Assembly (NCBI GenBank): GCA_022496805.1
Contig: CM040087.1
Location: forward strand, 29,412,253-29,476,252
Source: Pohlia nutans
Lineage: Eukaryota; Streptophyta; Bryopsida; Bryales; Mniaceae
Reading direction: 5' to 3'
DNA: 64,000 nucleotides
Below, one piece after another: positions 1 through 64,000 of this stretch. Within the stretch, counting starts at the first letter, position 1. Every line of letters begins with the position of its first letter. The position numbers were made by a program, and so were the translations under genes. Under the pieces are notes generated by a model that was not told the DNA's origin, searched no databases, and worked only from the letters and a program-made list of their open reading frames with translations.

Positions 1-326
1 CTAAATTGTCACTGACGGATTAAACTATCCATTTAAACCATTGTGTTTGGTTCAAAACATCCATTTAATTTGTTGTGCTTGAATTCTTTTGAAAATCAAA
101 TTGGGATTATTTTTGGCTAATAGACAAACAAGATTCACGAATAATAATAATAATAATAATAATGTTTTATTCAGATTATTGGTAAAGCCTCTCATAAATA
201 CCGTGGGCCACAACAGATAGTGATTTAATGTACTCAAATAGAAGAACATCCAGAAACATACTTGATAAGAGTATTCATTCTACATTATAAAATACAGTCA
301 GTATAAAACAATCGGATTAAATACTT
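1..326. other. AT-rich non-coding stretch with an AAT microsatellite
   Basis: No gene is supported here. An (AAT)n run occupies about 141-163. The remainder is AT-rich without a convincing reading frame. Confidence 0.6.
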
Positions 327-601
327 CCGTAGTAGGAAGGCAGGGTCGGCAGAAAATAATTCCCCAAAAAATGCCGGAAAAATAAATAAATTTATCAAGT
401 ATTTTGTCGAAATCAACAAAAATAAAGTCAACAAAAACTGTAGACAAAAAACAAAAGAAAATGTTTAGCTGCTAGTAAAATTTAATGTTAGTTATTAATA
501 GCCGAATTTTTAATAATTATTTTTGAAAGTGCCGACCCCTACTTTTTGAACTTTTATTAATTATTCGACACCAAAGTGCCGACCCTGCCTTCCTACTACG
601 G
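327..601. mobile_element. TA-type MITE with CCGTAGTAGG terminal inverted repeats
   Basis: The left end reads CCGTAGTAGGAAGGCAGGGT (327 on) and the right end is its inverted copy ending at 601, a match of about 25 bp. The right flank is TA (602-603); the left flank is TT, probably a mutated TA. The element is 275 bp with no coding capacity, so it would be non-autonomous. The shared CCGTA start and TA target link it to the longer elements at 41212-42165 and 54194-55107. A Tc1/mariner-like origin is inferred from the TA target. Confidence 0.8.
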
Positions 602-1184
602 TATAATGGGTGCAGTAGCTTTTTTTGGGGGGTTATGGGTGCACATACCTCAGCTTGCGTGGAACGGACTGAATCGGATATGGGCCGCAGAATGCCGAAG
701 CCCTATAACCGCGGACAACCCGATAAGGCTACAGGCAGCCTATAACCTCGATAAAGTGCCGACCATCCTCCTCGTCAGTAATCTTTCCGGATCGATTCTT
801 TCAGTATGATATGATCTCCAAACATCCAGTGGACAATCTCTTCTTACAAATCACTTGAATCTCATGTAGCAATCGGCTCCTCCACTGCACTCACTTACAC
901 ATGCAGGCTACTAACTCTTTCATACAATTCACCATCGATCGATCAATCTCCCACTGGGTATGCCCATTCTTCCTTCTGTTTTTTCTCTTGCAATTGCGAT
1001 CAGTTGGGCTGTTTTGACAAAGACGATGAGGCGCAGGTTTCAAGTTCATCGTTCTGTTTCCTCGTGATCAGTTGAATGGGCTGTTTTGACAAAGATGACG
1101 AGGTGCAGGTTTCATCGTTCTGTTTTCTCTTGTGGAATTGTGAATGGGCTGTTTTGACAACGGCGAGCCGGTGCAGGATTTAAG
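602..1184 (+). promoter_or_regulatory. Upstream region of the 1185 gene with a 3x tandem repeat
   Basis: The last 180 bp before the ATG hold three copies of a unit starting TGGGCTGTTTTGACAA at 1005, 1077 and 1145, with periods of 72 and 68 bp. Each unit has a TTGACA core. The third copy runs up to the start codon, so the repeat forms the proximal promoter and/or 5' UTR. No TATA box was assigned. Confidence 0.55.
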
Positions 1185-4066
1185 ATGGGGAGCGTCGCCA
1201 AGCACGCGCTCTCGTGCCCAGCGTTGATGCGCGGAGTGGGAGAGAGTCCCAGCACGAGCAAGAGGAGGACAGGGCTGTTGGCGTTTAAGAAGAGGCCACG
1301 CGACAGTTCCATTAAGGCCCTGAGAGCGGGCCTGGAAAGCTCCACCCTGGGCAGTACCATCGACGTGGAGGGCATGGTGGCGGAGGCGCCGGGGTTGCTG
1401 GCGCTCTCGTCCGACTTGGACTGGCGGCAATCCGTGAGTGAGCTCCGAGAACAAGCCCGGGGCGGGTTGCGTGCGCACCGGGAGATGGCCTTGACTCGAC
1501 TGAACGCGTTCATCGATTCTTGCCTGCACGATCGCATGCTGGAAAACCTCTTGCAGCCGTCTTTGCAGCTTCGCGGCCAAGACTCGAACGAAGAGGAGCT
1601 TGGTGTTCGCATTAGGGTTCAAGAATTGCGGTGGCAAGCTGCCCTGCAGGTAACTCACCGATTCTCTTTATCATTCTCCTGAAAATCATGTTACATGTCC
1701 CTTCGTGAATGTCAAGATTGTGACATTTATTTGTTTTGTAACGTTGACACCAGAGTGTCAAGATTGTGACATTTATTAAGTAAACACTAGAACTGTTTTG
1801 TAACGTTTACACCAGAGTGTCAAGATTGTGACATTCTATCGCACAAAGCTTTAAAAACAAGAATTGTTTTGTAACGTTTACACGAACATTTCTCCCAGAG
1901 TGTCAAGATTGTGACATACAAGTGCACTCGAATTGTTTTATAGCCTACTCCAGGATATCAGATTGGTTCTAGGTAGTAAGGTTACAACTTACAACCCGTA
2001 ATGTATTTTCCTATGCACACGATCTTTGGAGTGTGTCCTAAATCTTTGTAGAGAACTCCTCATTTCTTTCTATTCTCAACTCTCCATAGTGTACTCTCAA
2101 AATAAGTCTACTAATGTGGGACATGTGTTGTAGGCTATGCTACATAAAGTATCGCCACGTCATGTAGTGGGTGCATGCTACTACCTCATCACTTCGCGAC
2201 TTGGAGATAGCATACAGGGCACCTTGGAACATTCACCAGGTAGTAAATGGCACAAAAATGATGGTGAATTTGTGGTGAACACTTGCTAAATTGAAGTGGT
2301 TGCTGAATTTAGCAAGTGTTCACCACGAATTCACCATCATTTTTGTGCCATTTACCTGGCAGTGAATTAGTCAAGGTTCCCTGTGGCATGCACCCTCTAC
2401 ATGCCATAGCAGAGCCCATGGAGTACACTATCTAGTACGAAATGGTTACTCCAACACTTTTAGAGTGTCGAGATTGTGACATTCAAGAGCTCTAAAAACC
2501 AGGACTGGTATAGATCTGAGGAAGTGCCGATTCTCTTGAAATTTCTAATGTGACAAATACGTTGGTTGATGGGACAGGCGACGGAGGAGCTAGCAAGTGG
2601 GGTGGACAGCAGCTTTGACTGGGAATCCGAGGTGGCAGAGCTGCGTCAATGCCTTGCAAACCAGCAACGAGTGGAGCTGGAACAGAAGCTCTGGAGCTCC
2701 TGGGAATCGGCTCGGCAGGGCATGGACAAGGACGCCGACAGCTTGCACGACGAAGCCCTCAACATCCACCACGCGGTTCGTTTTCTTTATCAACTATCAA
2801 CTGTCTCTTGGAATGGAGCTCCTAAAATATGTTGACCACCCTTGTGGGAAGAAATAATGTGTAGGATTGTGCGTAGTGGAACGATTGATTGACTAAGTGA
2901 TCAAATGAATAAGAGAGAATGGAAAACTCGTAGGAGCTAAAAAATTTATCTTTATACAAAATATGATGTTCTATAGCCAATTCAAGAATGTCATGAAATG
3001 GCTTGGGTTATCAACGATTGTGAATATGGGTATAAAGTTAACCTTATCTAGCTTCAATGACTGTGGGCTGGGATCATTAACCACTTCCTTATTGTGCGAT
3101 TTTTCGAAGCGTAAAATTATTCTGCAGTTTCAACAAAAGTGGTGTTAGATTGATTGAGTATTTTCTTTTTTCTTTTATCTTTTTTCTTCTGAGAATTGTT
3201 GATTGTGTGGAAATCAAGCACAGGCTGGTTCGTATCTGACGCTGTTTCCAGACGAAAAGAAGCCCGTGGAAGATGAGAAAAGCTCAATGGTGATTTCCGG
3301 GACATGGTGGACTTTGGGGTTTTTAGTCTCAGCAGGCTTGTTTGGAACCATGGATGTCATTGCTGCCGTTGATGAGTCTGTCACTTCAGCTGTTGTGACT
3401 GCAGCCTCCAAGGAAGCACCCGCCTGGGTTGCTCCTTCAGTTTTGGCCTTCCCTGTGCTCTCATATGTTCTCTTCACTCTCTACCGTAATAAGGTAGGTG
3501 ACAATTTCCTCTCACTTTTTGAGACATTTCCACACTTTTTGAAAGAGAGAGAAACTTGGAAAGTTTAGGAAAGATAATTAGGCAATACAAATGCAATCTC
3601 AATCAAAATATTAGGAGTGCGTAGAATAATTTGAGGCAAATAGGAAACAAGTTCTAAGTTCCAAAAATCCAATCAAATTCGTTGAATGAATAATCATAAA
3701 CAAGTGAAAAGCTTCTCAAGCCAATGAGCCATTTGTCTTTACATTTGAGAACTTTATTTCGCTCGAAATAACTCTTATTTTGCCGTGCCACATCTACTCA
3801 AGAATGTTGTTGAAGAAATCAGAAAATGAATGTTGATTGTGTGTTGCAGGTCAATCCATATGCGAAGCTTACAGACTGGGTGTTCGGACTAGTGGCAATG
3901 GCAATTCTGGGCAACATTGTTCTCATTGCAACAGTTGGGGTAAGTTGATTGACAACCTTGTGAAACTTTTTTCTCGGTACCATTTTTACTGTACAAATTT
4001 CAGGCTGGTCCAGGAGGATGTTAACTAACCAATTTCTTTTTGTGTGTGCAGGTGCGGTTGTATTAA
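1185..4066 (+). CDS. Five-exon gene for an unrecognised protein with three C-terminal membrane segments
   Basis: Exons deduced from GT-AG borders with conserved frame: 1185-1649, 2578-2775, 3224-3493, 3850-3939, 4052-4066. All introns are phase 0, giving 345 residues. The N-terminus (about residues 1-60) is rich in Ser, Arg and Lys and poor in acids, so it could be an organelle transit peptide (inference). Residues about 75-215 are charged and helical; SDLDWRQSVSELREQ in exon 1 and SFDWESEVAELRQCL in exon 2 look like a diverged internal repeat. Hydrophobic stretches lie at about 244-268 (after GTWW), 287-308 (APAWVAPSVLAFPVLSY) and 318-341 (DWVFGLVAMAILGNIVL), and the protein ends VRLY. The tail resembles a thylakoid or envelope protein, but I do not recognise the family. 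Intron 1 carries repeats described separately. The two halves could be separate genes, although frame continuity argues against it. Confidence 0.7.
1709..2481. repeat. Dispersed TGTCAAGATTGTGACA motif, five copies in intron 1
   Basis: The 16-mer TGTCAAGATTGTGACA, or a one-base variant, occurs near 1709, 1756, 1817, 1902 and 2465. Most copies are preceded by CAGAG or AGAG. The motif is an imperfect inverted repeat (TGTCA...TGACA). The first four are 45-85 bp apart; the fifth lies beyond the fold-back structure at 2087-2445. Confidence 0.75.
2087..2445. repeat. Long fold-back (inverted repeat) in intron 1
   Basis: The core is a near-perfect inverted repeat: 2232-2292 pairs with about 2305-2366 (TCACCA...GGTAGTAAATGGCAC against its complement) around a short loop near 2300. 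Weaker pairing continues outward: CAGGGCACCTT with AAGGTTCCCTG, GTGCATGCTAC with GTGGCATGCAC, and CCATAGTGTACTC with GAGTACACTATC. The transcript would form a long hairpin. It is either a fold-back MITE or a small-RNA precursor. Confidence 0.75.
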
Positions 4067-4891
4067 AATCTGTATAAATGCTCATTTGGTGAAAGATGAA
4101 GTGCTCCCAGAACCCTTGTTTACTAAACTAGAGAATAGAGAGGGAGGAGATACTGAAAACGAAAATAGTTACACCGGAGACAACAATGTTCAAATGTGTA
4201 CAGCAGTTGAATCTCTGTTGAAGCCACTCTCAGTTCTGTGGTGATGAAATTTGACGACAATCTTTGCTTCTACTCTGTGTCTTGGTTTGATTTTTCTGCT
4301 GCTTACTATGTGGAACGAATCCGTGACATTATTGTATGTATTTCTGGTCAGGCCATTGCAGTGGCCAAATGACAATTTTTTATTTATTTTTAGATGGGGT
4401 TATTGACGATTGTAAGAGAATTTCAATCCACGTTGTTCTGTGATATTTCAAAACTTGGATAATGTTCTACAATTTTTCAAAGTTGAAATCATAAAATGCT
4501 TATAAATGACAGTAGATTTTCTTTGAATGAACCGAAAAATGCTTCGACGTCCATTGGTAGTTACCCTTTAGAGTTTAGACTGTTTTCTCTGAGAAGCTAA
4601 AATTTGGGAGGTTTGCTCTTTCACAAAAGGCCCCCTGTGAAAGAGTCATTGGTGAAATGAACAGACATTTTATTCACGTTGAAGTTTTATCTACCTATCT
4701 TGGGATGTTAGAGGTAAAAATCTGCTAGTAGCATTCTAAAACACTTAGAGCATCCTCAATTCAAAGCATAAAGAGGGGCGAAAGCATAATAGTGGTGGCA
4801 ATTTCGGTAGCTGCATTTCAATGTAGACATTGCATGAAGCAATATTGTGCAGGGCATAGCACATTTGGTGACAATTTTCGATAGCCCTTAA
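4067..4891. other. 3' flank of the 1185 gene
   Basis: Presumed 3' UTR and intergenic DNA. Short open frames here show no family features. Nothing else recognisable was seen before the TTAA element at 4892. Confidence 0.5.
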
Positions 4892-5472
4892 CCCCTAAAA
4901 GCCCGAGGGGTATTGGACAAAACATAGATGTGTTATAATATGTGCCTTCCATATGTTTGATGAAGTTTGGTTGAATAGACAAAAAGTAGGGCATCATCTC
5001 TACAAATCATTTATACGGTCAAACTTCCAAAAATAACTTTAAATCATTTTTAATGAATTTAAAAGCAATAAGCATTGAAAATTTCTATAAATTCTAATTT
5101 TCACTTTTAGAGTTTAAAATTTAGTGTGATCAATTAAATTTGGTTTATCTATTGTAAACTTCAAAAAAGCAAAAGAAATGGTAGAGGGAACATCATTACT
5201 TCTCTCAAATAGTAAATTTTGTAACAGTATGACAATGTTGAAGTGATTCACTTTGAAAAATTCTCCCGGGTGGAATTTAACTCGGATTGACATAATTCAA
5301 ATTGGGTTGGAAAGTAGACTTGATGAAGTATTTAAAAATATTTTTTATTTTTTCAAAAACTTATTTTATTTGGGGTGAAAAATAAGAGTATAATAAAGCA
5401 AATCTCATGATATCTTCTTCAAAATTTGATGTACTTTACGGATAACTCTAGTGTATATTGGAATTTTAAGGG
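4892..5472. mobile_element. TTAA-type (piggyBac-like) non-autonomous element, right end uncertain
   Basis: The left end is TTAA (4888-4891) then CCCCTAAAAGCCC. The following 150 bp, including ACATAGATGTGTTATAATAT and GTGCCTTCCATATG, match the element at 50719-51250. The right half diverges; the likely end is TTTTAAGGG at 5464-5472, without a clean TTAA. The copy is therefore old or rearranged. Confidence 0.6.
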
Positions 5473-7272
5473 TTTTGAGTTCTAAAGTGCTGTAAAAAAC
5501 TCAATTTTAACAATTTTGAAGATTGGTAAATCGGACTAGAAAGTAGAAGATAGCCTCCACACTTTCTTAGCTGTGACCATTTACATTTGAAATTAAGAAC
5601 TAGGTGAAAATTGACGTTTGATTGAAAAACGACCAAATATAGCCCCTTGGTAAAAATTGAAGTGTTTATTGTTTTCAAATGTGAATATCTCCAAGTTGGA
5701 AGCACATTTTAAGTTTAAAAAAATGTACCTAAAATCCTCAAAGTTAGCATTCTAAATGTGTAATTTTTATCAAATTTGAAGTGAAATTGTTTAATACACA
5801 ATGCGTTTTATTAAGAATGGATCTATCTGAGCACATTGCTACATTTCTTGGGTTATGCATACTTTTGATTGAGTGTAATTGAGGACCACATTTTGAAGCA
5901 ATTATAGTATATGAATGCACTCCTTAAATGCTAAAAATACGGGGTCCTGTTTTTTTGCTTTGGATTACTATTGTTGCACATATTTGATTCACAATAGGCA
6001 AGTGTGTAGAATAACCAAAAGGAAAACTACTACACTGAGAGCATTCCCACCCATGCACACTAGGACTAACTCTCTAAAATTATTCATCTATATTTGAAAG
6101 GCCCTTGCACTCACACTCCCCCACCCTCGTACGCCCCTTACATATCAAAAGTGTGCATCAAATAGTTAATGGACCAATCACAAGTAGAATGTGAGGACAC
6201 TGTCAACTAAATAGTGATTTGAAGGCCCAATTTCTAACACGCTAGAATCCAGAGTCAAGCATCGGAAACTTCAAGGCATGTGAACATGGTGCCATGATGG
6301 TGCATTGAAATGCAATTAAGATAATTTGGTGCCAACCTCCATACCAACCTAGTAAGAATAAAATGACACCAAAATGAACTATATGCGACGTTTGGTGTCA
6401 GAATGGCACCAAAATAGTCTAGCCCAACTTTTCTAAAGAGAGGCATTTTGGAAGGGCCCTTGGCACTGTGAGAGATTCTGAGTGTGAGAGACTCCAGGAG
6501 GGCATGGGTGGCCCTGCTCTCAGAACCCTTTAGTGTCACACCCTAGGCAACCAATTTGACTTACTTCAGATCATGACACGTGAACCTTCACAATCCCATT
6601 GTTCATGAATCATAACTGCAGAATAGAAAACTCTCGCTACACTTTGACCAAGGTAGCCAGATCTGTGTCCTTTAAATTGGTTAGTTTCCAAACTGACCTT
6701 CAAGTTAGAAGTTGTCCCATCATGTGTGAACGTTTCAAAACACGCTCAACACAATATCATGTGGAGTCCTCCGCCTTCAGCTACCAATTTGAAGATGCCT
6801 GCCTCATGAATACAACAAAACTCTACAAGCTCTACAGTATACCAGATACCACCCACTGAGCACAGGGTACAAAGTAATCAACCCTGATCACATGCAAAAA
6901 TAATTATACAAAATTGCTTGATTGTTTCTACTGATCTCCCTCAGCAGCAGTGCACAGAGAATGGGGTCGCAGGCACTCAAGGGGTGAAAAATAACCAGTG
7001 GTCGTCACATAGTGATCGATGCAGCACCAGGCTCTGAAATACAGTCAATTAACCAGACTCCTCAAATTGGGCCTCCACTCTCGTCACAAGTCTGCGAGAG
7101 CACCATGAAATCATGTTCCTGCAAGCTTCATCTTCAAAAGTGCTCCATGGGAACTACTTTTAGGAGCACAAGAATTCCACTTGTGCAGGCCATATTTGCA
7201 ATTGGTATGGGCAGACGATTCCTCCACACTGCACTTTGTCAGTGTAAAAACGCGGATGGTGCATACAAATTG
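5473..7272. other. Intergenic region and CBP80 3' flank
   Basis: No supported gene. A short block at about 5528-5560 (ACTAGAAAGTAGAAGATAGC) recurs at about 18645-18672, so it is a dispersed repeat fragment. The last few hundred bases before 7273 are the presumed 3' UTR of the minus-strand CBP80 gene. Confidence 0.5.
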
Positions 7273-9888
7273 CTACGACAAGCGTTGCAGTCCAGCGTAT
7301 GTTGTTGAAATGACCAGGGGGTTAACCTTGTCTGTAAAGACAGTGGAATCAAGCTTGTCCATCAACAACCATACCTCGTCACAGTATTGTCTAGAAATAG
7401 CACGGAGGTAGCCGAGAGTGCACTTGCGCCATTGCTCTTCCTCCTGTGCATCAGCACACAAAGTGGTGCCACTTGTCTTCTTTGTGGCACCATCTTCTTC
7501 CGGGGGAGTTTCTTCATCAGCTTCCATTGCAGCCGGTGCTTCTTCAGCTTCTGCAGCGTCAACGACATCCTCCATCGGCTTCGCCGCCTCTGGCAAAGGC
7601 TGTGAGAGCCGGAGAGTCAACAAATCTGCAAAGCTTTGATAGACGGCCAAAAACAGCGCCTCCTGCTCCCGCAATGCCCGTGCCATTAGTGCCTCTTTCG
7701 ACTCCAATGAGTCCTGCGCTGACGTCTCTTCGTCTTGCGCTTTGTCCGCCACCGTCTTGGCCCAATCCACCTTTGCACTCAGAGAGTTTTTCGTGTCTTC
7801 ACTTTTCATTTCCGAGGATGATTTTGAAGCTGTCACAGCAGCCTCCCACTTGGAATGCGCTTTTGCTGTTCCTGCAATGGCCAGCTTGAGAGCCTTCTCG
7901 GCCGCGGCAATCTCCCTCCGCAAATCGACAGTGCGGTTGTTGGTCTTGTTGATGGCATTCCGCAGAATCTCCCAAACCTGATCCGAGGTATGAAACTGCT
8001 GCACATTCTGGGGTCCAAACACCCAGGCCACAATGGCTAAATTTGACACCATGCGGTATCCCATCATGCGGTCGATGACAATGGCAGCCATCTGCGCTGA
8101 GTTCCGCCATAGCTGCGAGACAGTCTCAATCATTCCAATCTGCGAACCGTGGTCAGGTGCAATCTTCCGGAAGATTTGCCCATACTTCTCCAGCACCGTC
8201 ACTGTGTGGGTGAAGCTCTTAGATCCAATGTAGAGCAGCGTTTGGGCCACGATTTGAATGGAGGCCTGCTGGCCTTGAGTTGGCAAGATCCGCTCGTCAA
8301 TCCACACCTGAATCTCCCGCACCGTTTTCTTCCCTCGCACAAGGCTCGTGAGCTCCGTAGCCAACGCGAATTTGGCTTCAGGAACCGCACCCTTGCTCTC
8401 GGGCGCATACACATACACCGGCGTGTTCTTGGGAGGAAGAAGTTCAATAAGCTTGGGCGTGGACGCGACGCTGTCTTTCACTTTCTCCCAGTACGCCAAC
8501 CGAACCTCCTTCTCCAGAACCTCCTTGGCAAACACGCGCTCCGGCGCCCACTTGGGAAGCTCGAGGATGTGCGCCCATTCTTCCCACGGCCACACGAACT
8601 GGAAATTTGAGAGATGGTGCGACAGCCACTGCACGAGCCGCGTCCGACACTCCACGTCCATCTCGGCCACGCGCTTGAACAGAGCGCGCACCGCGCCCGC
8701 CACCACGGCAGGAAACGCGCCTGGAAGCGCCTTGCAGAGGTCCACCATCACAACCGTGTAGTAAATGAGCCGGAAGGGCGGCTTGGGAAGCAACAGAAGC
8801 TGCGAAAACACGGTCTCTGCCATGATATACTCGTACCGGAACGGGACAGGAAGGCCGACCATGTATGCCGCGCACTCCTTGCGGCATCCATTGAGATGAA
8901 AGAGCACATCCAGAAGATACTCTTCGACAACAAACCTGTCAATGGGGGTGATTTTCTCGTCGGTTTTCGACGGAGGGAAGATGCGCAGGCGCATGTTGCG
9001 CCGCGGGTACGCCCGCTCTGCTTCCTGGCGTTGCTGACCAAGGGCAATCTCAGTTGCATTCTCCGGCGCTTTCGGAGTATCCGGAACTGTCACAGGGTCA
9101 AAATCATGGCTCTGCGTGTTCACGAGACGGGATTCGAACGAGAGGTGCGGGCGCGGGACGCTGTCAACCTTCCAAGAGTTTTCCATGAGGGCTTGAATGC
9201 TGGACCAGAGGCTCTCAAGATAGTCGTCCGATTCCGGTTTCATGTCCACGTCTTGGTTGTCGCTCCGCTGCTCGAAAACTTGCAGCGCGCTGTACACCAC
9301 ATTGGGCTTGCGCAGATTCAAATACGCCTCCACGCCGTTGAGCACGCGCTCGAGCTCTTCCGGGACGCGCTCCGAGAGCTCGATGCCGCCCCAGGGGAGC
9401 GACGCGAGGATGCAGAAGACGTAGAAATCCGCGCGGGCTTGCCAGGCCGGGTTGCCGGCGCCGTCCTCGTCCACCGTGGTGGCCGCGGAGGAGACGAGCG
9501 CCTCGTAGAGCTCGATGAGCGACGCGGGGGACACCACGCTGTTGCACATGAGCACGGTCAAGAAGCGCATCAGGATGCGCAGCTTGTTGCAATTGTGGGT
9601 GTCGAGCGCTTCCTGGATCCCCGCGTGCGTCCGGTACACCACCTTCCCCACGAACTCCTTGTCCTCCGTGTTGATCAGCCCCACGAGCGCGCCGTACAGC
9701 GGGTCCTTGTGCGGGAGCTCCTCCACGCATTGCATCAGCAGCGCCAGAATCTCGCTGCTGCTGTGCGCCAGGTCGCGCGCCAGGTACCCGAAGCACGTCT
9801 CCACGTGATCCTCCGCGTCCGCGAGACCTCCATACTCTTGGCATCGCTCGCCGATCCGCACCAACAACGAATGCCAACTCGCACTCAT
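7273..9888 (-). CDS. CBP80: Nuclear cap-binding protein subunit 1 (CBP80/ABH1), intron-free
   Basis: An uninterrupted 871-codon frame encodes a full-length homologue of CBP80, the large subunit that binds CBP20 on the 5' cap of RNA polymerase II transcripts and acts in splicing, export and miRNA processing. The plant N-terminal pattern is clear: LLxRIGxxCxEYG, then DHVETCFGYL, EELPHKDPLYGALVGLIN, NCNKLRILMRFLTVL and NPAWQARADFYVFCILASLPWGG (MIF4G-type helical repeats). MIF4G-like repeats 2 and 3 follow (YIMAETVFSQLLLLPKPPF, FVWPWEEWAHILELP, SQIGMIETVSQLWRN). A charged segment near residues 770-800 (PAAMEADEETPPEEDG) precedes the conserved end. Length fits plant CBP80 (about 850). The first ATG aligns with the family start. 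Coding GC is higher toward the 5' end. The absence of introns contrasts with the other genes here, so it may be a retrocopy that became the working gene, or an ancestral state. No frame damage is seen. Confidence 0.95.
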   Translation of the reverse strand: MSASWHSLLVRIGERCQEYGGLADAEDHVETCFGYLARDLAHSSSEILALLMQCVEELPHKDPLYGALVGLINTEDKEFVGKVVYRTHAGIQEALDTHNCNKLRILMRFLTVLMCNSVVSPASLIELYEALVSSAATTVDEDGAGNPAWQARADFYVFCILASLPWGGIELSERVPEELERVLNGVEAYLNLRKPNVVYSALQVFEQRSDNQDVDMKPESDDYLESLWSSIQALMENSWKVDSVPRPHLSFESRLVNTQSHDFDPVTVPDTPKAPENATEIALGQQRQEAERAYPRRNMRLRIFPPSKTDEKITPIDRFVVEEYLLDVLFHLNGCRKECAAYMVGLPVPFRYEYIMAETVFSQLLLLPKPPFRLIYYTVVMVDLCKALPGAFPAVVAGAVRALFKRVAEMDVECRTRLVQWLSHHLSNFQFVWPWEEWAHILELPKWAPERVFAKEVLEKEVRLAYWEKVKDSVASTPKLIELLPPKNTPVYVYAPESKGAVPEAKFALATELTSLVRGKKTVREIQVWIDERILPTQGQQASIQIVAQTLLYIGSKSFTHTVTVLEKYGQIFRKIAPDHGSQIGMIETVSQLWRNSAQMAAIVIDRMMGYRMVSNLAIVAWVFGPQNVQQFHTSDQVWEILRNAINKTNNRTVDLRREIAAAEKALKLAIAGTAKAHSKWEAAVTASKSSSEMKSEDTKNSLSAKVDWAKTVADKAQDEETSAQDSLESKEALMARALREQEALFLAVYQSFADLLTLRLSQPLPEAAKPMEDVVDAAEAEEAPAAMEADEETPPEEDGATKKTSGTTLCADAQEEEQWRKCTLGYLRAISRQYCDEVWLLMDKLDSTVFTDKVNPLVISTTYAGLQRLS

Positions 9889-10289
9889 CTCGCCCTAATC
9901 CGATTCCTCCAAAACTCCACTCTAAACCACCATCTCCCCGTCGCAACTGCCAAACCCTAGCGCTCAAGCCACAACACAAAAGCCCTAAAACTCACAAAAA
10001 ACCCAGTGCGGAGCGGTTCACGCCACGTAGGTACGTTGGTTTTGCCAGCTCGGATATTACAACGCCGCAGCCTCTCATCGACCCCTGAATTAGGGCTGAC
10101 GTCATCGTCGTCTCTCACCTTCCGGGTATTACAATGCACAACAAAGGAGGCGGGCGTTAAGATTCAATGCCTTGCATTCTCTCCCTTCCTCCCGTTTCGT
10201 GTCAGTTGGTGTGCGTCCGGGGAGGGAAATTAGGGTTTGCTTGCGCGGTGCGGGTTACTACCACTCGGTGGAAGGGCGCGGCAGCGGCG
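9889..10289. promoter_or_regulatory. Divergent promoter between CBP80 and nardilysin genes
   Basis: About 400 bp separate the two start codons, so both promoters must lie here. A perfect palindromic bZIP site TGACGTCA is at 10097-10104. Telo-box-like AAACCCTA is at 9952-9959, and TTAGGGTTT (telo-box, reverse) at 10230-10238. Telo-boxes are typical of plant housekeeping genes. Their use here is inferred. Confidence 0.7.
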
Positions 10290-13200
10290 ATGGGGATGGA
10301 CACGGGGGTGGTGGTGGGAGGCGGTCCGCCCGTGGTGAAGGCGGCCTCGGATAAGCGCCTCTACGAGGTTTTGAAGCTGCCGAATGGCTTGGCGGCTTTG
10401 CTGATCCATGACCCGGCCATGTCGGGGCTCCAGCCGGAAGACGACGGCGCTGGTGGCGCCTGTGGCCATGGCGCTTGTGGCCACGACCACCACCACCACG
10501 ATGATGATGAAGAAGACGATGAGGATTACGAGGAAGGCGAGGAAGACGATGAAGACGACGAGGAAGACGATGAAGACGAAGACGACGATGGCATGGAGGT
10601 GGATGGTGCTAGAGGAACCAAACGTGGTCATGGACATGTGCACAAAGCTTGTTGCAGCAATGGTAAGTCAAAAAATTCTCGAACTTCTTTGAACTTCTTT
10701 CCTGGATTTGATTTGGAAAAAACATGCATTGATTTCATCGGAGAGTCTAAACTGCAAGAATACGAGAGGGAAAACACAGTCTCCTCGCTTTCTTCTTTCC
10801 GCATTCAATTATACTTTCCGGCAGTACATCTTCTATACCTTGTCATCGGTCACTGTTCTTTCCAATTACCAACTCTGAATTACCAGCACTTACTGTACAA
10901 TATTTTCATTGAAAAGGAAGCATCCTCGAACGGTTGATTTAGAATGTCTTTTTGGCATGCAAGCAATATCATGATGCAATCACACATTTCCAAAGATGTA
11001 CTAATTGCACATAAAGCTCATTTGCATCCATGGAGCATTTTCACCTTCCAGTCAGAAGCACATGGTTTAGTGATAGAAATCAATTCCATGTTATTACCGT
11101 GGACACCACCCCCTGCAATGTACACCTAGAGAGGTTACGTGGTTTTCCTGTTATAGTTGGTGCAGGTAGTGGAACCAAGGGCAAGACCAAACCTGGATTT
11201 GACGTGTCTTGCAGACCAGCCCGAAGTCCAAAAATGGGTACTGTAATCCACTAAATCAATTCTAAATAATAATGTAAGGGAGGAGCTTCATATCCAAAAT
11301 AATCATGTAAAGGAGGAGCCTCATATCCTAAATAATAATGTGAAGGAGGAGCTTCATATCCAAAATAATAATGTAAAGGAGGAGCTTTGACGTTGATCTT
11401 TGGTTATCGTTTAATTCGGGATGAGGAAATGTGATGCAGGAGATTGTGAGGAAGAATGTGATGACTCGGAAGAGGATGGTGAGGAGGAATCGGATGATGA
11501 CGACGATGAAGATGGCCCTTCTCATGGTGGCGCAATGCAGGCGCCCACTAAAAAGGTGCTGTTGCTGAGAATGTTTCTGATGTTTCATATCCGATGTTTG
11601 TTTTTTTACAGGAATTTATTGGTTTTGCCGTTTTGCTTGCAGGCCGCGGCAGCCATGTGTGTAGGTGTCGGAAGCTTTTCAGACCCTGCTGATGCACAGG
11701 GCATGGCTCATTTTCTTGGTGAGTGCCTTCTCCGTGGCCATGATATGTTTATAGCGTTCTAATTTGAGGAAGCGTTCTTCTTCCTTCCATCATAGTCATA
11801 GTCTACACATACGCGTCTTTGAAAGGACCAAGGTTTGAAATTTACCACATTGTGAAAAACATGATTCAGATGGGGCCAAATTATATATCACCAGTATTAG
11901 TAAAGAAAATTTTACGTGTTGATCAGATAATTAACAGAATTGAACAAAAGAAAGTCCCGATTTGACCTACTCAAAATTGCTAAGTGTGAGACCCAAGATG
12001 GGTCTCTTGGTTACTATAGGACTTTCAATAATTGACAGATTTTCATGCTTTGGAGATTTGCAAATGAATAGGTTGTCTATATTGTAAAGTGGTGATCTAT
12101 CTCCTATTTGTATGCGTATGACCAAATGTTAACTTTATATTTGCAGAGCATATGTTGTTCATGGGGAGTGAGAAATTTCCAGATGAAAACGAGGTATCAG
12201 TTTCTTTCAAAAAGACATAGAGTGATTAACTAGTGCTTGAGAAAGCAAGTGTGATGATGTCGTTTGCTGGCTTTTATTTAAGGAAAGTTTAGTTTTTTTT
12301 TGAGCGGCAATTAGTTTTCGTAGAGAGACGATTAAGGACTATTCATGAAGTTGGATCATTATACTTAGGGTTGGGTGGGTTTGGACATTGCAGTACGACA
12401 ATTTCTTGTCAAAGCATGGCGGTGGTTCAAATGCATTTACGGATACAGAATTTACATGTTATCACTTTGAAGTCAGTCCGAACCACTTACAACCAGCTCT
12501 TGACCGGTAAACACATACCATGCTGTTTGAATTCTTCTGTCTCGTATTTTGAATACAGTCAATCCAGAATTTTGGTTCTTGTAGTAAGTCGGTCATGAAT
12601 TTTCAATCGCAGGTTCTCACAATTTTTCATCGCACCCCTCGCTAAGCCGGAGACTATGGACCGTGAAGTCCAGGCAATCGACTCAGGTACCTACTATTTA
12701 CTTTCACCTTTCATAATTCTAGGGCTCTTCCATTTTCAGGATTGACTAGTGATTACAACATTGTAGTATAGTGGCTTCTTTTCAAGAGTTGATATTAGAT
12801 ACAAGTGAGCTGCATGTCTTGTCTACTTTTGGCGAGATACCTTGACACTAACAATGTACTCTATAAGGTTTTAATGTCTATTTTTTTCATATTGTCAGAA
12901 TTTGAGCAGGTACTGCAAAGTGATTCCTGCCGACTTTTGCAGCTGCAATGCCATACTGCTAAACCGAACCATCCATTCCGGTCATTTTCATGGGGTGAGT
13001 TTGAATTAATTCGTATGTTCGGCAACTGGAATGCTCTGATTCACCAGTCTATATGATTGCTCATGACTTTGCTGGTGGCCAAGCGCATATTCATCCACAT
13101 TGTGTTCTGTAGCATAATTAAATGATGCATTTGGACTCATACCTCTATTTGATGTGGTTATGTCAGGAAATAAGAAGAGTTTGAGCGAGCCAATGGAAAG

Positions 13201-16200
13201 GGGTGTGGATATGAGAGGCAAACTTCTCCAGCTCTACAAGGATCATTACTTGGCGAGTCGCATGAAACTGACTGTCCTTGGTGGAGGTGGGTGGTAAGAT
13301 CTCACTGGTCTTCTGGCCACATTGTATGTTCGTGTGGTTTCCTACATTCTGGAAATGTAGGGAATGTTCTAGGCTAGGTTTTTGGTAGCACCCTACCACT
13401 TGTCTGACATGACCACGAAGTGGTCAATAGCAGTGCATCAATCACTCCTTTTAACCGGATTTTGTCATCCTGAGCTGCTACGTAGTTGCCGATTTTTTAT
13501 GGATGTATACTCGTGTCAGTGAATGCTGGCTAATAAGGCTCTTCTTGCGTGGACGTAACAGAACCTTTGGATACATTGAAGGCATGGGTGATGGAGTCTT
13601 TTGGAAAGGTGAAAGAAGGTGGCCTTACACCCTTGAAATTCCCCTGGGATGGCCCTGTTTGGGAGCCCGGATCCTTTTATCGGGTTGAATCTGTGAAGGA
13701 CCAACATTTACTCGCCTTGACGTGGCCCTTTCCTTGTCTTGAAGCGGCCTATTTGAAAAAGCCTCAGGACTACATTTCCCACCTCGTTGGCCATGGTAAA
13801 CTGAATTCAAGCTCTTTGTTTGATGCTTCTTTTAAAAATTCTTTGTGTTTGACCCCTTTTATGGATGTAATATTGGGTTTTTCTTAATAGCATGTCATGA
13901 TTGAACAATCACTTTCGGTGACTAATGGTCTCTCTGACCATAGTCTGTTGTGCGAATAGTCAATGTGTAAACTGACTCTTATCACTGCTTCACTTGCAGA
14001 GGGCGCTGGAAGTTTATTATCTCTTTTGAAGGAGAAAGGCTGGGCAACAGGGCTCTCAGCTGGAGTTGGGGATGGGGGCTATGATCACAGCTCAGCTGGC
14101 TACATGTTCTCTGTCAATATCGGGCTAACTGATTCTGGCCTCGAACATGTAAGTCCCTGGGCAATTGCATCCTTTGTTTTATTTGTGCCTATTTATGGCG
14201 ACTTTCTCGAGTTACAACAGCATCATTTTTTGGAAATAACGTTGTGGAAAATATAATCGATTATTTGGGGTTCATGAATATAAACTACTCCGTTAAAGAG
14301 CTTTTTTTCAGATTCTTTACCCGATGTTTAACCTATTGTACATCCCATTGCAACTTCATATCAGGAGTTCCTTGAAAGTCTTTTCCTGCTCATTTGTACC
14401 TGCTCATCGATGTGACAGGTCTTGGACGTTGTCGAAATGCTCTACAAGTACGTGAAAATGCTTCGAACAACTGGGCCTCAGAAGTGGGTATTTGAGGAGC
14501 TTCAAGCCATGGGCATGATGGAGTTTCGATTTGCTGAGGAGGAATCTGCAGATCAATATGTTGTGCGCCTTGCATGTATGGACACTTATCTATGCTGATT
14601 TTGATATGATTTTCCTCGAAATTTAAGATTTTCTTTGTCGTTGTGATCGGGTTTCAGTTTCTCATTGTAAACAGTTTAGATGCCTATCTAATTGTCACGA
14701 TTTGGATATGGGTTTCACGAATCCAGTGGCTTAACTTTTTTCACATCCTAGAATTTCTATTGATTTCCCTGTTCTGTGTGATCACAGCAAATATGCATCT
14801 GTATTCTGAGGAGCACATAGTTTATGGAGATTATGCGTTTGAGGAGTGGGATCCGGAGCTGGTGGCTGATCTTATTGATCGGGTTAATCCATATAATATG
14901 CGCCTTGATGTTGTGACAAAGAACTTTGACAGAAACAGTGCCGGTAATACCCTCTGCTGTTCTATTCACCGTGGTGTATGGAAGCTTAGTCTCATGTTTA
15001 TGTTTAGTCATATGTAAGCAAGTCATAACGCTCCAGTCCGTTGAATTTTAGGTTTAAGGCATATTGCTAGAATGTGACTTCAATGAAACTTGTGGTTATG
15101 GCAGGTGTTCAGTTTGAGCCCTGGTTTGAGGTGCCATACACTGTTGAGATACTCTCAGACGAAATTCTTCAACAGTGGGCAGATCCCAAACATATGGATC
15201 CTGCCCTACGCATGCCAGTTGTGAATGCTTTCATTCCACATGATTTCACCATCAAAACAGGGAAAACTGATATTCCCGAGGGTCCCGATGTGCCAAGTGT
15301 ACTGTTGGATGAGCCAGGTTTGAAAGTTTGGTACAAGCTAGATCGTACCTTCAAGACTCCTCGTGCCAACACCTATTTCTCAGTCACATGCAAGGCTGCA
15401 AGCGAGAAAATTCGCAGTATTGTGTTGACAGAGATTTATGTCAAGCTGCTTGAGCACGAGTTGAATGAAACCATTTATCTGGTGAGTATTCTGTTAAAGC
15501 TTGTTGAAACACTGTGACTTTGCTATAATCTGAGAGTGCAGGTGTGGTATACCATTCCAAGCAATTACTTTCCACTAGTGATTCCACATTCATAAGTCAT
15601 GCAATTTGTTTATGTTCTTACTGGATCTTGTTTGATTGCAGGCAAATGTGGCCAAGCTGGAGTCATCCATGACTTTCAGTGGCGACAAACTGGATCTGAA
15701 GATTTATGGCTTCAATGAGAAGCTACCAGTTCTTGCCAGCAAAATTGCTGAGCTTCTTACCACCCTGGTTCCTAAAGAGCATCGGTTCCAGGTGATTATC
15801 GAACCAACTGTTTGTTTTTTTCCTTTTTTTGCGCAGTTTTAGGGTTCATGGTCTCTTCACCGTTCATCTGCACCTAATATGATCTCAATCATGTATATCT
15901 CCAGGAGCTACATAGCCTTGCACGTCTCAAGTTGAAAGTATTATGATGTACCTGCGCCCCACACGTTGCTTGGCGTCAGGACTCAAGTTTTCTGTTTGTA
16001 ATATTTCTGACTTGTAGCTGGATGTTTACAATGCAGGTAATTAAGGAGGATTTGGAGCGTGGATATAGGAATACAAACATGAAACCTCTGAAGCATTCCG
16101 CATATCTCAGATTGCAAGCTTTGAAGGAACGATTTTGGCATGTAGACGACAAGCTTGCGTGCCTGTTGACCTTATCTGTCTCTGATGTTGCGGAGCATAT

Positions 16201-18000
16201 CCCTCGTCTCTTCAGCGAGGTACATGCTCTGGACACCTATGGGTTATGATGATGCTGTACAAAGAAGTTCCTTGTATGATGTGATAGAACTGTTGGCAAT
16301 GTAGTGGAGGATTCTGATACATTTGTTTCTGGTGTGCTCAGACGTACATTGAATCACTTTGTCATGGGAACCTACATGAGGAGGAGGCTCTTGATATCGC
16401 AAATATATTCAAACGAGCTTTGGTGAAGAATGCGTTGCCTGCTGAATTAAGGCCAGTTGAGCGGATAGTCAAACTTGACCCCGGCAGTGCACTTCTGTAC
16501 ACTGCTAATGGGAAGAATGAGGCTGAGGAGAACTCGGTTGTTGAGGTAAAACGCCCTTGCTTCTTTGACACTCCTTTATACAGAGGGAGTCCTATATGAG
16601 ATTTAGGGTGTTTTTACCAGTAGCTTCAGGACCTAAGCTTTGGATGTAAGCCACTGGATTCTTGCATGTGACCAGTTGATTTCCTGTTGGATGGACAGAT
16701 GTACTTTCAACTGGAGAAGGATTTAGGGCAGGAGTCGTTACGAATCCGGAGCCTGATGGATCTGTTCGAGCAAATGATTCAAGAGCCATGCTTCAATCAA
16801 CTAAGAACAAAGGAACAGTTGGGATACCGAGTAGACTGTGGTGTACGAGTCACATTCAAGATTCTCGGTTTCTGTTTCCGGGTGCAGTCAGCTAAATATG
16901 GTCCAGTCTTCCTTGAACAGCGCATCAATGCATTTGTGGCCTCGGTGTCAAAGATTCTGGTACACAACCTGATTGAAGTTGAAATTTTTTTTCATTTTCG
17001 TTGGGTGTTGTCAGTATAGGCAATGCTTTTCGCTGTCTGTGTAATGTGTAACATATGTGAGATGTAGCCATAACCTACCTGCTTATTTACACAGGATGAT
17101 GTCGAAGACGATGAATTCAGCAACTACAAGGAAGCTTTGATTGAAGAAAAGCTGGAGAGAGATCATTCTTTGGTAGATGAAACAGATCGCCACTGGGAAC
17201 AGATTTGGGATCAAAGGTACCCTAGCCAATTTTATTTTATCTTGAAGGTTGTGCTTGTTGTGATGTAAGGTATGTACACCCATAAGAGCAACTCCGCTGG
17301 GGCCTGTTTAGAGGCCCTGGTGGAGATGCTCTAATGGACTCTTAAACTGCGACGCAAGTGACACTAAAAACTAGATATTGATTACACACGATGTACACAA
17401 TCAGAACATGAGAGCCTATAAGAGCTTAGCGTCAATTTTGGATAACGAATGCTAAAGTGCATTGGTATCTTCTTTCACCTGCTAATAAGAATAATGTATA
17501 TCTAATAGTAGTAACAATGCTCAGTTGCAATTAGTGGTAATTATGGGTGCACATACCTTACTTTAACGTGTCACTTCATGCTGTTTCTGCTATGAACTGA
17601 ACTTGTCCAAATAAAACCTTGTTTCATGTTCTTATAATCATACCTCCTGTAATCCAGAATGCCGAACATTTCATTTGTTGCATGGAGAAGTCGCTTTGTT
17701 GGAGAATCTGAGTCAATGTGTTACAATTAGTGACAAGTTGGTGGGTGATGATATAGGTATTTATTCGAGGCAAGAAAGCAGGAGGCAGCTGAAATAATGA
17801 CCATTGAGAAGAAAGAGGTTGTAGATTTTTTTACTAAGTATTTTGCCACTTCTTCACCTAGTCGCCGAAAGTTGAGCATCCATGTTTGGGGCGGGAATGC
17901 TAAAGGAGAGAAGGGAGAAAAGGCTGCGGACGCCTTGAAAGAGCTCACGGTTATAGATGACTTGAGTACCTTCAAAGCCAAGAAGGAATTGTATCAGTGA
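10290..18000 (+). CDS. Nardilysin-like M16 zinc metallopeptidase, 19 exons
   Basis: Exons: 10290-10662, 11440-11555, 11643-11718, 12147-12193, 12394-12506, 12613-12686, 12899-12994, 13167-13286, 13562-13795, 14000-14148, 14419-14575, 14788-14943, 15105-15481, 15642-15791, 16037-16219, 16342-16545, 16699-16959, 17095-17216, 17757-18000. They total 3252 nt, or 1083 residues. The spliced protein has the inverted zinc motif HFLEH (split by intron 3) followed by MLFMGSEKFPDENEY, the distal Glu region (REVQAIDSEFEQ), then the M16 middle and C-terminal domains including LRTKEQLGYRVDCGVR. As in nardilysins, a long Asp/Glu-rich insertion (about residues 65-155) precedes the catalytic domain. Here it starts with a Cys/His cluster (GACGHDHHHH) and is interrupted by intron 1. 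The enzyme should cleave peptides at dibasic sites, probably in the cytosol. The start at 10290 is chosen because the family begins just before DKRLYEVLKLPNGLAALL; an upstream in-frame ATG at 10167 would add 41 residues. Confidence 0.93.
11264..11395. repeat. Four tandem 33-bp units in nardilysin intron 1
   Basis: Units starting AAATAATAATGTAAGGGAGG begin at about 11264, 11297, 11330 and 11363, just upstream of exon 2. They differ by a few bases. Confidence 0.8.
17285..17332. repeat. Short hairpin (AGAGCAACTCC...) in nardilysin intron 18
   Basis: AGAGCAACTCCGCTGGGGCC pairs with GGCCCTGGTGGAGATGCTCT across a six-base spacer. It looks like the paired ends of a tiny or internally deleted MITE. 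Confidence 0.6.
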
Positions 18001-20238
18001 GCTAGTTATTCATGCTCTACCAATGTGCTCAGAATTTGATTTCCTTACATTATTTTGTCACCATTGATTTTATCATTTCTACAGCATCTTCTTGCAGCTA
18101 GAATCTCAGTGTTCCGAGGTTTCAAGTATTATGGGTCTTGCATTTGTCACGTGGAGTGCTATGCAAAGAGCACCAGGAATGCAAGTTGATTGAGAAGCTT
18201 AAATCTCATAGTCTGGTATTCGGACCCTATTTCTGGCGGCGACTATTCCTGCGGTTCACTCCGCCCACTGTCAAACGGCAGCGGGGGAAACACCATGCAC
18301 TAATTCCAATTATTTTTTGCCCGAACAATTTCTACACAGGGCAATGTTATGCCAGATCTAAACTATCAGATACAAAAGCAGTGTTACACAAGATCCTATT
18401 TTCCTGGACCTCAATTGTTACTTCCCTCTGCATCTGTATTCCATATGCTCTCTACGGGTACATTCTTCCAATACATTTTGTGTACATACCACCCATGTAC
18501 GCTAGATCTCGTTTCAGTGTTATGCCTTATGCTAGAATTGAATCACTATTTTGCAAAAACAAGGTGGAGTGTAGTTATCTCATAAGGTTTGTGCCATTCA
18601 TAGTCATTGTGAGGGCGCAAAGCATTGAGGGTTTGCGATAAATTGAACTAGAAAGTAGAAGGTAGCCTCCGAAGGGTTAAGGAAGGTAGATTTTGAATCC
18701 GATTTTCAGAAGACCGATCAAAACCCTAATTTTTGAATTCGATAACGATCAACTCTAAACCCTAATTTTTGGATTCGATCTTCAGTAGAACGGTCTACAC
18801 GGCGCAAAGGACTCATCGAATTGGCTTTCTAGAATGCAGAGCACGCGAAACTGCATGCTGATCAACTGAAGATGAAGAAGAAGAAGAAGAAAATCAGATG
18901 CTCTTCATTCCTGCGCTTTTCTTATCACCTCTCTGCAGTGATGGCGACCTTGAACTTACCGAGTGAATCACAGTACCGAAGAATACTCAATACCAAATAA
19001 ATCTTCACCTAGTGTAGTACAAGCACGACACGCCACTGAAGCATGCAATTCCTTAGAATAATACAAAATATCAGTAGCAATGGCGCAAACGAATTCCGAG
19101 TTCATCAACTCTCGTCCTCCGAATCGAACACATCCATGGCGAAAATTCGCAGGAGTGCTTGACTATGTTGTCCGCCTCAACACCGTCCGACTGGTACTAC
19201 GAAGGTCCGTTAGTCTGTTCATTAGTCGGTAGCTACAGTAATAACATCGGAGAAGAGTCTTCTCGTTTTAACACTAATTGAGTGAATTGGTTGGCTTTAA
19301 GAATCTTGTGCGCGAATTTTTCTTGGTGGAGCCTACTAGTGCTATTCCTGGACACTACTCATCAGTTACCGACGTTGTGTAGTGTCATTCAGGGTTTGGG
19401 ATTTTTTTTTTCTGATCTTCAGTTGCTGCGGCGTCCGGCCTCACTGCGGGTGAGGGATCTCCGAGAGTGAGGTGCATTTTTAGGGTCATGAATGTCGGCG
19501 TGCACAGGAATCAAGCTCTTGTTCTATGGAACTAAGTTTGTGTGTGTTTTCTGGCGAAGAAAAATTATCATTTCTGCATTGGATTCTTTTTTAAACTATT
19601 TGGTGGTGTTGAATGTTTAGTTCCCTGGCGCTTTCGTCGCGTTTCAGCATCTTGTGTTTTCGTGTGAATTTTGGGCTGTTGGGGTTTTGGAATATGTATG
19701 AATTCGGGTGTTTTAATTTTTAATTTTGTTTCTGGTGTGAATTTCTGTGCTGTGAACAGTAGTGTCGTTCTCTTTGTTAAAATGGCACGATTTTAAGAAA
19801 TTGGCGTTTTTACAGACAACCTGAGTATTGTGACCACTTTAATGAATATGTCTGTAGATCTCCTTTGATCCAATTGATGAGCTGGTAGTGACGTTGAGCA
19901 TCACCGTACTAGTGTTTCTGGAGTGTGTTTCACCGACTTTTTCTTTTGGGTTTCATAGATTTTAGGGTTTGCGAACTGGATTGTGAGGTTGTTACCCTTT
20001 GTGTTACCGATGTGACGTTTTCTGGCAGCTAAGACTTAGTTGACAGTGAGCTGACAAAAAGTCCTGTATGCTTATAGGGAAACCTCTTTATGGGGAAGGT
20101 TCCTCTTTACTCCTTGAACAGTCTAATTGTATTGAAACCATCCTTTAGGCTTCGAGGGCTCATGATATTAAACATGTTGTTGTTTGTTGGTTTTAGAGAC
20201 TTGATAATGCGTGCCCGGTCCAAGGTGGAGGCAGCAGC
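18001..20238 (+). other. Nardilysin 3' flank and HUB promoter/5' UTR
   Basis: No gene is supported; a 167-codon frame at 18138-18641 shows no family features. Promoter-like marks lie in the middle: two telo-boxes AAACCCTAA at 18721-18729 and 18757-18765, each followed by TTTTTG(A/G)ATTCGAT, so they form a 36-bp direct repeat. A GAAGAA run is near 18874-18893. A GGG-TTAA end (18674-18680) may be the edge of a decayed TTAA element. Confidence 0.55.
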
Positions 20239-20280
20239 ATGGGAAGCACAGAAGAACCTGACCGCAAACGGCGCCACCTT

Positions 20281-20319
<39 letters not shown>

Positions 20320-23300
20320 CATTCTGTGTCTCCCCCAGTGAAAAAACTACCTCACACACCTTCATCTGAAGAGAAGAAGGTGCGCTCACTGTTTCTCTGT
20401 TTTTCTTTTCCACTTTTGATTGCACAAGTCAAAGCAACACGTATGAAATTTGAACCAACATCATGTGCAACTAGGAGTGAAATAATAAGCACAAATAATC
20501 CATTGTGATTGTCACGTATTCCACTTCAAAGAGGTAACTTGAAACCTCGTCATCTCAAATTTTTTAGCATGCCACGTATGAGCCATGTAACCGCCACCTT
20601 TGTTAGTTGGATTAGTGTAAACAAATCAAGGTGTATAATTTCTTGTTAACTCAAGCTTGTTTCTTCAACCTGTGAAATCTGAAGTGGCCCTTAGGATTCG
20701 AAAATGTCAAATGCTGCGCTCTTATTCGGACAAGGGCATGAGGATCTGTTCTGTTGCTATCAATTTGGGCTTCGTAAGTTGAAGTTGTGAGGGTGATGTG
20801 GGTGAAAATGCAGGTGGATGCCCAAACGTTGCAGTTTCAAAATCAGCAGCTGGAAATCAAGCTTGACGTCCAACGCAATGAAATACTTGCTTTGGAGGGT
20901 AAATTGAATCGACTTCGTAGCAAGCAGACTTCGTTTGATGACAATCTCTCCATTATCAATCGCGTATGGAATCAGGTCAGACTTTAGGACTCTTAATTCT
21001 GAGCATATACCTGGTTAACCTCCTCTGCACTATCGGTCGTAGTGTTTGGAAATATTACGAGAGGTTTTAAAAGTTTCTTAGCCATCTATATCTTCGTCGT
21101 TAGAAAGTGTGCAAGGAAATTTTCTTTGTACACGAGCATATGATGCTAAGGTAGAGGATACTATTTGCGTCACTCTAAACATATGTAGCATTGTGATTAT
21201 TGAGAGCTGTTTTCTGAAAGGAGCCAAATCTGTTGAGATCAATTTTTTTATCACTATGTCTAAGTTTCTTATATGCCCATTTCCATTCAAAAATGAGTGG
21301 CTGCAGACATTTAGCTTACACTGTGCTACAAGTCCAGAGAGAGGTTAGTACAGGAGATGGGATCAGGTCTCTAACAGTTTTAATATCCTCTACCTTACTA
21401 CTTAATCAAAGAGTGCAGTAGCCAAATGATTTAATCTTTACTAATCCTTCACTGTAGGTTGTAGATAATTTGGAGTCGCTTACAGTACGAGCTAGTGCTG
21501 CAACCAATGGGATTCATGTTTCGGCTTCCAAGGGTGCGTTTGTATTGAATCCTCTTTTTTGGGTTCATTACCTCAGGATCATGACAGTTTCCATTTTATG
21601 CACTCATGTGGAATTTATGTGGACAGTTTGTCATAGCTGTAGTTTTTGTAGGTGGTAATGATATCTGATGGTATGTTTTGTGTACAACAGAGAGGAACAA
21701 TGCCTCAAATCCCTCAGAGCACACTTTCCTACAACGGTTACTTGATAAGGGGGCCACGGAAAGCTCCACAACCAATGGAAGTAATGGCTCAGTTGACTGC
21801 AGCCGAAAGGCGTCCACTGCTAAGACCACGAAGTGCCTTGTGCAAAGTATCGATTCCGAACGATCTCGAAATGAAGAACTTCTGAGCACTTTCCGAAATG
21901 GTGTTGATTCTAACGGTGAGGAAACTTACATTCACCCTTCATGTTGTTTTAGCAGTTTTGAGTAGGTCATATGAAGACTTTCTTCTGTCCAATTTTTCTC
22001 CTTTTCCGACCAATACATACACTGTTATTCATTGATTCTAGTGATAGAAAATTTGGCTCCATCTGAATTGTACTTTTCACAATGTGATCTATTGAATTGG
22101 CCGTTTTATAACCGTGAATATTTGATTCTTTTTGGTTGGTCATTTGAACGCGTATCTAGAAATTAAGGTTTGTAGATGTGATGGTCCGTCCTGTTGACCA
22201 GACTAATTGTGAGTGTAATTTCCTAGCAGTGGGCTTTTGACCCATAATTTTTGGCTCAGTCTAGGTTTTAGGTGAAAGGTATGTTTTGCAGTCATGAGTG
22301 GAGTTACGTTCTTTGCAATGTGGAGACTGGGAGGGTTTTGGTTTTTTGAAATTTGTTGATGAAATTGAAAGTGGTAGCAGGGAACCCCCGGTTGCCTGTA
22401 AAAGCAAATGAGGAGCTATATGCAGAGGCAAAGAAAGTGCGAACTCTTTTGGATGATCTTCATTTAAGGCACAGGGAGCTTTCAGCTGAGGTGGGAACTT
22501 GCCATGATATGCAGGCAAAGGACCGAGCTGAGGTCAAGAGAATAACAGGTACATTTATCAGTGTTTTCAGTAAAAGTAGATCATTTTTAGGAACTTCTAG
22601 ACAACATCAAAAAGAGAATCTGCTCCACAATTCATGGGGGAGGTCTCTTAATGAGAAAACAGAGACCTCTCCATGATACATACGCAGACCTCCACATGAC
22701 CATAGGGTGACCTCATGAAGATTCTCTTTAGCAAAGTTCCCGAATCAGTCTAATTTTCCTGAAAAGTGTGTTGTTTTCCCTCTTGGCCATTTGACAGTCA
22801 TTCAGTTCTTCTCATATGGCTCTGAATCAGCTGCAGATATCTATTTTTTTCTTCTTATCTGATTCAAGATTTTCCGTTTTTGGCACTGTAGGCGAGCTGG
22901 AGGAAGCTCATGCTGATCTGGAGGCTTGTCAGCGCCAGTTGGCTGCTCTCCGCTCTCAGGATGTGAAAGCCACTCCAACTGGTAAAAGTTTTGAAGCCGG
23001 AAATGGAGGTGTAGCACGGGAAAGCTTTTCTAAGAAAAATTTCCATCTGGAAGCTGGATTGGAAGAGGCCAAGGTACCGTTTCAACTTAACTTCTTAAGT
23101 TTGGCGAGATGGTGCAACGTTGGTTTCGTGAATTATTTAAGATTTGTTTCGCTAGTTTCAAGCAGTGCGTCTTTTCTAGTCAACCTGCAACTGTTGTGAA
23201 ATATTCCGCCTGCAAATAAGATAGATTAGCACGCAGCGAGGATACTGCTTTATTATGATTTTGTTTAATCCTTTAAACTTGTCCACACAAGCTCAAAGTT

Positions 23301-26300
23301 GGACATGGAATCATTTTATTGCTTGCGGACTTGTATGTTCTTTTGAAGTTGGAAGGAGTGTGAGTAGTACTTTTTCACAATCCTTTGCATTTTAATATTC
23401 ACGCAAACGCTATACTGTTGGAGTATGCAGACATTGGCAGATCGAAGGCTCACAGAACTCCAAGAAGCTTTGCAGAATCATTTGGATGTTATCCAAAAAA
23501 TCCAGCAGATGCAGGTTGGTTTTGCCACAAGTCAGTTTATGGTGCGGCTGAGGGTTAACCTCCAAGCGCCATGAAAATGAGCATCATTTTCTTTAAGCTC
23601 TTTTGAGTGGCTCATAGGGGGATTTTCTTTTGTTTGATTTTTTTAAATTTATTTTCCAACATTTTCAATGTTCTACATTGATTCTGGTAATACAGAATTT
23701 AGCCCTGTCTGCATTTATATTTTTCACAATATGATCAATCAAATTGGTTATTTTAAAACCATAAATCACAATTCTACTATTGAATGTCTAGTCCTATATG
23801 GGGATACAGTTGATGTCGATTAATTGTGACTGTCGCTGATGTACAGGACGAACTAGACGACCCAGAGTACTTTCTGTCTTCTCGGCAATACCAGTTATTA
23901 AACGAACAAGTTCAGGATCTAAGGAGTGAAGTTGAGGAGTGTCAGACTATGGTGGACCAATTACAGGTATGTTATTGCCAGTAGGCCATTCGATTACTCT
24001 TTAATCATAACAAGGTTGAGTTAGTCCAACGAAATTCTACCTTTCTTTAGCTATTGAACGCTTAGTGCTTAATCACACATGACTGTCTGATAATCGTTAG
24101 TTGACCACAGTTTTAACTTTTATTTAGACTTGTTCTAATATGTTCTAGCAAAATAGGTAGACGACCGAGCTTGGTGACTGGTTTTCAGTCAATGTGTACA
24201 TTTAGGGCGTTTGAAACACTTGTCAGTGTGATTTTATTTGTTGAAGAAGAGGCTTACAACCGTAGAGGAAAGCAATGAAGTGGAAGTATGTCATCGGACT
24301 ATTAGAGCAAGTGCTTACCACACTAAAGGGATTATTGTTTCAGTTAAGCATGCTTTGAGCATCCTGTGGCACATAAAAATGACTTGGCAAGTGTTCTTCC
24401 AGCGTTATTCCTTGAAATAAAGTCCATGAAATAGGGAAAAGGAAGAACTTTTTCTTTTTTTCTCTCGCTATGTTGAATCTTCTGAATGTGCAGGGTGAGC
24501 GTGTCTCTCTTCTACGTCGTGAGAAAGATGTCACATTGAAAGCTGAGGCTGGTGATGCAGCTCGAAAGGCAAGCACCATGTCAGATTCTCGAGCGGCAGA
24601 TTTGGAATTAAGATTGCAGCAGTGTATGTCTGATTGTGATAATTTGCAGTTAAAAGTTGAAGACGCTACTCAAGCTTCAGGTTTGTGTGTGTTTCTGGTA
24701 CTTTCTAATGGCGTGCTTACTATCATAGAGCGTGAGAAATCTAGTGCCATATTTGAGTGTTTCCAGCAGTGTCGACATTTATCTTCTGATCATTTTATGA
24801 CTTAGGTCAGCAAAGGGTAACCAATACAGTCTTTTGTCAGTCTTTTTTTTTAGCTTCCATTGATGTCTTGTTTGCTTTTCTAGGAAGGAAGGAGTCGGTA
24901 GGTGACCTTAAGAAGGTGATAGCATTTCTCCATAAAGATATGACTATTATGCAAACTCAATTGTTCGAATTCAAAGAAGCAGGCTCGCCTGTCCATTCAC
25001 TCAGAGCAGAGTTTCACTCTTTACGTTCAATCCTGCGAAGAAAAGTAAGTACAAAAGCACTTTCATATCACACGTGTGGGAGTTTCATACGGAGTATCAT
25101 TTATTTTTTCAACTTTTTGTGCTGTTCCCATACCCTTTTTAAGATACTGATTGGATCGTTGATGTTTGAAGCTGACGTTGATTTTATGCATACGCAGACA
25201 GTGGAGAGTCAGCGTCTATCTGATCAGTATGCCGTAAAAGCTAGGGAGCTCAATCTACTTCAAGACAAGGTCGTTTTTTCTGCCTTGATGCTCAGTAATG
25301 CCGCATCCTGTTATGGAGAGGTGAAAGGAGCAGTTTGACTTTTTGGAATTGTTAAAGAGTAGATCTTTCATGTTGTTTTCTCAGGAGTTACATTATTAAT
25401 CTCCAAGTGCTTTTTAGAAAAATATAAAAATACCGGAAACTTCGGTAATCATAGACAGCTATGCTTGGTCGACTGAAATAAATATCTGTTGTCAACTTGC
25501 AGGTCAAGGTGTTGCGTAAGAATCAGAAAGAAATGAAGCTTGTCTTAGATATGTTTGACAGGGAGTCGAATGATCCGAGGTACATTTCAGACTTTGGTGT
25601 CACAGTTTAGTCAGTGGAGGTTCAGCTGCTTATTAGTCTTAAGTAATTGTGTCGTCACTGTCCATTAAGGGAATACTCCGGAAATTGCGGCACTGCGTTT
25701 TAGTTTCCAGCTACACTAAATAGGTAGATTAGTGTTAGATAATTATAAGATTTGAAAATATTATAAATTTTTACTCTCGACAAAAAAAATTACCAAAGAC
25801 ATTGATTTCAATACTATTGAAAGATCCCCATCTTGACCAATATAGAGGGTAAAAAAATTGGTCAACAGTAAAAACTTACAACATGTTTATGTAAAATAGT
25901 GTATCTAACACTAATCTACCTATTTAGTGTACTGATACTGGCTACATATGAGCTTGAGTTCTAAATAACTCTGAGAAGTGCAAATAAGATGGTGCAGAGT
26001 GGATTGTGACTCATGAGGCGGACAGAGCACCTAAGTAGAGTACATTCAGAACTCTTTTATATCACCACTTGGGTAATTAACGTACGTGAGTTCAGAACAT
26101 GCCATGTGGAATGTGTCCAATCACATGTGTACACAAGAACAAATATTCTCTGCGGATTCTGGAAGGTCATATTGGAGAGTGATAAATCCCCTAAACGTTC
26201 CAACATCCAGAAACTGGATCACGAACAGATTTGAAGCCTTGTAACTTTCTCATACAACCTTGGATGATTTTCGTCCAAGTCACCTTTGAAAGCCTATTAA

Positions 26301-29300
26301 ATTCTTTACCAATTACAATAAATCTCTTGTGATGGAGAGCTGTTGATAATATTGGAGAGGCCTTCAACTGCAAGTATGTCAAATTTTTTGGGTAGATTTT
26401 ATGCTTGCAATGGTCTTCTCATGTACACTTCATGTACATTTGAGTCATGCTAATATCTACTTTTGAGGCTAGAATTTACTTCTGTGCAAAGGGTTGGTAC
26501 GTTTAGGGGATAAAATGTACGTTTAGGGCAAAGTTGAAAATGTACTGCTTTGAAAAATTCCATACCATAGTGTCAACCTTTTGGATATTCCAATTTACTA
26601 GTAACTGCAAGGATGCTGGACAGCTAAATCAATTGGTGTGTTCTAACAGGGAAGTGAGAGGGTTGCAGCAGGCAGAGTGTCGAGCTTGGGTAGAATTGGA
26701 ACGACTGCAGTCGGCTCTTGATGAACACAATCTAGAGCTTCGCGTGAAAGCTGCAAATGAAGCAGAGGCTGCATGCCAGCAGAAGCTTTCTGCAGTAGAA
26801 ACTGAGATTGCTGAGCTCCGGCAGAATTTAGAGGCTTCTTATAGGTAAAGATCATCACCTCATTATCTTATTGCCATGGTGGAGTTTCAAGAAATATTTG
26901 GAATGCTGGTCAATTGTTGTATAAAGAGGGGATTAGCTCTAGTTTGTTTACTTGTTGTAACAACAGTAAAATGTACTCAAAGAGGATTTACCTAAGACCT
27001 AGTACAAGCAAGCCATGGTAAGTTGTGTTCTGTTGTCATGTTCCTGATGCATACATTTTGGTCTAGAAACTCTTCACCCAAGTAAACTTTAAGCAAGTGA
27101 GTTTTCATTCATGTAACTATTGCCTACAAATTATCACAAAAAAGAGGAGTGTAGACACCATGTTTATCTCACATTTTTCCCATTGAGTCCTGTGCATAGG
27201 AAGTGATATTTCTAGCACCATATGGCAAGAAACCCTCGTTGGATAGTCTTCACTTCCCGTGTTTGCGGTTCTGCCTAACGTTTATCAGGAAAAATTTGAT
27301 GTTGATATATTTAAAACATGAAACTATTTGACTCTTTGTCTTACACTTTTCTTTTGTTTTTTCTTTCTTCTTCCTGTTCTGTATAGAGTCCTGCTGGAAC
27401 CTGCATGTTTTTAATTTTTGACACTCTTTGGTCTTAATTTTTCGGTTGCAGGGTTGGTCTAGGTTTAGAAGGGGCTGTGCAAGCCAACAAAGAGGAAGAG
27501 GATTCATATATTAATGAAATAGAAGTACGTTTTTAACTCCTTCATCATGACTGTTTAATGTACTGGACTATGTCATAGTTTTGGATGCCTGTTATTCTGT
27601 AAGTGCAACTCCTTTATCCAGATCGCATTGTTTCCAGCTTGGGCTGAATTCTCGCTTATTTCATCTCAGGCCATTGGACAAGCTTATGAAGACATGCAGA
27701 CCCAAAATCAAAAGTTAATCCAAGAAATCATAGTGCGTGATGAATACAATACTCAGGTGAGATGCATGCCACATCATACATGTGATTGTTATCAATTAAA
27801 ATGATCTAGTTTTTGGGAATCTCTGATATATGTGGAGATGTATTGCTGGTGCAACTTACTAGTTCTTGTACTCAAGTGGTTGCTTTTAGTTTGGGTTCAG
27901 TTGATGTCGGAGAGTCTTCGAGCGAAACAGCTGCAGACTTCGCTACAAGCTGAGAAGCACGTGTTGAATGCCCGTATGCAACATGCAAATGCTGCATCAG
28001 ACCTGCATAAACAGCAGATAGCTCGTCTTGAAGAACAAGTATGCAGTTCTATACATTACCTAATAGATTATCACCGAGTGTAGTGCCTGTTCAGTTCCTG
28101 GAATGCATATTTTTATTAAGGTTTTCGAATCTCGTTATTTTGCATTTCTATCTTATAATTTTGGTTATAACAAGGCTTTTAGTAGCAAGACTTTTCAGTG
28201 ATTTTTAAACACCAATCAGAGAGAGATTTGTTTTGGCAATTCAAGTAGGTCAATCTCCTTTCACTTGATTGAAAATTGTGAACTACCGGTTATGTTTTTG
28301 AATAATGACAAACAGGCACAAATAGATGATTGTTGGGATTACATCATGCTTCTCTTGTCTATCTCCCGATGATATCTTAAATACAGTCTAATATGACTGA
28401 AAGCATATAATATGCACCACTATGACCCTTTGCTTTCACCGATTGAAATTTCATATTCTTGTGGGAATTATTTGCTGCAGGCTAGGACGTTTATTGATCA
28501 GCTTGGGAAAGCGACAGATGAGAGTCGACAACAATCATCAGCAAAGGAAAGTGCAAAACGAAGAGCGGTGGAAGTGGAGAAAGAGTTGTGTTCCACCAAG
28601 TTAGCACTAGAGTCTGCTCACAAAGTCCTGGAAGACCGTGGTCAGAAATTGTTGAACGTGAACCTGCAGTTAGAAAAGGAGAGGTCAGTGATCATCTTTT
28701 CAACCAGAAAATCTTTTCAATATTGCAAGGACTGGTAGGTGTTTGTTAGAAGGCCGAAATTGAACCTCATTTTTTTTCGAAGTAGTTTTCAGTAGATCAT
28801 ATTGAGGCTTTCTTTTATGTAAGTTTATTTAATTTTCGACCAACACATGCAATGTTCTTCAGTGATAAAATTTGACCCTCTGAATTTGTCGTTATATAAC
28901 CATGAATCCTTGGTCCTTAAGGTGTTATGTATTGAAGTCTGATGCTGTTTTCCTTGTTTTCATATAGCACCCATTCAAACTTGGAATGCTATTTTATGGA
29001 TTGTGTGTTGGACTTTCTGCCACAGGTTTGAGACGAGGAGGGCTCTAGATGAATTGGATGTTCTAAATGCCAGGACTGCACGGCTGCATTCTCATCACGA
29101 TGGGGGGCTCATAGTGCAACGATTGAAACAGGAAATTCAGGATTACAAATCCATTCTGAAATGCACTGTGTGCAATGAGCGACCAAAGGAGGTATATCTT
29201 TTTTTCTTTCCATTTTCGTGTGTAGGCTACACTGAAATTTACATCATGTTTTGCAACTTTTTCTTTCTAACAATTTTTTTAATGTATCAAGAACTAAACC

Positions 29301-29909
29301 ATACATGAATCTATGTTGACTCATTTTGTTTTAAATAAGTTAAAGTTTTTACTTTAAACGTTAAAATATCTTATTAGAATTACCCTGGCCCACATTAGTT
29401 TCGCAGAAAAGTGTATTGATTAATATCATGCGTTGGTTGTAAGGTTTCAGTGAGTCACCCTTGTGAAGTGAACAGTAGGTGAATATTTATGAAACAAGGT
29501 TTTTAGATTGTTTCAAAAGGTTTTAAATAACATCAAGTAAAAAGATTCATAGTCACAGATTCATGAGGTCTTCATGTAGTCACGGTGAAGCATCATGGAA
29601 AATATGATCATAGAGATAACTTCCTATGAATCATAGTAAACATTCTCTTTATAATGTTGTTTAAAAGTTCTTGAAATAGTCTGATTTTGCAAAAACTCTG
29701 TTATTAGTCATTATGTAATACAATTTTTGATGACAATTTTGTAATTCTTATGTTGAAAATATCTTTGTGGAGAACAGGTTGTTATTACCAAGTGCTACCA
29801 TCTATTTTGTAGCCCTTGCATACAACGGAACTTGGAACTTAGACAGCGTAAATGTCCGGGTTGCGGGGTTCAATTTGGACAGAATGATGTGCGAACTGTG
29901 TACATTTAA
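20239..29909 (+). CDS. HUB: E3 ubiquitin ligase BRE1-like, HUB1/HUB2 type, 19 exons
   Basis: Exons: 20239-20379, 20814-20975, 21458-21533, 21691-21915, 22381-22548, 22892-23073, 23431-23514, 23847-23966, 24494-24680, 24884-25044, 25198-25269, 25503-25579, 26650-26844, 27452-27524, 27670-27756, 27901-28038, 28481-28683, 29026-29191, 29778-29909. They total 2649 nt, or 882 residues, close to Arabidopsis HUB1/HUB2 (about 880-900). The N-terminal family block is present (VDAQTLQFQNQQLEIKLD, SFDDNLSIINRVWNQ, HTFLQRLLDKGATESS). A long coiled coil follows, then a C-terminal C3HC4 RING at about 831-882: CTVC, CYHLFCSPC and KCPGCGVQFGQNDVR, ending VRTVYI. The RING is split by the last intron. The protein should monoubiquitinate histone H2B in chromatin, promoting transcription elongation. 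An in-frame (AAC)13 run (20281-20319) gives a 13-Asn tract near the N-terminus. Confidence 0.95.
21950..22140. mobile_element. Decayed copy of the short TTAA element type, HUB intron 4
   Basis: Segments such as TTTTGAGTAGG, CATTGATTCTAGTGATA, AAATTTGG and TTTTCACAATGTGAT match the interior of the intact 231-bp element at 59573-59803 in the same order. The ends are no longer recognisable. Confidence 0.6.
23559..23803. mobile_element. Copy of the short TTAA element type, HUB intron 7
   Basis: The left flank is TTAA (23555-23558) followed by CCTCCAAG. The interior matches 59573-59803 (TTTTCACAATATGATCAATC, TTTTAAAACCATAAATC). The right end is GTCCTATATGGGG (to 23803), with the flanking TTAA mutated to ATAC. 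Confidence 0.65.
25714..25929. mobile_element. TA-flanked MITE with 28-bp perfect inverted ends, HUB intron 12
   Basis: CACTAAATAGGTAGATTAGT (continuing GTTAGATA) at 25714 is repeated inverted at the right end, 25929. TA lies on both sides (25712-25713, 25930-25931). The element is 216 bp and has no coding capacity. The CACTA start is accidental: the flanks show a TA, not a 3-bp, duplication. Confidence 0.85.
28790..28925. mobile_element. Decayed copy of the short TTAA element type, HUB intron 17
   Basis: CAATGTTCTTCAGTGATA, AAATTTGACC, TATAACCATGAATCCTTGG and TCCTTAAGGTGTTA match the interior and right end of 59573-59803. The termini are eroded. Confidence 0.6.
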
Positions 29910-30267
29910 GGTATTTTCTAGAGAGGTATCAAGTTGTATTTCAACAAAGCTACTCCCATTTAGGAGTGATTTGGGATTCTTTTGAATATTTGGCTTTGTT
30001 CTTCTATCTTCTAGTGAAGAGACCTTGTAAAATCAGGTTGTGCTAAATAAGGTCACAATTGAAGGTGGGCCGCCTTCGATTCATTGAACATATTTGCCAC
30101 CGTTGCAATTTTCTAATTCTTGATCTATGCCATGAATTTTGGATTATATTCAACCCTCTCAAGTTGCATGCTCTCAGAGCATTCAGTAGCCTTTGTGAGT
30201 ACTGCCTCCCACCAACACAATGATGTGGAATATCCCACATCATTTCATCCCCCAATGAAATGATGTC
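29910..30267. other. HUB 3' flank ending in a palindromic repeat
   Basis: Presumed 3' UTR, followed from about 30183 by a segment related to 56465-56550. It contains ATGATGTGGAATATCCCACA and the hairpin CATCATTTCAT-CCCCCA-ATGAAATGATG (30238-30265). The element at 30268 is inserted directly after this hairpin. Confidence 0.6.
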
Positions 30268-30604
30268 ATCAGGAATTTCAGACCCCATTGATTTTGCACT
30301 GATTCAGTGCGATTTCCAATATTTCAAGGGTTCGTACGATTTTCGCACTGATTCCGCATCGTTGCGTCATTCATCGCAACTACATTGATATGACACGATG
30401 TTCGTACAAGCGAATATAGTACTGATATGACACGATTGATACATCCATTGAAAACGTATGAATTCAGCACTCTTTATAGTCGTCAAATGTCGTGTTTTAA
30501 TCGTCTTTAAAACTACACTGATTCAGTGCGTTTTTCGTGCGACATCATCTTTTCCATATCTAGATTTTATTTTCTTTCTATATCTAAATTTGATCAAAAT
30601 AATA

Positions 30605-30812
30605 TTATTAAAAAATATAAAATAAAATAAAATAATAAAATAATATGAAATAATTACTTTCCTTGCTACCCACTTCAACTACATGGAAATTGCCCGCACG
30701 GGCGGTGGGGCCCACCATAGCTTCCCAAGCTCTATCGCCAACGGTGGGATTTGAACTCTCGACCTCCCGGTTGTCAATCAAGTTCCAAACCACCAAACCA
30801 CCTCAAACTCTT
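30605..30812 (-). mobile_element. tRNA-derived SINE-like sequence
   Basis: On the minus strand the sequence GGTGGTTTGG...GAGTTCAAATCCCACC has a pol III B box (GTTCAAATC) in a tRNA-like context and an A-box-like stretch upstream. It continues into a body that ends in a (TTTTA)n-like tail near 30605-30650. No cloverleaf with matched acceptor arms was found, so it is a SINE relic rather than a tRNA gene. Confidence 0.6.
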
Positions 30813-30858
30813 CATGCATAGGATAGAACTCTTTTGGTAATTCTCGAACCTTTTTTTT

Positions 30859-31371
30859 CAGCGGACTTTGAATGTTTTTAACTATGTGAAAAAAACTGTT
30901 TTTCCAAAAAAAAAATTTGCACTAGATTATGCATGACTTTTTCTATATCTAGGATTTTTTTCATAATATTTCGAATTTTTTAATTTTTTGCCAAAATCGT
31001 GATGGCAGATCATGGCTGTGAGCTGTTTTTTTTTCAGCGGACTTTGAATGTTCTTAACTATGTGAAAAAAACTTTTTTTCCAAATTTTTTTTGCACTACA
31101 TTATGCAGGACGTTTTCTATATCTAGGATTTTTTACATAATATTTTGAATTTTTGAATTTTTTGCCAAAATCGTGATGGCAGATCATGGCTGTGAGCTGT
31201 TTTCTTTTTTTCAGCGGACTTTGAATGTTTTTAACTATGTGAAAAAAACTTTTTTTCCAAATTTTTTTTTGCACTAGATTATGCAGGACGTTTTCTATAT
31301 CTAGGATTTTTTTCATAATATTTTGAATTTATTTATTTTTTGCCAAAATCGTGGTGGTTGTGAGCTATTTT
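30859..31371. repeat. Three tandem 176-177 bp units
   Basis: Units beginning CAGCGGACTTTGAATGTT start at 30859, 31035 and 31212. Each holds AACTATGTGAAAAAAACT, TTTTCTATATCTAGGATTTT and TTTGCCAAAATCGTG. They lie inside the 30268-32012 element. Confidence 0.9.
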
Positions 31372-32012
31372 TTTTTGGTCCTATGATGAAAAGTACAATG
31401 ATAACCAATAATACCAAATTTGAATTCTAAAAATATAAAATGTAATTTCTTTGAAATTTTAATGTGTATTGCTTCTAAACTCTATAAATGTAGATCTAAA
31501 AATGTTTTGGGAAATTAAACCGGAAGTATAATTTAAAGAAGATTCTTGGAATATTCCAAAATAGTCCAAAATAATATAAAATATTTTGAAAGATTCCAAA
31601 ATATTCCAAAATATTCTGAAATATATATTAAAATATTGTACACGGATGTCGTACGAAAATAATTTGCATTCTAATAGATACTGAAATCGCATGAATATAA
31701 TAAATGGCATTAATATGATACGTATACGATACTGAATTCGCATTAACTAAAACCGCACGTTATCCGTGCGTGTCTTATCGGCCATGTGATGTAAATACAC
31801 GATTAACGCACGGATTCCGTCAAGCACGACTTTCGTGTGGAAACAACATTTTTTGATAATCATTGAAAAGACACTGCATTGACACTCTAGTAATGCATGT
31901 CACTTCCGTACTGTAACGACACTTCTAAATGCCCGTATGACGTGCGGAATCAGTGTTTAATGATAAACGCACTGAATCAGTGCAGAATCAGTGGGGTCGG
32001 AAATTCCTGATG

Positions 32013-32722
32013 TCGCTCATTGCTCTGTCTTTTCAGTTAGGGCGGATGGAGGGCGCTTTCAAAAGAAAAAACCAAGGGATCCATGAGTCGCTCTTGCCTC
32101 TTGGCTGGCAAATAACGGGCTGACTACGTCTTTTGCGTCTTTGCGGGCAGAAACATAATCGTTTCTGCTTGGGCTGCGACGGAGTGTGGCTATGTGCAAA
32201 GACTTGTTTCCACTTAGTTCATACTGACCCAAAGCATGCATGAAAACTATAGTTTTGATGTTGATTTGAATCAATTCTAAAATTTGATATGAGAATAGGA
32301 AGAGGCGCGGCGTCTAAGTTTCCAACACCAACAACATCCACTGCACCAATAGCTACGCTCGCTGCAACATCCGGGGACTAACATCCCACCTTGACGGCCA
32401 CTTCAGTTCTAACGTAATCTCATACTTGGCTTTGTTTGGTGCATATTTGATTTGTTATTAGAATTGTAGGCTACATTGATACATGAGGTGCTTGTATTGT
32501 CTCTTCTTTTGGTCAAGACAGACTGCAGTGTTAGCGTTCGATGCACTAGTGCAACAACCTTTTAATTTGAACTAAAGCTCCAAGTATATAATGTATATTA
32601 ATGATAGATTTTACTAATTATATTTTAATATTGTCATATAATATTACTATACATACTATACTATTAATAGAATATTCTAAATTATTTATTTATTATTTAT
32701 ATTTCTAATATTCACAATATTA

Positions 32723-32782
<60 letters not shown>

Positions 32783-33495
32783 CTAATATTCATAATGTTA
32801 ATATATAATTAATATGTACATTTATTTATTAATATTGAATATTATATTATAAAAAATTATATTTTTATAATATGTTATAGTTATATTATATATATTTAAT
32901 TTAATATAATTAATCATATTTTATTTTATAATTTATAATTAATAATTAGATAATTAGTATACTATTAATAGTATTCATATTAATTATAATATATTATTTA
33001 GTAATATATTAAAATCAAAGATATGTTTATTAATGTTTATTAATATAATGTTTAATAATCAGTTTATTAAAAAATACTATATTAGTAACGAATATAATAG
33101 TTAGATAAACATTAAATAATACTTTACCAATAATTTATTAAATTTTTGTTGTAATTATATAATCAGTTTTTTATAACGTTATATAATTCTAATTTATAAT
33201 ATTTATATTATTATTATAATTATATGTTTACAAATATTATATTAATTTTAATACAAATATAAATATCTTTAGCTATTATATTATTCATGTGTATTATTTT
33301 TATTATTAAATTTTTATTTAAGCTAAATTTAATAATTAAAAAAATAATATGATATGTATGGATGAGTTTCATTTGTGGTCTTGTTAGTCTTTGTGTAGGC
33401 AGCAGAGATGCCAATGCTGTGAGGTTGTAGTTGGGCTAGTAAGGTGAGGTTGCAATTTAGAGCGTTTGATTGGGAGGACTTTGGAGCTTGTCTAG
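32013..33495. other. AT-rich intergenic DNA
   Basis: No gene is supported. A (TA)n run spans about 32727-32780. Around 32560-32700, TTTGAACTAAAGCTCCAAG and TACTATACTATTAATAGAATATT are diverged relatives of the duplicated unit at 36325-36944. Confidence 0.6.
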
Positions 33496-34703
33496 CCCCT
33501 AAAAGATCGGAGTGTTTTTCCTCCAAAAACACTCCAATGCTGCCATTTTAACTCCCCCATGCAAAAAATCCAAAAGAATGTTATTTTTTAACTTCTAACC
33601 GTAAGATCTTGTCCTAAACTATTTGAAAAACATACACAACAAAGTTCGTTGATTTTGACCGCACGGATTGCAAGATAATTGCGTTTGATGGAAAAAATCA
33701 CCCCAAAAAAACACGTGTCTGAAAATTTCAGATGCGTTTGACCACAACTACATCAAAAAAACCTCACTACCGAAACTTGTCGCACTTCACTTTCACATTC
33801 TATATGTTGTTATTTAGTTGTGTACCAATTTTCGTTGCGTTTGGAGATGTTTAGGATGTTGAATAACACCTTGCACTTGTTGGGGGTTTAAAAGTTCAGA
33901 AAAGACTACATGTTTTTGGAGTTGCAATATTTTCGACTTTCTTTATTTAAAATACAAATCCAAGCGGTGAAACACAAGTACATTCCACCCTCTACAAAAT
34001 GGCGAAAAAATATTTGAAAAAAAAAAAATCTCCAAGTTTTAGAAGACATGTAGCACATTTTCTAAGAATTTTGGGGGTTAAGGGAGAAATAAAGGGTGGA
34101 GGAAGGGAATTGAAGTGCCAACCCATTCCAATGTTCATGACCCCACTAACTCTCAAGGTACACTGCCACGTCGCAGTCCCTCATAGGACGATTTTTAATT
34201 TTTAATTTTTAATTTTAATAATGATTTTATTTTTCAATTTTTTAAATAATATTTTTAATTATAAAATTAAACTTTCAATTTAAAATAATATTTTTAATTT
34301 TAAAATAATACTTTTCAGTTTAAAATAATAATTTTTATTTATAAAAAAAAAAATTTTAATTTTTAAAATATTATTTATAAAAAAATTTATGAGTTTGGGA
34401 AACGGGGTGGTCTTCTGCCCCCCACAGTCCACTCCATTTTCCACACACCGCCCATCTTGTTGCCCCCCCCTAAAATTCAACTATTTCTCTACTGCCCCGC
34501 TGCCATTTCTCCCGAAAAAAACACATTTCCCCTCATAACTTTCACATACGGTGTCGGAATTCAAAAAAAAAAAAAATCCCCATTTTAGTGGGACATTGGG
34601 GAATCTACTATTAAATTTCCTTCAAAATTCGATTAAAAATGTGTTCACCGGAACCTACCCGATTCTCTAAATGTCCTAGTTAGGACACTTGGTCCTTTAG
34701 GGG
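33496..34703. mobile_element. CCCCTAAA-ended element flanked by CTAG
   Basis: It starts CCCCTAAAAGATCGG and ends TTGGTCCTTTAGGGG, the same termini as the TTAA elements, but both flanks are CTAG (33492-33495, 34704-34707). An internal hairpin follows the left end (GGAGTGTTTTT-CCTCC-AAAAACACTCC). The element is 1208 bp, AT-rich in the middle, with no coding region. Confidence 0.7.
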
Positions 34704-34707
34704 CTAG

Positions 34708-36324
34708 TATCGCAATTTCAGACGTTCGTTTAGTTTCAGACTTCGGTGCTAGTTTCGCTATTTTGGGCATTTGAACTTGGGGACTCCGGCGCGGGGTTGA
34801 CGATTAGGGTGTCAATTTGCGGTTCATGGTTTCAATTTTGATTTGCAGCAGATTTGCAGATTTGAGACAGTGCGTCTATTAGTGATTCTATTAGTGGTAG
34901 TGTGTGTTATGTGACGTGAGCGTTGAGTTTACTTTTTTTTTCCCTATTTTATTGTGTTTTCCAAGTATAATTAGTATATAGACTTCATTTTTTATTCTAT
35001 AGGAGTATAAATATATCGAAGGAAAGCATTTCGTTGTATCTCAACGCAAAATCAATACTATAACTTGGTAGAGACTTCGAGATTCTGATCCAAATAAGAA
35101 GGTATATGAGGATGTGTTGCCTATGGACGCGAGGAAGAAGCAAAATCACATCGTGGTTTACGACAATGAACAAGAGAAAGCTGTAGATTTGCAGGTCCCA
35201 AAACTAGCTCAAAAAACTAGTTGTTGGGATTCAGTGACGCAACTCGTGCATGGCTTCAGCAAGGAAATGCTTCTTATCGTAGACCTGATGTATTGTGTGG
35301 AGTATTTATTAACTTTGCAGCTGAACAACATCTTGGAGCAAGGAGGCTTGGGTTGAGTTGATCACGTAATGCAAGCCCTTCACAGAGTGGAGAACAAGTT
35401 CCTTGGAAAGGAAGAAAATGATGCATTACTAAAAAAAATACTTTAATTGGAGGGAGCAGTGTGGCACCTACTCTTGTCATGAAACAGTGGGCTACTTGTA
35501 GAGATTGGCAATGCAAGAGGGTTAGTTTTGCTCATCCGCTTCAAGTGAGCACTTTAGAGGATGTGAAAAGCAAGATAAAAAATAAAAAAGGCTTCAAACA
35601 AGTTCGTGACATACCACTCGTCATGGTCAATGCAGCCATGGAAAATGTGTAATAATTGTTTTTGATGTTATTGATTTTGAGATTTTTATTTTAGTTGTGT
35701 ATTGTATGTAGATGTGCTCTTTCAATTGTCAATCGTTAATAACTAAAATTTATTAAAAATATAATTATATTTAAATACCTACTATTAATGTATATTATTT
35801 ACGGTAATAAATTAAAATAATTATTAATAATAATCATTAATAAATATTAAACTGTTAATAATAAAAATAATTAATAATAATAAATAATCAAATAATAATA
35901 TTAAACTTAAATATAATCAGTTAATTATTAATTAATTAATTTATATTATTAAATAAAATATACATATATATATATTGAATATATTATATATATTATATTT
36001 ATAAATGTTGTATATAATAAATTGATATTGATATCAAATATCATATTATAAGATAATAATATTGTATATAACATGTATATGTATTATACTTTAAATTGAT
36101 ATATATTATGGTAATATATTATTTAAACATAGACTTATTTAATATTATATTATTATTATTATTAATATGTTTAGATAGTCTTACTATAAATATTACATGT
36201 ATTTATTTATATTTATTATTTAATATAATATATGTGATATAAATATAGTATTAATATAATATAGATAAATATTAAATATTTTATAAATATATAATTTAAT
36301 ATACATTAATAATCGATTCTACTA
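34708..36324. other. Intergenic, possible decayed element, then AT-rich DNA
   Basis: Around 35100-35650 there are two short open frames (35114-35356 and 35461-35652) of moderate composition that could be remnants of a mobile-element gene. I do not recognise the product. From 35750 the DNA is almost pure A/T. Confidence 0.4.
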
Positions 36325-36735
36325 ATCATATTTTAATATAGTTACAGTATATAACATTACTATACTTACTATACTATTAATAGAATATTATAAATTTTAT
36401 TTATTTATTTATTTATTTATTATATTTATATATATTAATATTAATATTATATTATTATATATATATTTATATATATATTTGAACCAAAGCTCCAAACTCT
36501 TGAGAACATGATCAATGCTGCATATTTTTGTTAGTGCAGCGTGTTGTAACTATGTATTTTCAATTCAGAATTTTTTTGAAACCCTACTATAACCCTCTAG
36601 CTATGTGTGCCTTGAGTAACTAATTATATTTTAATATAGTTACAGTATATAACATTACTATACTTACTATACTATTAATAGAATTTTATAAATTTTATTT
36701 ATTTATTTATTTATTATATTTATATATATTAATAA

Positions 36736-36799
<64 letters not shown>

Positions 36800-36944
36800 T
36801 ATTTGAACCAAAGCTCCAAACTCTTGAGAACATGATCAATGCTGCATATTTTTGTTAGTGCAGCGTGTTGTAACTATGTATTTTCAATTCAGAATTTTTT
36901 TGAAACCCTACTATAACCGTCTAGCTATGTGTGCCTTGAGTAAC
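36325..36944. repeat. Recent tandem duplication, two units of about 295 and 325 bp
   Basis: The unit (ACTAATCATATTTTAATATAG ... TTGAACCAAAGCTCC ... GTGTGCCTTGAGTAAC) occurs at 36325-36619 and 36620-36944. The shared right halves are almost identical (CCCTCTAG against CCGTCTAG is one difference). Unit 2 is longer because of a (TA)n expansion at about 36741-36795. Confidence 0.9.
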
Positions 36945-37334
36945 AATTGTTTCTGTGTTCGAGTAGTGGGACTCTATTGCGACCTCTGGTCAGTAAGGGT
37001 GCCTCCTAGGTGGCACCCTCATGTGCCCTGTTTCCTACGCTACTACTGTCGAACGGTAGTTCGCACATGGCACTTGAGGTTGGGGGTCACCCGGCTCATC
37101 AACGGGTTTTCAGCCCTCAGTTCCAGAAGCAAGCCTCGGAGCTCTCCAAATTTTCATGGACGCGGTGAAATGGGCCACAAATTTTCTAGTATGTGAAATA
37201 AACTGATTCAATCTTCCTAATTGTGTATTTCCATTCTTTCAAAAAAAAATCTACAATACCCCCTAAGCTTTATCAGACATGCTGGACATACCTCTGTTCT
37301 GGCCCCTCTGTACGACAACCAATTGCATGTTTAA

Positions 37335-38279
37335 CCCCTAAATTTCCTTGTGTTTTTGGGAGCTTGAAACCTCAAAACTGCAATTTTCTACCTCTATGTA
37401 CTCCCGGGGATGTGAACCAAGTTTTTTTTACTTCTTTTAGAATTCCAACCGTAAGATCTTGTACCTAAGCCTATTCATAACTACTGTTTCAAAAATTGAC
37501 CGTTGGATGTTTATCATTTGCAAGATCATAACATCCAAAGTTTGGGCAAAAGTTTTTCTGGGCATTGCTTGGGAGGCATTGTCTCCATAGTGCAAAGGGG
37601 GACTTGAAGATTGTTACTCCAAACATTTTGCTCATATTTTTTCCATGTAGATAACTAAGTTGGGTACGCTCATGCAAAATTTTAGAGACTCATTACGCGT
37701 TTCAAACCTTCATGCAAATTAATCTCCGGAAGTAGGTATAAAAATGGCAATTTGGTGAAACATGCATCACATTAATTGTATTTGATTTTTGGAAAAAATG
37801 AACGGTGATTAGGTACCTCTATGATTTTATAAATTTTAGGCGAAATTATTTTTTAAAAATTTCAAAATCTCAAATTTTGACAAATTTCAAAAGAAAAGAA
37901 TGTGAAATTACAAAAAACCTTGGAGGTTGCTGTTCTTTATTTTGGAGGCTGCCCTTGTCAAGCCAAGAATATAATCAACATGGGTCACTTCAAATTCTGA
38001 GCCTAAATGTGGTGAAGAGCATGTCTCCAAAAAAAATTTGAAAAAATGATTATAATAAAAAGTTTTTTTTTGCCCCAGTTGGGCTTGAAACCAAAAATTT
38101 CAATAAAAAAATTATAAAATCCGAATTTGACTTTGTAATTTTTACCACACACCTTGTATGTATGACCACGCCCACGCCAAATTATAGTCTAAAATTCTTA
38201 ATTTAGACCTTCCATCTAAGCTGCCCGAAACAGCAAAAAGCCATTTTGGCTTTTAAGGGCCTTTAGGGGTTAAAAAAAT
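37335..38279. mobile_element. TTAA-flanked element (piggyBac-like), 945 bp
   Basis: TTAA (37331-37334) precedes CCCCTAAATTTCC, and GGGCCTTTAGGGG ends at 38279, followed by TTAA (38280-38283). No transposase is visible. Confidence 0.75.
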
Positions 38280-38755
38280 TCACTTTGAGGTGATTCTCCA
38301 TCAGGTAAGCTCCATTTATTTAGTCTCCATAGTGAGCTGAATCCGCACTCTAAGCTTATGATCATGTCGGGCTCCGAGCATTCCAAAGCCCCATTTTCAC
38401 GTCCTCAAACACATTAATGCACCGCTTTCCGTGTAAAAAAAAGTGGACCGAAATCCAAAATCAACGACTGATTTCTTTTTCCAGGCTAAACCATACAAGT
38501 ACGGAAGAGTGTTATACGGTTGGATTATGCATAGAATTCAATCCTGAGGACAAATAACCGGCTAGTCGCATAGTCTCTGCCTTACCCTATGTTTCTTTTT
38601 ACATCTTGTTTGTACTGTTCAGCCATGTAACTCCTTAAAATCAAAGGGTTTACATAGTCTCTCCCCTAGAAGGGCAAAGACAATAAAAGAAAACAGTGGA
38701 AGTCGTTCAGTGTAGAAGAAAACTACACGGATTTCTCATGTCACTTTGGGGTTAA

Positions 38756-39294
38756 CCCCTAAGTGACCGATCAACCACTTTATGGTCCCTGCCCTTTTTT
38801 CACGGGCTAACCGAGATGGAATTTTTCTTTTATAGAAAATAAAAAATATCTTCAAATAGGGAATCAGGTCTACTTTCCAACCCAATTTGAATCATGTCGA
38901 TTAGAGTTAAACTCCACCAGGGAGAAGTTTTCAAAGACAAACACTTCTACATTGTCTAGTGTTAAAATTTTTACTATTTGGGGAAAGTAGTGATGTTCTC
39001 TCCTTTGAAAAAAATTCTTTTCTAGATTTTAGAATAGAATGTTTATTTTTAACAAATCATAACAAATTCTAAATTCTAAAAATAAAATTTGTAATTTTGA
39101 TAAATATTTGAAGTTAAATGCTTCTAAATTCGTTATGAGAAGATAAAAAACTATTTTTTAAAATTTGAATGTATGGATAATTACTAAACATTATGCTCCT
39201 CATTTTCTCTTTCGGACCAAACTTCATCAAAATTGAAGAAGTAATTTATTATAGCACATCTATGTTTTGCCCTTACCCCTCCGGCATTTAGGGG
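38756..39294. mobile_element. TTAA-flanked element (piggyBac-like), 539 bp
   Basis: TTAA at 38752-38755 and 39295-39298; ends CCCCTAAGTG and CATTTAGGGG. The interior (reverse strand) matches 50719-51250, including AGCACATCTATGTTTTG and GATGAAGTTTGGT-like blocks, so these are inverted copies of one family. Confidence 0.85.
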
Positions 39295-39994
39295 TTAAGG
39301 TATACCGTAATTAGTTTAGATCATGGATGTAAACAGATTATCATTTCACTGATTTGCGCAGTCAGGGTAAAAAAATTACTGTCCTTGCTTCCTTCCCCAA
39401 ATGACGGCCAACTCAATACCATCATGCAGCTCACGCAAGCGTCAGCTGTACACTACAGTATAAGAAGGAACATAACTTACTGTCCTAACAACTCACTATT
39501 CTATAGGAGCAACTTACCACACTCCACTCCAATCAATTAATATCAGGGTTTTATTTTTATTTTTGGGTCATCTAACTTTAGGTTATAAAGCTCACATGCA
39601 AATGAATGAGGTTGGTTTTTCTTTTTTGGAAAACCTGGCGACATGTCTGTCTTTTCATACGTCCTATCTTTTTCATCCAATATATTGGGCTATCGGGAAA
39701 TCCTTCGTACATCATGTTTATTTCATTTAACATCTTGGCATTTTCATTGACTACGTATAACACAGAAAGTCCGAGCTTGGCTTGCAACTGGAGCAATCCG
39801 TTGCCCAAGTGGCTATATGAGGTGACATTCTTCTCATTATGTTCCCACGTGGTGATTCTCTCTGTGGATTTTTGTAGCAAACTGGCTACAAAATGTCAAA
39901 AAGAAAGAAGATAAAAAATAAAAATAAAAAACCTTAGTTAATAGCACGTCATTCAATACCTGAGTTTTTTATAAAGGGCCCAATGATCAGTAAC

Positions 39995-41088
39995 CCTTAA
40001 AGAACCACAAATCCATTTTTTGGATAGATTCTAGGCAACAGCCCAACATGATCAAGTGTTTCAGCTTTGTTTGAGTTGGTATTTTTGTTAGATGTTTAAG
40101 TTGAGTTATCATTCATCTTTTGATTGTTGAGATTGGAAAATAGACTTCATTTGAAGATTGTACACCGTCAAGAAATCTGAAATTTAAGTGTCCAAATTAT
40201 AAAGAGCATTTTAACCCTTTAACGTCCCATTCCTTTGCAGAAAAGTCAAACTACACTTTTATACACAGTTCAGCATTCAAGAATTAATAAAATATATTTT
40301 TTGATATTTTTCATGCATGAAATTGTATGTTTCCTATTAGTCCTAAAAATTTCTATTTTTTTTAATACAAAATGAAATTTTTACAAATTTTTAGGTCAAA
40401 CACTTCAAGAAATTCATATTAATTACAAAGAATCTTAAAAAAATATAGGTTTTTTTAGAACATGTGCAAATGCAATGGAGAATCACATGATATATTTTTG
40501 TAGAATTTTTGAATTTTAATTATTAAAATTCAAAAAGTGAACATTCTATGCAGTGCAATTTAGACCTTGAGCTACCTAGCTTGCAACAGAAATAAAATAT
40601 TCAATACTTGAAATTTGTAAGATCCGAAAAGTGAAGTGAAAACTAGACTTGATAAACTTCATTTTCTCAATTGAGAGCAATATCAAAAAATGTCATCTCC
40701 AAGTTCAAAATTGGCTTTGACCAACAATCATCCACTATTTGGATGCGCGGTCCTTAAAGGGTTAAGAATGCTTCAATCATTTGTCTCTTTTAATTTCTTC
40801 ACATTCATTTTTCAACTACTTGTAAACATAACTTTATCTACCTAATAATATAATTATATACATTAAATTTGTCAAAAATATATTTATTTTAAGCTCTTTT
40901 TTTTTTTCTTGTTTAGATGATAGAATTTATAAATATTTCAAATATCATCTAATCATGTTGAATTTTTTTTCATACCTCCATTAGATTGATGACCATCTAT
41001 GAAAAATTATAAATCAAACATTGTGATATTTCAAGTATGCATATTGTAGGGCTTTGACTTTCACAAAACAAGTGAGGACCTTTAGGGG
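39995..41088. mobile_element. TTAA-type element split by a younger copy
   Basis: The left end CCCTTAAAGAACCACA (after GTAA, a likely mutated TTAA) mirrors the right end TGAGGACCTTTAGGGG at 41088, which is followed by TTAA (41089-41092). The element at 40215-40761 sits inside. Without it the host is about 550 bp, the usual size. Confidence 0.65.
40215..40761. mobile_element. TTAA-flanked element, 547 bp, nested
   Basis: TTAA at 40211-40214 and 40762-40765; ends CCCTTTAACGTCCCATTCC and GCGGTCCTTAAAGGG. Interior blocks such as AACTAGACTTGATAAACTTC match the 51824 element. Confidence 0.85.
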
Positions 41089-41211
41089 TTAAAAAGCATC
41101 CAATCTTATTCATAAAAAAATGGCTCTATCTTATTATATTGTTGAATTATATGTTTGAGTATTTGACGTATGAATTATTCATGAAGTTCTCCAAGATTCT
41201 CTTTTTCACTA

Positions 41212-42165
41212 CCGTACCTTCCAAGCAGCTTCGTCTTTAAATAATTCAAAAAAACCGAGACGAATTTTTTGGAAATTATAAGTAGATTTTGCTGAACATC
41301 ATATTTATTGTTTTTTGAAATAGTCGAAATGTTGAATTATTACCATTTTCACATATTTTATCATGATTTTGAGAGGAAAATGTGAATTGCTGGGGAAGAA
41401 AGAGCTGACCTTGTAATCAAGTTCATTCCAAGTCACTCCCAAATGATATGGGATAAGAACTTGCAAGCTCATGTGAATTCTCACCACACCATATTTTCAG
41501 TAGATTTTGATGCACAATTGAGCATACCAAATGATCTTATTTTGAAAAAAATTCTACTAGGAAAAGTGAGAAGAACAAGTTGTCTATCACCTCCAAAAAG
41601 AATTTTGTGATTTGAAGTTTTTGTGCATGATTTATGAACAAAATTCAGTACGGGTGTGAAGAACGTGCATGAGTTGAATGAGAAGAACATGTGTTGTGAT
41701 CAGACTTTCGAGGCTCAATTGTGCATAGTAGACTATCTTATTTTGAGAATTGTTCAACTAAGAATAGTTGCATTTTCAAGTAATCTTTCACTTCCAAAAA
41801 GAATTTTGTGATTTGATGTATTTTTTCTCAAGTTATTCACATTCTTGTAAAGGAGTTTAACCGGTGATTAAGAGAACAAGAAGTGAGAATTCTACATATC
41901 CCACATTCATTGTTGGCACTAGTGTCCTGAATTTTGTATAAAGCACAAGACTTTACAACTCTCAATCATTAGGATCTTGCAAGTGCAGTGATCCATATTG
42001 TGGTACTAACTTGCAAGGCCCTTTTGGATGAATGATGAAAACACAATATTATGTTTTTTCAAGAAAATGAATTTAACTAATCTATAAAAATGGCAAACGA
42101 ACATGACTTTTTGAAAAATATTAAATATTTGTTTGAAGCATGACGAAGCTACTTGGAAGGTACGG
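41212..42165. mobile_element. TA-flanked element with CCGTACCTTCC inverted ends
   Basis: CCGTACCTTCCAAGCAGCTT (41212) matches the inverted right end (to 42165) over 24 bp with one mismatch. TA lies on both sides (41210-41211, 42166-42167). Inside is a diverged direct repeat of about 200 bp (41507 and 41711 on; both carry AAAAAGAATTTTGTGATTTG). It is 954 bp, non-coding, and the same type as 54194-55107. Confidence 0.85.
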
Positions 42166-42333
42166 TATTCAAATCATTCTTTGTAAACAATCAATTTTCT
42201 AAAATTTTGTGCCAACTTTATCCTCCACCTACGGTATTAACGTATTGGATCAGGATACAAAATTCCACTGGGATTTGAAATTCAAGATACAAAATGGTAT
42301 GGTGACGTAGTAATGGTGAGTAGTGAGCATTAA

Positions 42334-42874
42334 CCCTTTAGCGCGCCGGTGTCCAGATTCTGGACGCCGGATGAATTTCAGCAGCTCGTTTTCTGTAGGT
42401 ACTGGATGTTTTTCATCCATTTTTTATTTATTTTCATTCTTGTGCTAGTTGAATACCATTTGAACGGTATGGATCTTCCAAATAAGATAATGTGAATTTT
42501 TGAATATTTACAAAAGTGATTAATGTCAAGTTTCAATCTTAGTTCAAAAAGAGAGACCTTAAATATGATTTTCCATAGTAAGTAGAATCAAATAATGGAA
42601 ACCATACCATCTCGTAGTGCGTGTCATTCTAATTTCATTACAATATTTTAAAAAAAAATTGTGTTAATTTTGGATTTTTAATCGAATTTCAAGAGAAAAC
42701 CTTGCAAAATTACTTTTAAAATATTAATAATAAATATGATGAATCCAACCGTACGGATGTTATCTACACATTGACATTTAAAACTTTGTTTTGTACATCA
42801 ACTCCATTTTCGTTTTTCATCAACCATTTTATAACAAATCTTTGAAAACAGTGTTGAATCGGGACGTTAAAGGG
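42334..42874. mobile_element. TTAA-flanked element, 541 bp
   Basis: TTAA at 42330-42333 and 42875-42878; ends CCCTTTAGCGCG and CGGGACGTTAAAGGG. No coding region. Confidence 0.85.
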
Positions 42875-44063
42875 TTAAAAGCCAGCCGAATGTGTTCAAA
42901 AAAAATTCAGTGTGTTAAAAAAAAAACCTTAAAAAGAAAGAGTTAGTGAGTATGAACAATGGACCCACACTGCAGTCCAGTTTAAAGTGAAAATCTGTGC
43001 TATTTAGATGGGACTTGAAAAATGCACTAAAAACAACTTACACTAATTCATGTATACACCCAGGAAGTCCACTCCATCAATCTGCGGCAACTTAAGGTAG
43101 ACAGTGCTTAAACCGCCCACTTAAGGGATTCGGCAAGATTGAGGCAGGCAAAAATTATTGCAAAAATCCCACACGCTTGCGAGAATCAGAGGAGTCGTTG
43201 GGCAGCATGTGCACAGGTAGATCAATCTCCCTTGATGAATAAGAAATTCGCAAAGTGACATGAACAAAAAGCCCTACATACGTGCCCTGCTGCCACTATC
43301 TCCAACCAATACCGGGGTGAAATCCGACCACGGTGGTGTACAAATCCGCCCATAAGGTTTCCTATATCTATCTGTGACTACATTTAGTCTTTGAGCACCA
43401 TTACTTTGTAACGACACACGTTGGTTGAAAATTTCCGCAACACACAAACATATAAGCACGCACAAAGCCCAACATAACGGTCCAGATGTAGTGCCTCATA
43501 TTGAAATGTGCATTGTCAAAAACCGTGCATCTCGCATGGTTGATCTGTCTAGCTAACAACCCAAATCTGTTTGGCCAAGGTGCGGTGTTGCTCACGTAAC
43601 AATCCAAATCCGCTTTGTCAAGCTACAGTGCTGCTCAGGTGACAATGCAAATCTTGCCTAGTCAATTTGCAGTGCTGCAAATACATAGTCCAACCTTCAA
43701 CTTTTGTAAGCTTAACTTAAGTTAAAAGGGAAACGCACACAGGGAAACCATTATGAGCTCCATGTGGATGCTACAACAACTGCAGTAAGTTTTTCCAACG
43801 TACGGAGCGGTTACAAGTCTTGCACACATGACAATGAGATTGGTTAGACTTTCTTGACTGACTTTGCGTTTCAGAAGTTGCTTCCACCAATCTGCGAGAT
43901 GCATGATTCATTTCACCTTTTGAGGTTTATTATTGCTTTGCTATGATGACACTATGTCCAACTTTTGAGGATTATTAATGTATGTTGCTTTGGTACCTAT
44001 AATGACATGACAAAAGGAGAACCTGAATTTAAGTCCAAAAACTAAGAAGCTTCTCAGTTTTTG

Positions 44064-44527
44064 TCTTCTCTGTGGTAACATAGAGATTGAAGTTTTAGAG
44101 CTTCCAGTTGTACGTAAGAACCAGTCGATGCAGTCTTCGTTCAGTCTCTCTAGGTTGCCCAGCTGCTTCTCCATCCAGTCGCTCTTTGTGAATTGCTGTA
44201 CGTAGAAGACGTTGTCATCAGTCTAGAGAGAGACTTGAATAGAGAGAGACTTGCACATTGAAGCATCAGTCTAGAGAGAGACTTGAATAGAGAGAGACTT
44301 GCACATTGAAGCATAACGTTCTTTACTAGTACTGAATAATAATCCTTGCATCTGAGGTCCCCACTGCTGGAATGGAATGGAATCCTAAGCATCAATCACA
44401 ACGAAAACGAAGTCTAGAGAGAGACTTGAATATATAGAGAGAGACTTGCATATATAGAGAGAGACTTCTCTGTGGTAACATGGAGATTGAAGTTTTCGAG
44501 CTTCCACTCGTACGTAAGAACCAGTCC
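44064..44527. repeat. Local duplications with GAGAGAGACTT runs
   Basis: CTTCTCTGTGGTAACAT(A/G)GAGATTGAAG...CGTACGTAAGAACCAGTC occurs at about 44064-44130 and 44466-44527. Between them, GTCTAGAGAGAGACTTGAAT units repeat at 44219, 44267 and 44411. They lie downstream of the transposase frame. Confidence 0.8.
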
Positions 44528-47353
44528 TGAGTGTTGAATGAATGGCAAAGACAGTCCAACAGTTTGGTGCGACACTGACTGTACGTACTAATTAAACAAA
44601 AGGAAAGCAGCACCGATGGCTCACGGCAAACACAAAATAAAAATAAAAACTTGATTGATTAGAGTAACCTCAATTATCAATGACCTCGGTGCGCCCATAG
44701 GGGTTCGACCAAGGGCGATAAATCAGAGATGGGGAGTCCAGCCTTCTTCCGACGTCGACGTTCCACTGCAATTTTCATGTTTTGCATGCAGACAGGTTTG
44801 GAGAGAGCACGAAGTTGCAGCTGGTTGTAAGACTCATGGCGGGGGGTGGCATGCTTGATGAAGTCATGCAGGCGTTGCCCGGCGGCACTACATGCGGTGG
44901 GTGTCCAAAGGGAGTCAAAGGAATCTTCGCCTCTCTTTCCTCGCGGCGCCTGATCTTCTGAGCGTCGGCCTGCGATTTTTCTTGATCACGTCGCAGCTTG
45001 GACCTCTCAACTTCTTTACACTTCTTCTCACGCTCTTCACCTGCTACGGCCTTCTTGGCAGACTTATCAGCCATCATCTTCAGATACTCATCCGTGGTCA
45101 ATATTATGCTCTTAGAGTAGTCAACGTATGGTTGATCGCCACGGTCTCGTGGTGCGGGGCGCACATGCTCCGGGAGCGACAAGAAGCTCATGATGTTGGG
45201 CGGGTCGGAGCTCATGGATAGTGTTGTTTGATGAGCAGTAGACTCGTTGCCACTCTCGGGCAGTGCAAAGTTGCCCTCCTCTTCCGTAATCTCGGCCACA
45301 AAGTACTGCCGCGGTTGGATATTCTCGGGCTGCGTCTCTGGAATGACGATGTCATTCGTGATGTCTTCTACAACCAAACTATCAAGCTCATGTTGAAGCT
45401 GCTCCACTCCAGGCATCACCAAGGGCTCCTCTTCATCGGCGGATCGGAAGCATTCGCTGGGTGCCATCTTGCCGACCATCTTGCTATCGTCCAAGGGCCA
45501 AATTCCGCACGCCTCAAAACCCTTCTTGATGTTATTCTCGGTCATGGCCTTGCGGAGGGACAAGGATACCCATTGGGCGAGTATTTCCTTCGTTGCGAGC
45601 TCACCGTTGTGGCTCAAAGACCACACATCCCTGTACATGCGAAATGCAGTCTTGAATGGCTTGAATATTGATACATCAAGCGGTTGAAGAGCATGCGATG
45701 TGTGCGAGGGTAGGGTGATCATGTCGAGCCTTGCTTCTCTGGCCTGTCTCACTGCATCTAGAGTCACGTGGCTGTTATGCCCGTCAAGAATAAGCAGGTG
45801 CCGACAAGTAGATGAAATATCACCTTGTCGATTCACAGCTTCAATGAAATGAGATAGCTACTTTGAAAACAGAATGCCCGTCATCCATGCATGTGGCTGC
45901 ATGGCCATGGTTGCGCCTGCCTCACACTTCTCTATGAAATTTCTGCGAAATCTTTTACCTTTGAAAATATAAAAATTCAGGATCGTGCCACCCGCCGCAT
46001 TCATGCATGCAAGCACGCTTAGCCATTCCCGTTGATCAAGCATGACTGTGTGCACGTTCCTTGAACCCATCTTAGCCAAGACTAATCCACCACCATTGCG
46101 ACCCGCTTGCGCACCAGATTCATCACAATTCCACACTTGATGTGATGAGTAGCTGTGAGTCTCATAGAGCTTTGCTAAATTCGAATAAAAGGACGCCACA
46201 CTCTTCGGACACAAGCCACGAGCACGCCCTGCTTCCAATCCTTGCGAATGGTGCAAAGACAATTCGGGATGACGCTGCTTGAACCACTTAACCCATCCTT
46301 GGCCTGAGATACCATTCGTAAATGGAATCGCGCGGAATTGAGTGATCTCTGCAACCTTGAGTCGACATTGCGTGATTGTTATGGGATGCCCAATACTCTG
46401 CATTTTCATGACCCACTCCACGAGCAAAGACTCCTCGGCATGAGATAGCACTCCAGGGCGACCACGGTGTCTACCCACAGTCCGACCCATCAAATGATCA
46501 CGAAGGCTTGATGCTGGAATTCCATGAATACGCCCTGTCGCACGAATTCCTAAACCGTTGTCAATATCGTTGATAGCAGCTTGCAAGGCCTCCGTGGACC
46601 AATTCCCATTCTTCCTACGGCGTACGGGCCTCCAAAGAGGCTGAGAATTAAGCTCCGATGGAAGACTTCCATGTTCAGATGTCGGCAGTGTTGACCCGCG
46701 CACAAGTGGGGTCCCAAAATTTAAACGTGTTGCAGCCCGGCCTCCTCGTCCACCTGCGTTTCTTGCCGTCTCTTCCGCTGCACTGTGGAGCATGTCTGAG
46801 CGTCCTATAAGTTAAACACAACCTACTGGTGTTAGACTCCGCTTTCACAAACATCTTTGCATTTCAAATCAAAAATTTAAGATGGCTAGACAATTTAAGA
46901 ATGCTATGTGTAATTCTTGACAGTAGCCAAATTGATTCTATTGATCAGCATTCAATTTCAACATCACTGAGTACAGAGTAAGATATTGCAAATTTTCAAG
47001 TGCAAGCTAGCTTGATTTTATGTGATTCGTTAACTCACGTTACAACAAAAGCAGCATGAAAGTCTGAAAAATGAGTGACTTCAACCATTGATGTCAACAC
47101 CAGTGGTATTCAATTAATTTCCAAATAAATATCCCTTAACTTATCCTGACTTCTAAAACCTCGACTTGTATCAAAAATCCACATTTAATCCAGATATCCA
47201 AAAAGGATTTGCAAGATTTGCAAGAATTGCTCGGTGTGGAACCAAGTGACCAGCAACCTCACTCTCATTGCAAATCTGGTGAACCTTGAGTCTTTGTCAG
47301 TGAGACTTGATTCTTAAATCATTACTAAAATCATCTATTTACTTATATTTTAA

Positions 47354-47355
<2 letters not shown>

Positions 47356-47436
<81 letters not shown>
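47356..47436. repeat. (TA)n microsatellite in the transposase intron
   Basis: About 80 bp of uninterrupted alternating T and A. It produces spurious Tyr/Ile frames on both strands. Confidence 0.95.
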
Positions 47437-47440
<4 letters not shown>

Positions 47441-47466
47441 CAAGAAGGGCAGGCCCATTTTCTTAA

Positions 47467-47691
47467 CCCTTAAAGTGCTGATGGGGATAGTAGATACGTT
47501 GGCATATATTTGACATTTGTTATAAATAAAAAGTTGTAAATTGAGACCCCAATAGCTCATTAAAATCATGTCAACTTGAATTTTAACTTCACTTTTGATC
47601 TTAAACTCATAGGAGGTGTGAAACCATGCCAAATACAATGGAATATTATTGTATAATACTAGTCGGAAAGGGCTCTTTGGACCTTTAGGGG
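47467..47691. mobile_element. TTAA-flanked element, 225 bp, inside the transposase intron
   Basis: TTAA at 47463-47466 and 47692-47695; ends CCCTTAAAGTGC and GACCTTTAGGGG. The interior resembles 52305-52530 in size and blocks such as (C/T)AGTAGCTCATTA(A/G)AA. Confidence 0.85.
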
Positions 47692-48145
47692 TTAAAACAG
47701 ACGGAGAAAGACAGACAACAGACAACGTTCTAGGTTGTAAAATGAGACCCTTATGGCGCAGTCTTTTTCTCCACACCAGCCTCGTATCTTTCTTAGATCC
47801 AAGGACTTTCCTACTTATTGAATTGCCTAAGAGAAATTGGTCTGGTAGATGGGCATTAACTTGATTCATTGCTTGTGGCTGAATCCAGGTGTATGACATC
47901 AAATGAGATGCGTCTTTCTACTTTCCCAAGGGCCATATTTCAGCTCAAGAAACTTATGGAATTGTAAGTGATTTTGATCTGTAGTACCATTGCGCACCAC
48001 AATCTATAGAATTCTAGGGCTTGGTAGGACTTCATGAGTTAATTTTCTAGGGTTTCCACTTGTGTCTGACTTTCTTATTCTTTCACGAGGGTTGACAACA
48101 CTCTGATCGGAGGAGAATTCCCAGCAGAACTTTCCTCTCTTCACA

Positions 48146-48249
48146 ACATGATTTTAATGAGCTATGGGGTCTCAATTTGGAGCTTCATATTTACAAGAAA
48201 TGTCAAATATGCGCCAACGTATATACTATCTCCATCAATCTTTTAAGGG
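48146..48249. mobile_element. Truncated inverted copy of the 47467 element
   Basis: Read in reverse, 48249-48146 matches the left 105 bp of the 47467-47691 element (CCCTTAAAAG, GATGGAGATAGTATATACGT, TTGAGACCCC, AGCTCATTAAAATCATG). Its flank is TTGA, probably a mutated TTAA. The other half is missing. Confidence 0.75.
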
Positions 48250-49148
48250 TTGAAAGACCAAGAAGCTTAATTTGAACAATTTATACTCCAGATATCCAAA
48301 AAGATGAAAAAGTGTCAAGGTCATGATCGATTGGTCGAGTTAGCAGTGATCAATAACTTACTGCGTTGTGAAGCCTGTCGAGTCCTTGAACTCAGAGCTT
48401 CGCCTGCAATACCGAAGGATAGGTGATCAGACTCCGGCACCTCTTCTTCAGACTCCGGTACCTCTTCTTCCGACTCACTATCCATGATTTCATCCTCATT
48501 CTCAAAAGCACGTTGATCACCTTGATCATCAGCCTCATCGTTGCTGAATTGCATCCATGACGCATCTTGCCTCCACAACGGCACGGCCATGACTTACTGC
48601 AGCTTGAGTATTCAACGAAAACATAAGCATCAGAGAGGCCGAGTGCATTGTGAATCCTTCTTTTATTCCGTCCAAGAGCAGCCACATTCTTGCTCATCTT
48701 CGCCATTTCAGCCACTCTTGTGAAGTCCATGATGCACAAAGCGTGTGTTGCAATATCAGGCACCAAGATTGGCAATGTCGACCAAGATTGGAAATTCATC
48801 CACTACTTCGAAACACTAATAGCACCTGGCATGAAAGCATTAAAGTGTTCTCTATTTCTTCTCATCATTCTCAGTAATGGTTGCATCACTGAAACCAATT
48901 GTGAAATAACCGCCCTCAACAGTACTTAAGATCGTCAACGATGACAGTCACAAATCACGCTGACAATGTTTTGAAAACGTCAATTGCGGGCTCTCTTCAC
49001 CTCCCACGCGGCGCTTGAAACGTCATCGCATGCATCCAATTATAGACGGTTCCAACTGCGCGCGGGTTTGGATCACGTGTTGCACTGTTCTCTTCACCAC
49101 CTCAGGGGCACGGCTTTAGAAGATGCACGGAATTAGCACCATCTACCT

Positions 49149-50718
49149 TAGGTAGGTGGCTCAGAAACCGTTCAAATTTCAGATTGGCAGGTTCATTGGG
49201 GAGTTATTAACGGAATCAATCTTGGAAGATGTGCAAAGTATTTAGGAAATTGGATTAAGTGGAATAATTAATTTTGGATTAATATTGAATTAGTTATGAA
49301 TTTTGAAAGGGGAACTCATAGGTGTACCCAAAACCACTCACCCTAAAATGTACACCATGATTACATAGAAATTTAAGATTGGAAGATAGATAGATAGATA
49401 AGAACTCCAGCCCTCTTTCGAGGTTGGCGTGAATGAAGTGTCTGTTCGTTAGGCGAGTGATCCGATGCCCACCGGGCAAAGGGCCATTGGGACAAAACTA
49501 CTCTCCTCTTTCGAGGATAGACACTATCGGGACTAGAAAGAACAAGAAAAAGGAAGAAAAGAAACCAACTGCTGTTGTTAATATACGTTTTCGTCCTATC
49601 TATGTGAGACAAAAAAGTGGTTCTTATCACTGCCCCCCTATCATTTTATTGATAAATGGGTCATGGTGGGTCAAAGTTTTGTGGTAGTGTTTGACTAAGG
49701 TTGGAAGCTATAATGTACCTCGCTTTGATAGGTCAAGTGAGCGGTTTAAGGAACCGCACGGAAATTGGCACACCTACTTTAGGGCCGATGTCAAACGCCA
49801 GTGGTGATGGTGGTGCTACGGTCCTTGTTGATGAGATCCCCAAACACTGCAGGTGTTAGGCAGGAATGGAATGGCGTTGTGGCCCAAATACTTGAAAAGG
49901 ACTATTGAAGTGGCTTTCTTCCCAACTAAGTACACCAATTTATGTCATTACTTTGCGTCACAGAATTAGTTTGAGACTTTACACACTATCCTCAATACTC
50001 ACTTAAAAATTACAAACACTAAGCCTACTTTGCGGAAGTTCTAGTGCATAATATGAACCACAAAGACACACAGAAGGTTGTATTCGTTATGTTGAGACTT
50101 TTGTTGTCTCATTTTTATCTTTGATTTCAAAAATAAACCGTTTTATCTCTTTACTAGTATTTTTTGCAAATAGGTAACAACACCAACTTTTGGAATTTCA
50201 TTGTGGAATCTCTATTTGAGTATTATTGTCCTTGGGCATCAATTATTATTTTTAAATGATTTTTTTGAGTAAGTAGCATTCCCTCTCAAAATCCGCGAAA
50301 AATCTCAATAAGTAACAAATATAGCCTTACTATGAGAATTCTCAATTATTGTGAATCACTCTTTGCCTAAATACCACAATTACTTTGAAAATATTGAAGT
50401 TCTGTGATTCACAATAATGGCAATGATCAATATCTTTGCTTCTTTCTTTGTTCCTCATTCAAGCAACAAGTTCCATGGGTAGTGAGACATAGTCACCGGT
50501 TCCAATAACACATAAGGTGGGGACACCTGAAAGTGCTATCTTTACCCGTCATTCATTCGCTTTATCAATATCTATCGTTGTTCTCCAACAATTTAAGAAC
50601 ACCTATTCAAAAAACTTCAACTCTTCATAAATTTTGGCATGTGATATCCAGATGACACATTCTTTGGTGCCTTCAAATCTCTATCCAATAAGAGAATACA
50701 AAAATTTGACAAGTTTAA
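49149..50718. other. Intergenic with a minus-strand LINE 3' end
   Basis: About 49383-49650 is homologous to the 3' end of the LINE at 52954-56107: a (GATA)n tail, GGCGTGAATGAAGTGTC, GATCCGATGCCCACCGGGCA and CTCTTTCGAGGATAGACACT. No gene is supported in the rest. Confidence 0.65.
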
Positions 50719-51250
50719 CCCCTAAAAGTTCAAGAACTACTAAACAAAACATAGATGTGTTATAATATGTGCCTTCCATATGCTTGATGAAATTTTATTC
50801 AATAGACAAAATGTAGGGCATCATCTCTACAAATTTCACTATACGGTTAAGCTTTCAAAAATAACTTTAAATATTCCTTATTGAATTTAAAAGCATTAGC
50901 CTTTGAAAATTTGTATAACTTATAATTTTTGATTTTAGAGTTTGAAATTTAGCATGATTGTTTAAAGTTGATTTTTCTATTATATACTTCAAAAAAGCAA
51001 AAGAAATGATGGAGGGAAAATTATTACTTTCCCCAAATAATTCTTTTTATAGCACTAAGACAATGTTGAGATGATTCTCTTTGGAAATTCTCTCAGGTGG
51101 AGTTTAACTTGAATTGACATAATTCAAATTTCACAGGAAAATAGACTTAATGAAGTAATTTAAGATATTTTTAATTTTAAAAAATAATAATAATTTGGCA
51201 GCCCATAATATCCTGGAAACGACCAGAAAATGGTTGTTTGATTTTAGGGG
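50719..51250. mobile_element. TTAA-flanked element (piggyBac-like), 532 bp
   Basis: TTAA at 50715-50718 and 51251-51254; ends CCCCTAAAAGTTC and TGATTTTAGGGG. It is the best preserved member of the group that includes 4892-5472 and 38756-39294. Confidence 0.9.
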
Positions 51251-51561
51251 TTAACAATGGTAACAATACTTTCAAAAAAAATTATGGTTTTAGGTGTTCC
51301 CACTTCTCATTCCACCTTAGGGCTGAGATACATGTGAAGAATTTTTGTATTTTTTATGGACCAAGGTTGTTACATTAGTGTAGCATGCATCCCCATAAAG
51401 AGAAATATATTTGTTTCATTTTTCCTATAATGCCTTGGATTCGTGCACCATTGACATAATCCCCTCAGTTGGTCTAAGGTAATTTTACTGTTGCTTATTC
51501 TCTTTTGTGAAATTTGCTTCCTGACTACTTGCAGGCTCCGTCTTTACTGTACTATAATTTA

Positions 51562-51668
51562 TGTCTTGCACCAATGGCCCTTTGTCTGGTGGACAATGGT
51601 TCATTGTCAAGACAAACAAGCAATTAATTCATGTCGGCCTCGAAAGAGGTTCGGAGTTTCTATTTATC
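51562..51668 (+). mobile_element. Severely 5'-truncated LINE copy with 12-bp target duplication
   Basis: A 107-bp insert flanked by TACTATAATTTA on both sides (51550-51561, 51669-51680). It matches only the last part of the LINE at 52954-56107 (AATGGCCCTTTGTCTGGTGG, CCTCGAAAGAGG) and ends in a TCTATTTATC tail. Confidence 0.85.
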
Positions 51669-51823
51669 TACTATAATTTACATTGACGATTTAAAAGAAT
51701 TGAGCACAACCCGTTTTTATTTGATTTTCCTTTGGTAGAGTGACATGCAAGAAGGTTCTTTAGCAATTAGTGGAGTCCACCCTTTTTAGTACGGTACTAC
51801 ATGACACTCAATAAGGGTTTTAA

Positions 51824-52779
51824 CCTCTAAAAGTTGGGCCTATGACCATGGAATCATGTTTTATTTGTCACACTCAATTTTTCTACTAAAAATAATACAA
51901 AGATTCAAATTTATGTTTTAAGTAGATGAAGTCACATGTTTACTACAAATCATGAATTTTTCATAAATTTTGGTGAAAATTTGAAATTACTATGGTTTTA
52001 TGAAGTGATTGTAAAGAAAATCTATATCAATTACAAAATGTACTAGAAAATCCCGATATTTTTACCTAAAGTGCAAATTACAATGAAGAAAAGTTTAGTT
52101 AATGAACTCATCAATGCATCTAAATTTAGAAAATTTTGCTACACCTTGGTGATACCTACTGAACTTGTAACTACAATAAAACACTCAATTTTCAAATATT
52201 TCCAAAAATTCAAAGTGGAGTAGAAACTAGACTTGGCAAGCTTCATTTTGTTAATTAAGCTCAAATGCAATAGAACTCATTTTTAAAACCTAAAATTAGT
52301 TTAATCCCTAAACGTCCCATCACGATAGTATATACGATGTCGTATAATTGGGATTTGCTACCGACAAGAAACTCTAAATGAAGATCTCAGTAGCTCATTA
52401 GAACCACATCGATTTAAATTTCAACTTCTTTTTGAACTCAAACTTGTTGAAGGTCGGTGGATTCATTCCAAATACAAGTAAAATACAACGTATTCTACAA
52501 GCCGCAAAGGCACGTTCAGACGTTGACGGGTTAAGTAGACCAAGCAAAAAAATTCAAAATACACTACACGGTTAATCGTTTTTATGACTCTTTTTGTAGC
52601 TAGGACCCCATGTAAAATCTAAAAACAGCTTGAATGATTTGAATTTAACTTGAAGGGGTGGCATCACCAAACAAAGCCCTTCACATAATGAATTGGATGG
52701 AAATCATCCACGCAACAATTAAAATTGACTTGTCAACTTTATTCATAAGCCATGTTTTGGTCTCAGCGGCGTTTAGAGG
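51824..52779. mobile_element. TTAA-type element interrupted by a nested copy
   Basis: The left end CCTCTAAAAGTTGGG follows TTAA (51820-51823). The right end GGCGTTTAGAGG (52779) is followed by CTAA, a one-base variant. The interior left half matches 40215-40761. The 52305-52530 element is inserted at a TTAA within it. Confidence 0.7.
52305..52530. mobile_element. TTAA-flanked element, 226 bp, nested
   Basis: TTAA at 52301-52304 and 52531-52534; ends TCCCTAAACGTCC and GACGTTGACGGG. It is similar to 47467-47691 in length and interior. Confidence 0.8.
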
Positions 52780-53166
52780 CTAACTCTTTAACTTCTATGT
52801 GCCGGCAAACCAAAAATTGGCTTTTGGATGATTTGAGGCAGTCGTTAAATGAAGAAAAATGATAAATTCATTCATTTTTTGGGTTACATTTTATTTTTGC
52901 AAAACTGCAGAATTTGGAGAGGGTAGTAAGGACATGTGAGAGGACATATACTAAATAGATAGATAGAAACACCGACCCTAAAGAAAGGGCCGGCGTGAAT
53001 AAAGTGTCCGTTCGTAATGTCAATGACCCGATGCCCACAGGACAAAGGGACATTGGAACAATACTACTCTCTTCTTTCGAGGATGGACACTATAGTAACC
53101 AGAACAAAGTAACGGTAACAATAACAAAGGAGAAAAACAAAGTACTGTTGGATGAGTGCTAGTTTG

Positions 53167-53384
53167 TATAAAGGTATGTTTAGTGTTGAGTTTTATCGCC
53201 AAGTCATGAATTCTTTGGTTGGTTGGTGAAGGGCGTTGTATTACAGTTATGTGGTCCGGGTTCGAAACCAGTTGGGCTCGTTGAGCAGTGATGTGGTACA
53301 CATGGCTTGATGCTGCTAGTGAGTTATCATGGCAGGAAAGTTGTACCAACCAACCGGCCCTTCCTATCCCCTGAGACAAGTTGA
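53167..53384 (+). mobile_element. tRNA-derived SINE-like insertion in the LINE 3' UTR
   Basis: A B box GGTTCGAAACC (about 53258-53268) lies 45 bp after an A-box-like GGTTGGTGAAGGGC. GGTTGGTTGG and CCAACCAACC form an outer inverted repeat. GCTAGTT near 53157 and 53385 may be the target duplication. The LINE relative at 49383-49650 lacks this block. Confidence 0.55.
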
Positions 53385-54193
53385 GCTAGTTGTTTGAAAA
53401 GAGTGGCTAGCAATGGTTTTCACCACTACCCTCCCTCTTTTAATGTACTACGTCTATTGGTATCGTTTGATTATTCTCTATGTGTCTTTTATGTAAAAGG
53501 ATAGATCCGGCATATTGTATGGCAATGGTATTTATTGCTTTGAATGTGTGTTTTATGGAGGTTTCACAAATGTTGAATTTTGTTTCTAGTTGTTTCATTA
53601 AGGGGACGTGTGTGGTTCCTCTAGCTCCAGCTATAATGACTATGATAAGATCTACTTTCCAACCTTGTTGTATGATGTTATTAATTAGAGGTTGGTATTT
53701 AAAAAAATTCTGCCAATTGTTTCTGGTGAAAATTTGTTGTTTGTGTATGTGAATTCTATGAATTGTATAGTTAGGTTATCATCGGGGTTTAGAGGAGGTG
53801 GGCTTTGATATGGGAGGCCTTTAATGCATAATATATCTAGTTTGAATCTGGCATTACATTGACATCTTTGTTGATTACAAGTATATGGTAATAACCATGG
53901 GGGGACTGTGTTTTCTTGTGGATTATTGTTGAATGTGCCTGCATTCATGAGAGTGTAGCATCTTGATTTATTCAAGGATAGTATTAATTTTCTTAATTCC
54001 CATACCGCTTTATTGTGTCTTTTGGTTCTTAGTGCGTGTATATGGTGTTGTTTGCATATTAGAAGTACATGTAGCCATGTATCTGCATCTTGTGAGTTAC
54101 AGATGGGACATGTTTTTGAGGGGAATCTTTGTATGCCGAAAATTAATTGCTTTCTGGCATTACCCATGTATTGAGCGGTTCTAAATTTTAGTA

Positions 54194-55107
54194 CCGTAGT
54201 TTACTAGCAGGTTCGGCACCTTGCTGCCTAATAATTAATTAAAGTTCGAAAAGTAGGTTCGGCACCTAAAAATAGTATATTGATAATTTCGGCAATTTTC
54301 TCCTTTTATATTTAAAAATTCGGCTTGTTGTCAAGTCAAACTCTTTTATATTGGTCGACATGCAAGATTTGAGGGTAGAGAGCCAAGAATGCTCTGTACT
54401 TTATACAAGTGGAGTGGAGTTGTATCCAACAATGCCTATGGGATATGTGAACTTTGAGGTGAAGCACCTAGTTAGTCTTTATTTTTATAACACGCATAAC
54501 TTTTGCATAAAGTCTTCAAATGACATAAAATTTGTTGGAGGTGAAAGATTACTTGATTTCTAAACTTTTCTTAGACCAAAATAATTCCAAAAAAGTTGAT
54601 CTTCTATTCACAAATGAGCTTCGAAAAACTGTTGGGAACGCATTTTGATACATTGACCTTTGCAATGTTGTGCTGTTTTTGTCCATATCTTTTGCATAAA
54701 AACTTGTTTTGACACAAAACTTGTTGGAGGTGGAAGAAGACTTGATTTCTCAACTTTTGCTAGTTAGACACAATTCTATAAAACTTCATCTTCTATACTC
54801 AATTGTACTCCAAAAATCTGTGTACAACACATTTCAAAAGCCTCACCTAGAGTCTTGCTACTTAACCCATATTCTTTGTGGACTAATGTAAGTGAGCTTG
54901 ATTACAAAAGGAGCACCTTCTCTCCATTGAAATTCACACAAGTCTCACAACTAAGCAAACACCCAGTGAAAAGTAAAAAATTCTCACTTTTCGGCAATTT
55001 TGAATTATAAATTATATAATATTCGGCAAAAGATACCAATAATTTCCCAAAATTTTAGGCATCTATTTTTAGAATTATTTTCCGCCGAATCTACTAGTAA
55101 ACTACGG
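54194..55107. mobile_element. TA-flanked element (CCGTAGTTTACTAG ends) inserted in the LINE
   Basis: CCGTAGTTTACTAGCAGGTT (54194) is mirrored at the right end (to 55107), and TA flanks both sides (54192-54193, 55108-55109). Removing the element with one TA rejoins the LINE frame exactly, which fixes the borders. It is 914 bp, non-coding, and contains a diverged direct repeat (CTTTTGCATAAA, TTTGTTGGAGGTG(A/G)AAGA, at about 54500 and 54690). Confidence 0.92.
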
Positions 55108-56119
55108 TATGCTTGTTTTTTGTGCGTTTGTTATTTCTGGATTATTCCAAAAGTCATTGGACATTTCGTTGTCTATGATGGAGTTTGTTGTCCATTTGTT
55201 AATGTTGGGAAAGTCTTCTGCCAGTATTTCTAGATTATTTTCTCGGTTATGTTTCTTTATGTATTCTTCCAAACATCTAATTGGTCCTTTGTCTGGTCGT
55301 TTGATACGACCGGGCCATGTGTCTTTTTGGAAGTAGTACGGTGTGGTATGTGCAAATTCGTGTGGATTTGCTGCAAATTGATAACCTCTTTTCATGGTTC
55401 CTTCTTTTGCGAGTTGATCAGCGTGTTCATTCCCGTTAATTTTAGCGTGTGCTTTAACTTTGTATATTGTGGTTGGTTGTGTTCGCTATTTTAGCATTTT
55501 TAGCATTTCTTCTAATATGGTTTTATCAACGTGATTGTTTTGTTGGGTTGGGTGTTTGAGTTGTGTGTTTAGAACATGTATACAATTGAGACAATCAGTA
55601 AAAATATGTGCAGGTTCGTTTATGTATTTAGTGGTGATTAGTGAAAGTGTTTCATGTATAGCCATTAGTTCTGCTCTGAAGCATGTTTGTAATCGAGGCA
55701 GTCTTTTTGATATTTGTACATCTGGTTTAGATGAGTTGTAGATTCCATATCCAGCTTTTTCTTTTTTTCAATGGCCATCATCAGCTTCTTTAGGTGGTAA
55801 AAAGGATCCATCTGTGTAATAGCTGTATTGTGGTAGAAATTTTAGTGTAGTGTTTATTTTGAAATTTGGAAGGGGGTCTACCCACATGTTTTGTAAATTG
55901 TTATAGGGTGGGTATATGAGTTTGTTCCATTTTGTGCTTTTTAAAACTTTTGTGTTTGGTGGTGTGGGTGGTGCTGTTTGTGTATGGTATTGCGAAATTT
56001 GTAGATTTTCAATTGTTGTGTTTATGGTGTCTATTTGGTTTATTGTGCCAATGTTATTGTTTTGATGGTGAATACACCAAATGTGTATTGCAAGTGGTTT
56101 GTTTCGGGGACATATACTA

Positions 56120-56511
56120 CACTAAGTGACTTCATTGCTGAGAAATTGTAAATCTGAAAGCAAGCTATCCTAGGTGACTTCAATTGATCATGACAACATT
56201 TCTCCTGAGATTCCTAATTCTTGTAACTTTTGATTCAAATTCTCTAACGATTCCCAAAGATATCAAGAATGAGGGCTAAAGAATGTTACTTAGGTTTTTT
56301 CTTCCTCAAGAGTTTGGAGAAGGACAACTCCAACCTTGTGACCACTGGAAAAAGGCATTGTGGGAACACTCATTTTTTCTGAACTAAATACCACTGTAGC
56401 AAATATATTCCGTCCATGATTCCACTGAAATGCATTCTCGTTTTCTATTCCGGCATAACGTTCGGTAGCCTCTTTTAGTGTTGCCTTTCCATAACAGAGT
56501 GATGTGAAATA
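56120..56511. other. Intergenic DNA
   Basis: No gene seen. From about 56465 the sequence GTAGCCT...GCC...CATAACAGAGTGATGTG(A/G)AATATC resembles 30183-30235. Confidence 0.5.
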
Positions 56512-56987
56512 TCCTACATCATTTCATCCCCCAATGAAATGATGTGGGAGATTCAACTCCTCATCACATCACTAGCTATGGGGACAGGTGGCATTAAGCA
56601 AGAACAATCAACCATGGTGAACAGGAATTCAAAACACTCCTCAATCACAATTCAACAATGTTCTATAATTATCCTACATCATTTCATCCCCCAATGAAAT
56701 GATGTGGGATATTCAATTCCTCATCACATCACTAGCTATGGGGACAGGTGGCATTAAGCAAGAACAATCAACCATGGTGAACAGGAATTCAAAACACTCC
56801 TCAATCACAATTCAACAATGTTCTATAATTATCCTACATCATTTCATCCCCCAATGAAATGATGTGGAATATTCCTCATCACATCACTAACTATGGGGAT
56901 AGGTGGCATTAAGCAAGAACAATCAACCATGGTGAACAGGAATTCAAAACACTCCTCAATCACAATTCAACAGTGTTCTATAATTAT
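56512..56987. repeat. Three tandem 160-bp units each with a perfect hairpin
   Basis: Units start at 56512, 56672 and 56832 (TCCTACATCATTTCATCCCC). Each includes the 11-bp-stem hairpin CATCATTTCAT-CCCCCA-ATGAAATGATG and the segment TATGGGGA(C/T)AGGTGGCATT...CCATGGTGAACAGG. The units are nearly identical, so the amplification is recent. Confidence 0.92.
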
Positions 56988-58723
56988 TTATTTGATTCAA
57001 TTACAAATCACTGGTCACTCTATAAGTAAAGGTGGATGAAACAAAAAGGCACCCTTCTTGAAGACTAAGTTACTGATGTTATGGGTGAGAGCTTCTCGTA
57101 GCATAGCTGCTTGATTTTCCATTTTTCAAAGAGTGCCGTAAACTGGCGACATAGTCAGCAGTGGTCTGTTGGCATCTTCGCGATCGATTCTCCTCCCCCG
57201 ACTGCCGGCGATCATCGTCACCGGATTCCTGGCATGCCACTTCCCTCGATCATTCACTCATCCATGACCAGCCGACAGTAAAGCAACAACAACAGAACTC
57301 AAAAAACAATCCAACAATCCACGGTAAGTTTAGCGATACACAATACATCATCACAATTGATTCCATAGCCATGGCCGGACTCAAACAAATCATGAATGGA
57401 TACAACGGAGTTTTTCATCTTCAGTTGTTGTTTTGATTGATTTGTTTCTTCAGGAGGCCCCGGAATCCCGCGCCCTTGGGCCCCGCCAGAACGTACCAAA
57501 TTGGCGGTTCGATTCATGCCGACTGATTTTGTCTGCATGCCATGGGGTTAGCTTGCAGACACCCTCGATCGATGGGTAGGATTAGAGGCGCTGATGAATT
57601 GTCGGTGGTTTTGAGCAATTGAGCAAGGTGCAATGGGTTTGTTTGTGGTCTTTCTCTGAATTGATTCCAGGCTCACCGGGAAGTTAGTAGCAGAAAAAGG
57701 CCGTAGCTTTGAACTTCCAGGATGGGTGTGAAGTAATTTTGTTGCACGCACGATCGTCACCGGCTTTCTTGATTTCGTGCATGCGGGGACACGAGTGACG
57801 TCGAATTTGCGCAACTTCTCGTGAATTGAGCGAGCGTTTCGAGCTTTAGGTGAGTACCATCGCTGGGTATCATCGATCTTTCCGGGTCTTGCAATTCACG
57901 CCCTTAATTTGATGTTCATAGGTTTTATCAGTCGGTTTTGAATTTTCTGGCGCTTGGAGTCTAATTCTTAGACGTCGGTTTGTAATTGAGGCCGCCCAGC
58001 TATGGCGGTACTATTCCTCTCGAAGTTAATGAACTCCTGGAATTGGCGATAACTTAGGTAGCGCACGGATTTGATTACAGCCTTGTCGGTGACTGTCGGT
58101 ATGTTAAACTGTGCAGATTACGAAGAAGGAAAAGTCTTCTAGGAGTTTGCTAAAAAGGTCTCTAATTATAGTACCCCTTAGTTCCACTCTCTGATGCGAT
58201 TGAGCTTTTTGATTTCTTTTTCTTTGAACTATTGATGGGAACCTGGGTGATAGCCTCGAGCGCTCTGTATAGTGACAACAAACCTATTTCTTTTTGTGAA
58301 TTGCTATCTGTAACTGTAGAGAACTAGGGTGCGCAAATAGTCCGTTCTCAAAAAGAATCGAGATTCTGTTCTTTGCGACTCGTTTTCACCAAATTGTGTT
58401 CTTAACCTGTAAGTACAGTGATGAAGATTGGAAAACGCTGAAAAACGTTCCAAAGGAAGAAACCGGGAATCGCCCAACAGAACGAGAATTGTAGAAATTT
58501 AAGGTGAACTCTAGTAACTGCTATAGAATGTTATGTACTAGTTGCTAAGCTGTGTAGGCTGTTCAATTTAGTGTTTTTTCTTCAATTAAAGGATACTTTA
58601 TACTTCTGTAAATTATGCGATAGGATTCAACGCCAGGTCGGTCCTTTATACTCCTGTCCCTGTATCCATTTCTAAGGCATGTTGTTTTTTTCTTATTGGA
58701 TTTCTTAGACATGTGAGGACAAC
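56988..58723 (+). promoter_or_regulatory. Promoter and 5' UTR region of the 58724 gene
   Basis: No coding gene is supported. Two strong donor sites, CCACG|GTAAGT at about 57323 and CTTTAG|GTGAGTAC at about 57850, and an acceptor TTTCTTAG at 58702-58709 just before the ATG suggest a spliced 5' UTR (inference). Confidence 0.45.
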
Positions 58724-61700
58724 ATGACGGACATAAACCCCTTCCTGGGCGAAAATTACCAGGAGCTTGTTGCCAAGCGTGGAAATGATTCAACCGCTAT
58801 GGAGGACTCGGTGGAAGCGCAGGCAGAAATGTCACATTATCAGAGTAGTAGCGCGGAGGCCGATTTAGGTCTCAAGACGGTTATTGAAGAGGAGGATGCA
58901 CATCGAGTAGCAAGTTACAAGGCAGCTTTACAGCACTTCCCAGTGAAGAGGGCGAGGGTAGATCCCCTGCCAGTCTTTGATCCTGAATCCCTCAAGGACC
59001 ATCGTCATGCCGGTGTTGCGTATTCAAGTACAAGCCAGGCTTCTTCGTATGGCGCACAACAAGTGGGATCAAACAAGGCGTCCACTTCTGATGAAGAAGA
59101 ACATCTTCGAGAGGACAGTTCTCTTCGTGTTCCTGATGAAGATGACCAACCGAATGAGATGTTCCAGCTTTGCTTTGTCGCCCCAAAGTCAATCTCTGAT
59201 TGCAGGGGATTCGTGCGATACGAGGTAACTTTCCATTCTCTTGCTTTGTTATCATCGTGACTTTTCCTGGATCTAGTTGTGTTTCTTTGCATCAAGCTCG
59301 GGATAACAAGAAATTCGTGCAATTCATTCGTTAAAATTGCCTTGTTTTATTCAATGTCAACTTTATACTATCCAAATATCACAACTGAGATGGCGTTCAC
59401 ATTGCTCCTGTTGAACATGTACACTGATTGCTAGCAACGTTAGGGGAGTAGCTATATAACAACATTATGGTTCCTAAATGTTGCGTAATAAGCTGTAACG
59501 GTGCTTGAGTTACTCCCCTACGTTCCTAGTAATGTATGTAGCATGCTCAAGTTGACAAGGGTGCAAGCTTAACCCCTAAAGGACCACAAGGCCACCAGGT
59601 GGCTCCTGTTTTTTTCAGTGATTTTGAGTAGGTTTTTATGTAGATTCTTTTTTTTTAATTTAATTTAATTTTTATTCAACATATATAATATTCTTCACTG
59701 ATTCAAGTGATATAAAATTTGGTCCCATTCAAATTATAATTTTCACAATATGATTGTTTAAACTTGTCATTTTAAAACCATGAATCCTTGGGTCCTTTGG
59801 GGGTTAAAATGCATGCAATGAATTATTGTAAGCTTGTTATCTCACCCCCTGCATCACTTGCACATGATGTTGGTTCAATTTTTAAGCTTAGTTCGCTAGT
59901 ATAAATCATAGAAATGTGGAATCACTAAACATAGCGCATGTTTTTGTTTGGTTTGAACAGGGACATGGAGAGGAGGAACGAGTGGAGATGCACCTGGAGC
60001 CAACTCTCGACGTGTTCGGCTTACCATTCAATTTCTGGTTCTCCGATTCGCTTCCCCGGAGGGCGGAACGCAACACAGGACTTGCATATCACTTCACCAT
60101 CAGCGACACTCACGTTTCCGCGGGGCTCATCGGCTCCTTTTTGAACAATCTGAGTGGGTCGAAGCAGGACTCTGAGAGGGAGGTAATCTCAACCATCAAG
60201 GAACTCAGCAAACGCCTGTCGTTTCGGTTCGACGTGGTGAACGAAAGAGGTGAATTTTTTTATTGATCGCTAACTTGCTATTTGAAAACAGTGGACTTGC
60301 TATGTTGCTATAAGAATTATTGGGTAAAAAAATAGAGTATATCGCCATAATCTGCCCTTATCATTAGTATGCATTAAAGCCAAGAACTCTGTAGAAAGCA
60401 ATGTATTTGTAGTAATTTTTTTGTGAAATGCTTTCTATTTTTCAAGTTTTAATTTTCGAATCGCCAATGGGACTACCTTGAAAAAATGAAAAAACAAACC
60501 GCAGGTGAGTTCCTCAAAAGCGACGCGCTGGGTGTCGTCCAGTGGCTAGCTCTGATGACCCAGATGATCTTTGTGGCGAACTCCTCCAACATTGTGGAGT
60601 GTGTGCGGGAGTTTTTGCGCGTTCGCTATGGAAATAAACTCAGAGAGTTTCGAGGGTACTACGGTAATAAGCAGTGAATTTTTTTTCTGGCTATATTGAT
60701 CGCCAACTTGCTATTTGGAAGCTATGTTGCCATAAGAAAAATTGGGTAAACAAATAGAGTATATCGCCATAATCTTCCCTTTCATTGGTATGCATTATAA
60801 CCAAGAACTCTATCGAAAGCTATGTATTTGTAGTAGTTTTTTCTGTAAATCGCCAAGAAATGCTTTCTCCTGATTTTCATTTTCTTCGATGATATAAACT
60901 TCATCAAAGCTATGGAAGTCACATTTCATTATACATATACTTTTCAAGTTTCAATTTCTAATCGCCAATGGGACTCCCTTGAAAAAATGAAAAAAAAAAT
61001 CGCAGGTAATAATAAGGCGTTACTCGGCACGGTAGCCAACTGGCTTGCGCGAGTTGCAGATGCCTATGGAGGCTCCAAGATGCCGGACGGAGCGCACAGG
61101 AAAACCATTGGACTCAAAATGTTTCTCCTCTGCCTGGGAACGTTTGAGACTCTCAAGGAACTGGGTCGCTCTGATGAAGGGCAACCTGAGAAGCTGTACG
61201 ACGCTTATGCAGTCGTGCTCAACTCTCTGCACAAATTCTCAGTCTCAGGATGTAAGTACCAGCGAATTCTTTTTACAAGTGGCTATATTGATCGTCAACT
61301 TGCTATTTCAAAACAATGGGCTTGCTATGTTAGTTGCTATAAGAAATACTGGGTAAAAAAATTGAGTATATCGATCGCCATAATCTTCCCTTACCATTGG
61401 TATGTATTATAGCCAAGAGCTAGACTATAGAAAGCTATGTATTTGTAGTAAAAGAAATGTTTTTTGTTTCTCAAGTTTCAAATTGCCAACGGGACTCCCT
61501 GAAACTGTTTTTGGCAGGTGAGTACAATCCGCCCACAATTACCAAACGCATCTTTCAGGAAGGCGTTTCGGATCTGGTTGCACGGGTTTCCCGATTCTCC
61601 TACGACTGGATCTCGCTCATTGAGATTCTTGGCAGGCATGACCCCACGTTCAGTTTCCTGGACAGAGTGACGGAGTTTCAGCTCGACATGAAAGAGGGGT

Positions 61701-64000
61701 CCATGCGACGAAACGCGGAGCAAGCGTACCGAGCTGCTGTCAGCAGCATGCTGGAGACGAACGAGTCCTTCTGCAAATCGAAGGAGCTTCGAAAGCTCTC
61801 GTTTCGGAAAGCCTTGTCTGCAGCTCCCACGTTTCCCAGCTTTTTAGTGGAGTCTCGTGAGCTCCGCGTGTGGATGAGAACCGCAACCGATTGGGACCAG
61901 TCTAGCGAGAATGTAGACGACGAGATTCGTGCTGAGCTTCAAGATGCGCTCCATCAGTGGTTTACGAAAGTAATGCCGGATGTGCGGCACCAGTCTCACC
62001 GCCGGAAGGCCACGAATCTGCAGCAGCATCTGGAGCTTATCGTTGCACGGGTGGATTCATCTGACCAAGAGAATTCGAATTCGGTCGTGCTGCCCGGGTT
62101 TCTTGCTTCGTCGTTCCGGACTCACGTCGTGGAAATTCTGCTGCAGATCATGTCCAAGCCGCCTTCGGAGTTCGGACGCAAATCTGATACCGACATGTCT
62201 TTGGTTGACACAACAGAGAAAATCGTGTTTAAGTACCAGTTTACGTTTCTGCTTCCGTTGCTGCCTGCTGAGTGTCGGCTGCTGCTGAAATTTGCATCTT
62301 CTGATGTTGACGAGTATTTCAACTTGAGTAAGGTGATCATTCAGAAAGTGGGCGAGTTCTATAATGCAGCAGCTCAGGAGGCTCCGGACGTGGAGCACGG
62401 TCTCAGTAAGGATGTGTTGCGGCCGTGGCTGTCGGCGTCTGTCAATCGCGGCAAGCAGCCGCTGTCTCCGTTGTCGTTTTTCCGGTGCGTGCAAGACATT
62501 TTCAATATGGGAGTGGATCCATCCAGTGCGTTTGGGAGGTGCTTGACGCAAGCCGCAGTGGCGTGCAGTCAACAACGGTCCCGAGGCCTTCAGCACTTCC
62601 TTGCCGAGTCGGACAGGATCAGCTCGCTTCACGAGTCGCTGCAAGTGCAGTACAAAAGCGCTGTTGTCACCAAGATTCACTGCCAGCTCCAGAGTGCAAC
62701 CAACGTCGCAGAGCTCGACAGGGTCAGTGAGCAGATCCTCCGGGGGCTGTGCGCTCAGCATGGCCATGTCGCATTGAGTGCTAAGGAGAAGTAAGCGCCC
62801 TTTTCCCACCTTACTAGTTTTAGATGAATTCGTTGATCTGATATTATTCTGATAGCACCAGGCTCTGTTTCTGATAACACCAGGGTCCATGGTCATATTC
62901 GTTACTGTGTTGGCAGTACCCGTATTAGTTTTGGATTCGTTGATCTGATATTATTCTGATAGCACCAGGGTCAATGGTCATATTCGTTACATTGGCAGTA
63001 CCGGTATTAGTTTTGGATTTGTTGATCTGATGTTATTCTGATAGCATCAGGGTCAGTTTTTGATAGACCAGGGTCCGTGGTTATATTCGTTACATTGGCA
63101 GTATTCCACGAAATTGACAAAGTTAGGCTTATTGCAAGGAACTGGCGCAGTTTTGAGATTGCCCAACTAAAACCTTCAATTGGCGGACTGAACCTCAAGT
63201 ATATAATATCTATCATAGATTTAAGAGCTCGAATGCCACATTTTTGGCTCTCCGAAATTTTTCATTTTAACAAATTTGACCATCTTGGCTTTAGAATTTG
63301 GACGCCTGCTTCAAGCTTTTGGCACGCGGGTTTAAGAAAAGTTTATCAGACCAGGGTCAGATGTTTGTCTGGCATTAATACTTTGAAAATGATGGCCCAG
63401 GGACCACACACGGTCCTTGATACAGTTCATTTTGAAGCTCGCAGATAGTCTCATGGAACTGTACGTTGATATAATTCATGTGGTTTCAGGATTCAGGTGG
63501 AGCTTTGCGTAGCGCTCTTGGACAAGATGGCTGAAAACCCAGTGTTTGTGGAAAGCCTGACGCAGCGAGCGTTCCAGACGATATCAACCTCGAATTTCGC
63601 ATGCTGCTTGCTACAATTACAGGTAGCCCCGCCGCCGATCAAAGAGCATTGGATTTATCTGAAAGTGCAGGAAGCCTGTCATGCCTTTGGCACCTTAGTG
63701 GTGCAGGGGGAAGTCAGAATGGGCACTATTGATAGTGTTTCACGCACCGACAAGTGGGGATCCATCTTGAAGTCGTTAGGATACAAGGCAGCCTCGGTGG
63801 CACTCGAAGACGCGTGCAAAGAGCTCGTTCTGTACAGAAAGAGGCTGCTAGCGTGCGATATTCTGGCCACTTTGTGTGGGTATTTAGGTGCCAAGGGATA
63901 TCCTATTCAAGGAATTCAGAGCTGGTCCACAGACCTCGCAGCCAGGAAAGAGACATGGATGACAAAACGCCTGCGGACGGTTGCCGAAAGCTCACAGTGG
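58724..64000 (+). CDS. 5' part of a very large gene, family uncertain (RNF213-like is one possibility)
   Basis: Exons: 58724-59224, 59961-60249, 60505-60663, 61006-61251, 61518-62790, 63490 to the window edge. All junctions keep frame and give 993 residues so far, with the stop outside. Residues 1-140 are acidic and low-complexity (TSDEEEHLRED). From about 150 a folded region begins (FQLCFVAPKSISDCRGFVRYE, then LDVFGLPFNFWFSDSLP). The rest is mostly helical, Leu-rich and without membrane segments or an enzymatic motif. The size, an N-terminal disordered segment followed by a helical arm, recalls the amino-terminal arm of RNF213-type giant AAA+/RING proteins, but I cannot confirm this without the AAA part. 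Introns 2-4 are mutual copies and intron 5 has tandem repeats. The start is the first ATG after a plausible acceptor. Confidence 0.8.
59431..59529. mobile_element. Small 99-bp MITE in intron 1 of the 58724 gene
   Basis: CTAGCAACGTTAGGGGAGTA (59431) is repeated inverted as TACTCCCCTACGTTCCTAG (to 59529). The body is short and there is no coding capacity. The target duplication is unclear. Confidence 0.7.
59573..59803. mobile_element. TTAA-flanked element, 231 bp, intron 1 of the 58724 gene
   Basis: TTAA at 59569-59572 and 59804-59807; ends CCCCTAAAGGACCACAAGG and TTGGGTCCTTTGGGGG. It is the intact reference for the decayed copies in HUB introns 4, 7 and 17. Confidence 0.85.
60250..61517 (+). 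repeat. Three homologous introns (introns 2, 3 and 4 of the 58724 gene)
   Basis: Introns 60250-60504 (255 bp), 60664-61005 (342 bp) and 61252-61517 (266 bp) share, in order: ATTGATCGC(T/C)AACTTGCTAT, GCTATAAGAA, TGGGTAAA, GAGTATATCG, CGCCATAATCT, GCCAAGA, AAAGC(A/T)ATGTATTTGTAGT, TTCAAGTTT, and (A/T)TCGCCAATGGGACT near the acceptor. All are phase 1. The exons between them (159 and 246 nt) show no obvious similarity. Confidence 0.9.
62815..63115. repeat. Three tandem units in intron 5 of the 58724 gene
   Basis: Units starting TAGTTTT(A/G)GAT...CGTTGATCTGATATTATTCT begin at about 62815, 62925 and 63007. Each contains GATAGCACCAGGGTC and GGTCATATTCGTTAC-like blocks; unit lengths are about 110, 82 and 105 bp. 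Confidence 0.85.

What the first reader, a model, noticed from the sequence alone, without database searches (positions are those of the whole stretch)
60250..61517. Three consecutive introns are copies of one another
Introns 2, 3 and 4 of the 58724 gene match nearly end to end (shared blocks from about 20 bp after the donor to the acceptor), are all phase 1, and separate exons that do not look duplicated. Ordinary introns diverge quickly and are not paralogous. Introner-like elements or intron transposition are known to multiply introns in some algae and fungi; a case in a plant gene would be notable. Alternatives are intron-to-intron gene conversion or an old segmental duplication with fast exon divergence.
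Basis: seen in the sequence. Interest (0 to 1): 0.88.

Follow-up and report, generated by a model that had tools for sequence, protein, structure and literature searches.

The report
Moss transposon that becomes new introns
Three look-alike introns in a moss gene are insertions of one small jumping DNA element whose target-site duplication and own end appear to supply the splice sites, which shows how a land plant may gain introns.

Summary
Introns 2-4 (60250-60504, 60664-61005, 61252-61517) are 84-90% identical over aligned columns; their exons are not alike. They belong to a dispersed family of ~270-bp hAT-like MITEs (1302 and 1534 first-look candidates; 40 scored per search). The genome is the moss Pohlia nutans: two scaffold lengths match its paper. 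Of 71 two-ended copies, 20 have exact 8-bp target duplicates (0.10% of shuffled pairs), with the hAT consensus nTnnnnAn. In coding exons the first duplicate supplies the 5' splice site; the 3' splice site is the element's altered end (..CAG) or a CAG in the second duplicate. Predicted joins leave long open frames (23 of 29 copies; frameshifted 11 and 6); in 9 of 15 joined proteins a family match spans the junction. Two homologous proteins run through all three positions. This fits an Introner family in a land plant, where the 2022 survey reported none. Splicing is untested (no RNA), and the transposase search did not complete.

The parts
60250..60504 (+). Intron 2: hAT-like MITE copy. Its first duplicate looks fused with the element start (donor GTGAATTT), ends CCGCAG
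   Evidence: boundary
60505..60512 (+). Second target-site copy of intron 2, now exon 3 start (GTGAGTTC); the donor side matches it at 6 of 8 bases
60664..60671 (+). First target-site duplicate of intron 3 (GTAATAAG) = 5' splice site
60672..61005 (+). MITE copy forming intron 3 (CAGTGAATT...TCGCAG), with an extra ~72-bp stretch not aligned in the homeolog
61006..61013 (+). Second target-site duplicate of intron 3 (GTAATAAT), now exon 4 start
61252..61259 (+). First target-site duplicate of intron 4 (GTAAGTAC) = 5' splice site
   Evidence: homeolog
61260..61517 (+). MITE copy forming intron 4 (CAGCGAATT...GGCAG)
61518..61525 (+). Second target-site duplicate of intron 4 (GTGAGTAC), now exon 5 start
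58724..62791 (+). Host gene, exons 1-5 (58724-59224, 59961-60249, 60505-60663, 61006-61251, 61518-62791); no Pfam family; homologs P0001 and P0002

Best explanation
Introns 2-4 are insertions of one non-autonomous hAT-like DNA transposon (a MITE of about 270 bp) into coding exons of a gene of the moss Pohlia nutans. Insertion duplicates 8 bp of target. Shown by sequence: target sites follow nTnnnnAn; where the target starts GT, the first duplicate sits at the 5' splice site and the element's own last bases (CAG) at the 3' splice site; where the target holds CAG|GT, the two duplicates hold both sites. Inferred: the spliceosome removes the element plus one duplicate, so the mRNA is unchanged; an hAT transposase supplied in trans moved the element; selection kept insertions with donor-like targets and favoured AG at the element end.
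For: Duplications: 20 of 71 two-ended copies have exact 8-bp duplicates and 27 at most 1 mismatch, against 0.10% and 0.42% of shuffled pairs; no comparable excess at lengths 4-7 or 9-12. Consensus: T at position 2 in 18 of 27, A at position 7 in 18 of 27; nTnnnnAn is a known hAT (Hermes) target. Splice geometry: in the 71-copy set 15 of 15 AG-ended copies are followed by GT, against 8 of 56 others. In a genome-wide pattern count 14 of 15 CGCAG ends are followed by GT (Fisher P = 1.7e-8 against the 8 of 56). Exon starts after AG ends are GTRAG in 11 of 25, against 10 of 533 exonic GTs (P = 3.5e-13). In 30 copies picked without regard to flanks, 7 have YAG|GT within 7 nt of the end, against 80 of 12000 random positions. 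Frames: at least 60 codons open on both sides in 23 of 29 predicted joins, against 11 and 6 for frameshifted joins and 8 antisense; Wilcoxon P = 1e-4; emptied non-splice sites 4 of 42 sense, 2 of 42 antisense. A family match spans the junction in 9 of 15 joined proteins. P0001 and P0002 run on through all three positions. The C4 homeolog shares all three introns.
Against: No RNA evidence was available. 44 of 71 copies have no 8-bp duplicate within 1 mismatch. Intron 2's first duplicate is imperfect. Frameshift controls are high because exons are GC-rich; in 4 of 29 copies a shifted frame is longer (L028, L034 twice, L079 with its first donor), and L013 and L028 fail. Of the later CGCAG copies, L091 and L093 pass the frame test, L092 fails, L094 gave none, and the 511-bp stretches L097-L104 are too short to tell. 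L092, L094 and L097 lack a preserved 5' end. The bases before the acceptor are A-rich in i2 and i3, not a pyrimidine tract. No transposase was found because that search did not complete. L001-L060 were fetched with introns as queries, so they lean to intron-like copies.
Confidence: 0.9

Rival explanations
1. A dedicated introner subfamily carries its own CAG 3' splice site and moves as such, instead of gaining AG after insertion.
For: CGCAG, two changes away from the common CACTG, recurs in many copies; the TTGATC variant is enriched in AG-ended copies (16 of 24 against 17 of 56, P = 0.003); slight clustering on the tree (17 changes against 20.4 shuffled, 31 of 500 as low; firm branches force only 4).
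Against: A mobile AG-ended subfamily should also leave copies at non-GT sites, yet only 1 of 15 CGCAG ends lacks GT. Several AG ends occur (CGCAG, CTCAG, CACAG, CCAG, GGCAG).
Confidence: 0.35
2. MITEs landed inside older, unrelated introns (secondary insertion), so no intron was created.
For: MITEs commonly insert in introns (general knowledge); in 42 of 71 sampled copies no splice-site arrangement was seen at the ends.
Against: Similarity reaches both splice sites and the duplicates coincide with them; homologs appear to lack the three introns.
Confidence: 0.04
3. Intron-to-intron gene conversion or a tandem segmental duplication spread one intron along the gene.
For: Three similar introns lie within 1.3 kb, all phase 1; i3 is i2's closest relative outside its homeolog and the tree joins them at support 86; i2 has no clean duplicate.
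Against: i3 and i4 each have their own target duplicate; i4 is not close to i2 or i3; exons are not alike; copies occur on many chromosomes.
Confidence: 0.03
4. RNA-based intron transposition (reverse splicing of spliced introns), as proposed for fungal introner-like elements.
For: It would place whole introns in new exons in the sense direction.
Against: Exact 8-bp duplications, inverted terminal repeats CAGCGAATTTTTTT / CAGTGATGATTTTTTTTT, and 23 of 30 copies of a flank-blind sample without YAG|GT at the end.
Confidence: 0.02

Closest known systems
Introners of DNA-transposon type (Gozashti et al. 2022, PMC9860276; Results and Discussion read)
   Same: Similar introns in many genes, similarity reaching near the splice sites; target duplicates, inverted repeats; 5' splice site from the duplicate, 3' from the element, or both from the insertion site
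   Different: That survey reported no Introners in land plants; here the host is a moss, duplicates are 8 bp with nTnnnnAn, and 23 of 30 copies of a flank-blind sample show no YAG|GT at the end
Maize Ds insertions spliced as introns (Giroux 1994; Dennis 1988; Wessler 1991: titles seen only in reference lists; content recalled)
   Same: An hAT element in an exon removed by splicing
   Different: Those are single mutant alleles in a crop; here a natural family is spread through one genome, with open frames of at least 60 codons on both sides at 21 distinct predicted joins
hAT-type MITEs of plants (recalled)
   Same: Short, inverted repeats, 8-bp duplicates, many copies
   Different: A sizeable share of copies serve as introns of coding genes, by sequence evidence
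Transposon insertion into AGGT (mechanism described in PMC3443670, passages seen)
   Same: Class A copies are just this: duplicated CAG|GT gives both splice sites
   Different: That review left open whether any transposon preferentially makes introns; here one family gives a measurable share

Membership tests
Introner | Introns of different genes alike up to both splice sites | tested here: met
Introner | Insertion created the intron (empty site in relatives) | tested here: inconclusive
   P0001 and P0002 run through i2, i3 and i4, P0001 with a few extra residues near i3; that their gene caller ignores introns is inferred from where the proteins start and end. One gene only, no DNA seen
Introner | The element is spliced out of mRNA | not testable with these tools
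   No RNA data; reading frames and domains agree with splicing
hAT superfamily | 8-bp target-site duplication | tested here: met
   20 of 71 exact against 0.10% shuffled
hAT superfamily | Target consensus nTnnnnAn | tested here: met
   18 of 27 T at position 2, 18 of 27 A at position 7; consensus from PMC2803484 (passages)
hAT superfamily | Short inverted repeats starting CAGNG (recalled) | tested here: met
   CAGCGAATT at 5', CAGTGAT at 3' reverse complement
hAT superfamily | A related transposase gene with the same ends | not tested
   Search for PF05699 asked ten times, never answered
MITE | Short, multi-copy, inverted repeats, no gene | tested here: met
   270-bp consensus from 68 copies, mean divergence 5-6% (copies chosen by similarity, so low), 1302 and 1534 first-look candidates; that it codes for nothing is inferred from its length
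Intron gene conversion / segmental duplication | No independent target duplicates; sister introns nearest relatives | tested here: not met
   Own duplicates at i3 and i4; i4 not near the others, though i2's nearest outside its homeolog is i3

The most novel reading that the evidence does not exclude
An ordinary hAT MITE, not a specialised introner, has given this moss a few hundred new introns: its nTnnnnAn target supplies GT donors, and AG acceptors evolved after insertion under selection. Intron birth in a land plant would then be a countable and perhaps ongoing process. The number is my extrapolation of 7 of 30 (6 of 29 with one homeolog pair counted once) to about 1300-1500 candidate places, most of them unscored.
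Probability: 0.5. Interest if true: 0.87.

Novelty: new variant of a known kind. Interest (0 to 1): 0.82.

Why it matters
Where new introns come from is a long-standing question, and the main survey reported Introners in no land plant. This moss family shows exact target duplicates, two routes to splice sites and moderate divergence (about 5% from consensus in the sampled copies), in a sequenced species for which transcriptome studies are published (listed). That makes the proto-splice-site idea, and the question whether splice sites come with the element or evolve afterwards, directly testable in a plant.

Tried and rejected
Other copies inside the window: blastn with intron 2 showed nothing beyond introns 3 and 4 except short matches (best 29 bp, E 0.004); the printed list was cut at 60 rows, all from intron 2, and nhmmer printed nothing. 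The host gene by Pfam: no family. A sixth exon tried did not stay open and was not used. A virus-contig scan with the gene found no relative. Rfam on the window, L095 and L096 found nothing at the gathering score. Guessing organelle contigs (C331, C332) to name the species led nowhere; the species came from scaffold lengths. A tree to decide between a mobile AG-ended subfamily and repeated gain of AG was weak: 8 of 74 inner branches firm. The first frame test, with the longest frame and shifted controls, was not sharp, so the smaller of the two sides was used. In the 71-copy set the end of intron 4's homeolog was placed before its real acceptor and counted as not AG; it is one of the four non-splice sense copies with open frames, and two others (L004, L005) are near-identical copies on C13 and C14, so probably homeologs. 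The window's own intron 4 was not in that set. One nested duplicate (L024) was dropped before the counts, 72 to 71. Nine of the 30 pattern loci did not enter the two-ended set, some because they were already there. Never answered: intron 4 as query, RuBisCO, own-genome protein search for intron-free paralogs, 5'-end pattern. On the one-time check I found that i2's nearest relative outside its homeolog is i3, added it, raised the gene-conversion rival from 0.02 to 0.03, and set the empty-site test to inconclusive.

Full report
Observation. The gene at 58724 has exons 58724-59224, 59961-60249, 60505-60663, 61006-61251 and 61518-62791; a sixth exon tried there did not stay open. Introns 2, 3 and 4 are 255, 342 and 266 bp, all phase 1. 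Aligned columns are identical at 219/242 (i2-i3), 194/232 (i2-i4) and 202/239 (i3-i4); the exons share only short words, best E 0.078. Each intron holds an in-frame stop (read).

What the ends show. Intron 3 begins GTAATAAG and exon 4 begins GTAATAAT. Intron 4 begins GTAAGTAC and exon 5 begins GTGAGTAC. Right after these 8 bases the introns start CAGYGAATT, and they end ..GCAG. Intron 2 begins GTGAATTT against exon start GTGAGTTC; it looks as if its first duplicate was lost into the element start, which also reads GTGAATT (inference).

The family. Searching the window's own genome gave 1302 and 1534 first-look candidates; 40 were scored in each search, giving 40 and 80 match rows. An exact 3'-end pattern with CACTG has 48 matches, control 0. 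From 71 unique two-ended copies (one nested duplicate dropped from 72) the 8-bp flanks are identical in 20 and differ by at most one base in 27; shuffled pairs give 0.10% and 0.42%, and lengths 4-7 and 9-12 show no comparable excess. The consensus of 68 copies is 270 bp with ends CAGCGAATTTTTTT and, reverse complemented, CAGTGATGATTTTTTTTT; mean divergence from it is 4.7-6.1% by class, in copies chosen for similarity. The duplicates follow nTnnnnAn, the consensus reported for the hAT element Hermes (PMC2803484, passages). CAGNG ends for hAT are recalled.

Two routes to an intron. Class B: the element ends in AG and the following exon starts with GT. All 15 AG-ended copies of the 71-copy set do so (13 when the two introns shared with the C4 homeolog are counted once), against 8 of 56 other copies. 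A genome-wide pattern for CGCAG ends, asked without GT, gives 16 places; one of these is really CACTG followed by GTCGCAG; of the other 15, 14 are followed by GT (13 of 14 with the homeolog pair counted once). Three of the 14 (L092, L094, L097) lack a preserved 5' end, so only their 3' side is known. Exact GT-starting duplicates occur at L017, L029, L091, L093, L098, L102 and L104. Exon starts are GTRAG in 11 of 25 (those three included), against 10 of 533 exonic GTs. Class A: the element keeps its common end and the target itself holds CAG|GT, so one duplicate holds the donor and the other the acceptor (for example CAGGTTAA in L067 and L071, CAGGTCAG in L040). In the 30 fetched of the 48 pattern hits, chosen without regard to flanks, 7 have YAG|GT within 7 nt of the end (L067 and L071 share flanks, so 6 of 29 independent), against 80 of 12000 random positions.

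Reading frames. For 29 splice-type copies (26 with homeologs counted once) the predicted join leaves at least 60 open codons on both sides in 23; frameshifted joins do so in 11 and 6, the antisense strand in 8; the correct join beats both shifts in 25 of 29 (Wilcoxon P = 1e-4). Emptied non-splice sites do so in 4 of 42 sense and 2 of 42 antisense. The shift controls are high because exons are GC-rich. L013 and L028 fail and are probably not introns. L079, scored with a poor donor there, has 156 codons with a better one against 103 and 45. Of four later CGCAG loci with 1.6 kb each, L091 and L093 pass (67 against 32 and 27; 137 against 6 and 52), L092 fails and L094 gave no join; the 511-bp stretches L097-L104 are too short for this test. 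In 15 distinct joined proteins scanned, a single family match runs across the junction in 9: FAD_binding_4 (L006), LRRNT_2 (L010), sugar transporter (L067), DUF7792 (L051), TRAPPC9 (L039), GH77 (L075), MurG (L029), RlmK/L (L091) and Psb27 (L088); in GH77 and Psb27 only about 7-10 residues of the match lie before the junction, and in LRRNT_2 only about 7 after it. In L011, L040, L046, L089 and L093 no match spans it, and for L022 the table does not tell. The MurG and RlmK/L matches lie below the curated whole-protein cut-offs; the queries are fragments.

Age and empty sites. Two database homologs at 62-64% identity run on through all three positions; P0001 has a few extra residues near i3 but nothing the size of an element. 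They start in exon 2 and end where exon 5 ends, at the in-frame TAA of the next donor, as an unspliced open frame would. That their gene caller ignores introns is an inference, and their DNA was not seen. A homeolog on C4 shares all three introns, with exons 97-99% identical; a ~72-bp stretch of the window's intron 3 has no counterpart there. So the insertions are older than that duplication.

How close are the three. i4 has i2 and i3 only at ranks 43 and 29 of 68. i3's nearest relative outside the homeolog is L051 on C17 at 94.1%, with i2 at rank 10. For i2 the nearest outside its homeolog is i3, and a quick tree joins i2 and i3 (support 86). So i4 is a separate insertion; i2 and i3 may share a recent source or have exchanged sequence. 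Three family members in one gene remain unexplained.

Organism. Contig C1 is 52,153,166 bp and C17 is 30,709,574 bp. These equal the longest scaffold and scaffold N50 of the Pohlia nutans genome (PMC9247546, abstract and passages; 698.20 Mb, 22 chromosomes, recent genome duplication). Light-harvesting genes lie in matching places on C1/C2, C7/C8, C11/C12 and other pairs, as expected after genome duplication, and one such protein has its best single-domain PDB matches in 7xqp and 8htu, which I recall as Physcomitrium.

How it most likely works. Shown: insertion with 8-bp duplicates, splice-site geometry, open frames after removal, dispersed family. Inferred: trans-acting hAT transposase, splicing, and selection. 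Whether AG ends came with the element or arose later is open. One CGCAG end in 15 without GT, and several kinds of AG end, favour later gain; enrichment of a TTGATC variant (16 of 24 against 17 of 56, P = 0.003) favours a subfamily. The tree is too weak to decide (17 changes against a shuffled mean of 20.4, 31 of 500 shuffles as low, 4 changes forced by firm branches).

Compared with what is known. PMC9860276 (Results and Discussion read in two parts) describes Introners with the same kinds of splice-site recruitment and states that among animals and land plants they were found in two groups, both animals. Searches for introner with moss, liverwort, land plant, streptophyte or charophyte (25 of 7,039 papers listed, any two terms), for introners since 2022 (12 of 12 listed), for introner-like elements with MITE and hAT (15 of 161 listed) and for moss with intron gain (12 of 212 listed) showed no plant Introner family; the library holds open-licence papers only. 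PMC10487979 (passages) mentions Introners only by citing that survey. Single maize Ds insertions spliced as introns are known (titles in reference lists). [quoted passage not shown]

Limits. No RNA data, no census, no transposase, no other moss genome. The intron total of a few hundred is extrapolated from 7 of 30.

Noticed in passing
62869-63055: A tandem repeat (period 82, 2.2 copies) lies just after exon 5 of the same gene, in its next intron.
   Followed up: no
44775-46793: Two adjacent minus-strand frames with Tc5-type DNA-binding, Psq and DDE_1 domains: a Tc5/pogo-like transposase.
   Followed up: no
7273-9888: A cap-binding protein CBP80 homolog in one open frame of 871 aa; I recall plant CBP80 genes as having many introns, so this may be a retrocopy or intron loss.
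   Followed up: no
30851-31357 and 56510-56987: Tandem repeats with periods 174 and 160 bp.
   Followed up: no
60664-61005 (window) and C4:30919214-30919496: About 72 bp of the window's intron 3 has no counterpart in its homeolog (270 of 342 bases aligned): a change inside a young intron.
   Followed up: partly
L014, L015, L017, L102: Two or three extra bases (TAC, AAT, AC, TAC) stand between the first duplicate and the element start; unexplained.
   Followed up: no
G000 C11:23.80-23.90 Mb and C12:25.19-25.24 Mb: Large clusters of light-harvesting genes on two chromosomes (131 matches listed genome-wide).
   Followed up: no
L099 (C6:31783710-31784220): The only one of 15 CGCAG-ended copies not followed by GT (GCGCAG then GCC); its 5' end is poorly preserved.
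   Followed up: partly
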